A DNA stretch of 56,888 nucleotides from an uncultured Merdimonas sp. (lineage in GTDB: Bacteria; Bacillota; Clostridia; Lachnospirales; Lachnospiraceae): the NCBI GenBank assembly GCA_944378225.1, contig CALWGE010000008.1:1-56888 (forward strand). Direction: 5' to 3'. The notes beneath the pieces were generated by a model. The model was given only the letters and a program-made list of their open reading frames with translations. It did no database searches and was not told where the DNA came from. Position numbers and translations under genes: made by a program. Of this stretch, positions 1 to 56,888 are shown piece by piece. The number at the start of each line of letters is the position of its first letter. The stretch's first letter is position 1.

Positions 1-10
1 AACAGAATAT

Positions 11-83
11 GCGATAGTGGCGTAGTTGGTAACGCGCGACCTTGCCAAGGTCGAGACCGCGGGTTCGAGTCCCGTCTATCGCT
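11..83 (+). tRNA. tRNA-Gly (GCC)
   Basis: A full cloverleaf can be drawn. The 7-bp acceptor stem is GCGATAG pairing with CTATCGC, the anticodon loop reads CTTGCCAAG with anticodon GCC, and the T-loop has GGTTCGAGTCC. The discriminator base is T and no CCA is encoded. A palindromic terminator follows directly. An upstream partner tRNA, if any, lies outside the window. Confidence 0.96.
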
Positions 84-86
84 CTT

Positions 87-117
87 AAAAAACCTCTGAA
101 ATTTCAGAGGTTTTTTT
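87..117. terminator. Bidirectional terminator, tRNA-Gly / asnB
   Basis: A perfect 11-bp palindrome (AACCTCTGAAA/TTTCAGAGGTT) is flanked by A-run and T-run, so it works on both strands. It serves the tRNA on the plus strand and asnB on the minus strand. The asnB stop codon (minus strand, 104-106) lies inside the palindrome. Confidence 0.9.
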
Positions 118-2086
118 CTGTTTCATTCATTTTATCAGTTTCAGCGTAAAAGTATATGCTGTACCAGACACAAAAAGTGTATACAGTCCAAAGCTTGCGG
201 CTGTTATCACGCCGTCCCTGACCGTGTTCCTCCAGAAGACGCATCAGTTCTTCCTGACGGAAGTATTTTTCTGCCGCTCCGCTCCTGAAGGCATCTATAA
301 GTTTTTTCCGTGCATAAGGTTTCAGGAACCAGAGCCGCAGCGGTACAGGAAATCCCAGCTTTGGCCGGGATGCTGCCTCCTCCGGCAGATACCGGGCTGC
401 GGCGAGACGAAGCGCCCGCTTTGTCTTGCCACGGCGTTGTTTCTGCCTGCCCGGAAGCCTCCGGGCCAGAGCAAAAACCTCCCGATCGAGAAAAGGCACT
501 CGCAGCTCCAGGGAATGAGCCATACTCATACGGTCTGCTTTCAGAAGAATATCCCCGGCCAGCCAGTGGCGCAGATCGATTTCCTGCATCCGGTCCGCGT
601 CCCGCATTCCCCGTGTTCTCCGGTAGTCATTCTCCAAAAGCTCTGCGGGAGAAACTGTCTGCGGGGGATTTTTCAGCAATGCACAGCGTTCTTCACAGGA
701 AAATATTTTTGCGTTTCCTATAAACCGTTCTTCCACACTCATGCTTCCCCGAATCAGAAAGTTTTTCCCTTTCACATCCGGCAGCTTTTGCGCCAGCTGC
801 GCAGCTTTATTCCGAAATTTTTGCGGGAGTTTCTGGTAAAGATTCAATACCCCTGGCTCACAGTAAATCCGGTATCCTCCAAACAGCTCATCTGAGCCCT
901 CCCCTGAGACTACCGCCTTTACATCCCTTGCCGCCTCCCGTGCCAGAAAATACAGCGATACTGCCGAGGCATCGCCCAGAGGCTCGTCCATATAATACAG
1001 CACTTCAGGTACTGCCTCCCAGAACTCTTCTTCTTCAATTCGGCGGCTTCTGTGAATCAGCCCATACTTTTCTGCAATCTGTCCCGCCCTTGCTGTTTCA
1101 TTATATGCACTGTCCTCCGGTCCAAAACCTACCGTATATGCCCTTTTCCCATAGACAGATTTCTTTCCTGCTTCTCTCTGCTCTTCGCTGTTTTCACAGC
1201 TCAGCAATGCTGCAGCAAAAGCCGAATCAACTCCTCCTGACAGAAAAGCTCCCACTTCCACATCTGCCCTTCCATGAAGTCTTATGCTTTCCTTCATGAC
1301 ACGCTCAATTTCCTCTGCCCATCTTTTTTCTTCCAGGATTCCTGCCTTTCCCCGCCTGTCCGGTTCCGGAGCCAGCTCCGGACTGAAATACCGCCGTACC
1401 GTAATCCCGGAGCTGCCGGCCCGATGCTTCAGCCAGTTTCCCGGCTCCAGCCGGTAAATTCCCTGAAAAAAGGTCTCATCCAGCACGGAATACTGGAACG
1501 ACAGATACTGTTCCAGAGCTTTTTCATTAAGAATCCGCGGAATTCCCGGATATTCCAGGATACTTTTTATTTCAGACGCAAAAACAAATGTTTTATTATA
1601 CAGAATATAATACAGTGGTTTAATGCCGAAATGGTCTCTTGCCAGAAACACTTCTTCTTTCTCAGCATCCCAGATTGCAAATGCGAACATACCTCTGAGA
1701 TGTTCCGGCAGCCTGTCCCCCCATTTTCCATACCCGTGAAGCAGCACCTCTGCATCTCCCTGCGTATGGAATCTGCAGCCACACTCCTGCAGTTCTTTCC
1801 TCAGTTCTCTGTAATTATAGATCTCCCCGTTAAATACCAGCACTCTGTCTCTGTTTTCACTTGTCATAGGCTGGGCGCTGCCTTCCAAATCCAGAATACT
1901 CAGGCGACGGAATCCCAGAGCAGCCTGTCCGTCCAGGTACATCCTTCCGTCATCCGGTCCTCTGTGACAGATAACATTCATCATATCTTCCAGAACAGCA
2001 GAGCGTATTTTCTGCTGCATCTGTTTTTGTTCCCCTGAGCTTCCTGTATTATCGTTCTTACTTATGAACCCGCAAATACCACACAT
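104..2086 (-). CDS. asnB: Asparagine synthase (glutamine-hydrolysing)
   Basis: Makes asparagine from aspartate, glutamine and ATP in the cytoplasm. Cys2 after the start Met is the glutaminase nucleophile (MCGICGF). The N-terminal class II glutamine amidotransferase domain covers about residues 1-215, with the NGEIYN segment near 86-91. The C-terminal ATP-pyrophosphatase synthetase domain follows, with its SGGVDS loop at 283-288 and a second conserved stretch, GEGSDELFGGY. The 660 residues are slightly long for the family, partly because of a short polar insert at about 11-28. The ATG follows an AGAGGAGG-type site. It is monocistronic and ends in the terminator shared with tRNA-Gly. A small hairpin (2116-2136, CAGAGGA/TCCTCTG) sits in the leader, but no T-box features are visible. 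Confidence 0.95.
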   Translation of the reverse strand: MCGICGFISKNDNTGSSGEQKQMQQKIRSAVLEDMMNVICHRGPDDGRMYLDGQAALGFRRLSILDLEGSAQPMTSENRDRVLVFNGEIYNYRELRKELQECGCRFHTQGDAEVLLHGYGKWGDRLPEHLRGMFAFAIWDAEKEEVFLARDHFGIKPLYYILYNKTFVFASEIKSILEYPGIPRILNEKALEQYLSFQYSVLDETFFQGIYRLEPGNWLKHRAGSSGITVRRYFSPELAPEPDRRGKAGILEEKRWAEEIERVMKESIRLHGRADVEVGAFLSGGVDSAFAAALLSCENSEEQREAGKKSVYGKRAYTVGFGPEDSAYNETARAGQIAEKYGLIHRSRRIEEEEFWEAVPEVLYYMDEPLGDASAVSLYFLAREAARDVKAVVSGEGSDELFGGYRIYCEPGVLNLYQKLPQKFRNKAAQLAQKLPDVKGKNFLIRGSMSVEERFIGNAKIFSCEERCALLKNPPQTVSPAELLENDYRRTRGMRDADRMQEIDLRHWLAGDILLKADRMSMAHSLELRVPFLDREVFALARRLPGRQKQRRGKTKRALRLAAARYLPEEAASRPKLGFPVPLRLWFLKPYARKKLIDAFRSGAAEKYFRQEELMRLLEEHGQGRRDNSRKLWTVYTFCVWYSIYFYAETDKMNETEKNL

Positions 2087-2198
2087 TCCGGATGTCCTCC
2101 TCTTCTGTCAGTGCACAGAGGAATATCTTTCCTCTGCGCTCCCATCAGTGTAGCATCTGCTTATTTCCTGTGTTTCTCCTTATTGTAACATTTTTGTA

Positions 2199-3536
2199 TC
2201 ACTGAAATTCCAGTACGATTCCCTGCCAGGTATGAAAAGGAAGCTCACTTTTCTCCACGCCGGTACTGGCATCCACGAGCAGACGGCGGTGTGTCGGATC
2301 AAATTCCATACAATATACATAACCGCAGCCCATATAAACAACATTTCGAGTAAAAGACTCCCCGTTTCTCTGATACAGACAAATATCTGCCATACTTCCG
2401 GCATGATTTTGCCTCCGCTCCGCAGTAATAATTACATTGCCACTATCTGCAGCCAGAACATCCATCACCTGCATTTGCGGTAACAATTCCACCCGTTCCA
2501 TAACAGTACCCACCCCGTTATATACAGTAATCTCCCCGTTCTGAACCACATACACCCGATTCTGCACAGCATCCAGATATACCGGAATCTTTCCATAAGC
2601 CGTGTCAGTCAGGATTTCCGAAACCGCCCATTTTGTGTCGTCCGCTGCTGTACCTGTCTTCACCTCTTTCCTTTCTCCTCTGCCGTCAGCATCCATCCAT
2701 TGTACATGATAAGGAGGCTCGTCCATGCTGCGCTCTTCAGAAACCAGTGTATAAATCAATACGGCTTTTAATCTGCCTTCTTTCCAGTCACCATACAGCC
2801 ATATATCACCTATCTTTCCCAGATCCATCAGTTCTTTCCATTTCAGCATCCGGACGGACGTCTGCTCTCCTGTCAGAAGCTGCCGGAAATGAAGTACAGC
2901 CTTCGTATCATATTTTATGCTCTCCTCCGTAAGGACCCCAGGGCAAAATCCATAACACAATACTTTTGAATCCGGAGACCAGCACCATACAATCCTATAT
3001 TCGTTCTCCGGACACTCCATTTTATCACCGTCCAGCAAAAGAGTACTGTCGCCGGTTTCTAAATTCAGAAGATACAGCCGGTTTCCTGAAGATTTCACTT
3101 TCTTCTCGATTAAAACCGCATATCGACCGTCCGGAGATACCGCATCCTCTCCCTGTTTCATCCTCTCCTGCAAAAGTTCTGTTCCCTCAGAAATTTCTTC
3201 TTCCAGAGGCAGTTCTCTTTCTTCATGAAATCCATAACGGTAATCCACTGCCGTTTCCAAACAGACTGTATCATTCTCTTCCCCTGCCGGCACCCAGTAA
3301 CGAAATCTGTGCTCCTGATCCAGATAAATTTCCGGTGCCCAGCTGATTCCGTTATTTATCTCTCTGCTGTAAATCTTCTGTACCGTATACAGCTCATCCG
3401 ACCCGCTGTTCAAATTTTCTTCCGGATTCTCCCGTTCAGGAAGCAGAATTGTTTTTGTTCGAATGTGGGGCGCACAGCCGATCAGCAAAGTGAAAATAAG
3501 CCCCGCCAATCCTATCCGTACAGTTTTATGCCTCAT
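2199..3536 (-). CDS. Lipoprotein with PD40-like beta-propeller repeats
   Basis: A 445-residue exported protein. The N-terminus is a lipoprotein signal peptide with lipobox LIGC (Cys21), so it should be tethered to the outer face of the membrane. The body carries SPDG and WSPDS motifs (near VSPDGRYAVL and CWSPDSKVL) typical of TolB/PD40 beta-propeller blades. It is the last gene of a response regulator, kinase, lipoprotein operon, and its start overlaps the end of the kinase gene by 11 nt. The layout suggests that it modulates or senses for the kinase, or is an output of it. No enzyme motif was recognised. Confidence 0.8.
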   Translation of the reverse strand: MRHKTVRIGLAGLIFTLLIGCAPHIRTKTILLPERENPEENLNSGSDELYTVQKIYSREINNGISWAPEIYLDQEHRFRYWVPAGEENDTVCLETAVDYRYGFHEERELPLEEEISEGTELLQERMKQGEDAVSPDGRYAVLIEKKVKSSGNRLYLLNLETGDSTLLLDGDKMECPENEYRIVWCWSPDSKVLCYGFCPGVLTEESIKYDTKAVLHFRQLLTGEQTSVRMLKWKELMDLGKIGDIWLYGDWKEGRLKAVLIYTLVSEERSMDEPPYHVQWMDADGRGERKEVKTGTAADDTKWAVSEILTDTAYGKIPVYLDAVQNRVYVVQNGEITVYNGVGTVMERVELLPQMQVMDVLAADSGNVIITAERRQNHAGSMADICLYQRNGESFTRNVVYMGCGYVYCMEFDPTHRRLLVDASTGVEKSELPFHTWQGIVLEFQ

Positions 3537-5115
3537 CGGTATTCACCTCCATCGGAAAAATAACAGAAAAGCGGATACGTCCTCCTGGTGCGTTTTCTGC
3601 CCAGATGCGCCCGCCATGCTCTTCTGTGATTTTCCGGCAGATAGACAATCCAAGCCCTGCGCTGCCCTGCTCTCTCGCATACTCCTTATCAATACGATAA
3701 AATGGCTCGAAGATTCGTTCCAGTTCCTCTCTTGCAGGCTCCCTTGCCGTCCGGTTCTCCACACTGAAAAGGAGACCGCCCGCTGTATGCTCTCCACGGA
3801 TCTCAATCTCTTCCCCCGTCTCACCGTATTTGACCGCATTATCTATCAGATTAATAAAAATCTGCCGCAGACGTCCTTCCACACCAAAAAGTATCAGTCC
3901 CGGTTCCAGTTCCACCTTCAGATGACAGGCATAGCGTTCTGCCCGGATTGCCATGGCCTCTGCAACGCTCTCAACCAGGCTGTTCATGTCTACAGAACAG
4001 GGATCCGCCGAGCCGCTTCTGTCCGCCATCTCCAGAAGTTCCATAACCATACGGTGAAGACGCGTGCTCTCATGCAAAATATGTCCCAGTCCCTTTTCGA
4101 ACAGCTCCCGATCTGCACCTCCGTCTGTCTGCAGAAGCTGTGCATAACCCTGAATGGTTGTCAGAGGAGTTTTCAGTTCATGAGTTACGTTATTATAAAA
4201 TTCCTGTCTGCTTTCCATCAGATCCCGGATACGGTCTCTGTCTTCCTGTACTCTGGTAATGTATCGTCCCGTCCGTTTCAACATTACACTGTAGTCCCTG
4301 GACAGCTCTCCAATCTCGTCTTTCCGTCCGGAATCTGCCAGATCAGCCAAAAGTCTGGTATTAATCCGGTTCTGTTCCAGATCGAGAGTCATCTGTCTCG
4401 ACACTCTGGCCAGTTTTCCTACCGGCTTCAGAATGCGATTCAGAAACAGCGCAATCACAAGGAATTCTGCCCCGAATACCAGAATTGCCGCCCGCAGAAC
4501 GATCTGCCCTGTTCTGCGGCCGCGCTGCCACAGAGGGCTGTAATCTGATACCGAACGCACAATCCCTATGGTTTTTCCCTCCACGGAGACCGGCATGGAA
4601 AAACGGACAGCCAGCTTCCCATTTTGTCCGTATATGAGCGTAAACGCTGCGTTTCCATTGATTGCCTCCTCCAAATCTTCGTCTGTTTCCTGTCCTTCCG
4701 CCAGACTGACTCCTGACAGCATACTTTTTTCCGTGGAACCTGCCAGCCGTACTCCCTTGCGTGAACAGACTGTCACTTCCCCCATACCCGTTTCTCCAAG
4801 TTCTGCAGCAATATCTTCTGCCAGCCTCAGAAAACTTGTCTCGTCATTATTCGCCTCATTCAGAATCAAAAGCTGCCGTACATATACATCCGTATTTTCC
4901 CGGATTACAGAAAGCTCGCTTGCTATCTGCGCCTCTCTGTTTACCTCCAGCTGACGACCCGACAGCCAGGACAACAGCGCTGCACTGAAAGACAAAATTG
5001 CCAGAAGTCCGCACAGTGCCTGGGCACGCAGTCCAAATCTCAGCTTTGTTTTCTGCTCCCGCTCCGACGTCACTCCTGAAAATCCCTTTTCCTGCTTTTC
5101 TTTTTTATGGAACAT
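3526..5115 (-). CDS. Sensor histidine kinase (HAMP-HisKA-HATPase)
   Basis: A 529-residue membrane kinase. A transmembrane segment lies at about 31-50, an extracytoplasmic sensor domain at about 51-200 and a second transmembrane segment at about 205-228. Then come HAMP, a dimerisation domain with phospho-acceptor His312 in THELKTPL, and an ATPase domain with N-box NLIDNAVKYG and G-box GSAGLGLS. The architecture is that of PhoR/YycG-like kinases. It overlaps the response regulator gene upstream by 11 nt and the lipoprotein gene downstream by 11 nt, so the three are translationally coupled. The ligand is unknown. Confidence 0.92.
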   Translation of the reverse strand: MFHKKEKQEKGFSGVTSEREQKTKLRFGLRAQALCGLLAILSFSAALLSWLSGRQLEVNREAQIASELSVIRENTDVYVRQLLILNEANNDETSFLRLAEDIAAELGETGMGEVTVCSRKGVRLAGSTEKSMLSGVSLAEGQETDEDLEEAINGNAAFTLIYGQNGKLAVRFSMPVSVEGKTIGIVRSVSDYSPLWQRGRRTGQIVLRAAILVFGAEFLVIALFLNRILKPVGKLARVSRQMTLDLEQNRINTRLLADLADSGRKDEIGELSRDYSVMLKRTGRYITRVQEDRDRIRDLMESRQEFYNNVTHELKTPLTTIQGYAQLLQTDGGADRELFEKGLGHILHESTRLHRMVMELLEMADRSGSADPCSVDMNSLVESVAEAMAIRAERYACHLKVELEPGLILFGVEGRLRQIFINLIDNAVKYGETGEEIEIRGEHTAGGLLFSVENRTAREPAREELERIFEPFYRIDKEYAREQGSAGLGLSICRKITEEHGGRIWAENAPGGRIRFSVIFPMEVNTDEA

Positions 5116-5806
5116 ATTTGTACCCTACACCAAATACCGTAACCAGCTGCTCACTTAAATCCGCTTTTTTGCGCAGCCTCTGAATATGGATATCCACCGT
5201 CCGTGTATCCCCCAGATAGTCGTATCCCCAGATCTGATCCAGCAGCGCTGTTCTTGTGAATACCTGCCTGGGATGTTTCACAAAATACGCAAGCAGATCA
5301 AACTCTCTGGGAGTCAACCCCACCGGACAGCCGTTTCTGTATACCGAATGCTCCTCCTTCGATACCACCAGCGGAACATTACGCAGGTCATCCGGCGTTT
5401 TTTCCATTCCGGCAGCAGCTCCCCCTGCCTGCTGAGCCCTCTCAAAGCGCCGCAGAATCGTATGTACCCGCGCCACTACTTCTCTCAGATCAAAAGGCTT
5501 GGTTACATAATCATCCGCTCCGGATTCCAGCCCGTACAACTTGTCCTCCACATTATCTCTGGCCGTAAGCATGAGAATGGGTATGTTTCTCTGTTCTGTC
5601 AGAAGCCGGCAGACATCCACGCCGGAAATATCCGGAAGCATCCAGTCCAGAAGAACCAGATCCGGCGCTTTTTCCTGTGCAGCCTGCAGTCCTCTGGCTC
5701 CGGTAAAAGCGCAAAACACCTCAAATCCTTCTTTTTCAAATCCATATTTGAGAATTTCCGCAATCGGTTTCTCATCCTCTATTACAAGAATTTTTTGTTT
5801 TTCCAT
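5105..5806 (-). CDS. OmpR/PhoB-family response regulator
   Basis: A 233-residue regulator with an N-terminal receiver domain (acidic pocket ED at 10-11, phospho-acceptor Asp54 in LLDWMLPD, conserved Lys in VTKPFD) and a C-terminal winged helix (GLTPREFDLLAYF, TRTVDIHIQRLRKK). The open frame extends to 5839, but the ATG at 5804-5806 is chosen because GAAGGAGA sits just upstream of it. It is the first gene of the operon with the kinase and lipoprotein. Direct repeats of TTGTAA 11 bp apart lie upstream and may be its own binding site. Confidence 0.93.
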   Translation of the reverse strand: MEKQKILVIEDEKPIAEILKYGFEKEGFEVFCAFTGARGLQAAQEKAPDLVLLDWMLPDISGVDVCRLLTEQRNIPILMLTARDNVEDKLYGLESGADDYVTKPFDLREVVARVHTILRRFERAQQAGGAAAGMEKTPDDLRNVPLVVSKEEHSVYRNGCPVGLTPREFDLLAYFVKHPRQVFTRTALLDQIWGYDYLGDTRTVDIHIQRLRKKADLSEQLVTVFGVGYKYVP

Positions 5807-5870
5807 TACGTTCTCCTTCTTCGCCATTTTTATCATCATAAATCACAGATATGACCTCATTCTATCCAGG

Positions 5871-5899
5871 TTGTAAACAAATTGTAACTGCATTTACAA
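5871..5899 (-). promoter_or_regulatory. Direct/inverted TTACAA repeats before the response regulator gene
   Basis: On the minus strand, TTACAA-N5-TTACAA forms a 6-5-6 direct repeat (5871-5876 and 5882-5887). A third copy in opposite orientation lies at 5894-5899. The 11-bp period matches the usual spacing of OmpR/PhoB-family half-sites. The downstream arm overlaps a possible -35 (TTTACA), with a weak -10 (TCATAT) 17 bp on. The autoregulatory role is inferred. Confidence 0.45.
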
Positions 5900-6084
5900 A
5901 AACTGAATCCTCTGGCCAGAAGCAGGCACCGGACACCAGCGGCACCTGTAAACAGCGACAGGCTCTGAGCAAAAGAACCGTGCTTGAAAAATATAGGGGA
6001 ACCTCTTATAATGGAACTGCCTGCCGGGAGAAACAGCCGGATCCTATCCGCAGTTTTCTCTGACAGGAAGAGGAGGTTCTGTTT

Positions 6085-6912
6085 ATGATTATTGATTTTC
6101 ATACCCATATATTTCCTGACAAAATTGCCCACCGTGCTGTCAGCAATCTTGAATTCATCGGAAAAGTTGCTGCATATACAGACGGCACGCTGGAGGATCT
6201 GCGCCGCTCTATGAAAGAATCCGGCGTCACTCATTCCGTCATTCTTCCCATTGTCACGAAGCCGGAACAATTCCGCCATATCAATGAATTCGCCCGGTCT
6301 GTCACCCACGAAGAACCTGACAAAGACGGGTTATCTGTTATATCTTTTGGTGGAATCCATCCTGACTCTCCAGACTATAAAGGAGAATTGCGCAGTATTA
6401 AAGACAGCGGTCTGAAAGGGATTAAGCTCCACCCAACTTATCAGAATACCTATATCGATGATATCCGGTATGAACGTATTATCGAGTATGCTGCTCAGCT
6501 TGGACTGATTATTTCCATTCACTGCGGACGGGATCTGGGATATCCGGAACAGGTGAACGCCACCCCAAAAAGAATCCACCGCATGATCCGGGACGTATTC
6601 TCGGGAGGCCCTGCTGAAAAACTGGTACTGGCCCATCTGGGCGGCCATGATATGGAAAATGAATCCGAACATTTTCTGGTAGGCGGAAATTATTATATGG
6701 ATCTGGCATATGTCCTGCGCCTGGCTCTGCCGGAACAGATTCTGCGCATCTGTCGAAATCACGGAATCGAAAAGATTCTTTTTGCTACAGACTCCCCATG
6801 GAGCGGTCAGAAAGAAGATACGGAATATATCCGAAAAATAGGCTTTACCGATGAAGAACTGGATCTGATCCTTTACAAAAACGGCGCGAAGCTTCTGGGG
6901 TTATCCACCTGA
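6085..6912 (+). CDS. Amidohydrolase-family (Amidohydro_2/TatD-like) metal-dependent hydrolase
   Basis: A 275-residue cytoplasmic TIM-barrel hydrolase. Metal ligands are visible: HTH at residues 6-8 (DFHTHIFP), a His in GIKLHPTYQN, a His in SIHCGRD, a His in LAHLGGHD, and the terminal Asp in FATDSPWSG. This pattern fits the COG2159/amidohydrolase_2 group. The substrate cannot be told from sequence. A strong GAGGAGG site precedes the ATG. It is monocistronic and convergent with the ABC permease operon across a shared terminator. Confidence 0.85.
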   Translation: MIIDFHTHIFPDKIAHRAVSNLEFIGKVAAYTDGTLEDLRRSMKESGVTHSVILPIVTKPEQFRHINEFARSVTHEEPDKDGLSVISFGGIHPDSPDYKGELRSIKDSGLKGIKLHPTYQNTYIDDIRYERIIEYAAQLGLIISIHCGRDLGYPEQVNATPKRIHRMIRDVFSGGPAEKLVLAHLGGHDMENESEHFLVGGNYYMDLAYVLRLALPEQILRICRNHGIEKILFATDSPWSGQKEDTEYIRKIGFTDEELDLILYKNGAKLLGLST

Positions 6913-6937
6913 AAACTTTTTCTTTTCTGTTTACAAA

Positions 6938-6973
6938 AAAGCAGATCCGGTTTTCTGTACCGGGTCTGCTTTC
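6938..6973. terminator. Bidirectional terminator
   Basis: The stem AAAGCAGATCCGG / CCGGGTCTGCTTT has a 9-nt loop between two convergent genes. A-rich and T-rich flanks allow use on both strands. Confidence 0.85.
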
Positions 6974-6994
6974 TTCTGTTTCTTTTATCCTGTT

Positions 6995-8392
6995 CTACTC
7001 ATTTCTGATGGCTGCCAAAGGACTCAGGCGCATAGCCCGAAGAGCAGGAAACAATCCGGCCAGCATACCGATCACCACCGCAAAGATCAAGGCCAGCAAT
7101 GACAGATAAACGGGAATATAGGAGATTCCTGAATTATACATTCCCCGCATGGCAAAATTAATAATCGCTGATATGCCATAACTCAGTATCAGACCCACAG
7201 CGCCTCCGATTAGACCAATGAAGCCCGCCTCCGTCAGAAACATATTCCGGATCGCTGACAAATCACAGCCCAGAACCTTCATGACTCCAATCTCTTTTGT
7301 TCTTTCATAGATGGACATCATCATTGTATTCGCAATACCAATAGCCGCCACGAAAAGGGATACAGCTCCAATACCTCCCAAAGCTGCCTGAATGGAACGG
7401 GACTGCTCCTTTACCTGATTCATCCACTCAATGTTGCTGTTAGCCTGAAGTCCGAGAGCGCGTATCTGCTCCTGCACTTCTTCTACATATTTCATATCCT
7501 CCACACGGATATAAGCCTCATCATAATAAATTTGCTTGTACGGTTTTCCCGCGCTGTTCGTTGGCTGTCCGGGAATCACCTTCCCCTTAAATGCCTTTGT
7601 AAGCTGAGTCTTCAAAGCCTCTATGTTGCAGAGCACATAGTTAGAGTTGTCTTTGTATTCCTCCGCCCCTCCGGCCATTACGCCGCAGGAAGGTACCACA
7701 TATTTTTTTGGTGCCGGAACCGGCGTTCCGTTTTCGTCCTTACCTCCCCATTTATTATTGTAATAAGCATCCATATCAAAAATCACAAACATGGGATCAT
7801 TCATGAAATCCACTTCCGGAAGAACACCTGTCTCCCAGTAATACTGCTGTGTCCGGGCATTATAAAAATTCGTAATTACTGTATTTCCGTAGAAAAGCTG
7901 AAGTTCATCTTTCGATGTGGGAAGAGACCCTTCTGCCGCTTCAAAATTCTGCTTTTCCAGAGCCTCCTGGCTCATACCCCGAATATAAATATTCCCTTCC
8001 CAGACGCCCTGCTTCGCCAGTGCGGAAATAGAAAGTACCGGAGAAGCAATCTCCACATGTTCAATCCGAGAGAGTGTTTCTATCATGGCATCATCAATCC
8101 GGATGGGCTCGTTGCTGTTTTTATCGCCGGAACCGGCGCTCTCAACCATAACGCCTCCGCCGGAAACTGTAGTGTAACTATATCCGTTTTCGCTGGGATA
8201 AACTGTGATCGTCGTCAGACCGCCGTATTGTTCAATCTGCTCCATACTGCTCTTATTCAACCCCAGTCCCAGGGAAATCATGACCACGATCGATGCCGTA
8301 CCCACAACCACACCCAGCACAGTGAGGACTGTACGCAGCTTTCTCCGCCTCAGACTGCTCAGGCTCATTCTGAGCAAATCAATATAACTCAT
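6995..8392 (-). CDS. MacB/FtsX-type ABC transporter permease
   Basis: A 465-residue permease with the MacB topology. The first membrane helix is near 20-45 (after LRRRKLRTVLTVLG), a large extracytoplasmic domain spans about 46-330, and three membrane helices fill the FtsX domain. The first of these carries the conserved YERTKEIGVMKVLG segment. It is the last gene of an operon with an ectodomain protein and an ATPase; only three bases separate it from the preceding gene. It is likely mechanotransmissive rather than a classical channel, as known for MacB. The substrate is unknown. Confidence 0.9.
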   Translation of the reverse strand: MSYIDLLRMSLSSLRRRKLRTVLTVLGVVVGTASIVVMISLGLGLNKSSMEQIEQYGGLTTITVYPSENGYSYTTVSGGGVMVESAGSGDKNSNEPIRIDDAMIETLSRIEHVEIASPVLSISALAKQGVWEGNIYIRGMSQEALEKQNFEAAEGSLPTSKDELQLFYGNTVITNFYNARTQQYYWETGVLPEVDFMNDPMFVIFDMDAYYNNKWGGKDENGTPVPAPKKYVVPSCGVMAGGAEEYKDNSNYVLCNIEALKTQLTKAFKGKVIPGQPTNSAGKPYKQIYYDEAYIRVEDMKYVEEVQEQIRALGLQANSNIEWMNQVKEQSRSIQAALGGIGAVSLFVAAIGIANTMMMSIYERTKEIGVMKVLGCDLSAIRNMFLTEAGFIGLIGGAVGLILSYGISAIINFAMRGMYNSGISYIPVYLSLLALIFAVVIGMLAGLFPALRAMRLSPLAAIRNE

Positions 8393-8395
8393 GGA

Positions 8396-10240
8396 CTACT
8401 CCTTTTCTTCCCTGTCTTCTGCCGCATCTCCGGACTCGTCCGTTTCCTCGTTTTCATTATCATCAAGACTTATTTCTTCCAGTCCTTCAATTTCCTCGTC
8501 CAGCGCCGCAAGTTCTTCCTCTCTTGCTTTTTTCTTCTTGTTTTTCTTGCGAAGTACTACAAGCACTGCGACAATAGCAGCTATCAGAACAAGAGGTACT
8601 AACACGTACCAGAGTTTGAAACCGCCTCCCTGTTCCATTGCAGGATCTTCCATCATTCCCATATCCATCTCCGGATAAATAGGCTCTGAAACAAAGAGCG
8701 TCATCTGTTTTTCTACCGTTGTAGCTTCCCCTGCCTCATCTTCAAAGGTAATTTCTATCTTAATCGTTCCATCATCCATGGTGGCCGCAGCACCGCTTAA
8801 GTAGGCATCCACATTTCCCGTAGCCCCCGGCGCCACATTTCCAAGATAGGTCTCTCCGCCGGATACAGAGTCTCCTATAAACCGCACAGTGGTATTGTAA
8901 AGCTGTGTCTTGCCGATATTATAGATACTGAACATGACATTAGCTTCAGATCCTACTTCAATAGACTCCGGCATAACCTCGATACTGCTGGTGTCAACCC
9001 GGGCTTCCTGACGTACCGGAATTGAAACGCTGGCCGTATTTTCATAGGCATTTACGCTTTCGTCCTCATAATTCATTTTTACATTTACCACGTAAGGCTT
9101 CTGCGCCAGATCAGACCGGGCCTCCATTTCCATGGAAATATCCTTTGTTGCCCCGGGCGCAATCTGGTCTACAAAGACCGTGCTGGATCCTGCTGTGGGC
9201 AGAAAAGCTGCAGCTACATAAGTAGTATCTGTACTTTCGCTGGCTGCCTGAATATCAAATACCATATTTTTTACAGCTGTCGCCTTGGACGTGTTCTGCA
9301 GATGAAGCGTCAGCGTAAAAGTCTGGCCTGCATGCACTGTCTCCGGATCCGTGGAAAAGCCTGTAACAATAACTCTCGGCGTGGAGGCTTTTCCGTCTGC
9401 AGATACCCCGGTGGTTCCAACCACTTTTACATAAGAAGTCAGAGTTACATTGGTCAGAACATTATTCTCATCTTCATAGGATACATTAAAATTAATCGGA
9501 ACATAACCGCTGGGCGCATCCTTTCTGGTCTTCAGCGTCCAGGTCAGCTCCCGTCTTCTGTCCATATCCGAACCGCCGTTGTCCGTTCCCGGAAGTCCCT
9601 CTATCGTCTGGCTGTAATTGGAAGTTTCAATTTCAAAAGGCCACGTTGCTGCATCCTGACTGATCTGCGGTGTTACTACCACATGATCCACCCAGCTCCG
9701 TCCCATATTCACTACAGGAAGAACCACATTCACATACTGACCGGCATTTGCTGTAGGTGTTACCCAGTTGCCTCCAATCATAATATTGCTGTTAGTCGTG
9801 GAGGGCTTTGGCTCCTCTTCGGGTTCTTCGGGATTCTCATTCTTTACTGTATAGGTATCCAGTTTTCCTTTTACATCTGTCTCAAAGGTGGACAGATTAC
9901 TGGTATACATCTCCGTGGCAAGTGTTCCGCCTGGCTCATTCGGTTTCGAAATATCTCCAATCATACTCTGAAGATACTGTAAGGCAGCCTCTCCGTTTCC
10001 GGCCTGTTCAATCAACGCCTTCTTTATATTATAATGGCTGATCAAAACCTTCTTTACTGCTATTTTTTGCTCGTTTGTAACGAGCTTTTCTTCATCATTA
10101 TTGCCGCTGCTTCCTGTTCCTTCCTTTGTCTGGGCTGCCTGCACTACCATCGGCATCCGGCTCAGTCCCGCCGCCGGTACTGTCAGAACGGCACAAAGTG
10201 CCAGAAGCACTGCTTTCTTTGCTAATCCAAGGTTTCTCAT
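8396..10240 (-). CDS. Membrane-anchored COG1361-like ectodomain protein
   Basis: A 614-residue protein with an N-terminal signal peptide (hydrophobic run about 12-30, then VQAAQ). A large all-beta extracellular region has repeated Ig/CARDB-like blocks (segments such as VHAGQTFTLTLHLQN and EVGSEANVMFSIYN). Near 543-563 there is one membrane helix, followed by a lysine cluster and a very acidic cytoplasmic tail of about 50 residues. COG1361-type domains are often found beside MacB-like transporters in Gram-positive bacteria. Its ATG overlaps the ATPase stop by 4 nt and the permease follows. It probably acts as the extracellular partner of the transporter, a role played by MacA in Gram-negatives; this is inference. 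Confidence 0.8.
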   Translation of the reverse strand: MRNLGLAKKAVLLALCAVLTVPAAGLSRMPMVVQAAQTKEGTGSSGNNDEEKLVTNEQKIAVKKVLISHYNIKKALIEQAGNGEAALQYLQSMIGDISKPNEPGGTLATEMYTSNLSTFETDVKGKLDTYTVKNENPEEPEEEPKPSTTNSNIMIGGNWVTPTANAGQYVNVVLPVVNMGRSWVDHVVVTPQISQDAATWPFEIETSNYSQTIEGLPGTDNGGSDMDRRRELTWTLKTRKDAPSGYVPINFNVSYEDENNVLTNVTLTSYVKVVGTTGVSADGKASTPRVIVTGFSTDPETVHAGQTFTLTLHLQNTSKATAVKNMVFDIQAASESTDTTYVAAAFLPTAGSSTVFVDQIAPGATKDISMEMEARSDLAQKPYVVNVKMNYEDESVNAYENTASVSIPVRQEARVDTSSIEVMPESIEVGSEANVMFSIYNIGKTQLYNTTVRFIGDSVSGGETYLGNVAPGATGNVDAYLSGAAATMDDGTIKIEITFEDEAGEATTVEKQMTLFVSEPIYPEMDMGMMEDPAMEQGGGFKLWYVLVPLVLIAAIVAVLVVLRKKNKKKKAREEELAALDEEIEGLEEISLDDNENEETDESGDAAEDREEKE

Positions 10241-10962
10241 TTTCCTTCTACCTCCCCTTTTCCTCGGTTGTCCTCTATCTTCACGATCTTTCCGTCGATG
10301 ATATGGAATATTCTGTCTGCAAAACTTGCCAGATGGTTGTCGTGAGTAACCATCACGAGAGTCTGGTTCTGCTCCCGTACAATCTTTTTCATCAGCGCCA
10401 TTACTTCAGCCGATGTATTGGAGTCCAGATTTCCCGTAGGCTCATCTGCAAAAATGATTTCCGGCTTTACAACCAGCGCCCTCGCCACACCGACTCGCTG
10501 CTGCTGGCCTCCCGACATTTCATTGGGCTTATGATTCTTATGCTTCGACAGCCCTACCAGATCCAGCATCTTATCTGCCTGTTCCATCCGTACCTTTCTG
10601 GGGACCCCCCGGAATGTCAGAGGAAGCGCCACGTTCTCCACTGCATTCATAGTACCGAGCAGATTAAAAGACTGAAAAATAAATCCCACATGCTCCCGCC
10701 GAAAGCGAACCAGCTGGCTCTCATTCAGCTCTTCCAGGTGCGTTCCGCTGATAACAATCTCTCCCTTTGTGGGCTTTTCCAATCCTGCCAGCATATTCAG
10801 CATCGTGGATTTTCCCGAACCGGAAGTACCGACAATACAACAGAATTCCCCTCTGTAAATATTCAGGCTTACCCCGTTGAGAGCTCTGACTCTGTTCTCT
10901 CCTATCCGGTATATCTTATACAGATCCTTCACCTGTATAACCGCTTCTTTCTTCTGCGCCAT
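10237..10962 (-). CDS. ABC transporter ATPase, MacB/LolD type
   Basis: A 241-residue nucleotide-binding protein of the MacB/LolD/FtsE subfamily. It has Walker A GTSGSGKST, signature MSGGQQQR, Walker B with catalytic Glu in IIFADEPTGNLDS, and switch His in MVTHD. It powers the permease encoded two genes downstream. It is the first gene of the operon, and its stop overlaps the start of the ectodomain gene. The ATG follows an AGGAGAA site. No dedicated regulator is adjacent. Confidence 0.93.
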   Translation of the reverse strand: MAQKKEAVIQVKDLYKIYRIGENRVRALNGVSLNIYRGEFCCIVGTSGSGKSTMLNMLAGLEKPTKGEIVISGTHLEELNESQLVRFRREHVGFIFQSFNLLGTMNAVENVALPLTFRGVPRKVRMEQADKMLDLVGLSKHKNHKPNEMSGGQQQRVGVARALVVKPEIIFADEPTGNLDSNTSAEVMALMKKIVREQNQTLVMVTHDNHLASFADRIFHIIDGKIVKIEDNRGKGEVEGK

Positions 10963-11140
10963 TTTGTTCTTCTCCTGCTGCAGGCAGAATTGTGTTCAAA
11001 ATGTTACAACTCTACCATATCCTGTATCATATGTTTCAGTATAGCATACGAATTTCGAAAAAACTATTTAAGAATTCTTTAATATTCCCTGACTGTTCGC
11101 TCTCTGAAACCAGTGTATACAGCCTGTGTCTTTCCGGACA

Positions 11141-11180
11141 GACAAAAATCCCCGGAAGCCGTCTCCGCCCCGGGGATCTT
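11141..11180 (-). terminator. Terminator of glyA
   Basis: The stem ATCCCCGG / CCGGGGAT with a 14-nt loop is followed on the minus strand by TTTTTG. It lies just downstream of the glyA stop. Confidence 0.85.
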
Positions 11181-11208
11181 ATCAATATACTGCATCTTTC
11201 AGGTTCTG

Positions 11209-12450
11209 TTACATATCAAGAGGATATTTATCCGTAAGACTCTTTACCAGTTCTTTTGCTTTGGGTACAGCACTCTCGCCCTCTTTAATCAGCATAGCGA
11301 CTGCCTCTGCAATCGTCTCCATATCTTCTTCCTTAAGACCACGGGATGTCACGGCCGGTGTGCCGATACGAATACCGCTGGTTACAAACGCAGATTTGGG
11401 ATCATTCGGAATCGTATTCTTATTAGCTGTAATATTCGCAGAATCCAGAAGGTTTTCCACCTCTTTACCCGTGAGATCATACGGTGTCAGATCCACCAGC
11501 ATCAGGTGATTATCCGTGCCGCCGGACACAATCTTGATGTCTCTGTCCATGAGTCCCTTACACAATGCCTGGGCATTTTTGACGATCTGCTGCTGATATT
11601 CCTTATATTCCGGCTTCAGGGCTTCTTCAAAGCATACTGCCTTTGCTGCGATCACATGCATCAGAGGACCTCCCTGAATACCCGGGAATACTGCCTTGTT
11701 GAAATTGAATTTCTTTGCTGTTTCCGCGTCAGACATAATCATGCCGCCACGGGGTCCGCGCAGTGTCTTATGCGTCGTAGTTGTGGTTACATGCGCATAT
11801 GGAATGGGACTGGGATGAAGACCTGCCGCCACCAGTCCGGCAATATGAGCGATATCCACCATCAGATATGCGCCAACTTCATCTGCAATCTCCCGGAATC
11901 GTTTGAAATCCAGAGTGCGGGCATAAGCGCTTGCGCCTGCAATTATCATTTTAGGTCTGCACTCCAGCGCAATTCTGCGGATTTCATCATAATCCAGTAC
12001 GCCGTCGTCATTTACTCCATAGGGAACTACATGAAAGTAGGTGCCGGAAAAATTTGCAGGACTTCCGTGCGTCAAATGCCCGCCGTGTGCCAGATTCTGT
12101 CCCATAATTGTATCCCCCGGTTTCAGCATGGCAAACTGCACTGCCATATTTGCCTGTGCTCCGGAATGCGGCTGAACATTCACGTACTCGCATCCAAAAA
12201 CCTTTTTTGCGCGTTCGATCGCCAGATTCTCCACTACATCTACGCACTCACAGCCGCCGTAATACCGCTTTCCGGAATATCCTTCCGCATATTTATTGGT
12301 CAAAGGACTTCCCATGGCTGCCATCACTGCCTTGGATACCCAGTTTTCTGATGCAATCAGCTCAATATGACTGTTCTGCCGGTTCATTTCCGCCTCAATG
12401 GCGGCTGCAATCTCCGGATCAACTGCCTTCACTTCCTCTAATGAATACAT
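11209..12450 (-). CDS. glyA: Serine hydroxymethyltransferase
   Basis: Converts serine and tetrahydrofolate to glycine and 5,10-methylene-tetrahydrofolate, the main source of one-carbon units. It is a 413-residue PLP fold-type I enzyme of usual bacterial length. The PLP lysine is Lys228 in [14 protein letters not shown]. Other conserved blocks are [18 protein letters not shown] and [11 protein letters not shown]. It is monocistronic, with a terminator downstream. The roughly 125-nt leader shows no glycine riboswitch or T-box. Confidence 0.97.
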
Positions 12451-12703
12451 TTTCTCTCCTCCTGTACTTCCCTGGGATATATTTTGCAGAGCTCAGTCTG
12501 TCTTTGCAGCGCGCACATTTGTCTTTCCTGCGCATGTGCTTATTATATTAAACTGGACTTAAAAAAGCAAGTCTTTTTTGCGTAAGCTTTCTGTCAGAAT
12601 TTCCGAAAAAACAGCATTGTCTTCCTCTGGTCTGTACGGTAAGATAAATAAAAAGATTCCCGCTGTTTTATCTGCGAAATCCGACAATCAGAAAGGAGAG
12701 ACT

Positions 12704-12976
12704 ATGAATCCTGTTACTGTTGTTCTGATCTATTTCATTTTCATTAATTTTACTGCTTTTCTGCTCATGGGGATAGACAAATCCAAAGCCCGGCGCGGAA
12801 AATGGAGAATCCCGGAAAAAACCTTATTTCTTTCTGCTATTCTCGGAGGAAGCATTGGAGCGATGCTTGGTATGCAGACATTTCGCCATAAAACAAAGCA
12901 TGCCTCCTTCCGGATCGGCATGCCTTGTATTTTCATTTTCCAGCTGGCACTGGTCATTTTCTTTATTTTTCGATAA
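12704..12976 (+). CDS. DUF1294 family small membrane protein
   Basis: A 90-residue protein with an N-terminal membrane helix (about 4-24), the DUF1294 signature region (GIDKSKARRGKWRIPEKTL), then a glycine-rich segment (GGSIGAMLGM) and FRHKTKH, and a final hydrophobic helix (73-89). An open frame continues upstream to 12578, but the ATG at 12704 has AAAGGAGA in front and begins the recognisable family. Function is unknown. It stands alone and is convergent with the homoserine acyltransferase gene. Confidence 0.85.
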   Translation: MNPVTVVLIYFIFINFTAFLLMGIDKSKARRGKWRIPEKTLFLSAILGGSIGAMLGMQTFRHKTKHASFRIGMPCIFIFQLALVIFFIFR

Positions 12977-13000
12977 TCAGTGAACGGACAGCCCTCTCTG

Positions 13001-13918
13001 CTACTGCTCATCCTCCCAGACATACGGTGTCGTCTGATATACGTAATAATTAATCCAGTTCGTATATAAGGTATTTGCATGCGCTCTCCAAAGCAGAAGA
13101 GGCCTGTTGCTACTGTCATCACCCGGGAAATAATCTTTGGGCAGCTGAATATCCAGCCCTTTGTTTTTGTCACGCATATATTCCTTTTCCAGGGTGAGCC
13201 TGTCATACTCCGGATGTCCAAAAACAAAAACCTTACGCCCCTCTTCCGCCATAGCGATAAAGACGCCCGCTTCTTCTGATTCTGCGAGAATCGTCAGATC
13301 CTTACATGCCCGGATGTCTTCTGCATCCACAGTTGTATGCCTGGAATGCGGGGCATAAAAATCATCATCAAAGCCTCTTACCAGAGGCTCTTTTCTGTTT
13401 CTCACCTTATGACGGTACAAACCAAAAAGTTTCTGAGGAAGCAGCTTTTTCTTCAGACCATAAAAATGGTACATCGCCGCCTGCGCTCCCCAGCAGATAA
13501 AAAAGGTGGAGGTCACATGAGCGTCCGCCCAGTCCATAATCTCTGTAAGTTCCTCCCAGTAGTCTACCTCCTCAAATTCCATCTGCTCTACAGGTGCTCC
13601 AGTAATAATCAGGCCGTCGAAACGTCTCTTTTTAATCTCGCTGAAAGTCTCATAAAATTTATGAATATGACTCTGCGCCGTATTTTTTGACTCATGGCTG
13701 CTGACCATAATAAATGTGATGTCCAGCTGAAGGGGCGTATTGGACAGAGAACGCAGCAGCTGCAGTTCCGTATCCTCCTTCAGCGGCATCAGATTCAGGA
13801 TCCCTATCTTCAGTGGACGAATATCCTGATTCAAAGCACGCGTCTCATCCATCACAAATATATTTTCGCTTTCCAGAATCGCCCGGACAGGCAAATCACT
13901 CTGTACTTTAATCGGCAT
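13001..13918 (-). CDS. metAA: Homoserine O-acetyltransferase (MetA family)
   Basis: Acylates homoserine in methionine biosynthesis. The 305 residues align along their length with E. coli MetA: catalytic Cys142 (FICWGAQ), His235 and Glu237 (GHPEYD). Position 111 is Glu (GAPVEQMEF). In this family Glu111 is linked to acetyl-CoA use and Gly111 to succinyl-CoA use, so this enzyme is called an acetyltransferase. It is monocistronic. A -10-like TATGAT lies about 40 nt upstream of the start. No SAM riboswitch fits the leader of about 100 nt. Confidence 0.92.
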   Translation of the reverse strand: MPIKVQSDLPVRAILESENIFVMDETRALNQDIRPLKIGILNLMPLKEDTELQLLRSLSNTPLQLDITFIMVSSHESKNTAQSHIHKFYETFSEIKKRRFDGLIITGAPVEQMEFEEVDYWEELTEIMDWADAHVTSTFFICWGAQAAMYHFYGLKKKLLPQKLFGLYRHKVRNRKEPLVRGFDDDFYAPHSRHTTVDAEDIRACKDLTILAESEEAGVFIAMAEEGRKVFVFGHPEYDRLTLEKEYMRDKNKGLDIQLPKDYFPGDDSSNRPLLLWRAHANTLYTNWINYYVYQTTPYVWEDEQ

Positions 13919-13981
13919 CTTTCATCTCTCCTCTGTTTTTTACACTGTTTCCTACTATATCATATTTCTCCCGCTTTTTCC

Positions 13982-14012
13982 ATCCCGGCCGGTCATCCCT
14001 TTGCCGGGGCTC
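13982..14012 (-). terminator. Possible weak terminator after the RNase H gene
   Basis: On the minus strand a GC-rich hairpin (CCCCGGC / GCCGGG) is followed by an A-rich rather than T-rich tract. It lies between the RNase H stop and the metA promoter. It may stop or only stabilise the transcript. Confidence 0.4.
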
Positions 14013-14025
14013 ATTGGAATCTGCT

Positions 14026-14682
14026 TTATTTTATTTCCGGAATTCCTTCTGTCTCCGTGAGAGCTCTCTTCGCAAGCTGATCCACCTGTTCATTGTAGTA
14101 ATCTCCGGAATGTGCCTTTACTTTGCAGAATACGATCTCAATAAATTTCCTGCGTCCGGCCATAAACTGTGAATATTTCTGCGTAAGTATATGATTCGCC
14201 TTCCAGGCCCCTGTGGCCCATTTTTCGATTCCCATATAATCATAATGAAGCTCTATGGTTCTGTATCCCTTCTTTATCCCCCACTGTACCGCATACATGG
14301 CTCCCAGCATTTCTCCTGCCACATTTCGGATTGACAGCGATTCCGGTTCATTTCCGCTTCCGGATCTTTCAATAATCTCGCCTTCCGGTGTAAGCAGAAT
14401 ACATCCAAATGAATATTTTCCCAGACTTTCCTCAAAGCTTCCATCCACATAAGCTTTCAGATGCTCTGTTTCTTCCTCTTTTTCTGAAATTTTCCGTCCT
14501 CTGTCCACCGATGCAGTTTTTGAAACATCAGCTTCCAGCCACTCCCTGGCTTCCTCTTCTGTCTGGAATCCTCTGTACTCTGCCCCGGGGAATCCATGTA
14601 CTGCCGCAGCACATGCTTCCCAAGAAAAAAACAGCCCGTTCTTATTCCCTTTTCTTACCGCATATACCTTTTTCCTGGCCAT
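14026..14682 (-). CDS. rnhA: Ribonuclease H1 with N-terminal viroplasmin domain
   Basis: Degrades the RNA strand of RNA-DNA hybrids. The first 50 residues form the caulimovirus viroplasmin-like hybrid-binding module (KKVYAVRKGNKNGLF, FQTEEEAREWL). After a charged linker, the RNase H fold has acidic residues D80 (AYVDGSF), E124 (VAGEMLGA), D148 (LHYDYMGIE) and D201 (NEQVDQLAK), with H191 in KAHSGD. The frame opens at 14709, but the ATG at 14682 has AAAAGGAG in front. It is 218 residues, normal for this two-domain type. Confidence 0.93.
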   Translation of the reverse strand: MARKKVYAVRKGNKNGLFFSWEACAAAVHGFPGAEYRGFQTEEEAREWLEADVSKTASVDRGRKISEKEEETEHLKAYVDGSFEESLGKYSFGCILLTPEGEIIERSGSGNEPESLSIRNVAGEMLGAMYAVQWGIKKGYRTIELHYDYMGIEKWATGAWKANHILTQKYSQFMAGRRKFIEIVFCKVKAHSGDYYNEQVDQLAKRALTETEGIPEIK

Positions 14683-14937
14683 AAAATCTCCTTTTTTCTT
14701 CCCGAACACTGCATTTCATTATACATTCCCATTTGAGTCCCGTCAACGCAAACTCCCCCGGCAGATCTTTCTGCAATTTTACCGGAGCCCCCTGTATTAT
14801 GATGTTCCCAAATGCTTTCGTGTCCTTGATGCCGTTTCATTTCTCCGGATGTGAAATGTCGTATTGTGTCGTCTGGCGTCGGAACAGGAAAAATCTGCCA
14901 TATCATAAAACAAAGGAATATGAAAGGAGTTTTCAAA

Positions 14938-15345
14938 ATGACAAAAGAGGAAATTCTGATCCATAACATTCTGGGTCCGATGAAAGGCGGCGTACGTACT
15001 TTTGCCTGTGCCATAAGGATAACCGCACACATGCTGTTTGAAGAACATATGGCTCAGGACGATATTCTGGTTACGAAACATATTTACCCTGAAGTGGCAA
15101 AAGCAGTCAATAAAAGCTATCTTGCCGCGGCCCGTCAGATTGAGCGTATGGGAAATCTGTGCTGGGACAGACTTGACGAAGAAGGATGTCTCCTGTATAT
15201 CGGACGGCGGCTTGAAGATATTCGCGCACCCAGAGATATGCTTTTCTATCTGGCATTTTACAGCTATTTTGGACGTCCCTATTATGAAGTACTGGAAGAA
15301 AATCCACAGCTTTTATTTCAGGATGGTACCAAAAACAGGCTATAA
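14938..15345 (+). CDS. Stand-alone Spo0A C-terminal-domain-like protein
   Basis: A 135-residue protein whose region 10-80 resembles the Spo0A effector domain: LGPMKGGVRTF at the start, then TKHIYPEVAKAVNKSYLAAARQIER, which parallels the YP-x-IA-x-K...S-x-VERAIR helix-turn-helix core. There is no receiver domain, so it cannot be a phosphorelay target in the usual way. AAAGGAG before the ATG supports this start. It is monocistronic with its own terminator. It may bind 0A-box-like DNA; alternatively it is a diverged domain with another role. Confidence 0.72.
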   Translation: MTKEEILIHNILGPMKGGVRTFACAIRITAHMLFEEHMAQDDILVTKHIYPEVAKAVNKSYLAAARQIERMGNLCWDRLDEEGCLLYIGRRLEDIRAPRDMLFYLAFYSYFGRPYYEVLEENPQLLFQDGTKNRL

Positions 15346-15430
15346 TTTAATTTTGACCTTCGTTTAACAAAAATACTTCAGACTCCTGAGATGGCGCGGA
15401 CGGTACAAAACAGCGGAGCAAAAGACAGAA

Positions 15431-15487
15431 AAAGGAAAACGACGCGCGGAACAGAATCAGATCTGCCTGTCGGTTTCCTTATTTTCT
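15431..15487 (+). terminator. Terminator after the Spo0A_C-like gene
   Basis: AAGGAAAACGAC pairs with GTCGGTTTCCTT with one mismatch, across an inner ACAG/CTGT and CAGATCTG palindrome. ATTTTC follows. Confidence 0.65.
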
Positions 15488-15562
15488 CCGTGCAATTCCC
15501 TCTTAAAAATGATATACTGAACTACAGCTTTTCAAGAACTGTTTCATACACGGAGGAATACT

Positions 15563-16723
15563 ATGACGAAACGCATTTATTATGAAGACAGTCATCAAAA
15601 AGAATTTTCTGCATTTGTCACAGCCTGTGAAAATGAAAAAGATTACTGGCGCATCTGTCTCGATCAGACTGCTTTTTTTCCTGAAGGAGGAGGACAGAAC
15701 GGAGACTCCGGTTTTTTAAATCAGGCGGAAATTTTTGATACACAGGAAGACCAGGGCGTCATCTGGCATTATTCCAAATGTCCGCTGGATCCTGGCACAG
15801 AAGTAACAGGACGGATCGACTGGACAAAACGCTTCTCCCGAATGCAGCAGCATACAGGGGAACACATTGTCTCCGGCCTGATCCACGCACGCTTCGGCTA
15901 CGATAACGTGGGCTTTCATCTGGGAGATCAGGACGTTACGCTGGATTTTAACGGCCCTGTCAGCCGGGATGAGCTTTCACAAATTGAAGAGGCAGCAAAT
16001 GCTGTGGTTTTTTCCAATCTTCCGGTGCAGATTTCCCTCCCCTCCAGAGAAGAGCTGGTCTCTTTGAAGTACCGCAGTAAAATTGAAATCGAAGGGCAGG
16101 TACGCATTGTCACGATTCCAGGGGTCGATGTTTGCGCCTGCTGCGCTCCTCATGTCAAATATACTGGTGAAATCGGCCTGATCAGACTTACGAATGTGCA
16201 GAGTCACAGAGGCGGTGTGCGAATCAATCTTCTGGCCGGCGACCGGGCGCTTCGCGACAGCAGAGAAAAAGAAGCTGCTGTCCGCGCCGTCTCCGTACTT
16301 CTTTCTGCGAAGGAAAATAAAATTCCGCAAGCTGTGGAACGGCTGAAGCAGGAAGCCTTTGAACTGAAAGGCCGACTGATGCAGCTGAATCTTGCCTATA
16401 TCCAGGACAAAGCTGCAGCTGTTCCGGTTGGAACAGAAAATCCTGTCTTTTTTGAAACAGATCTGGACATGGACACCTGCCGGGAATTTGTAAATCTTCT
16501 GACTGACCGCTGTCACGGAACGGTCTGTGTCTTCTCCGGAAACGGTACCGATGACTGGCGTTATATTTTAGGCAGCCGGACCCGGGATACACGCCAGCTG
16601 TGCAGATATCTGAATCAGACTTTTCAGGGAAAAGGAGGCGGTAAGCCAGAAATGGTGCAGGGTTCCCTGAAAGGTAAAAAAACAGATATTTTAACAGCCA
16701 TATCTTCTTTCCGGCAAAATTAA
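15563..16723 (+). CDS. Alanyl-tRNA editing protein (AlaX-L type, with DHHA1 domain)
   Basis: Hydrolyses mischarged Ser- or Gly-tRNA(Ala) in trans. The 386 residues contain an AlaRS-like beta-barrel start (TAFFPEGGGQNGD), the editing-site metal motif HTGEH at 97-101, and its second half C193-x3-H197 (CACCAPH). A C-terminal DHHA1 domain ends in the GKGGGKPEMVQG motif. There is no synthetase catalytic domain, so it is a free-standing editing factor. The start has GGAGG close upstream. It is monocistronic and convergent with rubredoxin. Confidence 0.93.
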   Translation: MTKRIYYEDSHQKEFSAFVTACENEKDYWRICLDQTAFFPEGGGQNGDSGFLNQAEIFDTQEDQGVIWHYSKCPLDPGTEVTGRIDWTKRFSRMQQHTGEHIVSGLIHARFGYDNVGFHLGDQDVTLDFNGPVSRDELSQIEEAANAVVFSNLPVQISLPSREELVSLKYRSKIEIEGQVRIVTIPGVDVCACCAPHVKYTGEIGLIRLTNVQSHRGGVRINLLAGDRALRDSREKEAAVRAVSVLLSAKENKIPQAVERLKQEAFELKGRLMQLNLAYIQDKAAAVPVGTENPVFFETDLDMDTCREFVNLLTDRCHGTVCVFSGNGTDDWRYILGSRTRDTRQLCRYLNQTFQGKGGGKPEMVQGSLKGKKTDILTAISSFRQN

Positions 16724-16781
16724 AAAAACAGCCTTTATACAGAACCTTTCCGTTTTCCCGTTCTGTATAAGGGCTGTTTCC
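16724..16781. terminator. Bidirectional terminator
   Basis: A long stem (AACAGCC-TTATACAGAAC / GTTCTGTATAA-GGCTGTT) has A-rich and T-rich flanks. It lies between the convergent alanyl-tRNA editing and rubredoxin genes. Confidence 0.9.
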
Positions 16782-16814
16782 TGTTAAGTGTTACCTGACA
16801 CTCAAATGCTTTTC

Positions 16815-16976
16815 TTATTCCTCTACTTCAAAATCATCCTTGCCTACACCGCAGATAGGGCATGTCCAGTCATCCGGCAGATCCTCAAATGCAGTGCCGG
16901 GAGCGATTCCGTTATCCGGATCACCTACTTCCGGGTCATATACATAGCCGCAAGGTGTACAAACATATTTCTTCAT
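16815..16976 (-). CDS. Rubredoxin
   Basis: A 53-residue one-iron electron carrier. The two iron-binding knuckles are visible: [10 protein letters not shown] at 6-15 and [11 protein letters not shown] at 39-49, so all four cysteines are present. The acidic middle ([19 protein letters not shown]) is typical. AGGAGG lies 7 nt before the ATG. It probably feeds electrons to rubrerythrin, flavodiiron or superoxide reductase proteins encoded elsewhere. It is transcribed divergently from a Crp/Fnr regulator. Confidence 0.97.
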
Positions 16977-17027
16977 GATTTTTCCTCCTAATCTGTTATC
17001 AGAAATCTTTTTTAATATATCTAGTTT

Positions 17028-17049
17028 ATATCAAAAGTTTTCCTGATAT
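17028..17049. promoter_or_regulatory. Candidate Crp/Fnr-type operator
   Basis: A perfect inverted repeat, ATATCA-N10-TGATAT, lies in the space between the divergent rubredoxin and Crp/Fnr genes. A second small hairpin (GTTGC-TTTT-GCAAC) sits at about 17053-17066. The 22-bp dyad size fits Crp/Fnr sites. Binding is inferred. Confidence 0.4.
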
Positions 17050-17155
17050 TCTGTTGCTTTTGCAACATTTTTGTGCCATACTGAAGAAAAAATTACCTCC
17101 ATGTTACTTTGGAAACGGAGAAACGCCAAAAACCAGGAAAGGTAAGGTACTGCCC

Positions 17156-17800
17156 ATGAACTATTCAGAAAATCTTCTGTTTCAATGCGTCAGTGAAAAT
17201 GACTGCAGAAGAATGCTGGACTGTATGAAAGCCAGAAAACGTGATTTTTTTGCCGGTGAAGAAATTTATTCCTTTGATACTCCACGCAAAATCGTGGGGA
17301 TTCTTCTCAGCGGACAGGCTGCTGTGGTGCGTTATGAATATAACGGTACCCGAAGTATTCTGGAAAATCTTTCTCCCAAAGGAATCTTTGGAGAACATCT
17401 TTCCTTTGTTCCCAGCGACGATTCCTGTATTGCCGTAGTCTGTCAGACAGACTGCCAGGTTCTTTTTATCGATTACCAGCGTCTGACTGCCACCTGCCAG
17501 AACGCCTGCTCCTGCCATACTCAGCTGATCCGGAATCTTCTGCAGCTTCTCTCTGACAAAACCCGTTCTTTAAGCGAACGTGTAGAGGTTTTAAGTCAGA
17601 GAAGCATCCGTGAAAAGCTCATGTGCTATTTCATGCAGCTGGCTGCCGGAAAAAACAGCAGTACCTTTGAACTTCCCTTCACTATGATCGATTTTGCCGA
17701 CTTTCTGTCTGTAAACCGCAGTGCCATGATACGGGAACTTGGAAAAATGAAGCAGGAAGGGCTGATCCGGATTTCCCGGAGGACCATTACCCTTCTTTAG
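17156..17800 (+). CDS. Crp/Fnr-family transcriptional regulator, cysteine-rich
   Basis: A 214-residue regulator with an N-terminal cyclic-nucleotide-binding-like beta-barrel (about 20-120) and a C-terminal winged helix (FADFLSVNRSAMIRELGKMKQEGLI). It contains about ten cysteines, including the regular C11-x5-C17-x5-C23 and the cluster CQNACSC, which suggests metal or redox sensing. That pattern is not the classical Fnr CxxC set. The ATG at 17156 is chosen over 17054 because family similarity begins there; its ribosome site (AAGGTAAGG) is weak. It is divergent from rubredoxin and its stop overlaps the end of the AAA+ gene on the other strand. Confidence 0.85.
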   Translation: MNYSENLLFQCVSENDCRRMLDCMKARKRDFFAGEEIYSFDTPRKIVGILLSGQAAVVRYEYNGTRSILENLSPKGIFGEHLSFVPSDDSCIAVVCQTDCQVLFIDYQRLTATCQNACSCHTQLIRNLLQLLSDKTRSLSERVEVLSQRSIREKLMCYFMQLAAGKNSSTFELPFTMIDFADFLSVNRSAMIRELGKMKQEGLIRISRRTITLL

Positions 17801-19310
17801 ACAGCCTTTCTATTTCCTTTCTGATTTCCCGGTCGCTTTCTGTCAGAAGACTCTGGCTGTATCTGTGATAGCGCTCGCATTCACAGGAACAGAGAAATGC
17901 GGCCGCATCCTCCGATCTGTTAAGCCCTGTCAGAAACAGCACCATTTCCTGGCTGTTTCCGAAAGCTGTCTCCAGGAAATCAAAGGCATGCTCCAGCATT
18001 CTGCTGCCTTCTTCCTGAAATTTTTCATATTTTTCCCGTTCTGCGGAAAAAAGTTCCCGCAGAATATCGAAAGCAGCAGGTCCGTTTTCCGGATGCTGTT
18101 TCATTAATTCTGTCTCATAAATCCCCAGCACTTCTTCCAGATGCAGCAGTCTCCTCTCCTCTTCCCGGTTCAGAAGTTCTGCCCTTTTCTTTCCTTCACG
18201 CTCCTGCTGCACCTCTTTCTGAATATCTCCGATTACTCCGGGAATCTCTTCCTCTGACAATGTACTTTCCCTCAGTTTCGCTCCTGCTTTCTTCATTTTC
18301 CCATACAGGATCTCAGTAAACAGCTCCTGAACACGAATTCTGTGAAATTCCGCCATACAACCGGACAGCAGAAGACTGATCACACTCAGCCGCTCATCAA
18401 AGGAGGCGTGAGACAGTTTCTTAATCATACTCTCCCGTATTTCTCCTTTCAGAATGCGGTCGATCGCATAATCATTCTTGTATTTCCGGTACAGCTCCAG
18501 ATAGTTTGCAAATTCTCCTGCAATCCGGTCATGCTGGATGTACTGGCGCACAACCTCTTTATCCACAGGCTTGCCCAGTTTCTCATACACCTCCAGCAGC
18601 CTGGACAGATCTTCCCAGCCTCTGGGCGTGGCAAACATTTTTCCGTCCACGGTAGTCTCCATCTGATAGAAATTTCCGGGACGCACATCCAGATATGAGA
18701 TGACCGCCGGATGAATCTGTGTTTTAAGCGCATACTCCCGGAAGACCTCATAATCAGGTTCCACCTGAATCTTTTTCACACGATCCAATGTCACCACATC
18801 AAAATCTCGGACCGATTTATTATACTCCGGGGGATTCCCTGCAGCCACAATCACCCATCCTTCAGGAATAGGATGATTTCCAAAGGTTTTACATTGAAGA
18901 AACTGCAGCATGGCAGGCGCCAGTGTCTCGGAAACACAGTTAATCTCATCAATGAACAGAATTCCCTCCCTCAGCCCTGTCTTTTTCATTTTTTCATAAA
19001 TAGACGCGACAATTTCGCTCATGGTATATTCCGTCACAGCCTTCTTCTGTCCGTCATACTCCTGTTCAGAAATAAACGGAAGACCGATGGCGCTCTGACG
19101 TGTATGATGTGTAATTGTATACGCTACCAGACCGATTCCGCATTCCCTGGCAATCTGCTCCATAATCTGTGTCTTTCCGATACCCGGAGCCCCCAACAGC
19201 AGTACAGGTCTCTGCCGTACAGCCGGAATTTCATAATCCCCGTATTTATCCTTCAGAAGATATGCTTCCACTGCGTCTTTAATTTCCTGTTTTGCCCGTT
19301 TAATATTCAT
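17787..19310 (-). CDS. MoxR-type AAA+ ATPase
   Basis: A 507-residue ATPase with Walker A GAPGIGKT (40-47), Walker B FIDEIN (119-124), and a sensor-1 segment AAGNPPEYN typical of MoxR and dynein-like AAA+ proteins. The N-terminal 270 residues hold the ATPase core. The rest is helical and charged, with no recognised domain. MoxR proteins usually act with VWA proteins as chaperones in assembling or activating targets. It is the last gene of a three-gene operon, and its start overlaps the VWA gene by 11 nt after a strong GGAGGAG site. The family is clear; the target is unknown. Confidence 0.88.
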   Translation of the reverse strand: MNIKRAKQEIKDAVEAYLLKDKYGDYEIPAVRQRPVLLLGAPGIGKTQIMEQIARECGIGLVAYTITHHTRQSAIGLPFISEQEYDGQKKAVTEYTMSEIVASIYEKMKKTGLREGILFIDEINCVSETLAPAMLQFLQCKTFGNHPIPEGWVIVAAGNPPEYNKSVRDFDVVTLDRVKKIQVEPDYEVFREYALKTQIHPAVISYLDVRPGNFYQMETTVDGKMFATPRGWEDLSRLLEVYEKLGKPVDKEVVRQYIQHDRIAGEFANYLELYRKYKNDYAIDRILKGEIRESMIKKLSHASFDERLSVISLLLSGCMAEFHRIRVQELFTEILYGKMKKAGAKLRESTLSEEEIPGVIGDIQKEVQQEREGKKRAELLNREEERRLLHLEEVLGIYETELMKQHPENGPAAFDILRELFSAEREKYEKFQEEGSRMLEHAFDFLETAFGNSQEMVLFLTGLNRSEDAAAFLCSCECERYHRYSQSLLTESDREIRKEIERLSKEG

Positions 19311-20634
19311 TCTGACTCTCCTCCTCTGTCAAATCATGCTCCCCAAGAATCAGCTTTATGGCCCAGGGAGGCACATCCACATCCCGATACTGTTTCTGCA
19401 GAAACAGGAAGGCCGTCTCGAAAGGCGGCATGGCAACCGGAAAAATTCCATAACCATCTGTAAAATACAGAAGCCCCCGAAGACGCCCGTAAACCCTTTC
19501 TGCCATCTGCTTTTCCACATATGCAAAAGCCGGCCGGAAATCTGTTCCACCGCCGCCTTTTAAAACCACATGCTCCATATATTCTTTCAGTTCTTCGGCA
19601 TTCTCAATGAGTACATCTGACTGTACCCGTTCGTCGCACTGAAGAATATGTATCCTGGCATTCCGAAAAAAACTTTCCGTCTCAGACAGCACCTGACAGG
19701 TCTCTTCCAGGAAACGTCTTACAAGCTCCCCCTTACAGGACATGGAAGTATCAATTACTATCACAAGCTCTTCTATTCGCCGGATTTCTCTCGTCTCCTG
19801 CGGCTCAATCAGCGGCATGTTTCCATACAGACTCATTCCATAGGTATAAAAAATGTAATCAAAACTGTCGGGATCCACCTGTATTTCTTCCCGCAGCGCT
19901 GAAAATTTCCTCAGGAATTCACGGTAATCACAGCGGGAACGGCTGCTTATTTTCAGCTGCTCCAGCATATTGCCTTCCCCTTCTGAGGCCTCTCTGGAAA
20001 ATAATGAAATCTCTGTCTGCATGCGCTCCCGGATATCATCCCACTGCTGGCGGCTGGGATTCTGCATGCCAGGTTTTTTCTCCTGTTCCCAGAGACTGTG
20101 GTCATCCGGATGAAATTCCCGATTCCATCGCAACAGTTCTGCCTCAGAAAGTTTATATGTCTGAAGCTCCCGGTAAATCCCCTCTGCCGTCAGAACCGGC
20201 AGCTTTCTCGAAAGTCTCGCAATACAGCTTTTACGAAAAGCGCCTGACGGCACATGTGCACAGCTCAGATAGAGACTGTCCAGGAGAGCCTCCGCAGCCA
20301 CATCACAGGCCAGATCCCACAGCTGCTTTTTTCTGCCTTTCCGGTCGAAAGGATGGGCAAACAGACAGTGAAACAGAATGTGAAGATACAGACGGACCAC
20401 ACAGGCCCGGTTTTTCTGATAAAGTTCCATAAGACTGTCCGGTTCAAAGAAAAGTACCGCCCCATCCGTTCCCGCCGGCTCTGTCTGCCCGGGTATACAT
20501 TCCAGACTTCCCAGTGCCAGATCCAGATATTTAAGATGCAGATAAAGTTCATTTCTTACGCTTCCCAGAATCCTTCTCCCCAGTTTCTCCTTTTCCAGAA
20601 TTTTTTTCTGTTCTTCCAGTATCGGACTTTTCAT
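19300..20634 (-). CDS. VWA-domain protein with DUF2201-like N-terminus
   Basis: A 444-residue cytoplasmic protein. The C-terminal von Willebrand A domain has a complete MIDAS: DTSMS at 295-299, Thr364 in GGGTDF, and Asp393 in YFTDGYG. The N-terminal region resembles the DUF2201 putative metallopeptidase: HILFH (85-89), a third His at 94, and the WDLACDVAAE helix with Asp111. The HExxH glutamate is Ile, so zinc protease activity is doubtful. It sits between an LRR protein gene and a MoxR ATPase gene; MoxR-VWA pairs are a known functional unit. There is no signal peptide. Confidence 0.85.
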   Translation of the reverse strand: MKSPILEEQKKILEKEKLGRRILGSVRNELYLHLKYLDLALGSLECIPGQTEPAGTDGAVLFFEPDSLMELYQKNRACVVRLYLHILFHCLFAHPFDRKGRKKQLWDLACDVAAEALLDSLYLSCAHVPSGAFRKSCIARLSRKLPVLTAEGIYRELQTYKLSEAELLRWNREFHPDDHSLWEQEKKPGMQNPSRQQWDDIRERMQTEISLFSREASEGEGNMLEQLKISSRSRCDYREFLRKFSALREEIQVDPDSFDYIFYTYGMSLYGNMPLIEPQETREIRRIEELVIVIDTSMSCKGELVRRFLEETCQVLSETESFFRNARIHILQCDERVQSDVLIENAEELKEYMEHVVLKGGGGTDFRPAFAYVEKQMAERVYGRLRGLLYFTDGYGIFPVAMPPFETAFLFLQKQYRDVDVPPWAIKLILGEHDLTEEESQNEY

Positions 20635-20649
20635 GATCCGTTTCCTTTC

Positions 20650-21648
20650 CTACAATTCAAATCGCTGCTCTCTTTTCTGTTTCAGCTCCTGTCCCTGGCT
20701 TTGTGTGCCGCGCAAAGCCTCCAGCAGAAAGGCAACTCCCTCAGGAAAGCTGCCGGAAGCAGCCTGCGGAACAATCTGTTCCAGAAGCTTTCTCCCCTCT
20801 TCCATGGGTATTTTCTCAAACACAATTTCTTTCAGGTACTCCAAAAGTTCTATATTTTTATCAGTCACCGCTTTTTTCAGCGCTGCTCCCATGTGCTCTT
20901 TTACCCATTCCCGGTACATTTCCCGATTCTCCGGCAGAAGGCCTGCCGGGTAACGGAGCCTGCCAAGCGCCATCTCAAAAACTGTTTCAAAATCTTCCTC
21001 TGCCTTTGCCCGGTAAAAGCAGGCGTCGTAAGCACGAAAATCAAACTTTCGATCATAGAAGCAGTTTCTGTAATTCATACCACTTCCATGCGTATGAATC
21101 TCCAGAATTCTTGCCGGAGTATTTTCCACGCTCTCTTCAAAAAATTCCGGAAAAACCAGCTTTGCACAGCGGCTTCCTTCCAGAAATACTGTCAGCTTTT
21201 CGGGTATCTCCATCAGAATTTCACGAAGGCAGGACATCTCCCCCGCCTTAAGATACAGTTTCAGTTCCTTCACAGCATGACAGCCCGTGAAGAGTCCCGC
21301 TCCCAAATCAGTAAGCCCGCCCCAGAATCGAATACTGGCCAGCCTGCCGCAGTTATAAAAAGCATAGGCTCCGATTTTTTCCAGCGACGCTGGAAGGCTG
21401 ACTGCTGTAAGCGCCGCTCCTGTCAGAGCCGGGGGATTTCCCGTGTCGCCGTCTCCCCATATCTTCAGTCTGTGACTTTGAAGTTCACGTTCCATTCTTT
21501 TTTCATCCATGTGATCAGAAAATGCATAAGGCGCCAGCTCTGTTACCGGACAGTTTTCTATTGTATCCGGCAGTTCTGCCTCCGGACTGTACTCATAACA
21601 GCGCCAGATAATGGCTTTGCCGTTTTTTATTTCATAAGCGATTTTCAT
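20650..21648 (-). CDS. Cytoplasmic leucine-rich-repeat (BspA-like) protein
   Basis: A 332-residue protein with no signal peptide. BspA-type LRR_5 units occupy about residues 20-150 (ITELAPYAF-like and LPASLEKIGAYAFYNCGRLASIRF). A middle part of about 150-220 has no recognised motif. The C-terminal third is helical with an ankyrin-like turn (ALKKAVTDKNIELLEYLKE). A GGAGG ribosome site precedes the ATG. It is the first gene of the operon with VWA and MoxR genes, 15 nt from the VWA start. It may be a substrate-binding adaptor for the MoxR-VWA pair, which is inference. Confidence 0.78.
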   Translation of the reverse strand: MKIAYEIKNGKAIIWRCYEYSPEAELPDTIENCPVTELAPYAFSDHMDEKRMERELQSHRLKIWGDGDTGNPPALTGAALTAVSLPASLEKIGAYAFYNCGRLASIRFWGGLTDLGAGLFTGCHAVKELKLYLKAGEMSCLREILMEIPEKLTVFLEGSRCAKLVFPEFFEESVENTPARILEIHTHGSGMNYRNCFYDRKFDFRAYDACFYRAKAEEDFETVFEMALGRLRYPAGLLPENREMYREWVKEHMGAALKKAVTDKNIELLEYLKEIVFEKIPMEEGRKLLEQIVPQAASGSFPEGVAFLLEALRGTQSQGQELKQKREQRFEL

Positions 21649-21751
21649 GCGTTTCCTCCGAATTACTACCTGTCATTTCCGGTAAAATCATTGTATACCA
21701 TTGCGCTCCATCCTGCAACGAAGCAGACTGACATTTTGCATATTTTTCGCT

Positions 21752-21767
21752 CAACAATATCTAGTAA
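21752..21767 (+). promoter_or_regulatory. NrdR box 1
   Basis: CAACAATATCTAGTAA matches the NrdR consensus ACACTATATATAGTGT at the central positions (CwATATxTAGT). It lies just upstream of the -35 of nrdD, 32 bp centre-to-centre from box 2. Confidence 0.65.
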
Positions 21768-21774
21768 TTTCTCA

Positions 21775-21803
21775 TTGACATTACTACTATATATTGTTAA
21801 AAT
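21775..21803 (+). promoter_or_regulatory. nrdD promoter
   Basis: -35 TTGACA (21775-21780), 17-bp spacer, -10 TAAAAT (21798-21803). This is near-consensus for the housekeeping sigma factor. NrdR box 2 fills the spacer and touches the -10. Confidence 0.75.
21784..21799 (+). promoter_or_regulatory. NrdR box 2
   Basis: CTACTATATATTGTTA matches the NrdR consensus core (ACTATATATwGT). It lies between -35 and -10, so bound NrdR would block polymerase. The spacing of 32 bp to box 1 is the usual three helical turns. Confidence 0.7.
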
Positions 21804-21887
21804 ACTCTTTGCCGGTTAAGGCTATACCATATGATGTAAAACTGCTTTTGAGAAACAAACACCTGAACATAGAGGGAGAATATTCTT

Positions 21888-24065
21888 ATGAAAATCATTA
21901 AGCGCAGCGGATCAGAGGTATCCTTTGACCCCCAGAAAATCGTAATTGCCGTCACCAAGGCAAATGAAAGCGTTGTTCCCAGTGCCCGTATGTCTGCCGT
22001 GCAGATTAAGCGGATTGCAGAGGATGTGGAAAGTGCTGCCCAGAACATGAACCGTTCTTTAAGCGTGGAAGAAATTCAGGATATGGTAGAAGACCAGATC
22101 ATGAATCAGCGGGCTTTCGATGTGGCCAGACGATACATCACTTACCGCTACCGCCGTGCTCTGGTACGCAAATCCAATACCACGGATGAACAGATTCTGA
22201 GCCTGATTGAATGCAACAATGAAGAAGTTAAACAGGAAAATTCCAATAAGAATCCCACTGTCAACAGCGTGCAGCGCGACTACATGGCCGGAGAAGTCAG
22301 CAAAGATATTACAAAACGTCTTCTTCTCCCCCCGGATATTGTCAATGCGCATGAGCAGGGTCTGATTCATTTCCATGATGCAGATTATTTTGCCCAGCAT
22401 ATGCATAACTGTGATCTGGTCAATCTGGAGGATATGCTTCAGAATGGCACTGTCATCAGCGGAACCCTGATTGAGAAGCCCCACAGTTTCTCTACTGCCT
22501 GCAACATTGCCACTCAGATCATCGCCCAGGTAGCGTCCTGTCAGTATGGAGGACAGAGCATCAGCCTGACTCACCTGGCTCCTTTCGTAAATATCAGCCG
22601 TCAGAAAATCCGGCGCCAGGTAGCGGAGGAACTTCATTCCATCCGGGAAGCTGTTACAGAAGACGAAATCACAGCTATCACTGAAAAGCGCCTTCGTGAA
22701 GAGGTAAAAAACGGCGTTCAGATGATCCAGTATCAGGTAGTAACTCTGATGACCACGAACGGACAGGCCCCCTTTGTGACGGTCTTTATGTACCTGAATG
22801 AAGCAAAGGACCCGCAGGAAAAGCAGGATCTGGCTCTGATTATCGAAGAGACTCTGCGCCAGCGTTATCAGGGTGTCAAGAATGAAAAAGGTGTCTGGAT
22901 CACACCGGCATTCCCGAAGCTTATTTACGTTCTGGAAGAAGACAATATCCATGAAGACAGCCCGTATTATTATCTTACAAAACTGGCTGCCAAATGTACC
23001 GCCAAACGGATGGTACCGGACTATATCTCTGAAAAAATCATGCTTCAGAATAAGATCGATAAAAATGGGGAAGGTCACTGCTACACCTGTATGGGCTGCC
23101 GCAGTTTCCTGACTCCGTATGTGGATGAAAACGGAAAGCCGAAATATTACGGCCGGTTTAATCAGGGAGTAGTAACCGTCAATCTGGTAGACATCGGGCT
23201 CTCTGCAGGAGGCAGTCTGGAAAAATTCTGGGAAATTTTTGACGAGCGAATGGAGCTCTGCCACCGGGCACTGCAGTGCCGTCACGAACGTCTGACCGGA
23301 ACTCTGTCCGATGCTGCACCGATTCTCTGGCAGTACGGAGCACTCCTGCGTCTGAAAAAAGGTGAAAAAATCGATAAATATCTGCACGGAGGCTACTCTA
23401 CCCTGTCTCTTGGATACGCAGGCTTATGGGAGTGCGTGTTCAGCCTGAACGGCAAAAAGCTCACAGAACCGGAAGGTGAGGCTCTTGGGCTGGAGATTAT
23501 GAAAAAGCTGAATGAATATACAGCAAAATGGAAAGCCGAAGAAAACATTGATTACTCCCTGTACGGCACTCCGCTTGAAAGTACCACCTACAAGTTTTCC
23601 AAATGTCTCCAGAAGCGGTTTGGTATTATTAAAGGCGTTACTGACCGTAACTACATTACCAACAGCTATCATGTTCATGTAACTGAAAACATTGACGCTT
23701 TCGATAAACTGGCCCTGGAGGCAAAATTCCAGACTCTCTCTCCGGGCGGAGCAATTTCTTATGTGGAAGTGCCGAATATGCAGAATAATCTGGATGCTGT
23801 GCTGTCTGTTATGAAATTTATCTACGATCACATCATGTATGCGGAGCTGAACACCAAGAGTGATTACTGTCAGGTCTGCGGATATGACGGGGAAATTGAG
23901 ATCAGAGAAGACGAGCACGGGAAACTTATCTGGCAGTGCCCGAACTGCGGCAATACAGACCAGAATAAGATGAATGTGGCCAGAAGAACCTGCGGCTACA
24001 TCGGAACCCAGTTCTGGAATCAGGGCCGTACCCAGGAAATACGGGAACGCGTACTGCATCTGTAA
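21888..24065 (+). CDS. nrdD: Anaerobic ribonucleoside-triphosphate reductase
   Basis: Makes deoxyribonucleotides from NTPs without oxygen, using a glycyl radical. The 725 residues start with an ATP-cone allosteric domain (about 1-90, KIIKRSGSEVSFDPQKI), then the ten-stranded barrel. Near the C-terminus are a four-cysteine zinc site (CQVCGYDG and CPNCG) and the radical motif RTCGYIG, with Gly703 as the radical site. A GGGAG site precedes the ATG. It is followed by nrdG after a hairpin. The two NrdR-like boxes over its promoter imply repression when nucleotides are abundant. Confidence 0.97.
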   Translation: MKIIKRSGSEVSFDPQKIVIAVTKANESVVPSARMSAVQIKRIAEDVESAAQNMNRSLSVEEIQDMVEDQIMNQRAFDVARRYITYRYRRALVRKSNTTDEQILSLIECNNEEVKQENSNKNPTVNSVQRDYMAGEVSKDITKRLLLPPDIVNAHEQGLIHFHDADYFAQHMHNCDLVNLEDMLQNGTVISGTLIEKPHSFSTACNIATQIIAQVASCQYGGQSISLTHLAPFVNISRQKIRRQVAEELHSIREAVTEDEITAITEKRLREEVKNGVQMIQYQVVTLMTTNGQAPFVTVFMYLNEAKDPQEKQDLALIIEETLRQRYQGVKNEKGVWITPAFPKLIYVLEEDNIHEDSPYYYLTKLAAKCTAKRMVPDYISEKIMLQNKIDKNGEGHCYTCMGCRSFLTPYVDENGKPKYYGRFNQGVVTVNLVDIGLSAGGSLEKFWEIFDERMELCHRALQCRHERLTGTLSDAAPILWQYGALLRLKKGEKIDKYLHGGYSTLSLGYAGLWECVFSLNGKKLTEPEGEALGLEIMKKLNEYTAKWKAEENIDYSLYGTPLESTTYKFSKCLQKRFGIIKGVTDRNYITNSYHVHVTENIDAFDKLALEAKFQTLSPGGAISYVEVPNMQNNLDAVLSVMKFIYDHIMYAELNTKSDYCQVCGYDGEIEIREDEHGKLIWQCPNCGNTDQNKMNVARRTCGYIGTQFWNQGRTQEIRERVLHL

Positions 24066-24085
24066 ATTTTCCATTACATATACCA

Positions 24086-24118
24086 GGGGCTTCCGGAAAA
24101 TCCGGAAGCCCGTTTCTT
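24086..24118 (+). terminator. Hairpin between nrdD and nrdG
   Basis: A perfect 11-bp stem (GGGCTTCCGGA / TCCGGAAGCCC) with an AAA loop is followed by GTTTCTTC. It may partly terminate transcription so that less activase than reductase is made, or stabilise the nrdD mRNA end. Confidence 0.7.
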
Positions 24119-24138
24119 CTGAACTGTGAGGTATCTTT

Positions 24139-24702
24139 ATGAATTACGCCGCTATCAAAAAAAATGATATTGCAAATGGTCCCGGTGTCCGGGTCTCTCT
24201 TTTCGTGAGCGGTTGTCGGCACCACTGCCGGAACTGCTTTAATCGGGAAGCCTGGGATTTTTCTTACGGACAGCCTTTCACACAGGAAACCGTGGACGAG
24301 CTGCTCACTGCCCTTTCCCCTTCTTATGTGGCAGGTCTTTCACTGCTTGGCGGTGAACCTCTGGAGCCTGAAAACCAGGAAGCTCTCCTGTTACTTGTAC
24401 GTCGGTTCCGGGAACGCTTTCCTCACAAAAATCTCTGGTGCTACACCGGTTTCACCTTTGAAACAGACCTTCTGACAGGGACTGTGGGGAATCCGGAAAC
24501 TCTGCGTTCTCTTCTTTCCTGTATTGACGTACTTGTAGACGGACGGTTTGTAGAAGAACTAAAAGATGCCGGTCTTATATTTCGGGGTTCGTCCAATCAG
24601 AATATCATAGATGTTCCAAAATCTCTGAAAGCCGGAAAAACGGTTCTTCTGGAAGGCACCTGGCGGCGGAAAATGGGAAGCGGAGATATCGACGAGCTTT
24701 AG
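24139..24702 (+). CDS. nrdG: Anaerobic ribonucleotide reductase activating protein
   Basis: Radical SAM enzyme that creates the glycyl radical on NrdD. The 4Fe-4S motif CxxxCxxC is C26-C30-C33 (GCRHHCRNCF). The SAM-binding GGE stretch is LLGGEPLEP. The 187 residues are typical. It lies directly downstream of nrdD in the same direction. The stop codon overlaps by 4 nt the stop of the convergent MarR gene, leaving no room for a terminator. Confidence 0.96.
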   Translation: MNYAAIKKNDIANGPGVRVSLFVSGCRHHCRNCFNREAWDFSYGQPFTQETVDELLTALSPSYVAGLSLLGGEPLEPENQEALLLLVRRFRERFPHKNLWCYTGFTFETDLLTGTVGNPETLRSLLSCIDVLVDGRFVEELKDAGLIFRGSSNQNIIDVPKSLKAGKTVLLEGTWRRKMGSGDIDEL

Positions 24703-25145
24703 TTTTCCTGCCCGTCGACCGCTCTGTTCAGGTTCTCCTCTACTTTTCTGAGAACCTGATACAGTCCTTCCATTTCCTCTTCCGGAATATCTCCCCATAT
24801 TTTATCATCCAGCTCCTGAAAAATCCTGCGGACCTGCTCCGCTTTTTCTTTTCCTTCTTCTGTCAGACAGATCAGAAAGGATCTCCGGCAGGACGGATTA
24901 TTTTCTCTTGTCAGAAGTCCTGCTTTCTCCATTTTATCCAGATTTCGTGACATGGTAGCCGTATCCCGCATACAGAAATCCGCCAGTTCCCTCTGTGTCA
25001 TAGGGCCTTTTCCCTGAAGACAGAATAATGCACGTGCCTGTCCTTCTCCTACTGTCAGACCAAGCTGCTGAAGTCTGGGAGCTATCAGTTTTTTCCGTTC
25101 CATATCCAGTCTGTGAAGAATCTCCCTTATCTCCTCTTTTCTCAT
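24699..25145 (-). CDS. MarR-family regulator (ABC exporter operon)
   Basis: A 148-residue winged-helix regulator. The recognition region reads MTQRELADFCMRDTATMSRNLDKMEKAGLLTR, and the wing is ENNPSCRRSFLICLTEEG. The ATG at 25145 begins the family; the longer open frame to 25307 runs into the upstream transporter gene. It is the last gene of the operon after two ABC exporter genes (13-nt gap), and so is probably their autoregulator. It converges with nrdG with a 4-nt overlap. Confidence 0.9.
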   Translation of the reverse strand: MRKEEIREILHRLDMERKKLIAPRLQQLGLTVGEGQARALFCLQGKGPMTQRELADFCMRDTATMSRNLDKMEKAGLLTRENNPSCRRSFLICLTEEGKEKAEQVRRIFQELDDKIWGDIPEEEMEGLYQVLRKVEENLNRAVDGQEN

Positions 25146-25158
25146 AATTTTCCCTTTC

Positions 25159-27009
25159 TTATTCCAGTTCAAACTGCCCGGTATACAGCTGATAATATCT
25201 GCCCTTTTGCTCCAGAAGGCTTTCATGATCTCCCCGTTCAATAATCTCTCCACGCTCCAGTACCATAATCGCCTTGGAATTGCGTACCGTGGAAAGACGA
25301 TGGGCAATCACAAACACTGTTCTTCCTTCCATAATCGCATCCATACCCTTTTCAATCAGCCGTTCCGTTCTTGTATCCACTGAACTGGTAGCCTCATCCA
25401 GGATCAGAACCGGAGGCCGCGCCACCGCTGCCCGCGCAATGGCCAGAAGCTGACGCTGACCCTGAGACAGATTTCCCCCATCACCGTAAAGCATGGTATC
25501 ATAGCCGTCCGGCAGCCTTCGGATAAAGGAATCTGCATTGGCAATACGGGCCGCTTCTCTCACTTCTTCATCTGTAGCATCCAGTTTTCCATAACGGATG
25601 TTATCTGCTATGGTTCCGGTAAAAAGATGTGTTTCCTGAATAACCATGGCAAGGGAATGACGCAGGTCATCCTTCCTGATTCTGCGGATATCAATACCGT
25701 CATATGTGATCGTCCCTGACTGAATTTCATAAAACCGGTTAACTAAATTAATAATTGTGGTTTTTCCGGCCCCTGTGGAACCCACAAAAGCAATTTTCTG
25801 ACCAGGTTTGGCATACAGCGAAATTCCATTCAGTACCTTTTTCTCCGGCACATATCCAAAGACTACATCATGGAAACGCACGTCCCCCTTCAGAGGGATC
25901 AGGGTATCTTCCGCGGCTTTCCATGCAAAAAGTCCTGTCCGTTCTGCAGATTCCGTAAGTTTTCCATTTTCTTCCTTCACATAGCAAAGCGTTACGTCCC
26001 CCTCATCTTCCTCAGGCTCTGCCTCCATCAGATCAAAAATACGTTCTGCTCCGGCCAATGCCGTCATAAGAAGATTTACCTGCTGGGTAAACTGATTCAA
26101 AGGCATGGCACTCTGACGCACATAAACCAGATAAGACGCCAGGCTGCCAAGATCCATCAGACCTGCCAGAGCAAACAGGCCGCCTGCGCAGGCCGACACC
26201 GCGTAATTCAGATAAGAAAGGCTGACCACCGTGGGAACCTGCATCCCTGTATATGCCAATGCATTTGTAGATTCTCTGCGAAGGTTTTCATTCAGAATAC
26301 AGAAATTTTCAAAATCCTTTTTTTCATGGTTAAAAACTTTTTCTACCTTCTGTCCCGCCATCATTTCTTCCACAAATCCATTGATACGTCCCAGTTCCTC
26401 CTGCTGCCTGCGAAAATATTTTCGGCTCCGGCTTCCGTTAAAGCGGATAAAAGCAAACATAAATGCAAGAAAAACAATGACAATCAGAGAAAGTCGGATA
26501 CTCAGAACCATCATCATTACCACAGTTCCTGTAAGCGTCAGAAAACTCTGAATGATCATGGCAAAACTGTTGTTCATTGCTTCCTGCACAGTGTCCACGT
26601 CATTCGTAAAGCGGCTCATCAGCTCTCCGTGTGTGTGTCCGTCAAAATAGCTTAAAGGAAGTTTCTGAACATGAGCAAACAAGTCGCTGCGAATTTCCTG
26701 TACCACCGTCTGCGCCGATTTGATCATCAGCTGACTGTAGCCCAGTGTAGCCAGAGCTCCGCACAGATACATGACTCCCATACCGCAGACTGCCTCCAGC
26801 AGTCCTTTGAGATCGCCGGGCAGAATGAAGCGGTTGATTACCGGTTTCAGAAGGTACGTACCTAACAGATTGGCTCCTGTGCTGACGCATACCAGAAAGC
26901 CAACCAGCAGAAACAGCCATTTGTGATGCCCCAGATAACTCAGAAGATGAAGCAGGGTCTTTTTTGTATTTTTAGGTCTTTTATAACCGCTAATCCGATA
27001 CTGTGCCAT
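25159..27009 (-). CDS. ABC exporter subunit, catalytically competent half
   Basis: A 616-residue half-transporter: six membrane helices (about 20-310), then an ATPase domain. Motifs are Walker A GSTGAGKTT, signature LSQGQRQ (non-consensus), Walker B with Glu in LILDEATSSVD and switch His in VIAHRLSTV. An extra segment of about 45 residues joins membrane and ATPase domains (from VTLCYVKEE to LKGDVRFHD). It starts right after the stop of its partner gene. The partner lacks the catalytic Glu and His, so the pair fits the heterodimeric multidrug exporters (BmrCD, LmrCD, TM287/288). Confidence 0.93.
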   Translation of the reverse strand: MAQYRISGYKRPKNTKKTLLHLLSYLGHHKWLFLLVGFLVCVSTGANLLGTYLLKPVINRFILPGDLKGLLEAVCGMGVMYLCGALATLGYSQLMIKSAQTVVQEIRSDLFAHVQKLPLSYFDGHTHGELMSRFTNDVDTVQEAMNNSFAMIIQSFLTLTGTVVMMMVLSIRLSLIVIVFLAFMFAFIRFNGSRSRKYFRRQQEELGRINGFVEEMMAGQKVEKVFNHEKKDFENFCILNENLRRESTNALAYTGMQVPTVVSLSYLNYAVSACAGGLFALAGLMDLGSLASYLVYVRQSAMPLNQFTQQVNLLMTALAGAERIFDLMEAEPEEDEGDVTLCYVKEENGKLTESAERTGLFAWKAAEDTLIPLKGDVRFHDVVFGYVPEKKVLNGISLYAKPGQKIAFVGSTGAGKTTIINLVNRFYEIQSGTITYDGIDIRRIRKDDLRHSLAMVIQETHLFTGTIADNIRYGKLDATDEEVREAARIANADSFIRRLPDGYDTMLYGDGGNLSQGQRQLLAIARAAVARPPVLILDEATSSVDTRTERLIEKGMDAIMEGRTVFVIAHRLSTVRNSKAIMVLERGEIIERGDHESLLEQKGRYYQLYTGQFELE

Positions 27010-28737
27010 TTAAAGCTCCACTCCTTCCTTCTGGGATTCATAAATCTGCTGATAAATCTCACTCCGTTCCAGCAGTTCCTCATGGCTTCCGATATCACTG
27101 ATTTTTCCATCATCCAGAATTACTATCTGATCTGCGCTGCGAACGGAAGAGATTCTCTGAGCAATAATTATTTTTGTCATAGAGGGAAGATATTGCTGCA
27201 GACGTTCCCTGATTTTCTTTTCTGTAGCCGTATCCACTGCGCTGGTGGAATCATCCAGTATGAGAACTTTAGGCTTTTTTAACAATGCCCTGGCAATACA
27301 GATTCTCTGTTTCTGCCCTCCGGATACATTGACGCCGCCCTGCCCCATTTCTGTATCATATCCTTTCGGGAGTCTCTGGAAAAACTCGTCCACACAGGCG
27401 ATTCTGCAGACCTCTTCCACTTCTTCCATTGTGGCGTCCTCTCTTCCCCATTTCAGATTCGACAGCAGACTTCCCGAAAACAGAGTATTTTTCTGCAGTA
27501 CCATGGCAATGGCATCCCGAAGGTGCTCCATGGGATATTCCTGTACCGGGATACCGTCTACTTTTACAACTCCCTGCTCTGCTTCATAAAGGCGCGGAAT
27601 CAGCTGAACCAGCGTAGATTTGGCTGCACCCGTCTGGCCAATAATTCCCACTGTCTGTCCTGCCTCAATGTGCAGGTTAATATCCGAGAGTACATACTCC
27701 TTTGCTTCTTTCTTATATTTAAACCACACATGCTCAAACGAAATTTCGCCTCGTTCTACTTTTCTGTCCTGTGCCTTCTCATCTGTAATATCAATCTTTT
27801 CATCAATCACTTCCATAATTCGTACACCGGAAGCAACGGAACGCGTCATCAGGAGAAAAACATTGGAAATCATCATCAGAGAATTAAGGATCTGAAGAAC
27901 ATAACTCAGAAACCCTGTCAGATCTCCTACCTGCATATTTCCCACACGCATCAGTTTCCCGCCATACAGCAGAATTCCAAGAATCGTACCATACATAACA
28001 AACTGCATCGCCGGCATATTCAGCGCAGCCAGCCGGAAAGCAGTTTCAGACTCAGTCCGGAGATTTTGGTTGCCTTCTTCAAACTTGGCAATCTCATAAT
28101 CTCCCCGGACACAGGCTTTCACGATCCGGATAGCTGTCAGATTTTCCTGAATAATCCGGTTCACTGTATCAATAGCTCCCTGCATTCTGGAATACAGAGG
28201 ACGCACTTTCATAGTAATTATAAACAGAGCCACTCCAAGAACCGGCAACGCAATAAAAAACACAATGGCCAGCGTATGATTGATTGAAAAGGCAATTCCT
28301 GTGGCCGCCACCAGCATAACAGGTCCGCGGCAGAACGGACGCATTCCCATGGAAACTGCATTCTGGATGTTGGTGACATCACTGGTCAGTCTCGTAACCA
28401 GCGAAGAGGTACGAAAATGATCAATATTGGAAAATGAATACTGCTGCAGACGTTCATATTCAGCCCTGCGCAGTTCCGCGCCCAGTCCCTGTCCTGCCAG
28501 AGCCGCAAACCGGGCGCTTCCGATTCCCAGAATCAAGGCTATTACTGCGCAGACTGCCATCTGCATTCCCTTCATATAAATATAAGACGTATCACCGGAA
28601 GCAACTCCTATGTCTACCAGATCCGCCATAATCAGGGGAACCAGGAGCTCCAGAATTCCTTCCGCCGTAATACAAATCATCGCAAGAACGGCATATTTTC
28701 TATATTTTCCCATATAGGAAAACAGACGTCTCAGCAT
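27010..28737 (-). CDS. ABC exporter subunit, degenerate-site half
   Basis: A 575-residue half-transporter with six membrane helices and an ATPase domain. Its own nucleotide site is degenerate: Walker A GQTGAAKST (Gly to Ala), Walker B LILDDSTSAVD (catalytic Glu to Asp) and switch His replaced by Gln in IIAQRISSV. The signature VSGGQKQR is intact and would complete the partner's active site. The ATG at 28737 has GGAGG upstream, and the longer frame to 28797 runs into the promoter. It is the first gene of the operon with the competent subunit and a MarR gene. Substrates are unknown; drug efflux is likely. Confidence 0.92.
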   Translation of the reverse strand: MLRRLFSYMGKYRKYAVLAMICITAEGILELLVPLIMADLVDIGVASGDTSYIYMKGMQMAVCAVIALILGIGSARFAALAGQGLGAELRRAEYERLQQYSFSNIDHFRTSSLVTRLTSDVTNIQNAVSMGMRPFCRGPVMLVAATGIAFSINHTLAIVFFIALPVLGVALFIITMKVRPLYSRMQGAIDTVNRIIQENLTAIRIVKACVRGDYEIAKFEEGNQNLRTESETAFRLAALNMPAMQFVMYGTILGILLYGGKLMRVGNMQVGDLTGFLSYVLQILNSLMMISNVFLLMTRSVASGVRIMEVIDEKIDITDEKAQDRKVERGEISFEHVWFKYKKEAKEYVLSDINLHIEAGQTVGIIGQTGAAKSTLVQLIPRLYEAEQGVVKVDGIPVQEYPMEHLRDAIAMVLQKNTLFSGSLLSNLKWGREDATMEEVEEVCRIACVDEFFQRLPKGYDTEMGQGGVNVSGGQKQRICIARALLKKPKVLILDDSTSAVDTATEKKIRERLQQYLPSMTKIIIAQRISSVRSADQIVILDDGKISDIGSHEELLERSEIYQQIYESQKEGVEL

Positions 28738-28768
28738 GGCTGCACCTCCAACTGTTGTATATGCAATA

Positions 28769-28797
28769 ATTGTATTATCAATTGTTTTCATTGTCAA
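28769..28797 (-). promoter_or_regulatory. Promoter of the ABC exporter-MarR operon with MarR-like sites
   Basis: On the minus strand -35 TTGACA (28792-28797), 17-bp spacer, -10 TACAAT (28769-28774). TCAATTG occurs twice, 16 bp apart (28778-28784 and 28794-28800), covering spacer and -35. AT-rich dyads of this kind fit MarR binding. Confidence 0.6.
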
Positions 28798-28811
28798 TTG
28801 CTAATCTTTCA

Positions 28812-28839
28812 TTGACATCCCTTATTACTGTGCTATACT
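28812..28839 (+). promoter_or_regulatory. Promoter of the MarR-MATE operon
   Basis: -35 TTGACA (28812-28817), 16-bp spacer, -10 TATACT (28834-28839). It is back-to-back with the divergent exporter promoter. GTCAAT-N12-ATTGAC (28793-28816) links the two -35 elements. Confidence 0.65.
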
Positions 28840-28855
28840 GTATCTCATAATAATA

Positions 28856-28884
28856 GTTTTAAAAAGAAATGTTTTATTTAAAAC
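28856..28884 (+). promoter_or_regulatory. Candidate operator over the MarR-MATE leader
   Basis: An inverted repeat, GTTTTAAA-N13-TTTAAAAC, ends at the ribosome site AAAGGAGG. Its position just after the transcription start suits a repressor site for the gene it precedes. Confidence 0.45.
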
Positions 28885-28896
28885 AAAGGAGGCATT

Positions 28897-29355
28897 ATGA
28901 GTCAGATCACAGGTATGCTCCTGCTTCATCGCCGGATTCAGAAACTCTATGACAGAAGTATGGATGATATCCGTAAAAACTTTTCTCTTTCCCGTATTGA
29001 GATTATTATCATAAGTTTTCTGCATAACAATCCCGGTCTGGATACGGCCGGAGATATCGTAGACTATCGGATGCTGTCAAAAGGCAATGTCTCTCAGAGT
29101 GTGGAAGCCCTGATACAAAAAGGATATCTGAGACGTTCTGCGGACAAAGAAGATCGCAGACGCATCCACCTTTCTCTGACTGAACAGACGTCTGAAATCA
29201 TCCGCCAGATTGATGACGTCAAAAATCTTTTTTATCAGAATCTTACTGCCGGACTCACTCCGGAGGAAACTCAGCAGTATGAAATGATTACTGAAAAACT
29301 CACACAAAATGTCCTGAACGGGCTGGAAAGCAGGTGTAATACCAATGAACGGTAA
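28897..29355 (+). CDS. MarR-family regulator (MATE operon)
   Basis: A 152-residue winged-helix regulator with helix-turn-helix VDYRMLSKGNVSQSVEALIQKGYLRR and wing SADKEDRRRIHLSLTEQ (the DxRxxxLxLT MarR signature is clear). AAAGGAGG precedes the ATG. It overlaps the MATE gene by 11 nt, so the two are co-translated. An AT-rich inverted repeat over the ribosome site suggests autorepression. It differs in sequence from the MarR at 24699, so it likely senses a different ligand. Confidence 0.93.
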   Translation: MSQITGMLLLHRRIQKLYDRSMDDIRKNFSLSRIEIIIISFLHNNPGLDTAGDIVDYRMLSKGNVSQSVEALIQKGYLRRSADKEDRRRIHLSLTEQTSEIIRQIDDVKNLFYQNLTAGLTPEETQQYEMITEKLTQNVLNGLESRCNTNER

Positions 29356-30733
29356 AAATGAAAGTAGTTTTCTGGGTACCGAGCCCATTGGCCGTCTTCT
29401 GATGCGCCTTGCACTGCCTACAGTGGCAGCTCAGCTTATTAACATGCTTTATAACATTGTAGACCGCATCTACATCGGGCATATCCCGGAGGTAGGAGCC
29501 GCCGCCCTGACAGGTGTCGGTGTGTGTCTTCCTATTATTTTAATCGTATCTGCCTTTGCGGCTCTTATCAGTAACGGAGGCGCTCCCCGCGCTTCCATCT
29601 ATATGGGAAAGGGTGATTATGAAACCGCAGAAGCAGCTCTGGGCAACTGTTTTACGACACAAGTCCTGATTTCTGCCGTGCTGACCGCCATTCTCCTTAT
29701 CTTTAATCAGGATTTGCTCATGGCCTTCGGCGCCAGTGAAAATACTATCGGATATGCAGTCCGTTATATGAATATCTATGCGACAGGAACCATTTTCGTA
29801 CAGCTTACTCTTGGAATGAATGCCTTCATTACGGCACAGGGTTTTGCCAAGACCGGCATGCTATCTGTACTGATTGGCGCTGTGTCCAACATCATCCTTG
29901 ACCCCATCTTTATTTTCGGATTCGGAATGGGCGTACAGGGCGCCGCACTGGCCACTGTAATTTCCCAGGCCATGTCCTGTACCTGGGTACTCCTGTTTCT
30001 CACCGGCAAAAAAACCACTCTGCGTATCCGTACTGCCAACATGAAACTCCGTCCCGGCATCATTCTCCCGTGTCTGGCGCTGGGCGTATCCACTTTCATC
30101 ATGCAGGCCAGCGAAAGCGTAATATCCGTCTGCTTTAACTCTTCCCTGCAGAGATACGGAGGAGATATCGCCGTAGGCGCCATGACTATTCTTTCCAGCG
30201 TTATGCAGTTTGCCATGCTTCCCCTTCAGGGCCTCGGTCAGGGAGCTCAGCCCATTGTCAGCTATAATTACGGAGCACGCAATGCGGAACGGGTAAAAAA
30301 AGCATTCTTTCTTCTGTTAAGATGCAGCCTGTTTTACTCTGTTCTGCTCTGGCTGAGCGTCATGCTGTTCCCGGAACTGTTTGCCTCTCTGTTTACCAAT
30401 GACACAGCACTGATCACATTTACAGCTTCCGCTCTTCGCATTTATCTGGCTGTCCTCTTCATCTTCGGCATACAAATGGCCTGCCAGATGACTTTTATCT
30501 CTCTCGGAAATGCAGTCATGTCTGCCCTTGCAGCCATTGTACGTAAATTTATTCTGCTGCTTCCGCTGATTTTCCTGATGCCAAGGCTTCTTCCGGACAA
30601 CAAAACCTTTGCCGTATATCTGGCAGAACCTGTGGCAGATACGCTGGCTGTCATCTTCACAGCCACCGCATTCTTCTTTACATTCCGAAAAGCGCTGGCT
30701 GAGCTGCGAAAAATGCAGGAACAGAATTCATAA
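29345..30733 (+). CDS. MATE-family multidrug efflux transporter
   Basis: A 462-residue, 12-helix membrane antiporter of the NorM/DinF-like MATE family. The N-terminal helix signature is LALPTVAAQLINMLYNIVDRIYIG, and the second half repeats it with the GLGQGAQPIVSYNYGA segment. It exports cationic drugs in exchange for Na+ or H+ in characterised relatives. It is co-transcribed with the overlapping MarR gene and ends in a strong terminator. Confidence 0.95.
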   Translation: MNGKNESSFLGTEPIGRLLMRLALPTVAAQLINMLYNIVDRIYIGHIPEVGAAALTGVGVCLPIILIVSAFAALISNGGAPRASIYMGKGDYETAEAALGNCFTTQVLISAVLTAILLIFNQDLLMAFGASENTIGYAVRYMNIYATGTIFVQLTLGMNAFITAQGFAKTGMLSVLIGAVSNIILDPIFIFGFGMGVQGAALATVISQAMSCTWVLLFLTGKKTTLRIRTANMKLRPGIILPCLALGVSTFIMQASESVISVCFNSSLQRYGGDIAVGAMTILSSVMQFAMLPLQGLGQGAQPIVSYNYGARNAERVKKAFFLLLRCSLFYSVLLWLSVMLFPELFASLFTNDTALITFTASALRIYLAVLFIFGIQMACQMTFISLGNAVMSALAAIVRKFILLLPLIFLMPRLLPDNKTFAVYLAEPVADTLAVIFTATAFFFTFRKALAELRKMQEQNS

Positions 30734-30760
30734 GCCGGCAAACCTTTTGAAACATAAACC

Positions 30761-30822
30761 AGGAATGCTCCCTTACAGCCAGCAAGTAATATTTCCTTGT
30801 CTGTCTGTAAGGGAGCATTCCT
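30761..30822. terminator. Bidirectional terminator
   Basis: An 18-bp stem (AGGAATGCTCCCTTACAG / CTGTAAGGGAGCATTCCT) lies between the convergent MATE and ABC exporter genes. Confidence 0.9.
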
Positions 30823-30855
30823 TATTACATACAAATAATTCTGTTAAATTTTCCG

Positions 30856-32751
30856 CTATTCCAGTTCAAAAGCGCCTGTGTACAGCTGATAATACTGTCC
30901 CTTTTGTGCCAGCAGTTCTTCGTGTGTTCCTCTTTCAATAATCCGTCCGTGATCCAGAACAATAATCACATCCGAATTTTTAACTGTGGACAAACGATGT
31001 GCAATGACAAAAACTGTACGGCCTTCCATCAAAGCATCCATTCCTCTCTGTACAATAGCCTCCGTACGGGTATCAATGGAAGATGTCGCTTCGTCCATGA
31101 TCATGACGGGCGGATCCGCCACTGCCGCTCTGGCAATAGAAAGCAGCTGTCTCTGCCCCTGAGAAAGATTTGCTCCGTTTCCGGTCAGCATCGTCTGATA
31201 TCCTTCAGGCAAACGACGGATAAAATCATCTGCTCCGGCCAGTCTGGCTGCCCCGATACATTCCGAATCAGATGCATCCAGTTTTCCGTATCGGATATTC
31301 TCCATAACCGTACCTGTAAAAAGATTTACGTCCTGAAGTACAATACCCATGGAATGGCGCAAATCTGCTTTCTTTATCTTATTGATATTAATTCCGTCAT
31401 ACCGGATTTTTCCATCCGCAATATCATAAAACCGATTCAGCAGATTGGTAATCGTAGTTTTTCCGGCTCCCGTAGCACCTACAAAAGCCACTTTCTGTCC
31501 CGGCTTTGCATAGAGTGAGATATCATGGAGAACCGGCTTATTCTGTTCATACTCAAAATCCACATCATAAAGGCGTACATCTCCCTGAAGTTTTGTATAC
31601 GTTACAGTTCCGTCTGCCTGGTGTGGATGCTTCCATGCCCAGATTCCGCTCCGCTCACTGCATTCAGTAAGCGTACCGTCCGCTTCCTCCCGAACGTTAA
31701 CCAGCGTTACATATCCTTCATCCGCTTCCGGTTTCTGATCCATCAGTTCGAAAATTCTCTCGGTACCTGCAAGACCCATAACTACAGAGTTAATCTGATT
31801 GGATACCTGAAAGATATTTCCTGAGAACTGTTTTGTCATATTCAGGAACGGAACCACAATGCTGATACTGATTCCCAGTCCGGAAATACTCAGATTCGGA
31901 GCCTGAAACAGAAGCAGAAGACCGCCTGCCACAGCCACAAGAACATAAAGCGCATTTCCCATGTTATTCAGCACCGGGCCCAGAATGTTTGCATACCGGT
32001 TAGCCTGTTTTGCCACATAGAACAGCTCTTCATTCAGTTTGTCAAAATCAGCCTCTGTCTCACGCTCATGACAGAAAACCTTGACTACCTTCTCGCCGTT
32101 CATAATTTCTTCCACAAAACCTTCCACCTTGCCGACAGCGACCTGCTGACGGAAGAAAAAGCGTGCAGAGCCTCCTCCGATTTTGCGGACTACCATAACC
32201 ATGATAGCCATGCCTATAAGAATAACCAGTGCCAGCCAGATACTGTAATACAGCATGATGCAGAATACCGTCAGCACCATGATGGAGGATGTCAGAATCT
32301 GCGGGAAGCTCTGGGATATCATCTGACGCAGCGTGTCGATATCATTTGTGTAATAACTCATGATATCTCCATGGTTATTCGTATCAAAATATTTAACAGG
32401 CAGTCTCTGCATACCGTCAAACATTTTCACACGCAGCTTCTTCAGTGTTCCCTGTGTCATGATTGCCATCAACTGGTTGAATGCCAGCGAAGAAACCAGG
32501 GAAAGAATATAAAATACCGCCAGAATGGATACCAGACGGATAATCTGTCCGCGTACGGCTCCCCAGTCTCCCGTCTGCCAGCTCTGCTCCACGATAGCGA
32601 TAACATTCTGCATGAACACTGCCGGTATTGAGCTTACAACAGCGCTGAAAATAATACAGAGCACCGTCACCGGCATCATAACCGGATAGAAGTCCTTTAT
32701 GGTCTTCAAAAGACGCAGGACGATAGATTTTCTTCCTTTCTTCTTATTCAT
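30856..32751 (-). CDS. ABC exporter subunit, catalytically competent half (second pair)
   Basis: A 631-residue half-transporter with six membrane helices and an ATPase domain. Motifs are Walker A GATGAGKTT, signature LSQGQRQ, Walker B with Glu in MIMDEATSSID and switch His in VIAHRLSTV. A linker insert (from VTLVNVREE to LQGDVRLYD) parallels that in the 25159 gene, so the two are close paralogues. The frame opens at 32838, but the ATG at 32751 gives the family N-terminus. It overlaps its partner gene by 8 nt. It forms a heterodimer with the 32744 product. Confidence 0.92.
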   Translation of the reverse strand: MNKKKGRKSIVLRLLKTIKDFYPVMMPVTVLCIIFSAVVSSIPAVFMQNVIAIVEQSWQTGDWGAVRGQIIRLVSILAVFYILSLVSSLAFNQLMAIMTQGTLKKLRVKMFDGMQRLPVKYFDTNNHGDIMSYYTNDIDTLRQMISQSFPQILTSSIMVLTVFCIMLYYSIWLALVILIGMAIMVMVVRKIGGGSARFFFRQQVAVGKVEGFVEEIMNGEKVVKVFCHERETEADFDKLNEELFYVAKQANRYANILGPVLNNMGNALYVLVAVAGGLLLLFQAPNLSISGLGISISIVVPFLNMTKQFSGNIFQVSNQINSVVMGLAGTERIFELMDQKPEADEGYVTLVNVREEADGTLTECSERSGIWAWKHPHQADGTVTYTKLQGDVRLYDVDFEYEQNKPVLHDISLYAKPGQKVAFVGATGAGKTTITNLLNRFYDIADGKIRYDGININKIKKADLRHSMGIVLQDVNLFTGTVMENIRYGKLDASDSECIGAARLAGADDFIRRLPEGYQTMLTGNGANLSQGQRQLLSIARAAVADPPVMIMDEATSSIDTRTEAIVQRGMDALMEGRTVFVIAHRLSTVKNSDVIIVLDHGRIIERGTHEELLAQKGQYYQLYTGAFELE

Positions 32752-34486
32752 CTCTGTCACCTGCCTTATTCTGAGATGTATAAATTTCACTGTATATTTT
32801 ATTTCTGGAAAGAAGTTCCTGATGTGTTCCCACATCATTGATTGTACCGCCTTCCATTACGATAATACGGTCTGCATCCTCTACAGAAGCCGTTCTCTGG
32901 GCAATAATAATTTTTGTAGTCTCCGGTATGTATTCCCGCAAAGCCCTTCGTATGGTTGCGTCTGTCTTTGTATCCACTGCGCTGGTGGAGTCATCCAGAA
33001 TCAGAATTTTAGGTTTCTTCAGCAGAGCTCTGGCAATGCAAAGTCTCTGTTTCTGACCGCCGGACACATTCGCGCCTCCCTGCTCAATCCAGGTATCATA
33101 TCCCTGCGGGAACTGAGAGACGAATTCATCAGCACAGGCCATTTTACATGCTTCCACCATCTCCGCGTCCGTAGCATTTTTATTTCCCCAGCGCAGATTA
33201 TCTTTAATAGTTCCTGAAAACAGAATATTTTTCTGAAGAACAACTGCCACCTGATTCCGAAGAGAATCCAGATCATACTGACGCACATCCACACCGCCTA
33301 CTTTTACGCTTCCTTCCGTTACGTCATACAGTCTGGAAATCAGCTGAATCAGCGACGACTTGGAAGAACCGGTTCCTCCGATAATACCAATAGTCTCTCC
33401 TGATTTAATCTCCAGATTAATATTGGCCAGCGCCATACGCTCTGCTTTCTGGGAATATTTGAAATTCACATTATCAAAAACAATGGAACCATCCGCCACC
33501 TCATAAACCGGATTCTCCGGATTCTCCAGCGTACTCTTCTCTGTCAGAACCTCTACGATACGTTTCGCAGACTCTCCGGCCATCGTAATCATTACGAATA
33601 CCATGGACAGCATCATCAGACTGCTGAGCATCATAAAATTATAAGTCAGAAGCGAGGAAAACTGTCCTACATCCAGCTCCAGTCCCCGGCTCGTAATAAT
33701 TGTATAAGAACCAAAGGAAAGCACAAATACCATAACGCCATAAATGCAGAACTGCATCATAGGACCGTTAAACGCCAGAATTCTCTCTGCTCTTGTAAAG
33801 TCTGCACAGACATCCTCTGCCGCAGTCCCGAATTTTTTCTCCTCGTAATCTTCTCTCACAAAGGATTTTACCACTCGCATTCCCTTGATATTTTCCTGAA
33901 TAGAACCGTTCAGATTATCATATTTTTTAAACACCTTTTTGAACAGAGGCACTGTTCTGCGAATAACAAGAAACAGACCTGTTCCCAGGAGCGGGATGGT
34001 CAGAAGAAAAATCCATGCCATTTTTCCGCCCATAATAAATGCCATTGTAAAAGCAAATACCAGCATCAGCGGAGCCCGCACGGCCACACGGATAATCATC
34101 ATATATGCCAGCTGTACATTGGTAACATCTGTGGTCATACGGGTAACCAGAGAAGACACCAGAAATTTATCGATATTTTCAAAGGAATACTTCTGTACAC
34201 TGTAAAACATATCCTTACGGAGATTTTTTGCCAGACCGCAGGCTGCCTCCGCACAGCTGAAACCAGAAAGTGTCCCGAAAAGAAGCGACAGCAAAGCCAT
34301 TACTACCAGAAGTCCTCCGAACTGGAAAATTTCTGCCATGCCGCATCCCGCCTTGATTTCATTGACCAGACGAGCCGTGATAAACGGGATAATACACTCC
34401 AGCACCACTTCAAGCGCTACCCAGAAGGGCGTCATAATGGACGCTTTTTTGTATTCCCGGACACTTTTTAAAAGTTCTTTTACCAT
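32744..34486 (-). CDS. ABC exporter subunit, degenerate-site half (second pair)
   Basis: A 580-residue half-transporter. The ATP site is degenerate in the same three places as in the first pair: Walker A GGTGSSKSS, Walker B LILDDSTSAVD and Gln for the switch His in IIAQRTASV. The signature VSGGQKQR is intact. A GGAGGAG site lies about 15 nt before the ATG, with AAAAGGA nearer. It is the first gene of a two-gene operon. No MarR gene belongs to this pair; it may be controlled by either neighbouring regulator or constitutively. Confidence 0.92.
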   Translation of the reverse strand: MVKELLKSVREYKKASIMTPFWVALEVVLECIIPFITARLVNEIKAGCGMAEIFQFGGLLVVMALLSLLFGTLSGFSCAEAACGLAKNLRKDMFYSVQKYSFENIDKFLVSSLVTRMTTDVTNVQLAYMMIIRVAVRAPLMLVFAFTMAFIMGGKMAWIFLLTIPLLGTGLFLVIRRTVPLFKKVFKKYDNLNGSIQENIKGMRVVKSFVREDYEEKKFGTAAEDVCADFTRAERILAFNGPMMQFCIYGVMVFVLSFGSYTIITSRGLELDVGQFSSLLTYNFMMLSSLMMLSMVFVMITMAGESAKRIVEVLTEKSTLENPENPVYEVADGSIVFDNVNFKYSQKAERMALANINLEIKSGETIGIIGGTGSSKSSLIQLISRLYDVTEGSVKVGGVDVRQYDLDSLRNQVAVVLQKNILFSGTIKDNLRWGNKNATDAEMVEACKMACADEFVSQFPQGYDTWIEQGGANVSGGQKQRLCIARALLKKPKILILDDSTSAVDTKTDATIRRALREYIPETTKIIIAQRTASVEDADRIIVMEGGTINDVGTHQELLSRNKIYSEIYTSQNKAGDRDE

Positions 34487-34591
34487 GTCCTTTTCTACTC
34501 CTCCTTTTCTTCAGACAAAAAAATAGTGTTTATCCGCTGAATACATAGGATAAACATTTTCATCAGAAATTATATAGCATACAAGATAAAA

Positions 34592-34632
34592 ATTCAAGAG
34601 GAAGTATCTGAACCTGCAGAAACTTCCTCTTT
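34592..34632 (-). terminator. Terminator of the Wzz-dehydratase operon
   Basis: On the minus strand AGAGGAAGT pairs with ACTTCCTCT across a 16-nt loop, followed by TTGAATTTTTATC. Confidence 0.75.
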
Positions 34633-34670
34633 CTGTATTTTACAGTTATATAGTTTTTCGGTTTTATATC

Positions 34671-36155
34671 TTACAGAATGACTGCTCCCAGAATTTTTAC
34701 TCCTCTGTCAGCTGCCAGCGACACCTCTTTCCTGATGAGTTTTGTGCAGGACACTCCCCTTTTCTCAAGGTACACCACCCCATCGCATCCATCCAGTTCT
34801 TCCAGCGCTGCTGCCTGAAATACAATTCGTTCATACGGTAAGAGAGAAATTCCCGTTAATTCAGCGATAAGTCTGCTGCGGACGGCTTCTGCTTCCTCTG
34901 CTCCAATAGTACCCGCAAGCATGATCTTATTCATACTTTTCTCACCGGCAACAGCCGCCTTCAGATTTGCAGCTGCAAGTTTCAGCTGTTCCTCATAGGT
35001 AATATCAGCATATTCTCCTTCTTCCATACGCTGAATCCAGCGATCCACAAAACCAAAAATTCTCTTTTTTTCCGGATTTTTGGTTATCTGTCCAAGCAGC
35101 GGAAGACCAAATTCTTCTTTAAAATTCTCGGTACTCTGCAGCTTCCCGCTCATCAGATAGATTACAACCAGCACAAAAGCGGCCAGAAAAGCTCCCAGCA
35201 CAAGACCAATTACTGCAAACTTCCCTGCTTCTTTTACAGGGTTTCCATATGTCACAGCCTGGCCGACGACAATCGTTTCGCCCTCTTCCTGTACCACAGT
35301 CTCCAATTCTGTCTGCATGGTTTTCAGCTGATTAAAAACCGCAGTATAATTATTCAGTACTGTATTCTGGAAAGACTGAATGGACGTATCAATACGTTCC
35401 GTCTGCGACTCAGCCAGGAGTACTATCGTATGACTGCTGATCTGGTCCTGAAGCTGAACAGCCAGTTCCTCTATAGCTCTTTTTGCCGTTTCCATATAAG
35501 CCGCACAGTTTTCTTCACTGTCTGCAGTGATCTGAATCTGAAATACATTAGGTCTTGTGACACCTATGTTGGCAATCTGACTCTGGGCAGAAGAAGTTTC
35601 ATCCGAAACTTCATAGCTGTCGTCCGCTACAGGCATCTCCTCGCTTTTAAAGGAAATCAGATACTGCAGCTCAGATTCCGAAATATCACCATTCACTTCC
35701 AGCAGCCTGGACGCCAGTCTTCCATCCATTGCAAAATCTTCATAAGCGCTGATCAGACTGTTCGTAACCTTTTCTCCCACATCTTCTGAGTCAAGATAGA
35801 AACTCAGAGTCCCTGTATTAAGATGATACGGATCAAGCTTCATAATCACGGACCCATTCATATAATCTTTCAGGCCTTCCATTTCCTGCTGCAGATTCTG
35901 TATGGCCAGATTATAATATTCTATATTGGGATTGGATATTATCTCGGCTTCCTTCTTATCTCCGTCCTCTTCCGCCAGAATCTGAGCTTCACGTTTTGCC
36001 TGGTTGCTTTGTATTGTAGCGCGGTATTTATATGCCCCTGCCAAAACCCCCAGAATAATCATGGCTGCCACAATCCAACGCCACTTCTTCAGGCAGAAGA
36101 ACAAAAGCTCTGTCAGGCTGATCTCTTTTTCATAGGTCTCCTGATACTCATTCAT
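34671..36155 (-). CDS. Wzz/CapA-type chain-length protein with kinase-like C-terminal tail
   Basis: A 494-residue polysaccharide co-polymerase-like protein. Helix 1 is at 27-43 and helix 2 at about 312-335, with a large coiled extracytoplasmic domain between them. The cytoplasmic tail (about 336-494) looks like a BY-kinase fold: FGLPLLGQITKNP after the helix, NKIMLAGTIG where the P-loop should be, and an ending of VVYLEKRGVSCTKL...GVKILGAVIL like the last strands of CpsD/MinD proteins. The Walker A lysine motif is absent, so ATP use is unlikely. It follows a nucleotide-sugar dehydratase gene (19-nt gap). It probably regulates surface polysaccharide length. Confidence 0.8.
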   Translation of the reverse strand: MNEYQETYEKEISLTELLFFCLKKWRWIVAAMIILGVLAGAYKYRATIQSNQAKREAQILAEEDGDKKEAEIISNPNIEYYNLAIQNLQQEMEGLKDYMNGSVIMKLDPYHLNTGTLSFYLDSEDVGEKVTNSLISAYEDFAMDGRLASRLLEVNGDISESELQYLISFKSEEMPVADDSYEVSDETSSAQSQIANIGVTRPNVFQIQITADSEENCAAYMETAKRAIEELAVQLQDQISSHTIVLLAESQTERIDTSIQSFQNTVLNNYTAVFNQLKTMQTELETVVQEEGETIVVGQAVTYGNPVKEAGKFAVIGLVLGAFLAAFVLVVIYLMSGKLQSTENFKEEFGLPLLGQITKNPEKKRIFGFVDRWIQRMEEGEYADITYEEQLKLAAANLKAAVAGEKSMNKIMLAGTIGAEEAEAVRSRLIAELTGISLLPYERIVFQAAALEELDGCDGVVYLEKRGVSCTKLIRKEVSLAADRGVKILGAVIL

Positions 36156-36174
36156 ATATTCTTTCCTCCGGATT

Positions 36175-38043
36175 TTATTTTTTTATGGTATATGTCGGTA
36201 CAATTTCCTGTACCAGCTGCCGAATGGAATCGGAATCCTGATCTGCAGTCTCTTTTAGCACTTCCAGCTGACTGCGGAACTTGTCCTCATCAAATTCTAT
36301 AGGCTTTCCGATATGGATTAACTTATTCGGGGTATCCTGAAGCCCTTCTTCGCTCATCAAAAGCTCTTCATAAAGCTTTTCTCCCGGCCGCAGCCCTGTG
36401 AATTCTATGTCTATATCTTCGTACGGCTTGTATCCGGACAGACGAATGAGGTTCTCTGCCAGATCCAGAATCTTCACCGGTTCCCCCATATCCAGAACAA
36501 AAATCTCCCCGCCTTTGGCCAGCGCTCCCGCCTGCAGAACCAGAGAGACTGCCTCAGGAATCGTCATAAAATAACGAATAATATCCGGATGAGTTACCGT
36601 TACCGGACCGCCCTTCTCAATCTGTTTCTTGAAAAGCGGAATCACGCTTCCGTTACTTCCCAGTACATTTCCAAATCGCACTGCCACAAATTCCGTATCC
36701 GAATGACGGTTCATCATCTGAATCACCATCTCGCAGATTCGTTTGGAAGCGCCCATGATATTTGTCGGATTAACTGCTTTGTCTGTGGAAATCAGTACAA
36801 AACGTTTTGTCCCATACTTATCTGCCGCACAGGCTGTTTTATAAGTACCAAACACATTATTTTTTATAGCCTCATTGGGACTGTCCTCCATAAGCGGCAC
36901 GTGCTTGTGCGCTGCAGCATGATATACAATATCCGGACGATACTTTTCAAAAACGGAACGGATTCTGTGCGTATTCCGCACTGACCCGATGAGTACTGTC
37001 AGATTCAGTTCCGGGAACCGGTTTTTCAGCTCCTGCTGAATATCATAGGCATTATTTTCATAAATATCAAATATAATCAGCTGCCTGGGTTCATGGGCTG
37101 CCACCTGGCGGCAGAGCTCGCTTCCTATGGAACCCCCTCCGCCTGTAACAAGAACTACCTTGCCAGCCACATACCCCATTATCTCATCCAGCTGAACACG
37201 AATCGGCTCGCGTCCCAGGAGATCTTCAATCTCTACTCTGCGCAGCTTGGAAATGCTGACCTCTCCTTTTATCATCTGATAAAGTCCCGGAAGCACTTTC
37301 AGCTCACAGTCTGTCTCCTTGCAGATGTTCAGGATACTCCGGATCTCTGACTGGGGAGCCGACGGAATCGCGACAATAATTTCGTCTATCTTCAGCTCCT
37401 TTGCCAGACGGACTATGTCTTCTCTGCCGCCCATAATCTTAATTCCACGCAGATACTTTCCCTGCTTGGAAGCATTATCGTCAATGACACAGCATATTCT
37501 CTGGTTCAGATACTGACTGTTCTGAAACTCTTTGATGATCATGGCTCCGGCTTCCCCGCCCCCGATGATCATCGTATTCTTTTTCGAATCCTTCTCCGCA
37601 CCAAACAGACGTCTCTCCTGCAGCATGCGAAGAATCCGGTACGCAAACCGCACCGCGCACACACCGACAATCAAAAGCACATATTTCATCAGATAATAGC
37701 TTACGGGCATGCGCATTTTAAGCAGTCCCATACCGATAATCTGTACGCCGATGCTGCAGGTACAGGCCCCTATCACATTCAGAAGTTCTGTGGAGCTGGC
37801 GAATCTCCAGACACTCCTGTAAAGCCTGAACAGCATAAACAGCAGCAGCGTAGCTGCAAGGCTTGCCGGAAGATACACAAGCTCAAAATCCACATACCGC
37901 ATCTCCATTTTACTGAAGCTGAAATCATAACGGATATATAAGGCCATAAAACCGGAAAGCGTTATGAGAAAGATATCTGTAATCACCAGAAGAGCAATTC
38001 TGTTCTTTGGCGCATTCTTCTCTACAAATTTTTCGAGATTCAT
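36175..38043 (-). CDS. Membrane nucleotide-sugar 4,6-dehydratase (CapD/PglF/WbpM family)
   Basis: A 622-residue protein: four N-terminal membrane helices (about 15-125), a CoA-binding-like Rossmann domain (MIIGGGEAGAMI), then an SDR domain with VLVTGGGGSIGSELC, the AAHKHVPLMEDSP segment and an active site with Thr-Asp-Lys and MGASKR. The usual SDR tyrosine is Met, as in PglF/WbpM relatives. These convert UDP-GlcNAc to a 4-keto-6-deoxy sugar for surface glycans. It is the first gene of a two-gene operon with the Wzz-like gene. No glycosyltransferases are in this window. Confidence 0.92.
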   Translation of the reverse strand: MNLEKFVEKNAPKNRIALLVITDIFLITLSGFMALYIRYDFSFSKMEMRYVDFELVYLPASLAATLLLFMLFRLYRSVWRFASSTELLNVIGACTCSIGVQIIGMGLLKMRMPVSYYLMKYVLLIVGVCAVRFAYRILRMLQERRLFGAEKDSKKNTMIIGGGEAGAMIIKEFQNSQYLNQRICCVIDDNASKQGKYLRGIKIMGGREDIVRLAKELKIDEIIVAIPSAPQSEIRSILNICKETDCELKVLPGLYQMIKGEVSISKLRRVEIEDLLGREPIRVQLDEIMGYVAGKVVLVTGGGGSIGSELCRQVAAHEPRQLIIFDIYENNAYDIQQELKNRFPELNLTVLIGSVRNTHRIRSVFEKYRPDIVYHAAAHKHVPLMEDSPNEAIKNNVFGTYKTACAADKYGTKRFVLISTDKAVNPTNIMGASKRICEMVIQMMNRHSDTEFVAVRFGNVLGSNGSVIPLFKKQIEKGGPVTVTHPDIIRYFMTIPEAVSLVLQAGALAKGGEIFVLDMGEPVKILDLAENLIRLSGYKPYEDIDIEFTGLRPGEKLYEELLMSEEGLQDTPNKLIHIGKPIEFDEDKFRSQLEVLKETADQDSDSIRQLVQEIVPTYTIKK

Positions 38044-38240
38044 ACTTACACCTCTCCATGCCTGATATCATTTGATTATATCTCATTTACTCTGAAATGG
38101 CAACCGACCGTTCGGCTGTTTCTTTACCTTATTCTTCTTTTTCTGCCTTTCTTCATCCCCTGTGCATTTCTTGACAGCCTTTCTCTTTGCCCCTATAATT
38201 GTTCTGAATGAAGCTCTTAAACCATATGAAAAAGGAGTAG

Positions 38241-39164
38241 ATGATTTTGACTGACAGCCGTTTTCGCTCCCTGAATGACGCACTTCGTGAACGTTTTGGT
38301 GAAAAACTGTATAAACTGACGCTGAACGGAGGCTGCACCTGTCCAAACCGGGACGGTACTCTGGGAACCAGGGGCTGCATTTTCTGCAGTGAAGGCGGAT
38401 CGGGAGAATTTGCCTCAAGCCCGCAGTTGTCTGTATCAGAGCAGATTGCCGATGGGAAGAGGCGCCTGGCAGGCAAACGGCCCGTCCAAAAATACATTGC
38501 CTATTTTCAGGCCTATACAAATACCTATGCTCCTCCGGAAAGACTCCGCAGCATGTTTATGGAAGCTGTCTCCTGTCCGGAAATCGCAGTACTGTCCATT
38601 GCCACGCGTCCGGACTGTCTGGGAAAAGATATTCTCTCTCTTCTGGAAGAACTGAACCAGATAAAACCGGTATGGATTGAGCTGGGGCTGCAGACGATTC
38701 ATGAACAGACTGCCGCCTTTATCCGGCGGGGGTATCCTCTCTCTGTTTTTGATGAAGCCATGGATGCCCTTGCGGAACGAAATATAGAAACTATCGTACA
38801 TACTATCCTTGGGCTTCCCGGCGAAACTCCTGACATGATGCTGAAAACCATAGAGTATGTCAATCACACACCTGCTGCAGGCATAAAGCTGCAGCTCCTG
38901 CATATATTAAAGAATACGGATCTGGCAGAATTTTATGCACAGACCGGCTTTCATATTCTGACTCTGGATGAATATGTGGATCTTGTCATCCGATGTCTGG
39001 AGATTTGCCGGCCTGATTTGGTAATCCACCGTCTTACTGGTGATGGTCCCAAAGATCTTCTCATTGCCCCGCTATGGAGCCAGGCGAAACGACAGGTTCT
39101 GAATACCATTCACCGGGAGATGAAGCTTCGGAATACCTGGCAGGGTCGTCTTTATATATCCTGA
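38241..39164 (+). CDS. TIGR01212-family radical SAM protein
   Basis: A 307-residue radical SAM protein of the YhcC/TIGR01212 family, related to Elp3. The cluster-binding cysteines sit near the N-terminus: C34, C46 and C49 in CTCPNRDGTLGTRGCIFC, followed by the SEGGSGEF stretch. Later conserved parts include YFQAYTNTYAP and WIELGLQTIHEQT. The substrate is unknown. The ATG is only 3 nt from AAAGGAG, so the in-frame TTG at 38247 is a possible start. It is followed closely by a DUF4364 gene. Confidence 0.9.
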   Translation: MILTDSRFRSLNDALRERFGEKLYKLTLNGGCTCPNRDGTLGTRGCIFCSEGGSGEFASSPQLSVSEQIADGKRRLAGKRPVQKYIAYFQAYTNTYAPPERLRSMFMEAVSCPEIAVLSIATRPDCLGKDILSLLEELNQIKPVWIELGLQTIHEQTAAFIRRGYPLSVFDEAMDALAERNIETIVHTILGLPGETPDMMLKTIEYVNHTPAAGIKLQLLHILKNTDLAEFYAQTGFHILTLDEYVDLVIRCLEICRPDLVIHRLTGDGPKDLLIAPLWSQAKRQVLNTIHREMKLRNTWQGRLYIS

Positions 39165-39188
39165 TATATGCCCGAAAGGAGAACCGTT

Positions 39189-39701
39189 ATGGCAGACACC
39201 TTTACTCTGTACAAACTGATTATCCTGTACATGCTGGACAAAGTACGTTTTCCCTTAAGCAATGCCCAGCTGTCAGAATTTATTCTGGAAAAAGAATATA
39301 CGGATTACTTTACAGTTCAGTCTGCTCTGTCCGATTTGACCGAAACAGGCTTTCTCAAAATGAATACAGTCCGGAACACTTCCCTGTATGATATAACCGA
39401 GGAAGGACGTAAAACACTTTCTTACTTTCAGAACAGAATTTCCTCTGATATCCGGGAAGAGATCGATTCATTTCTCTCAGAACACAGCTTTGAACTTCGG
39501 AATGAAACCTCTACGCCGGCTGATTATTACCGAACGCCCGAGGGTGACTATGCAGTTCGCTGCCGCGTTCTGGAACGGGATTCTGTTCTAATCGACCTGA
39601 CTGTAACTGTGCCTGTAAAAGAACAGGCAGAAGCTGTCTGCAGCCACTGGAGAAATAAAAGTCAGAGCCTTTACGCCTTTATCATGAAGGAACTGTTGTA
39701 A
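39189..39701 (+). CDS. DUF4364 family protein
   Basis: A 170-residue cytoplasmic protein with an N-terminal winged-helix-like region (TLYKLIILYMLDKVRFPLSNAQLSEFILEKEY, then SALSDLTETGFLKM and a YDITEEGR wing). The C-terminal beta-rich half carries VRCRVLERDSVLIDLTVTVP. DUF4364 is common in Clostridia and lacks an assigned role; the fold suggests a transcription factor. AAAGGAG lies 7 nt before the ATG at 39189. It lies 24 nt after the radical SAM gene, likely the same transcript. Confidence 0.85.
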   Translation: MADTFTLYKLIILYMLDKVRFPLSNAQLSEFILEKEYTDYFTVQSALSDLTETGFLKMNTVRNTSLYDITEEGRKTLSYFQNRISSDIREEIDSFLSEHSFELRNETSTPADYYRTPEGDYAVRCRVLERDSVLIDLTVTVPVKEQAEAVCSHWRNKSQSLYAFIMKELL

Positions 39702-39723
39702 AGAAACTTCCGGCAAAACATTT

Positions 39724-39766
39724 CGGACGCTGTCCATACCACATCTGACAGCGTCCGCTTTCTGTA
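39724..39766. terminator. Bidirectional terminator
   Basis: An 11-bp stem (CGGACGCTGTC / GACAGCGTCCG) with a 12-nt loop, then CTTTCTGTATTT. It lies between the convergent DUF4364 and YtvI-like genes. Confidence 0.82.
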
Positions 39767-39779
39767 TTTCTATCTGTAT

Positions 39780-40898
39780 TCAATCCCTTTTTCTGTATTC
39801 ATTCAGCCCTTCCGCCAGTGTTTTTACATCTGAAATCAGTTGGTCAAAGGCTCCTGAATCATACAGACTGACAATAATCATACCTATGGGAACAGCAATT
39901 ATCATTGCTATAATTCCTCCCACTTTATAGCCGATGAACATGCACAGTAAAGTTGCCAGTGGATTCAGACCAATCGTATCGCCTACGATTTTAGGCTGAA
40001 TCAGCTGACGCACCAGCTGGCTCACCAGATAAATGATAATAAGTCCTACTGCAAATTCATAATCGCCGCTGAGAACCTTCAGGACTGCCCAGGGTATCAG
40101 TACAGTTCCTGTCCCGAAAAAAGGAAGAAAATCCAGCAGCGCTGTCAGAATTGCAAAAAGTACCGCATACCTGATTTTCAGAATCATAAAACCTGCCAGC
40201 AGAATCAAAGCCACAACTCCCATGATTTTAAACTGGGCTTTAAAGTATCCTCCCACTGCCTTCCGGAATTTTCCCATTATAAAATGCCATTTTTCACGCA
40301 GAGACTCCGGCGTATGCTCCCGTCCCCACTGAAGAATCCGCTCTCTTTCCGCAATAAAGAAATATGCGGAGAGAATGGCAAAAATAATATTAATCAACGC
40401 ATTCGGAATATTTCTGGCAATACTTCCGGCTGCGGCCACTGTAGGAGTCCCAATCGTCTTTACCATATTGCCGAGGGAATCCGTCAGCGATTCCACAATT
40501 CCTGAAAGACTTTCCGTTAAATCCGGCGGGAAACGTGAGGCAATTCCATGCAGATTGTTTTCCATCTCTGATAAATCCTGAAGCAGATACTGGTACAAAT
40601 CCGGCAGGTTTCCTATAAAGCCGTAAATTTCCCTTATAATTCTGGAAATCACAAAGTATCCTCCAAACGCGACCAGCGCTACAGCTCCTATGATAATCAA
40701 TGCGGAGCTGTGTCTGCGTACTATTTTCATCCTCTTTTCCATAAAACGGACCAGCGGATTTGCAATTACGGCAATAACCCAGCCAATAACAAGAGGCATG
40801 AAAAATATCAGGAATCTGGGCAGAAGAAGACAGACCAGTGTCATCCCCACGATAAATAACAGAAGATTTACGAGACTTTTCATATACTTGCTGTTCAT
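39780..40898 (-). CDS. AI-2E-family transporter, YtvI-like membrane protein
   Basis: A 372-residue polytopic membrane protein of the AI-2E exporter/YtvI superfamily, with seven to eight helices. It includes paired N-terminal helices (LLLFIVGMTLVCLLLPRFL), a central extramembrane helical region (about 75-155) and the C-terminal helix cluster with PFFGTGTVLIPWA and IQPKIVGDTIGLNPL motifs. YtvI members are linked to sporulation in Bacillus. A GAGGTG site precedes the ATG. It is immediately downstream of ysxC on the same strand (60-nt gap). Confidence 0.85.
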   Translation of the reverse strand: MNSKYMKSLVNLLLFIVGMTLVCLLLPRFLIFFMPLVIGWVIAVIANPLVRFMEKRMKIVRRHSSALIIIGAVALVAFGGYFVISRIIREIYGFIGNLPDLYQYLLQDLSEMENNLHGIASRFPPDLTESLSGIVESLTDSLGNMVKTIGTPTVAAAGSIARNIPNALINIIFAILSAYFFIAERERILQWGREHTPESLREKWHFIMGKFRKAVGGYFKAQFKIMGVVALILLAGFMILKIRYAVLFAILTALLDFLPFFGTGTVLIPWAVLKVLSGDYEFAVGLIIIYLVSQLVRQLIQPKIVGDTIGLNPLATLLCMFIGYKVGGIIAMIIAVPIGMIIVSLYDSGAFDQLISDVKTLAEGLNEYRKRD

Positions 40899-40958
40899 AT
40901 TTTCACCTCACACAGACCGGTTACCGGGGGAATTCCGCTTCCCTCAGCCTGATTTATC

Positions 40959-41579
40959 CTACTCTTCCACTGCCGGCTCTTCTTCAGGGCTCTTTCCTTC
41001 CAGAATTTCATCCATCACTGCCCATATCTCATCCCGTCCCTGTTTTGTCTGGGCTGAAAAAGGAAGGATCTGAGTCCCCGGCTTTACGCCAAGCCCGGTA
41101 CGCAGAATTTTCAACTGTTTCTGTATCTGGCTTCTCTTAATTTTATCCAGTTTAGTGGCAATGATAATCGGATCATATCCATTGTAAACAATCCATTCAT
41201 ACATCTGCCTGTCATTCTCTGAGGGTTCATGCCGGATATCTATCAAAAGAAACACTGCCTTCAGCTGTTTTGAACTGTGAAGATACCGTTCAATCAGTTT
41301 ACCCCACTTTTCCCGGACTTCCTGAGCCACCTTTGCGTAGCCGTATCCCGGAAGATCCACCATATACATAGCTCCGTTTATGTTATAAAAATTAATGGTC
41401 TGGGTCTTTCCCGGCTGAGCCGAAGTTCTCGCAAGCGCTTTACGATTGATCAGCGCATTAATCAGGGAAGACTTTCCCACATTTGATTTTCCGGCGAATG
41501 CGATCTCCGGTAAAGTATTTTCAGGGAGACGGCTGGTAATACCGCATACCGTCTCCAGACTCACATTTTTAATATTCAT
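40959..41579 (-). CDS. ysxC: Ribosome-biogenesis GTPase YsxC/EngB
   Basis: An essential GTPase for assembly of the 50S subunit. The 206 residues carry G1 GKSNVGKSS (30-38), G3 DLPGYGYAKV, and G4 TKLDKI. The C-terminus is acidic (EEEPAVEE). It overlaps the lon stop by 11 nt, so it is translationally coupled to lon, an arrangement frequent in Firmicutes. Confidence 0.96.
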   Translation of the reverse strand: MNIKNVSLETVCGITSRLPENTLPEIAFAGKSNVGKSSLINALINRKALARTSAQPGKTQTINFYNINGAMYMVDLPGYGYAKVAQEVREKWGKLIERYLHSSKQLKAVFLLIDIRHEPSENDRQMYEWIVYNGYDPIIIATKLDKIKRSQIQKQLKILRTGLGVKPGTQILPFSAQTKQGRDEIWAVMDEILEGKSPEEEPAVEE

Positions 41580-43893
41580 GAAAGGCTACCTCTAATACAT
41601 CTTTCATCTGCTCTGCATACACGATATGCAGTCCCTTTTTTATCTCAGCAGAAATTTCTTCCACGTCTCTTTTATTCCGCGCCGGCACAATAACCGTTTT
41701 GATTCCGGCGTTCTTTGCCGCCAGAATCTTCTCCTTCAGACCGCCAATAGGCAGAACCCGCCCGCGCAGAGTAATTTCTCCTGTCATAGCCACTGACGCA
41801 TACACAGGAATTTCTGTAATGGCTGAAAGCATGGCAGTCGCCATGGTAATGCCGGCCGAGGGCCCGTCTTTTGGAACTGCCCCCTCCGGAATATGAATAT
41901 GAATATCATGCTCCCGGAAAAATTTCTTTCCGATTCCATAATCTCCGCTGACAGACCGGATATAGCTCAGCCCTGTTCTGGCCGATTCCTTCATCACATC
42001 TCCCAGCTGTCCCGTCAGAGAAATCTCCCCGCGCCCCGGCATGATATTAACCTCAATCTGAAGCGTATCGCCGCCTACACTGGTCCAGGCAAGCCCGCGT
42101 ACAATTCCTATCTCGTCCGTTTCATTTGCCATATCATAAATATAACGAGGCTTTCCGAGATATTTCTCCAGATTGCTTTCCGTCAGTTTCACTGTCTTTC
42201 TGCCCTGCTCCAGAATTTCTCTGGCTGCCTTACGGCAGACTTCGCCCAGTTTCCTTTCCAGCTGACGTACCCCGGCCTCGCGGGTATAACTGTGAATCAA
42301 CGCTTCCAGGGCTTTCGGGCTTACAGAAAGCTGTCCTTCTTTCAGTCCATTCTTCTCCATCTGCTTGCCCAGCAGATGCTCTCTGGCAATATGTACTTTC
42401 TCATTTTCTGTATAACTGCTGAGTTCTATCAGTTCCATACGATCCAGAAGCGGCCGGGGAATTGTATGAACGTCGTTGGCAGTGGCAATAAACAGCACCT
42501 CTGACAAATCCATGGGAATCTCTACATAGTGATCATGGAAACGGCTGTTCTGTTCAGAATCCAGTACCTCCAGAAGTGCCGAAGCAGTATCCCCTTTATA
42601 ATCACTGCTCACTTTGTCAATCTCATCCAGAAGCATCAGTGGATTTTTCACACCGGCCTGACGCATTCCTGCAGCAATACGTCCGGGCATGGCTCCCACA
42701 TAAGTACGTCTGTGTCCGCGAATCTCCGCCTCGTCACGAACTCCCCCAAGCGAAATACGCACATATTTCTTATCCAATGCTCTGGCAATGGATCTGGCAA
42801 TGGATGTTTTTCCTGTTCCTGGCGGCCCGACCAGACAGATAATCGGGCTCCTTCCCTTCTTTGTAAGAATCCGGACAGCCAGAAACTCCAGCACTCTCTG
42901 CTTAACTTTATCCATCCCATAATGATCCTCGTTGAGAATCTCCTCTGCCCGTTTTAAATCTGTACTGTCAAAAGATGCCTTGTCCCAGGGAAGCTCCAGC
43001 AAAGTCTCAATATATCCCCTCAGTACAGCGCTTTCAGAAGAATTATTCCCCATATTCTGAAAACGACGGATTTCCTTCTCTATCTTCTCCTTTACATCTC
43101 TGGAAGCCTTCAGTTTTTCCAGTTCCTCCCGGAAATGGTCGGCATCTGAACCTGTAGTGTCCTCGCCAAGTTCTTCCCTGATAACTTTCAGCTGCTCCCG
43201 AAGCAGATATTCTCTCTGATTCTTGTCTACACGTGCTTTTACTTTCTCCTGAAGCTCTCTTTTAAAGCGCAGAATCTCAATCTCACGATTCATCTGAAGG
43301 CAGAGAAGCTCATAACGCTCCGCCAGAGTGGAAGCTTCCAGAAGCTTCTGCTTTTCTTCATAATAAAGGGGAAGATTTATCATAATCTCCTGCATCAGCT
43401 TCTCCAGATCATGAATCTCTGTTACCTGCTTTTCCAGTTCCTTTCCAAGCTTATTGCTTTCCCGGCAGTACAGCTGAAAAATTTCAGAAAGATTGCGCAG
43501 CATAGCTTCCTTGAGATCCTCAGGCATCTCAGCGCATTCCTCTTCTTCTTCAAAACGGATAACTTCTGCCTCCAGAAATTCCCCTTCCTGCAGACAGTGA
43601 GAAAGTTCTGCACGCTCCAGCCCTTCCGCCAGTACACGTATCACTTTATGAGGAAGCTTAATTACCTGTTTCACTGCGGCAATCGTACCAATCCGAAACA
43701 AATCCTCAGGTCCGGGCTGTTCTGTCTGTACATCCTTCTGAGTCACCAGAAAAATTCTCTGTTCTCTCAGCATAGCCTGCTCAACAGCCTTTACTGATCG
43801 TTCTCTGCTCACATCAAAATGTATCACCATGCCGGGAAGAATCGTCATTCCCCGAAGTGCCACTACAGGTAACGTCTCTATCAGATCTTTCAC
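41569..43893 (-). CDS. lon: ATP-dependent protease Lon
   Basis: A 774-residue soluble Lon protease that degrades damaged and regulatory proteins. The N-terminal LAN domain spans about 1-210, followed by a coiled coil, AAA+ with Walker A GPPGTGKTS and Walker B LLDEIDK, and the C-terminal serine-lysine protease domain. The catalytic Ser is in KDGPSAGITM, and the dyad Lys is in the GLKEKILAAK segment. The start codon is GTG (43891-43893), preceded by AGGAGG. It is downstream of tig-clpP-clpX and coupled to ysxC. Confidence 0.97.
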   Translation of the reverse strand: MKDLIETLPVVALRGMTILPGMVIHFDVSRERSVKAVEQAMLREQRIFLVTQKDVQTEQPGPEDLFRIGTIAAVKQVIKLPHKVIRVLAEGLERAELSHCLQEGEFLEAEVIRFEEEEECAEMPEDLKEAMLRNLSEIFQLYCRESNKLGKELEKQVTEIHDLEKLMQEIMINLPLYYEEKQKLLEASTLAERYELLCLQMNREIEILRFKRELQEKVKARVDKNQREYLLREQLKVIREELGEDTTGSDADHFREELEKLKASRDVKEKIEKEIRRFQNMGNNSSESAVLRGYIETLLELPWDKASFDSTDLKRAEEILNEDHYGMDKVKQRVLEFLAVRILTKKGRSPIICLVGPPGTGKTSIARSIARALDKKYVRISLGGVRDEAEIRGHRRTYVGAMPGRIAAGMRQAGVKNPLMLLDEIDKVSSDYKGDTASALLEVLDSEQNSRFHDHYVEIPMDLSEVLFIATANDVHTIPRPLLDRMELIELSSYTENEKVHIAREHLLGKQMEKNGLKEGQLSVSPKALEALIHSYTREAGVRQLERKLGEVCRKAAREILEQGRKTVKLTESNLEKYLGKPRYIYDMANETDEIGIVRGLAWTSVGGDTLQIEVNIMPGRGEISLTGQLGDVMKESARTGLSYIRSVSGDYGIGKKFFREHDIHIHIPEGAVPKDGPSAGITMATAMLSAITEIPVYASVAMTGEITLRGRVLPIGGLKEKILAAKNAGIKTVIVPARNKRDVEEISAEIKKGLHIVYAEQMKDVLEVAFHEY

Positions 43894-43923
43894 TTTTACG
43901 TTCCTCCTGTTTTCTCTTACGCT

Positions 43924-43980
43924 GCCGGTCTGACACCGGCTTATAATAACAATGAGATTCCGGGTTACGCCCGGAATCTC
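43924..43980 (-). terminator. Tandem hairpins between clpX and lon
   Basis: On the minus strand an 11-bp stem (GAGATTCCGGG / CCCGGAATCTC) holds the clpX stop codon TAA in its loop. It is followed by a small stem, GCCGGT/ACCGGC. The T-runs are poor, so partial termination or mRNA end protection is as likely as full termination. Confidence 0.6.
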
Positions 43981-45227
43981 ATCTCACTGCCCGTCGTTAC
44001 AGGCTTTCCAGTACCTTCCACGACTTCTTTTGTAATCACACAATTTGTAATGCTGTCGTCTGACGGGATCTCGTACATGGTGTCCAGCATAATGCTTTCC
44101 ATGATGGCCCGCAGACCTCTGGCTCCGGTCTTACGCTTTACAGTCTGCTCTGCAATAGCTTCCACGGCTTCCTTCTCGAAAGAAAGCTTCACACCGTCCA
44201 GTTCAAACATTTTCTTATACTGTTTTACAATCGAGTTCTTCGGCTCCACCAGAATCCGGACCATATCGTCCTTTGTCAGCGCATCCAGCGCCACAGTCAC
44301 CGGAACACGGCCGACAAACTCCGGAATCATTCCAAATTTCACCAGATCCTCCGGCAACAATTTGCGCAGGAGCTGTCCTACATTGTCATCCTCATTGGGC
44401 TTGCCAAGTTCCGCTCCAAAACCGATTGTCCTCTGATCCATACGGCGCTCAATAATCTTATCCAGTCCCTCAAAGGCTCCTCCACAGATAAAGAGGATGT
44501 TTGTCGTATCAATCTGAATCAGTTCCTGATGCGGATGTTTTCTGCCGCCCTGAGGCGGTACAGAAGCAACGGTACCTTCCAGAATTTTCAGAAGAGCCTG
44601 CTGTACGCCTTCTCCCGACACATCTCTGGTAATGGATGGATTCTCCGATTTCCTTGTAATCTTATCAATCTCATCAATATAGATAATACCATGCTGGGCG
44701 CGCTCTATATCGTAATCAGCAGCCTGAATAATTTTCAGCAGAATGTTCTCCACATCCTCGCCTACATAGCCTGCCTCTGTCAGAGAAGTCGCATCCGCAA
44801 TGGCAAACGGCACATTCAAAAGCCGCGCAAGCGTCTGCGCAAGCAGCGTCTTTCCAGAACCGGTAGGTCCAAGCATCAGAATATTGCTCTTCTGCAGCTC
44901 CACATCGGAATTTTTCTTGTCATCCATGGCAAGAATCCGCTTATAATGGTTATATACCGCCACAGAAAGCACCTTTTTGGCCTCTTCCTGACCAATTACA
45001 TATCCATCCAGAAACTCTTTGATTTCTCTGGGCTTCAAAAGGTTGATCTCTTCCGGCCCACGCTCTGTCTCCTCCTGCTCGAATTCTTCCTCGATCAGTT
45101 CTGCGCAGAGTTCCACGCACTCGTCGCAGATATAGGTTCCGCTGGGTCCGGAAATCATCTTCCGGACCTGGTCCCCTGTCTTTCCACAGAAAGAACATCT
45201 TATCTTATCATCACTCATTCTGGCCAT
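43965..45227 (-). CDS. clpX: ATP-dependent Clp protease ATP-binding subunit ClpX
   Basis: A 420-residue AAA+ unfoldase that feeds ClpP. The N-terminal zinc finger has CSFC and CDEC pairs. Walker A is GPTGSGKT, Walker B IYIDEIDK, pore loop GYVGEDVE and the ClpP-binding loop is IGFG. It follows clpP by 13 nt. The clpP, clpX and lon genes share direction with tig, a common Firmicute cluster. Confidence 0.98.
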
Positions 45228-45240
45228 TCATATCTTCCTT

Positions 45241-45834
45241 TTATGCTCTCTTTGTCACAATACTGTCAATCAGGCCATAGGCTTTTGCTTCCTCGGCGCT
45301 CATATAATTGTCACGCTCTGTATCCGCTGCAATAATCTCCAGAGGCTGCCCTGTATTGGCTGCCAGAATCTCATTCAGCTTTTTCTTGGTCTTCAGAATA
45401 TGATCCGCCACAATCTTAATATCTGTAGCCTGCCCCTGGGCTCCGCCGGAGGGCTGATGAATCATAATCTCCGCATTGGGCAGAGCCATGCGCTTTCCCT
45501 TTGCTCCGCCCGCCAGCAGGAAGGCTCCCATACTGGCTGCCATACCCATACAGATCGTAGATACATCGCATTTGATATACTGCATCGTATCATAAATCGC
45601 CATACCGGCAGTCACAGAACCACCCGGGCTGTTGATATACAGGCTGATATCCTTATTTGGATCCTCGGATTCCAGAAACAGAAGCTGAGATACCACCAGA
45701 CTGGCAGATACATCTGTCACTTCTTCTCCCAGAAAAATAATTCTGTCCTTAAGCAGGCGGGAATAAATATCATAAGAACGCTCTCCCCGGCTGGTCTGCT
45801 CTATGACGTAAGGTACCAAACTCATATTCATCAT
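45241..45834 (-). CDS. clpP: ATP-dependent Clp protease proteolytic subunit ClpP
   Basis: A serine protease that forms the barrel of the ClpXP complex. Numbered from the chosen start, the catalytic triad is Ser101 (GMAASMG), His126 (IMIHQPSGG) and Asp175 (TERDNYM). The frame opens at 45858, but AAAGGA is best placed for the ATG at 45834, giving 197 residues, the usual length. It lies between tig and clpX on one strand. Confidence 0.97.
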
Positions 45835-45914
45835 GCTTATCATTTCCTTTCTGTCCACACGGCAGTCATGACACCGAAATTTTTCTGCATTTTATGCAGT
45901 TAACCGGTTTCGGA

Positions 45915-47201
45915 TTATTTCTCGACAGCCGCATCTGTCACCAGAGCAACGGCCTTCTGAATAGCCAGATCCTCTCTGATGTTCTTCTTATCTGCCTCGC
46001 TGAACAGTTCTTTCAGCTTCTCTGTTTCCATCTTATACTGTTCTGCCATGCGGCTGTATTCTGCTTCCATCTCTTCATCGGTAGCCTGCAGATTCTCTGC
46101 TGCAGCCACTGCTTCCAGAACAAGGCGGCTCTGGATTCTCTTCAGTGCCTGAGGCTTGGACTGCTCTACCAGAGCGTCTACAGTGGAGCCTGTAAACTGC
46201 ATATACTGATCCATGGAAAGTCCCTGCATCTGCAGTCTCTGAGCAAACTCATCCACCATCTGCTCTGCCTGAGTCTTTACCATAGCGTCCGGGATCTCCA
46301 TCTCGGCGCCCTCTATAATCTTTTCAATAACAGCATCCTCTTTCTTTGCCTTTGCAGAAGCTGCCTTTTTCTCTTCAATTTTCTTACGCACATCTGCCTT
46401 ATACTCTTCCAGAGTATCAAAATCAGATACATCCTGCGCGAAATCATCATCCAGCTCCGGAAGCTCCTTCACCTTAATTTCCTTTACAGTACACTTGAAT
46501 ACTGCCGGCTTTCCTGCCAGTTCTTTTGCGTGGTAATCTTCAGGGAAGCTTACATTCACTTCCATCTCTTTTCCGATCTCAGCTCCAATCAGCTGCTCTT
46601 CAAAGCCCGGAATAAATGCGCCGGATCCGATAGTCAGCGGATAATCTGTTCCTTTTCCGCCCTCGAATGCAGTTCCGTCAACAAATCCTTCGAAATCAAT
46701 CACAGTCATATCTCCATCCTGTACCGGACGATCCTCTACTGTGATAGATCTGGAGTTGCTTTCACGCTCTTTATCGATCTCTGCGTTTACTTCCTCGTCA
46801 GTGGCGGCTGTGTCCTGCTTTTCCACTTCGATCTCTTTGTACTGTCCAAGCTTTACCTCAGGCTTTACAGCTACTTCAGCAGTAAAGATAAACGGCTTGC
46901 CTTTTTCAATCTGCACAATGCTGACCTCCGGACGGGATACCAGCTCCAGCTCGCACTCCTGTGATGCCTTCTCGTACGCAGACGGAATCAGTTCATTCAC
47001 AGCATCCTCATAGAAGAAAGACGGTCCATACATCTTCTCGATGATCTGGCGCGGTACCTTTCCTTTACGGAAGCCCGGGATGGTGATCTGCTTTCTATTT
47101 TTCAGGTAAGCGTGCTGAATAGCGCCCTCCAGTTCCTCAGCGGACACTTCAATCGTCAGCTTGGCCATGTTCTTCTCTAATTTTTCTACCTGTAAACTCA
47201 T
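45915..47201 (-). CDS. tig: Trigger factor
   Basis: A ribosome-bound chaperone and prolyl isomerase. The 428 residues include the N-terminal ribosome-binding tail with signature GFRKGKVPRQ (GFRxGKxP), a central FKBP-type domain (about 160-245) and a helical C-terminal domain. AAGGAGG precedes the ATG. It is the first gene of the tig-clpP-clpX-lon cluster. Confidence 0.98.
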   Translation of the reverse strand: MSLQVEKLEKNMAKLTIEVSAEELEGAIQHAYLKNRKQITIPGFRKGKVPRQIIEKMYGPSFFYEDAVNELIPSAYEKASQECELELVSRPEVSIVQIEKGKPFIFTAEVAVKPEVKLGQYKEIEVEKQDTAATDEEVNAEIDKERESNSRSITVEDRPVQDGDMTVIDFEGFVDGTAFEGGKGTDYPLTIGSGAFIPGFEEQLIGAEIGKEMEVNVSFPEDYHAKELAGKPAVFKCTVKEIKVKELPELDDDFAQDVSDFDTLEEYKADVRKKIEEKKAASAKAKKEDAVIEKIIEGAEMEIPDAMVKTQAEQMVDEFAQRLQMQGLSMDQYMQFTGSTVDALVEQSKPQALKRIQSRLVLEAVAAAENLQATDEEMEAEYSRMAEQYKMETEKLKELFSEADKKNIREDLAIQKAVALVTDAAVEK

Positions 47202-47520
47202 TTTCTATTTTCCTCCTTAAATGGTATCCTTATCAGGACTGTACCAGACCGAACTCCAAACACTTCCCCGGCCTGCCATAGCGCAAAAGCACATACTTAC
47301 AGTCATTGTAATAGTATAGCATGGGCCTTCTGTAAAAATCAAGTACCTATGGCAGAAAAGCATTGCCTTTTTTACGCCATTTCTATTATTTTTGTCCCTA
47401 AAATCTCTTTTAATAAATACAGATAATATAAAATACCCTGACAGTTCAGCACAGTGTTATCCACCGCACTTCCCCATCAGGGTATTGCTTATCTCACATC
47501 TCGTCAGGCTGTTATTTAAA
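47202..47520. promoter_or_regulatory. Intergenic region with tig promoter
   Basis: A 319-nt gap. On the minus strand a likely tig promoter has -10 TATACT (47313-47318) and -35 TTGATT (47337-47342) with an 18-bp spacer, leaving a leader of about 105 nt. No CIRCE or CtsR (GGTCAAA) repeat was seen. The other end holds the terminator of the two-repeat protein gene. Confidence 0.5.
47432..47486 (-). terminator. Terminator of the sortase-LCP-substrate operon
   Basis: The stem AATACCCTGA / TCAGGGTATT is followed on the minus strand by TTATATT. It lies just downstream of the last gene of the operon. Confidence 0.72.
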
Positions 47521-48639
47521 CTAATAACGTGCTTTCTTCATGCAGACTGCAAAACCTGTCAGAGCAATCACCGCTACTGCAGCTGCCATGTAAAGTTCAT
47601 TTCCCTCTGCTGTCTTCGGTGATACAGCTGCAGCTGTTCCGTTTGCCACTACTATCTGTACTGGCGAGAAAGATGTGAAGGTTACTGTCACAATTCCGTC
47701 TCCTGCTATTGCAGCAAGTCTCTCCGGCTTAGCACTTCCTTCAGCCCAGTGAAATACAGCTACTTTTGAATTTGCAGTTACTCCTGGCACACGGAAAGCA
47801 ACTGTAACATTACCACCTTTCAGAGACACCTTTTCGCCTCCTAAGGTCAAAGAAGCGTCAAACTGATAGCTTGTATATCCCGCTCCACTTCCAATTCCAA
47901 GTGCACTCTCAGCAGTTTTTGTATCTACTACCTGGCCATTTCCCTCTTTTATAGCAACAACTGTCTGTGCATTTTCTACAGTTGTTCCATCTGCCTTCAC
48001 TACAGTAGCAGTTATCGGATTCTGAGATACCTGTACTCCACCTACGCTATTTCCAAAATTATACTGTGAACCATTAGAACTGCCAGAGCTGCTGGAACTG
48101 CTATTTCCTCCATTTGAGGAATCAGACGGTTCTTCCGGCTGTGCAGGCTGTTCCGCTTCAGCCACCACAATCTGTACCGGAGAGAAAGAGGTAAAGGTCG
48201 CGGTTACAGTTCCTTCCCCTGCTGTCGCGGAAAGTTTTTCAGGTTCAGAGCTTCCATCTGCCCAGTGCAGAACTGCCACTTTTGAATTTGCAGTCACACC
48301 AGGAATTTGAAATGTCATGGTAACACTTCCGCCTGAAAGTTTCACGTCTTCACCATTCAGCTCCAAAGAAACCTCTAACTTATAGCTGGCATACTTTTCT
48401 CCGCTTCCAATGCCAAGAGCGCTCTCAACAGTCGCTGCCGGAGCTTCTGTGTTTCCCTCCTCTATTACCGGAATAACCTGTGCACTTTCTACAGTTGTTC
48501 CATCTGCCTTCACCACAGTAGCAGTTATCGGATCCTGAGAAATCTGTACTCCACTGGCGCTGCTTCCAGCCGCCTGTGCTGTCATGCCAAGAATCAGGCA
48601 GAGTACTGCTGCCGCAGCACCAAGTTTCATTCTTTTCAT
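47521..48639 (-). CDS. Secreted two-repeat protein with SPKTA cell-wall sorting signal
   Basis: A 372-residue surface protein of unrecognised family. It has a signal peptide (cleavage near AQAA). Two repeats of about 130 residues (30-159 and 201-331) share segments such as DPITATVVKADGTTVE, PGVTANSKVAV and TFTSFSPVQIVVA, and are joined by a Ser/Gly/Asn-rich linker. The end is a sorting signal: SPKTA (340-344), a hydrophobic helix (350-368) and KKARY. The ATG at 48639 is better spaced from AAAGGAGG than the one at 48648. The gene is downstream of a class B sortase and an LCP gene, which supports covalent attachment to the wall. Confidence 0.82.
   Translation of the reverse strand: MKRMKLGAAAAVLCLILGMTAQAAGSSASGVQISQDPITATVVKADGTTVESAQVIPVIEEGNTEAPAATVESALGIGSGEKYASYKLEVSLELNGEDVKLSGGSVTMTFQIPGVTANSKVAVLHWADGSSEPEKLSATAGEGTVTATFTSFSPVQIVVAEAEQPAQPEEPSDSSNGGNSSSSSSGSSNGSQYNFGNSVGGVQVSQNPITATVVKADGTTVENAQTVVAIKEGNGQVVDTKTAESALGIGSGAGYTSYQFDASLTLGGEKVSLKGGNVTVAFRVPGVTANSKVAVFHWAEGSAKPERLAAIAGDGIVTVTFTSFSPVQIVVANGTAAAVSPKTAEGNELYMAAAVAVIALTGFAVCMKKARY
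47647..48039 (-). repeat. Intragenic repeat, copy 2
   Basis: DNA for the second of two homologous 130-residue units. The strongest nucleotide match is the GTTGTTCCATCTGCCTTCAC tract near 47983, also present near 48499. Confidence 0.8.
48163..48552 (-). repeat. Intragenic repeat, copy 1
   Basis: The first unit, matching copy 2 over its whole length. Both keep the PGVTANSKVAV and SFSPVQIVVA blocks, so the gene arose by internal duplication. Confidence 0.8.
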
Positions 48640-48723
48640 ATCACTCATTTCCTCCTTTAGATTTTAATTTTGAGATAAGCTTTTATATCAAGGCTTTTGC
48701 CTCAATATCTTCATTGTACAATG

Positions 48724-49815
48724 TCATTCCTGTCCGACACGTTGATAGAATAGAGAAATCATTAGTTCATCCATGGCCGCTTCATTGATGTAAAATTCAT
48801 CCTGGAATTCTGTTTCTTCTGTAATCCCGGGAACAGAAAGCAGATGCAAATCTTCATTCAAAGCCCCCCTTGCTTTCCAGGAAAGAGACAACAGTTCTTC
48901 CATTTCCAAATCCGTTACAAGATACTCTTTTACCGCGTCTTTTAAGGCAAACACGGAAAACGGATTCCTGATAAGTTTCTTCTTCAGTTTTTCGTACAGG
49001 GCTTTTATGTATTCCTGCTGCCGGAGAATACGCAGTTCATTGCTGCCTGCCTGTTCGATATCCCGCCCCTGCACAAAAATTTTTGCCTGTTCAGGCGTCA
49101 GTTCCATCTCCCCGTATTCCAGAAAATGATAGGGATCCAACTCATGGAGCTCCTCGGGAACCGACACTGTTACCGGTCCTGTTTCTTCCTGAATCACTTC
49201 CACTCCTTCCCAGTAAAGAGCGCAGTATCCGTGTATGGGAATCCCCCCCAGCATGCGGGAAACCGCTTCCTCCATCAGCTGACAGCTTCCCTCCAGTCCG
49301 TCTCCCAAAGTATATTGAAGTCCCAGCTGATAATCATAAAGCCCAACTTCCATTCCATTGCTGTCAAACCAGCGAATCGGCGTCACACTGTCTCTGGAAA
49401 TATTCAAAAGTGTCAGGGTATTCTGCTTTATATCCAGTGTCACAAGAATAATGCAGTCTGCTCTCGGGCCAAATCCAACTGCAGTATTTTCTTCAGCCTT
49501 CCCACGTCCGTCAATTCCAAGAAACAGTATGTTAACAAGCCCTTCCCGATACTCATACATGTTTCCATTCCAGACTGTCCATTCCGGATCCGGCAGTTCT
49601 TCTGCCAGTGTTTCCAGATAAGCTCCCTGTTTGTTTAGATTTTTCCACCCATACTGTACAATACCAAAGAATGTCAACCCTCCTGCAGTTATCGCTGCTG
49701 TAAGCAGGCAGGCTATCCAAAGCACGGCTTTTTTTCTTCTGCCAATCTTCCCTGTATTTTCTTTTGTTCCCGGCTTCTTTTCCTCCGGCTCCATACCCCT
49801 ACTCATACTCATCAA
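48724..49815 (-). CDS. LCP (LytR-CpsA-Psr) family ligase
   Basis: A membrane protein that in characterised relatives transfers glycopolymers from lipid carriers to peptidoglycan. About 363 residues: an N-terminal cytoplasmic charged stretch, one helix (about 30-52), then the extracellular LCP domain with NILFLGIDGRG, RADCIILVTLD, LLNISRDSVTPI and a later FVQGRDIEQAGSNELRILRQQEY block carrying the conserved arginines. The longest frame uses TTG at 49815, with ATGs at 49812 and 49794 as alternatives. It overlaps the sortase stop, so the two are coupled. Confidence 0.88.
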   Translation of the reverse strand: MMSMSRGMEPEEKKPGTKENTGKIGRRKKAVLWIACLLTAAITAGGLTFFGIVQYGWKNLNKQGAYLETLAEELPDPEWTVWNGNMYEYREGLVNILFLGIDGRGKAEENTAVGFGPRADCIILVTLDIKQNTLTLLNISRDSVTPIRWFDSNGMEVGLYDYQLGLQYTLGDGLEGSCQLMEEAVSRMLGGIPIHGYCALYWEGVEVIQEETGPVTVSVPEELHELDPYHFLEYGEMELTPEQAKIFVQGRDIEQAGSNELRILRQQEYIKALYEKLKKKLIRNPFSVFALKDAVKEYLVTDLEMEELLSLSWKARGALNEDLHLLSVPGITEETEFQDEFYINEAAMDELMISLFYQRVGQE

Positions 49816-50665
49816 TCTGTACCGCTGCTACCAGATATCGATTGGAAGGAGCATTGCCGATACAGGTGGAAAGTATTAGGAGGCGGCTGCCATAAGGTGT
49901 TTCCACTTCATCATTTACATTTCCATCTGAAGCACGTAACGCTTCTGTAAAAGCCTGAAATTCTGCTTCCTCTTCATAATTGCAGTATTGGGGCAGGTAC
50001 GCATCAGAAAACCGTACGGCGGCAAAAATCTGATATACCAGAGTTCTGTCAGGCAGATATATGTATATATAAGGACTTTCTTCCAGTTTTCCGGGAGTTT
50101 CGTAATCATGCAGACTCCCGAACATCGTATCATTTCTCATATTGTGCCCGTACATTACAGTCATGGGAGAAGAAAAATCTTTTGGATGAATGGATTCTGT
50201 ATAGATGCTTCCCGGAAGCCCCGAAACACGCTCTACCGTATGGTCAAGATAATAGGAATCATCTGTGGGATGCTGCAAAACAGGATAATCTACCAGTGTC
50301 CCCGGTATCTGAATCCAGGCATAAATATCTTCATTCTCCTGGTGAAGTTTATCAAAATCCACTGTATTGCTTAAGTGTGGCGCATCCGATTTCATCTCTG
50401 TGTTTTCTACAGTTTCTTCTGTCCCAATATTCTGCTGTTCTGTAATCTCTTCAACAGACTGAACCACTGTGGTCCTCATGGCTTCATACTTTTTTTCCGC
50501 CTGTCTCTGTCTGCCGATGTGAATCCCGATAAAAAGAACAGTTCCAAGAAACAGAAGCCCAAACACCCAGGCTCCTTTTCTGTACCATTTCTTTTTAGAT
50601 GACAACTGCTTTTTCCTTTTTTCCATTTTTCTATACCGGATGATTCTCCGCCATATGGGCTCCAT
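49799..50665 (-). CDS. srtB: Class B sortase
   Basis: A membrane-anchored transpeptidase of 288 residues: one N-terminal helix (about 32-50), then the sortase fold with His174 (MYGHNM), Cys268 (LSTCIG) and Arg276 (SNRYLV). The VDYPVLQ and SGLPGSIY segments are typical of class B. The frame opens at 50794, but a terminator hairpin and a promoter lie inside that extension, so the ATG at 50665 is used. The start has only a weak ribosome site (GGAAAAG). It is the first gene of the operon with an LCP ligase and a protein bearing SPKTA, its likely substrate. Confidence 0.9.
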   Translation of the reverse strand: MEPIWRRIIRYRKMEKRKKQLSSKKKWYRKGAWVFGLLFLGTVLFIGIHIGRQRQAEKKYEAMRTTVVQSVEEITEQQNIGTEETVENTEMKSDAPHLSNTVDFDKLHQENEDIYAWIQIPGTLVDYPVLQHPTDDSYYLDHTVERVSGLPGSIYTESIHPKDFSSPMTVMYGHNMRNDTMFGSLHDYETPGKLEESPYIYIYLPDRTLVYQIFAAVRFSDAYLPQYCNYEEEAEFQAFTEALRASDGNVNDEVETPYGSRLLILSTCIGNAPSNRYLVAAVQIDEYE

Positions 50666-50693
50666 TAATTTACTTTTCCGTATATCCGAAGTT

Positions 50694-50721
50694 ATTATAC
50701 TTATATTTCTGTAAAATACAA
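50694..50721 (-). promoter_or_regulatory. Promoter of the sortase operon
   Basis: On the minus strand -35 TTGTAT (50716-50721), 16-bp spacer, -10 TATAAT (50694-50699). It lies about 25 nt upstream of the chosen sortase start. Confidence 0.65.
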
Positions 50722-50766
50722 TATCATTTTCCTGTAATTGCATTTTCAATCCTTTTTTATACAGAA

Positions 50767-50806
50767 ACAGCCTCCGGTGCGTCATTTTTCCCACACCGGA
50801 GGCTGT
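50767..50806 (-). terminator. Terminator of the SASP gene
   Basis: A 13-bp stem (ACAGCCTCCGGTG / CACCGGAGGCTGT) is followed on the minus strand by TTTCTGT. It lies between the spore protein gene and the sortase promoter. Confidence 0.88.
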
Positions 50807-50847
50807 CTTTTCTGTGTTCGATTTTTCGATTTTTGCGGTTCTTCTGC

Positions 50848-51063
50848 TTAATTTCCGCTCATCTGCTGTTCCTGCTTCATGATCATTTTTCTGACCATCT
50901 CACCGCCGATGGAACCAGCCTGAGCAGAAGTCAGATCACCGTTATAGCCCTCTTTTAAAGGCACGCCCAGTTCGCTGGCAACCTCTTCCTTGAAGCGATT
51001 CATAGCTGCCTTTGCGTCCGGAACTGCCATCTGATTCTGATTTGATCTGGACTGTTCTGTCAT
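50848..51063 (-). CDS. Alpha/beta-type small acid-soluble spore protein
   Basis: A 71-residue DNA-binding protein of the forespore that protects spore DNA. The family blocks are clear: MNRFKEEVASELGV with the germination-protease cleavage region, LTSAQAGSIGGEMVRKMI. GGAGGTG lies before the ATG at 51063, so the longer frame to 51141 is not used. In relatives it is transcribed by sigma-G in the forespore; no convincing sigma-G promoter could be read. It marks the organism as a spore former. Confidence 0.96.
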   Translation of the reverse strand: MTEQSRSNQNQMAVPDAKAAMNRFKEEVASELGVPLKEGYNGDLTSAQAGSIGGEMVRKMIMKQEQQMSGN

Positions 51064-51162
51064 CTGTATCACCTCCATGCTCCTATTGTGTTCCACAAAA
51101 CCCGGAGTTATGTTGGTAATGACTGGAATCCTGTCCTTCATCTGTGTGGCTTTCTGAAAATC

Positions 51163-51729
51163 CTACACTTTCCCAAATTCATGTCCATATACAACAGAAC
51201 GACGGATATCCTCTGCCTTTTCCTGATCAAAAAGCTGTGTAATAAGTGAAAGAGCAAACGGAATTGCGGTACCCAAACCGCGGCTGGTAGTAATATTTCC
51301 ATCCACTACTACACGTTCTCCGGAAAACTGAGCTCCCGTCAGCCCGTCCTCCATTCCCGGATAGCAGGTGGCTTTCTTTCCTTCCAGAAGACCGGCGGCG
51401 CCAAACACAGTAGGAGCTGCGCAGATAGCTGCAATTTTACTTCCTTTTTCATTAAAACTCCTGAGAAGCTCAATCAACGGACCGAATTCCTTTAAATGCA
51501 GTGTCCCTGGCATTCCGCCGGGAAGCACCAGCAAGTCCATATCCGCAAAATTCACATCTGCAAACATCTGATCTGCCATAACCATAATTCCGTGACTTCC
51601 TGTCACCTCTCTCCTGTCTCCGACAGATACCAGAGTGACCTCCGCTCCCGCTCTCCGCAGAAGATCCGCAGGAGTAAGTGCCTCCACCTCTTCAAATCCC
51701 TCTGCAAGAAAAATGCTCACTTTTTTCAC
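51163..51729 (-). CDS. DJ-1/PfpI family protein
   Basis: A 188-residue protein of the DJ-1/YajL/ThiJ group. The nucleophilic cysteine is Cys103 in the elbow AAICAAP, and the supporting glutamate near residue 15 is in EGFEEVEAL. The LVLPGGMPG and SRGLGTAIPFALSL segments are conserved. Relatives act as glyoxalases, chaperones or deglycases, and the exact activity is not settled. The start codon is GTG (51727-51729) after GAGGAGG. It is monocistronic. Confidence 0.93.
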   Translation of the reverse strand: MKKVSIFLAEGFEEVEALTPADLLRRAGAEVTLVSVGDRREVTGSHGIMVMADQMFADVNFADMDLLVLPGGMPGTLHLKEFGPLIELLRSFNEKGSKIAAICAAPTVFGAAGLLEGKKATCYPGMEDGLTGAQFSGERVVVDGNITTSRGLGTAIPFALSLITQLFDQEKAEDIRRSVVYGHEFGKV

Positions 51730-51830
51730 GCTGAATCCTCCTCTTTTTCAGTCTGTTTTTTCTATTATAGCAAATTATCGTTGAATTATCCAGCTTGATA
51801 TGCTACCCTATGTGGAAAAGGAGAATCCCT

Positions 51831-52280
51831 ATGGAAATCGAAAGAAAATTTTTAATCACACAACTTCCGGGAAATCTGGAAAGTTATCCTTTCCATACCC
51901 TGGAACAGGCATATCTCTGTACAAATCCGGTGGTCCGCGTACGACGGAGCGATGAGCAATATATTCTTACCTACAAGGGCGAGGGAATGATGAGCCGCGA
52001 AGAATATAATCTGCCATTGACCGCAGACGGCTATGAACATCTCAAAGCCAAGGCTGACGGAAACATCATCCGGAAACGGCGTTATCTGATTCCTCTGGAA
52101 TCTGATTTAACTGTCGAACTGGATGTCTTTGAGGCACCCTTCCAGGGACTGATTCTGGCAGAAGTAGAATTTTCAACAGAAGAACAAGCACGTGCTTTCC
52201 TTCCTCCCGACTGGTTCGGCAAAGAGGTAACCTGGTCTGCAGAATACCACAACAGTGTCTTAAGTCAGAAAAAACTATGA
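51831..52280 (+). CDS. CYTH-domain protein
   Basis: A 149-residue protein of the CYTH/triphosphate tunnel metalloenzyme fold. The N-terminal ExExK motif is EIERKF, and further basic and acidic strands line the tunnel (VRVRRSDEQYILTYKG, IRKRRYLIP, ELDVFEAPFQGLILAEVEF). Small bacterial members hydrolyse inorganic triphosphate. The ATG at 51831 has AAAGGAG upstream. Next on the same strand is an XRE regulator with its own promoter. Confidence 0.93.
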   Translation: MEIERKFLITQLPGNLESYPFHTLEQAYLCTNPVVRVRRSDEQYILTYKGEGMMSREEYNLPLTADGYEHLKAKADGNIIRKRRYLIPLESDLTVELDVFEAPFQGLILAEVEFSTEEQARAFLPPDWFGKEVTWSAEYHNSVLSQKKL

Positions 52281-52318
52281 ATCCAGCGTCTTTTTGTCAC
52301 TGTTAGATGACATATCAG

Positions 52319-52394
52319 TCCCAAAATGCTATATTTCCTTCCATCGCGTATATGAGAGACCTGAAACTGGTATAATAATGCCACTATTTTGGGA
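52319..52394 (+). promoter_or_regulatory. Long-range inverted repeat around the XRE promoter
   Basis: TCCCAAAAT (52319-52327) and ATTTTGGGA (52386-52394) form a perfect 9-bp inverted repeat 58 nt apart, flanking an extended -10 promoter (TGGTATAAT, 52368-52376). The right arm meets the ribosome site AAGGAG. It may be a paired operator for looping. Confidence 0.4.
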
Positions 52395-52407
52395 AGGAGC
52401 AAGCAGG

Positions 52408-52806
52408 ATGCCTGAGATTAAGCTGGCTGCCAACATGCGTTGTCTGCGTGAAATCTATGGTTATACACAGGAATATGTCAGCAAACAGATCAGTTCTGCC
52501 CGGCAGACTTATTCCAACTATGAAAGAGAAGAGGCTACCCCTGCTCTTCCTGTTCTCATTGCTCTTTCAGAATTATATCATGTAACGACAGATCAGCTTC
52601 TTTTCGGGGATTTCAGCAAGGTACAGACAACTGATGATATTATACGGGAACATGCTGCTGTCACGCCGGAAAGCAGCCTGATCCGTCTGGATGGTCCCAG
52701 CGCAAAAATGCTGATGGACTACAAAAGATTTCCGGTCGAAATCCAAAGAGAAATTCGCGAATTTGTCCGATTCAAAAAATATCTGCTGTCCAGAGAAAAC
52801 CAGTGA
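52408..52806 (+). CDS. XRE-family transcriptional regulator
   Basis: A 132-residue regulator with an N-terminal lambda-repressor-like helix-turn-helix (LAANMRCLREIYGYTQEYVSKQISSARQTYSNYEREE, then PALPVLIALSELYHVTTDQLL). The C-terminal half has no recognised motif and ends in a helix (RFPVEIQREIREFVRFKKYLL). The ATG at 52408 has GGGAAGGAG in front; the longer frame to 52294 crosses the promoter. It ends at a bidirectional terminator. Confidence 0.92.
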   Translation: MPEIKLAANMRCLREIYGYTQEYVSKQISSARQTYSNYEREEATPALPVLIALSELYHVTTDQLLFGDFSKVQTTDDIIREHAAVTPESSLIRLDGPSAKMLMDYKRFPVEIQREIREFVRFKKYLLSRENQ

Positions 52807-52843
52807 CAATACAGATTATCCTTCATGTAAACATATACAATAT

Positions 52844-52899
52844 AAAAGGCTGTCTTCTGACAGGCAAAACAATATTGCCTGTCAGAAGACAGCCTTTTT
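52844..52899. terminator. Bidirectional terminator
   Basis: A very long stem (AAAAGGCTGTCTTCTGACAG / CTGTCAGAAGACAGCCTTTT, extended by GCAA/TTGC) lies between the convergent XRE and pyrC genes. Confidence 0.95.
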
Positions 52900-52909
52900 C
52901 TTTTACCGC

Positions 52910-54181
52910 TTACAGTCTGTAAACAATTTCTCCATTACAGATAGTATAACGGACGCGTCCGAAAAGTTTCCAGTTACGGAATGGAGAATTGGAAGAGCGG
53001 GAGCAGAAGTCTTTCACAGTCCACTCTTCTTTTTCATCAAAAACAACCAGATCTGCCGGAGCTCCTACAGTTATTCCCTCATAAGGAAGATGATACAACC
53101 GGGCCGGATTAAGGCTCATCTTTTTCATCAGTTCCATCAGACTTAAATGTCCGGGCTTTACCAATTGTGTAATGCCCAGTGCAAAAGCTGTTTCCAGACC
53201 AATAATTCCACTGGGAGCTTCTGTCAGCGGCAGTCCTTTTTCCTCTCCGCTGTGCGGCGCATGATCTGTAGCAATCATATCGATGCTTCCATCTTTCAAT
53301 CCTTCAATTACTGCCATCCTGTCTTCTTCTGTGCGCAGAGGCGGATTCATTTTCGCCAGCGTACCATATTCCAGAACAGCTTCTTCTGTCAGTGTAAAAT
53401 GATGGGGCGCGGCTTCCGCTGTAACATGAGAGCCTCTCTGTTTCGACCTTCGCACCGCCTCTACAGCTCCTGCGGTACTGATATGCTGTATATTAACGCT
53501 TGCTCCAGTTTCTTCTGCCAGACGGCAGTCACGCTCTACCATACTTACCTCAGCTTCCGCAGGAGAGCCTCCGATTCCCAGTTTTTCAGAAACAGTTCCC
53601 CGGTTAATCCCGTTTTCAGCAATATAGGCCGGGTTCTCCTCATGGAGGCTCACCGGTACATTCAGCCTGGCAGCCTCTGTAAATGCAGCCCGCAGAAGTT
53701 CTGTGTCCAGAATCGGCTTCCCATCATCCGTAAATCCTGCTGCGCCAAGCTTTCGCAGCGTTTCCATATCTGTGAGCTCTTTTCCCTGCATACCCTTCGT
53801 AACTGCCGCGCAGCTCATTACATGGATGCCCGTCTGTTCTCCTTTTTCCAGCACGTAAGAGAGCGTTTCCGGATTATCCACCACTGGCTTTGTATTCGCC
53901 ATACATATTACCGTAGTATATCCGCCCGCCGCTGCTGCTTTTGCTCTTGTCAGAATATCTTCTTTATGAGTCAGGCCCGGATCCCGAAAATGCACATGTA
54001 CATCCACAAATCCCGGAGCAACCACCAAACCGGAAGCATCCAGAATTTCTGCATCGTCCATGTCGTCTGGCAGCTGTCCCACAGCTGCTATTCTTCCATC
54101 TTTAATTAAAATATCTGCTTTTTCTTCTGTTCCCCGTAAGGGATCCAGAATTTTTGCTCCGCGAATACCAATCTCTGTCAT
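52910..54181 (-). CDS. pyrC: Dihydroorotase (class I)
   Basis: Cyclises carbamoyl-aspartate to dihydroorotate in pyrimidine synthesis. The 423 residues have metal ligands in DVHVHFRDPG, the region TDDGKP, SLHEENP, INIQHIST-like VNIQHIS, and the catalytic Asp in ATDHAPHS. The length and the DVHVHFRDPG motif mark the class I type. It overlaps the upstream solute-binding lipoprotein gene by 4 nt (ATGA), so it is translated after it. No other pyr genes are adjacent. Confidence 0.95.
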   Translation of the reverse strand: MTEIGIRGAKILDPLRGTEEKADILIKDGRIAAVGQLPDDMDDAEILDASGLVVAPGFVDVHVHFRDPGLTHKEDILTRAKAAAAGGYTTVICMANTKPVVDNPETLSYVLEKGEQTGIHVMSCAAVTKGMQGKELTDMETLRKLGAAGFTDDGKPILDTELLRAAFTEAARLNVPVSLHEENPAYIAENGINRGTVSEKLGIGGSPAEAEVSMVERDCRLAEETGASVNIQHISTAGAVEAVRRSKQRGSHVTAEAAPHHFTLTEEAVLEYGTLAKMNPPLRTEEDRMAVIEGLKDGSIDMIATDHAPHSGEEKGLPLTEAPSGIIGLETAFALGITQLVKPGHLSLMELMKKMSLNPARLYHLPYEGITVGAPADLVVFDEKEEWTVKDFCSRSSNSPFRNWKLFGRVRYTICNGEIVYRL

Positions 54182-55584
54182 TCCTCTGCCTTCTCTTCCT
54201 TTTGCAGTGTTTTATTTGCATACTCTACAAAACTGTCTGTAGCATCCTCAACACTGTACTCTTCATTTATAATTTCTGCCTCCATCTGATACCAGTAGAC
54301 ACGCATCTCCTCAAAGCCATCCACTTTGTTATAGTAGGTCCCACTGTACGGCATCAGGGCTTCATAAAGCTGAGCCTCCTCATTTCCGTCATACACATCT
54401 CCCATGGAAGTTCGTACTGGAAACGCTCCGCTGCGCACTACATTTTCTTTTGCCACTTCTTCATCATTGCAGAGAAAATCTACCAGATATCGGGACGCCT
54501 GCAGCTTATCTGCATCGCCGTTCTCAAAAATGCAGAACCCGTTCAGCATATATTCAAGAGACGGTACGCCGTCTGCTGAAGGATAAGGCATCACAACTAC
54601 CTCTACACCATTTTCAGCAAGTTTCTCCGCGTTGCTGATTGCCTGCGGCAGACTCCAGAGGAGGCAATAGGAATTCTCCCCTTCGACAAAGGAAGCTACC
54701 GCGTCCGCTCCCGAAGAACCTGAACCATTCAGGATCCACCCCTTGCTCATCCACTCCTTAATCTTTGTCAAAGCCTGCCTGTTGGCTTCACTGTCCATAG
54801 TGTAAGCCGACATTTCTTCATTCATCAGGCTTCCGTCATACAGATTTGTAATAAAGGAACGTGTTGCATAATCCCCCGCTATACCAGAACAATAGAGTAC
54901 GCCGCTGTTAAAACCGGATGCATTCAGTTTCTCAAGAACTTTTTCAAAATCGTCTGTAGTCCAGGTGCAGGCTCCTTCCCTGTTCATATTCTCTATAGCT
55001 CCGCTGCCCTCTATCATATATCTGTTAAAGGCCATTACATAATTGGAGCCGCTCAACGGATACATAACATATGCGTCTCCGTTCCGGCAGGCACTCAAAA
55101 TTCCTTCACTTACCATATCGGAAGTCACATCTTCTGTAAACAAATCACTGATATCATCCAGAACGCCTGCCTTTGCATAAGAACTGATTCTTCCCGGCTC
55201 GTCCAGCAATACATTGGGAAGTTCTCCCCCTTCCGTTTCCAGAAGAGCCTGAACTTCATCCGGACCGCTCAGATAATCCAGCATTTTAAGCTCCACTTTG
55301 ATATTCGGATACTTCTCATTAAATTTTTCCAGAAGAGCCTGCTCATAAGAGCCGTCTTCCTGTCCTTCATCCTGTACAAAAATCGGATATGTCCACCATG
55401 TAATCGTAGTTTCCAGATCCGAAACCACTTCGGTCGCTTCACTTTCCGTCTGTTCTTCTTCTACAGCCTCTACTTTAACTTCCTCTTTCGCCTTGTCCTG
55501 TGCCTCTTTATTTCCGCAGCCTCCAAGAACCGCCGCCATAACTCCTGCAAGCGCAAGTGCTGCCCATCTTTTCTTTATCATCAT
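54178..55584 (-). CDS. Extracellular solute-binding lipoprotein (ABC sugar type)
   Basis: A 468-residue lipoprotein with signal peptide and lipobox LGGC (Cys23), then an acidic linker of about 35 residues (KEEVKVEAVEEEQTESEATE). The cluster 1 solute-binding fold follows (TITWWTYPIFVQ, EKFNEKYPNIKVELKMLDY, and a C-terminal NEEYSVEDATDSFVEYANKTL). Such proteins bind sugars for ABC importers. No permease or ATPase genes lie nearby. It is the first gene of a two-gene unit with pyrC. The ATG follows AAGGAGG. Confidence 0.9.
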   Translation of the reverse strand: MMIKKRWAALALAGVMAAVLGGCGNKEAQDKAKEEVKVEAVEEEQTESEATEVVSDLETTITWWTYPIFVQDEGQEDGSYEQALLEKFNEKYPNIKVELKMLDYLSGPDEVQALLETEGGELPNVLLDEPGRISSYAKAGVLDDISDLFTEDVTSDMVSEGILSACRNGDAYVMYPLSGSNYVMAFNRYMIEGSGAIENMNREGACTWTTDDFEKVLEKLNASGFNSGVLYCSGIAGDYATRSFITNLYDGSLMNEEMSAYTMDSEANRQALTKIKEWMSKGWILNGSGSSGADAVASFVEGENSYCLLWSLPQAISNAEKLAENGVEVVVMPYPSADGVPSLEYMLNGFCIFENGDADKLQASRYLVDFLCNDEEVAKENVVRSGAFPVRTSMGDVYDGNEEAQLYEALMPYSGTYYNKVDGFEEMRVYWYQMEAEIINEEYSVEDATDSFVEYANKTLQKEEKAEE

Positions 55585-55709
55585 TCCAGAAAATGCCTCC
55601 TTAGTTGCTGTAACCTCAGCTTTTCAACAGCTATAAAAGCCATATTTACTGACTTTATCACTATAACACAGATAATAATATGGGACAAGAGGGAATACCG
55701 GGTTCCTGG

Positions 55710-55737
55710 TTGACAAGCTTTTCCTTCTTAGTATACA
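55710..55737 (+). promoter_or_regulatory. Promoter of the E2-like gene
   Basis: -35 TTGACA (55710-55715), 16-bp spacer, -10 TATACA (55732-55737); TACAAT at 55734-55739 is an alternative. It lies about 35 nt before the ATG. Confidence 0.65.
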
Positions 55738-55772
55738 ATAGGTCCAGATTTCAGGAGGGGAGGTTCTGAAGA

Positions 55773-56687
55773 ATGAAACCTTTAGAAGGAAGAAAACGCC
55801 GCTTCGGCGACAGAAATGATGGTTTTCTGGTCAGGAATCTGGATCCAATGGGAAAGCTTATCCCTTTTATTATGAAAAGCAAAGCTGACAGCTGGGTGCT
55901 GTTCGAGGATCGCATTGATATCACACACACGCAGGATTTTCTGCACCAGATGCGCAAGGGAGAGATTCCCGGTCTGACTCTTTATCATATCATCTTCGCC
56001 GCGATTGTCCGCACTTATTCTCAGGTACCTGAATTGAACCGTTTCATCGCCCGCAGTAATATTTATGCCCGCAATGAGATGAAAGGTTCTATGGTTGTCA
56101 TGAAAGGAATGCAGCGCGACAGTGAACGGACCACAATCATGCCCTGTTTCGAAATGGAAGCTACTCTGAAAGAGGTGTCCGAAAAAATTCAATCGCTGGC
56201 CAATCCTATTGATCGCACAAAAAAAGTTGCGGAAGATGAAAACAGAAATGATTTTGATAAGCTGGAACTGGCATTAAGTCTGATTCCAAACTGGTTGATT
56301 TCTCTGGTATTCAGCCTGTTAAAATTTCTTGATCGTCATGGATGGATTCCAAGAAAAGTGACAGCTCTGAGTCCGTTCCATGCCAGCTTTTTCCTTACCA
56401 ATATGGGCTCTATTGGTATGCAGCCAGTGTATCATCACATTTACGAATTCGGTACTATCTCCATTTTCGGAGCTATCGGAAGCAAGGAAACTGTTCATGA
56501 ACTGGATCGAAACGGTACGCTTCGCCGCAAGACCTACCTGAACATGAAATTTGTGGTAGACGAACGTATCTGTGACGGTTTCATTTATGCACTGGGATTT
56601 AAGCATATCAAAAGCTGCATTTCCAAGCCGGAACAGCTGATGGAACGGCCTAAGACAATTGTGCAGGACAAAATTGACCGAAACTAG
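55773..56687 (+). CDS. Stand-alone E2-like (2-oxoacid dehydrogenase acyltransferase fold) protein
   Basis: A 304-residue protein resembling the catalytic domain of E2/CAT acyltransferases: LTLYHIIFAAIVRTYSQVPELNRFI near the middle, then SFFLTNMGSIGM and the terminal motif VVDERICDG. The family motif is DHRxxDG; here the catalytic His is Glu264. No lipoyl or E1/E3-binding domain is present, and no dehydrogenase genes are adjacent. The N-terminus is basic, and two hydrophobic stretches (about 170-190) may contact membrane. Function is unknown, possibly non-catalytic or with altered chemistry. A GGAGGGGAGG site precedes the ATG. Confidence 0.75.
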   Translation: MKPLEGRKRRFGDRNDGFLVRNLDPMGKLIPFIMKSKADSWVLFEDRIDITHTQDFLHQMRKGEIPGLTLYHIIFAAIVRTYSQVPELNRFIARSNIYARNEMKGSMVVMKGMQRDSERTTIMPCFEMEATLKEVSEKIQSLANPIDRTKKVAEDENRNDFDKLELALSLIPNWLISLVFSLLKFLDRHGWIPRKVTALSPFHASFFLTNMGSIGMQPVYHHIYEFGTISIFGAIGSKETVHELDRNGTLRRKTYLNMKFVVDERICDGFIYALGFKHIKSCISKPEQLMERPKTIVQDKIDRN

Positions 56688-56702
56688 AAAATATTTATCC
56701 AA

Positions 56703-56757
56703 AAAGCGAATGCTCTCTTCAGTATCTTTATACTTTTGAAAGGCATTCGTTTTTTGA
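56703..56757 (+). terminator. Terminator of the E2-like gene
   Basis: GCGAATGC pairs with GCATTCGT across a 29-nt loop, followed by TTTTTT. Confidence 0.75.
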
Positions 56758-56769
56758 ATCTTTAAAAAT

Positions 56770-56802
56770 GCAAAAACCGGAATTCTGAATCTTCAGAACT
56801 CC
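56770..56802 (-). terminator. Terminator of tRNA-Lys
   Basis: On the minus strand ACCGGA-TTCTGA pairs with TCAGAA-TCCGGT (one mismatch), followed by TTTTTGCATTTTT. Confidence 0.85.
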
Positions 56803-56814
56803 GGTTCTTTCTAA

Positions 56815-56887
56815 TGAAGCATCGGGGATTCGAACCCCGGACAACTTGATTAAAAGTCAAGTGCTCTACCGACTGAGCTAATGCTCC
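56815..56887 (-). tRNA. tRNA-Lys (TTT)
   Basis: The minus-strand cloverleaf has acceptor stem GGAGCAT with ATGCTTC (one G-U pair), D-arm AGCTCAGTCGGTAGAGC, anticodon loop CTTTTAA with anticodon TTT, T-arm GGGGTTCGAATCCCC and discriminator A. The gene is complete, one base from the window end; no CCA is encoded. Confidence 0.96.
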
Positions 56888-56888
56888 A

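Follow-up and report, generated by a model that had tools for sequence, protein, structure and literature searches.

The window, by which we mean the whole stretch of 56,888 nucleotides that was analysed, carries on its minus strand three adjacent genes in the order LRR protein, VWA protein and MoxR-type AAA+ ATPase. The LRR and VWA genes are separated by a gap of 15 nt and the VWA and MoxR genes overlap by 11 nt, and these ORF coordinates confirm the tight operon recognised in an earlier note on this DNA. The LRR protein, as the third component of the set, is called T3 in the following, and the features of the operon are listed in Table 1. A search of positions 16500-22500 at the Rfam gathering score gave zero RNA families, and a comparison of the LRR protein with plasmids gave zero matches.

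Table 1. Features of the LRR-VWA-MoxR operon, with positions in the window
Feature	Position	Strand	Basis
T3 (third component), BspA-type LRR protein, putative adaptor, 332 aa	20650..21648	-	ORF, Pfam, family-wide linkage
T3 residues 1-158, LRR head: N-terminal cap and few repeats	21175..21648	-	
T3 residues 159-189, region of conserved strands with the motif FPE..E..ENTPAR..HGxG	21082..21174	-	segment identity
T3 residues 190-327, helical C-terminal domain, common to all family forms	20668..21081	-	
T3 tail at the extreme C-terminus, QRFEL-stop, proposed as a docking motif	20650..20667	-	enrichment of ending
VWA protein, DUF2201_N and VWA-like DUF2201, 444 aa	19300..20634	-	Pfam, structure model
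VWA residues 85-94, HILFHCLFAH, HExxH-like without the glutamate	20353..20382	-	alignment of relatives
VWA residues 250-287, conserved low-confidence segment directly before the MIDAS strand	19774..19887	-	alignment, pLDDT
VWA residues 295-299, MIDAS DTSMS	19738..19752	-	alignment
MoxR-type AAA+ ATPase, 507 aa	17787..19310	-	Pfam, alignment
ATPase residues 40-47, Walker A GAPGIGKT	19170..19193	-	alignment
ATPase residues 117-122, Walker B ILFIDE	18945..18962	-	alignment

The ATPase matches the dynein-related AAA_5 PFAM model (PF07728) above the cut-off (1.6e-7), and the AAA_3 and bpMoxR models are found below their cut-offs. Its Walker A and Walker B motifs are conserved among 82 rows, together with N159, R177 and R230, to which the AAA+ motifs would assign the sensor and arginine roles. 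The VWA protein matches two PFAM models above cut-off and nothing else, the VWA-like DUF2201 (1.3e-13) and DUF2201_N (5.4e-8), which is described as a “putative metallopeptidase”. The MIDAS is complete, as the earlier note had it, with DTSMS, GGTD and FTDG all present, and its five ligands are invariant in the aligned relatives (47/47 and 19/19 in two alignments). A plain text pattern recognises the MIDAS in 75/88 family rows; the 13 pattern-negative rows include three whose parts seem to be missing (L130, L134, L135) and some that differ only in the letters preceding the threonine.

Residues H85, H89, H94 and E115 of the VWA protein are invariant in 47 rows. The window motif reads H-I-L-F-H, without the catalytic glutamate of HExxH, and this glutamate occurs at only 3 of the 179 relative loci where the motif was found (it was not found in 6 more), so that an active HExxH metallopeptidase, as the DUF2201_N annotation would have it, is not supported. 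The protein has a peptidase-like domain that lacks its glutamate. Segment 250-287, in which Y263, G266, Y270, P274, E277 and E280 are invariant in the alignments, is modelled with pLDDT of about 55-70. Its position corresponds roughly to that of the NorD pore finger, given as residues 403-448 in the available part of the source (PMC13036017), and position and conservation make it a candidate finger. In a Foldseek comparison with the VWA model, the VWA domain of NorD in the NorQ complex (9qh6_G) is found at rank 29 with E 1.7e-4, and no PDB sequence matches the VWA profile at E 0.1. Viral relatives among the 80 best viral loci are distant only, with 22-39% identity in the best segment.

T3 matches no PFAM model above cut-off except LRR_5 (PF13306, BspA-type, 8.9e-9), which covers residues 79-131 only, and PADLOC gives no match to T3. 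Structure comparisons, in which the absence of a family from the matches proves nothing, give the head a TpLRR-like fold and restrict the LRR-like part to residues 1-158, the remainder being a separate part. No signal peptide or cell-wall anchor is seen by eye in the window T3 or in a consensus built from 65 relatives. Among 65 LRR-bearing relatives, segment 161-200 is the best conserved of eight segments by mean pairwise identity (0.48); G188 and G190 are invariant in the 65 rows, and the HGxG motif region continues to YRxCF at residues 193-197. The mean identity is 0.38 in the LRR core against 0.33 and 0.22 in the helical C-terminal domain. The LRR part is lost or extended in different subclades, being absent in some forms and present as several blocks in others that reach about 1177 aa, and what is constant across all forms of T3 is the helical C-terminal domain, not the LRR. 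Because conservation is not lower in the LRR core than in the C-terminal domain, the description of a constant docking end with a variable head comes from presence and absence across subclades and not from rates.

The tail of T3 ends in [FY]x[LF]-COOH in 130/161 relatives, an ending found in 1/190 VWA proteins, 1/184 MoxR proteins and 28/2315 other ORFs. The 161 tails join the family set, the 80 named loci and the class-level loci, so that some organisms occur twice (e.g. L058, L167), and exclude 3 T3 hits without the C-terminal domain; in the family set alone the count is 54/75. Tails outside the strict ending thus number 31/161, and 21/75 in the family set. The model blocks at residues 321-332 have pLDDT of 68 and 54. 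In the organism's own genome the codon pattern for [KR]F[DE][LF]-stop occurs at 4 places including that of the window, against 19 for the reversed control pattern, and none of the other three places has an ORF with such an end.

The VWA family is present in 78 of 150 genera sampled across Lachnospiraceae, one bacterial family; three genomes whose sole VWA hit is classical (G039, G092, G098) are counted as having no pair, and the count would otherwise be 81. The C-terminal domain of T3 is found in 74 of these 78 genomes against 2 of the 72 others, where the hits are weak (table 74/4/2/70, Fisher 6e-35, uncorrected for kinship). The first profile of this domain had 81 rows, one of them taken in error from the MoxR end of L134, a deletion remnant; the alignment used for the genome search is without that row. 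A full-length T3 model recovers the protein in 3 of the 4 exceptions. One genome has the pair with no third protein detected (G068), and in another (G052) the sole T3 hit is weak (1.3e-7) and lies some 6.6 kb away from one of the pairs, on the opposite strand. The LRR gene is therefore not absent or unlinked in most genomes with the pair, T3 accompanies the VWA-MoxR pair in a nearly 1:1 relation, and the genes stay together across genomes as the earlier note expected, which argues that a dedicated three-part system is real. Generic LRR hits are numerous, a first look giving as many as 77 candidates in a single genome, and abundant LRR_5 genes might have happened to lie here. The trio, however, recurs in about half of the 150 genera and T3 lies beside VWA in 75 of the 80 named loci (the best 80 of 587, which favour close relatives of the LRR-bearing kind), so the arrangement is not due to chance; co-occurrence and adjacency over many genera, with a shared C-terminal domain and tail, refute an accidental neighbourhood, whose probability we regard as negligible.

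In the fetched stretches T3 is found at 78/88 family VWA loci, of which 50 have it upstream, 17 downstream, 9 as the C-terminal domain only and 2 in other orders; 3 further loci are at contig ends, 1 has T3 unlinked and 6 have no T3 in the stretch. Its placement thus varies and includes upstream, downstream, inverted, split off and unlinked genes, sometimes fused to VWA. At class level T3 is present in 11/14 fetched stretches, three of them with T3 1-6 kb off and other genes between. Among the class- and phylum-level stretches T3 is missing from L349, L350 and L353, of which L353 lies where a contig ends; L366-L368 also have none, and their pairs look classical. The family tree omits two rows of one locus that is split over contigs (G136). 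An LRR partner is not a general companion of VWA-MoxR pairs, being absent at classical DUF2201 loci (5/5) and at the loci of a sister clade (3, one of them in the organism's own genome).

The nine loci with the C-terminal domain and no LRRs comprise 4 with a gene of 102-146 aa and 5 in which the domain is in frame with VWA and joins its N-terminus. Among these five, L134 is the deletion remnant, whose VWA frame continues into the end of MoxR, and the contig stops within L118 (G090), which may thus only appear to lack the LRR. The shared reading frame at the five loci, one of them the remnant, supports physical contact of the domain with VWA. Of the proposal in the earlier note that an LRR protein is the third part, the dedicated third protein stands, but its LRR is not a constant feature. 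In three genomes (G022, G086, G129; L371-L373) an unlinked T3 is found besides the linked one, as if a single core perhaps served several adaptors.

These extra copies would also fit a T3 that is itself the client, a protein whose tail is recognised by VWA-MoxR, which assembles or activates it, and which then acts alone. Clients of MoxR pairs can bear an important conserved C-terminal motif, as the available text on the rubisco H/KR motif for CbbQO describes (PMC5437159), and both the near-constant company of T3 with the pair and an LRR core conserved as much as the C-terminal domain fit this explanation. The short gene or VWA-framed domain that stands alone at 9/88 loci, however, resembles a machine component rather than a client, and we consider a client role for T3 somewhat unlikely.

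To our knowledge, MoxR-VWA pairs are widespread and client finding has been worked out for few of them. Like the trio, NorQ-NorD has a MoxR AAA+ protein and a VWA protein with a full MIDAS, and the trio has a conserved segment before the MIDAS at a position close to that of the NorD pore finger; unlike the trio, it has two components, a different N-terminal domain and no LRR protein. CbbQ-CbbO shares MoxR and a MIDAS-bearing VWA, but it acts on rubisco, combines adaptor and VWA in a single protein and has no third component; client recognition there involves the MIDAS, acidic client residues and a C-terminal motif of the client, according to the accessible part of the source (PMC5437159). RavA-ViaA is also encoded as a MoxR-VWA operon, and, as the cited excerpts describe, a further protein, LdcI, can join it (PMC6987120) and RavA belongs to another MoxR subfamily (PMC3893208); LdcI, however, is an enzyme and not an LRR adaptor. 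The classical DUF2201 MoxR-VWA pairs of bacteria and phages share the VWA profile, the MIDAS and many ATPase residues with the trio, but their MoxR has about 360-395 aa and is encoded first, the HExxH glutamate is present in 4/5 and T3 in 0/5. The suggestion of the earlier note that the LRR protein replaces the usual client-binding part is not obviously borne out, as the VWA protein retains its own N-terminal domain. Literature searches turned up no characterised MoxR subgroup of such make-up, in agreement with the earlier note, and the trio is not described in the papers that they found.

In gut bacteria the trio looks like a protein-remodelling machine of an undescribed sort, with a third protein whose docking end is conserved and whose exchangeable LRR head probably chooses the substrate. 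We give a probability of about 0.56 to a dedicated three-part MoxR-VWA remodelling machine in which T3 is an adaptor that docks by its C-terminal domain and tail and selects the client with its LRR head. The MoxR ring would drive the VWA protein, the probable link being a finger of VWA that reaches into the ring pore as in NorQ-NorD, and T3 would act as a cytoplasmic adaptor whose helical C-terminal domain and exposed tail, here QRFEL, dock to this core. One possible docking site is the VWA MIDAS, where the free carboxylate or an acidic residue of the tail could be the sixth metal ligand; the other is the set of MoxR loops contacted by the C-terminus of NorD itself. In the parts of the sources that bear on this, the C-terminus and finger of NorD bind NorQ, and the MIDAS of CbbO is important, as are acidic residues of the client (PMC13036017, PMC9976466, PMC5437159). 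The LRR head would pick the client and so may confer client specificity, and the machine would pull or twist the client to assemble, load or repair it. That the three proteins form a complex, where T3 docks, that it selects the client and what the machine does are inferred. If clients are chosen by a separate, exchangeable protein with a conserved tail open to deletion or transplantation, client finding would become directly testable.

The MoxR positions A131, Y277, Y281 and F443 are at least 90% conserved in 82 family rows outside the T3-less clade and changed in 3/3 T3-less sister rows, and VWA has no column with this behaviour; as a comparison of three T3-less rows only, this cannot settle the docking side. 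The MoxR changes, weak as three rows are, would suit a T3 that regulates the ATPase ring, with its tail on MoxR like the C-terminus of NorD and with no role in client choice, and deletion of the last two residues of NorD abolished NorQ co-purification, as stated in the available part of the source (PMC13036017). Such a regulator would not account for the presence of an LRR head, nor for why this head varies in length and is missing from some subclades, and we judge it improbable.

In NorQ-NorD the client (cNOR) genes lie in the same operon, according to the accessible part of the source (PMC9976466). An all-against-all comparison of up to 5 genes before and 6 genes after VWA at 189 loci found no client gene nearby, as non-core families recur at one fixed place in at most 7/189 loci. 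The best recurrence, at 7 loci, is a mixed response-regulator cluster, and the next, at 6, comes from near relatives; with so few loci there is no fixed partner gene. The neighbours, named by eye, are response regulators, transporters, pyrimidine genes and other local context. Two conserved parts with a system-specific third are also the grammar of the ternary conflict systems (VMAP, iSTAND, FtsH, beta-propeller, TERNS3), and the trio could be a defence system of the MoxR-vWA kind of Kaur et al. 2020 with T3 as the sensor of the invader; in the available parts of these papers the third component likewise accompanies MoxR and vWA (PMC7159879, PMC8195603), and the beta-propeller systems are also without conventional effectors (PMC7159879). 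By the descriptions available, however, their third components differ from T3 and the systems mostly carry effectors or EADs. No effector domain is seen in the window VWA protein with PFAM, no neighbour recurs at a fixed place in the 189 loci (compared all-against-all and not by effector or EAD profiles), PADLOC gives weak generic ATPase hits only, and bpMoxR is below the PFAM cut-off. The hosts, moreover, are Clostridia, and most described systems are tied to a multicellular habit as far as the available part of Kaur et al. 2020 states. We therefore give a defence role a low probability.

Acetyl-CoA synthase (AcsB) is found in 12/12 genomes with LRR-less subclades against 6/138 others (Fisher 1e-13, uncorrected for kinship), and LRR-bearing subclades have no link with it (8/73 against 10/77). 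Ni-CODH and AcsB both show complete association with the LRR-less subclades and none with the LRR-bearing ones. The AcsB link is post hoc, since two traits had been guessed, AcsB was added and the subclades were split after the CODH list had been seen. The 12 exclude G052 and G068, which have the pair without an adjacent T3, lie in the LRR-bearing part of the tree and lack AcsB, so that broadly the count is 12/14, and they include the genome of the deletion remnant (G121, L134) and that of the locus cut by a contig end (G090, L118). Independent contrasts, with the LRR-bearing VWA tree as a stand-in for host kinship, number only 4-5 with a median p of 0.125, and none is opposite. No VWA, MoxR or T3 gene is found in 20 fetched stretches around AcsB genes. 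The sporulation marker SpoIVA has no clear link with the pair (58/78 against 44/72, p 0.11).

These data would fit a modular platform in which LRR adaptors lead to one putative client and the LRR-less or adaptor-less sisters mature nickel CODH/acetyl-CoA synthase in acetogenic gut bacteria. We hold this unlikely, having lowered its probability because L134 is a remnant and G052 and G068 lack AcsB. If the LRR-less form did mature this key nickel enzyme of acetogens, it would be a missing chaperone for a central carbon-fixation pathway. At 2/3 of the adaptor-less loci, the next gene encodes a His-rich metal-sensing repressor of the CsoR/RcnR type.

The three genes (Table) follow the order LRR, VWA, MoxR, with a 15-nt gap between the first two and an 11-nt overlap between the last two, and the coordinates claimed for them in the earlier note proved correct by open reading frames and Pfam matches. 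A class III ribonucleotide reductase gene lies divergently upstream of the trio, and a sigma-70-like promoter match (11/12; 21775-21803, plus strand) precedes it. On the other side, a Crp/Fnr-type regulator gene runs towards the trio, and its last 14 nt overlap the MoxR stop region (17787-17800).

Table. Genes of the LRR-VWA-MoxR trio in the window
Feature	Position (nt)	Strand	Pfam models
LRR gene (T3, third protein)	20650-21648	-	LRR_5
VWA gene	19300-20634	-	DUF2201_N and VWA-like DUF2201
MoxR-type ATPase gene	17787-19310	-	AAA_5

The LRR-VWA-MoxR trio is a real, conserved three-part system, and the expectation that its genes stay together in other genomes is borne out. Each of the three proteins was used as a query in 150 Lachnospiraceae genomes, one per genus, and about 13 kb was fetched per VWA match, contig permitting. 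By its profile, T3, the LRR gene product, adjoins the pair of VWA protein and MoxR ATPase in most fetched loci. Among the 88 family VWA loci, 50 carry T3 upstream, 17 carry it downstream of MoxR, 2 have other arrangements and 9 show only its helical C-terminal domain (C-domain); the remainder end at a contig edge (3), have T3 on another contig (1) or show no T3 in the fetched stretch (6). A separate search of the same 150 genomes with the C-domain alone finds pair and C-domain in 74, the pair only in 4, the C-domain only in 2 and neither in 70. Three of the four pair-only genomes carry T3 by the full-length profile (G021, locus L121; G080, L122; G100, L105), and G068 has the pair and seemingly lacks T3 by both C-domain and full-length searches. 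The two C-domain-only genomes give weak matches, one covering part of the model at E 3.7e-6 within a frame of 1444 aa, the other at E 0.007.

Outside this sample, T3 is present in 75 of the best 80 loci of the named public set, whose T3 hosts are Lachnospiraceae and records with names such as Faecalibacterium, Oscillibacter and Agathobaculum. In the class-level sample any VWA match occurs in 34 of 291 genomes, of which 16 have a strong one (E at or below 7.5e-74), and T3 is found in 11 of 14 fetched stretches, in 3 of which it lies 1-6 kb off VWA with other genes between. At one class-level locus (L340:5437-8848) VWA is flanked by two T3 copies, in the order T3-VWA-T3-MoxR. The phylum-level sample has a VWA match in 15 of 249 genomes; the one strong member outside the class has T3 as part of a 1177 aa protein, and three weaker matches examined (L366-L368) show no T3.

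The trio probably belongs to the MoxR-VWA remodelling machines, a known kind, with MoxR subfamilies and their VWA partners catalogued (PMC3893208). Ternary MoxR-vWA systems are described with VMAP, iSTAND, FtsH, beta-propeller or TERNS3 as the third part (PMC7159879, PMC8195603); the available portions of these two papers describe no LRR third component, and in PMC7159879 words beginning with LRR appear only in a reference title. Searches on the LRR-MoxR-vWA trio, DUF2201, and MoxR with acetyl-CoA synthase give no account of the trio among the open-licence matches listed. The proposed adaptor, T3, is new to the open-licence literature searched, and its binding and choice of client are predicted from sequence and by analogy.

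The MIDAS of the VWA protein is complete and invariant in 47 aligned rows, and the examined Walker, putative sensor-1 and arginine residues of MoxR are all kept. DUF2201_N is annotated as a putative metallopeptidase; the HExxH glutamate is present in 4 of 5 classical DUF2201 proteins and in just 3 of 179 relatives with the motif found. Since His85, His89, His94 and Glu115 are invariant while this glutamate is mostly lost, the N-terminal domain possibly holds a metal site without peptidase activity. The VWA structure model matches known VWA domains, NorD bound to NorQ among them. The segment immediately preceding the MIDAS strand, residues 250-287, ranks with the most conserved parts of the VWA protein and is poorly modelled alone; in NorD, the finger 403-448 enters the NorQ pore and a single strand joins it to the MIDAS residues, according to the portions available of PMC13036017 and PMC9976466. 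The VWA protein also matches phrog_1314 (1.7e-29), whose PHROGs label, HNH endonuclease, may be wrong because the match covers the DUF2201 VWA region.

By analogy with NorQD and CbbQO, as partly available (PMC13036017, PMC9976466, PMC5437159), the MoxR ring would turn or pull the VWA protein, whose MIDAS would take an acidic ligand. T3 would dock via its common C-terminal end and offer its head to a client. Two sockets could receive the tail. One is the VWA MIDAS, given the tail's free terminal carboxylate and the E, D or S that mostly occupies its penultimate position; the other is the set of MoxR post-sensor-1 loops, where NorD's own last residues bind in the portion of the NorQD work available. 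When the T3-bearing part of the family is compared with the three T3-less rows, four positions of MoxR, and none of the VWA protein, are conserved in the former and differ in every one of the latter, a weak hint at the MoxR loops. No client gene stands beside the trio: across 189 loci, no gene family outside the core recurs at a given position more than 7 times.

In the VWA tree, a T3-less clade of three loci lies outside the rest, and eight of the nine C-domain-only loci group in a single supported clade, with the ninth apart from it. AcsB (acetyl-CoA synthase) occurs in 12 of 12 genomes with these LRR-less subclades versus 6 of 138 others, a post hoc comparison in which traits were guessed and subclades split afterwards; the 12 include the window's own genome, via a second pair on its contig C4, and one remnant, and exclude G052 and G068 (pair, no adjacent T3), both without AcsB. 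Ni-CODH (nickel carbon monoxide dehydrogenase) is present in 12 of 12, against 31 of 150 overall. The AcsB link is absent for LRR-bearing forms (8/73 vs 10/77). In the window's genome and in another genus (L128), the gene next after the T3-less pair encodes a His-rich metal-sensing repressor of the CsoR/RcnR type. From these observations, the client may follow the third component, with AcsB/Ni-CODH as a lead, an unlikely reading to which we give roughly one chance in six. Host kinship explains part of the AcsB link, and a proxy-tree test of it has only 4-5 contrasts.

The second pair on contig C4 (81777-84478; L049:5930-8709) belongs to the family and lacks T3; an asparaginyl-tRNA-synthetase-like gene, identified by eye, precedes it, and the repressor after it matches PF02583 at 1.9e-28. 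At L101:5592-12062, an LRR-less T3-VWA-MoxR operon is directly followed by Hsp70 (DnaK-like) and DnaJ-domain genes. The deletion remnant (L134:5632-7197) is a single frame that joins the T3 C-domain, VWA as far as model position 326 and the closing part of MoxR, with the intervening stretch missing.

Unlinked T3 genes of two genera (L370:4235-5239, L372:4671-5639) lie downstream of apparent fatty-acid synthesis genes, judged by eye, each followed by a gene of 251-260 aa. T3 relatives with long LRR arrays are found at L342:2619-4952 and L365:8026-11559; in the former the C-domain match falls within the N-terminal half, ahead of most LRRs, and this order suggests domain shuffling.
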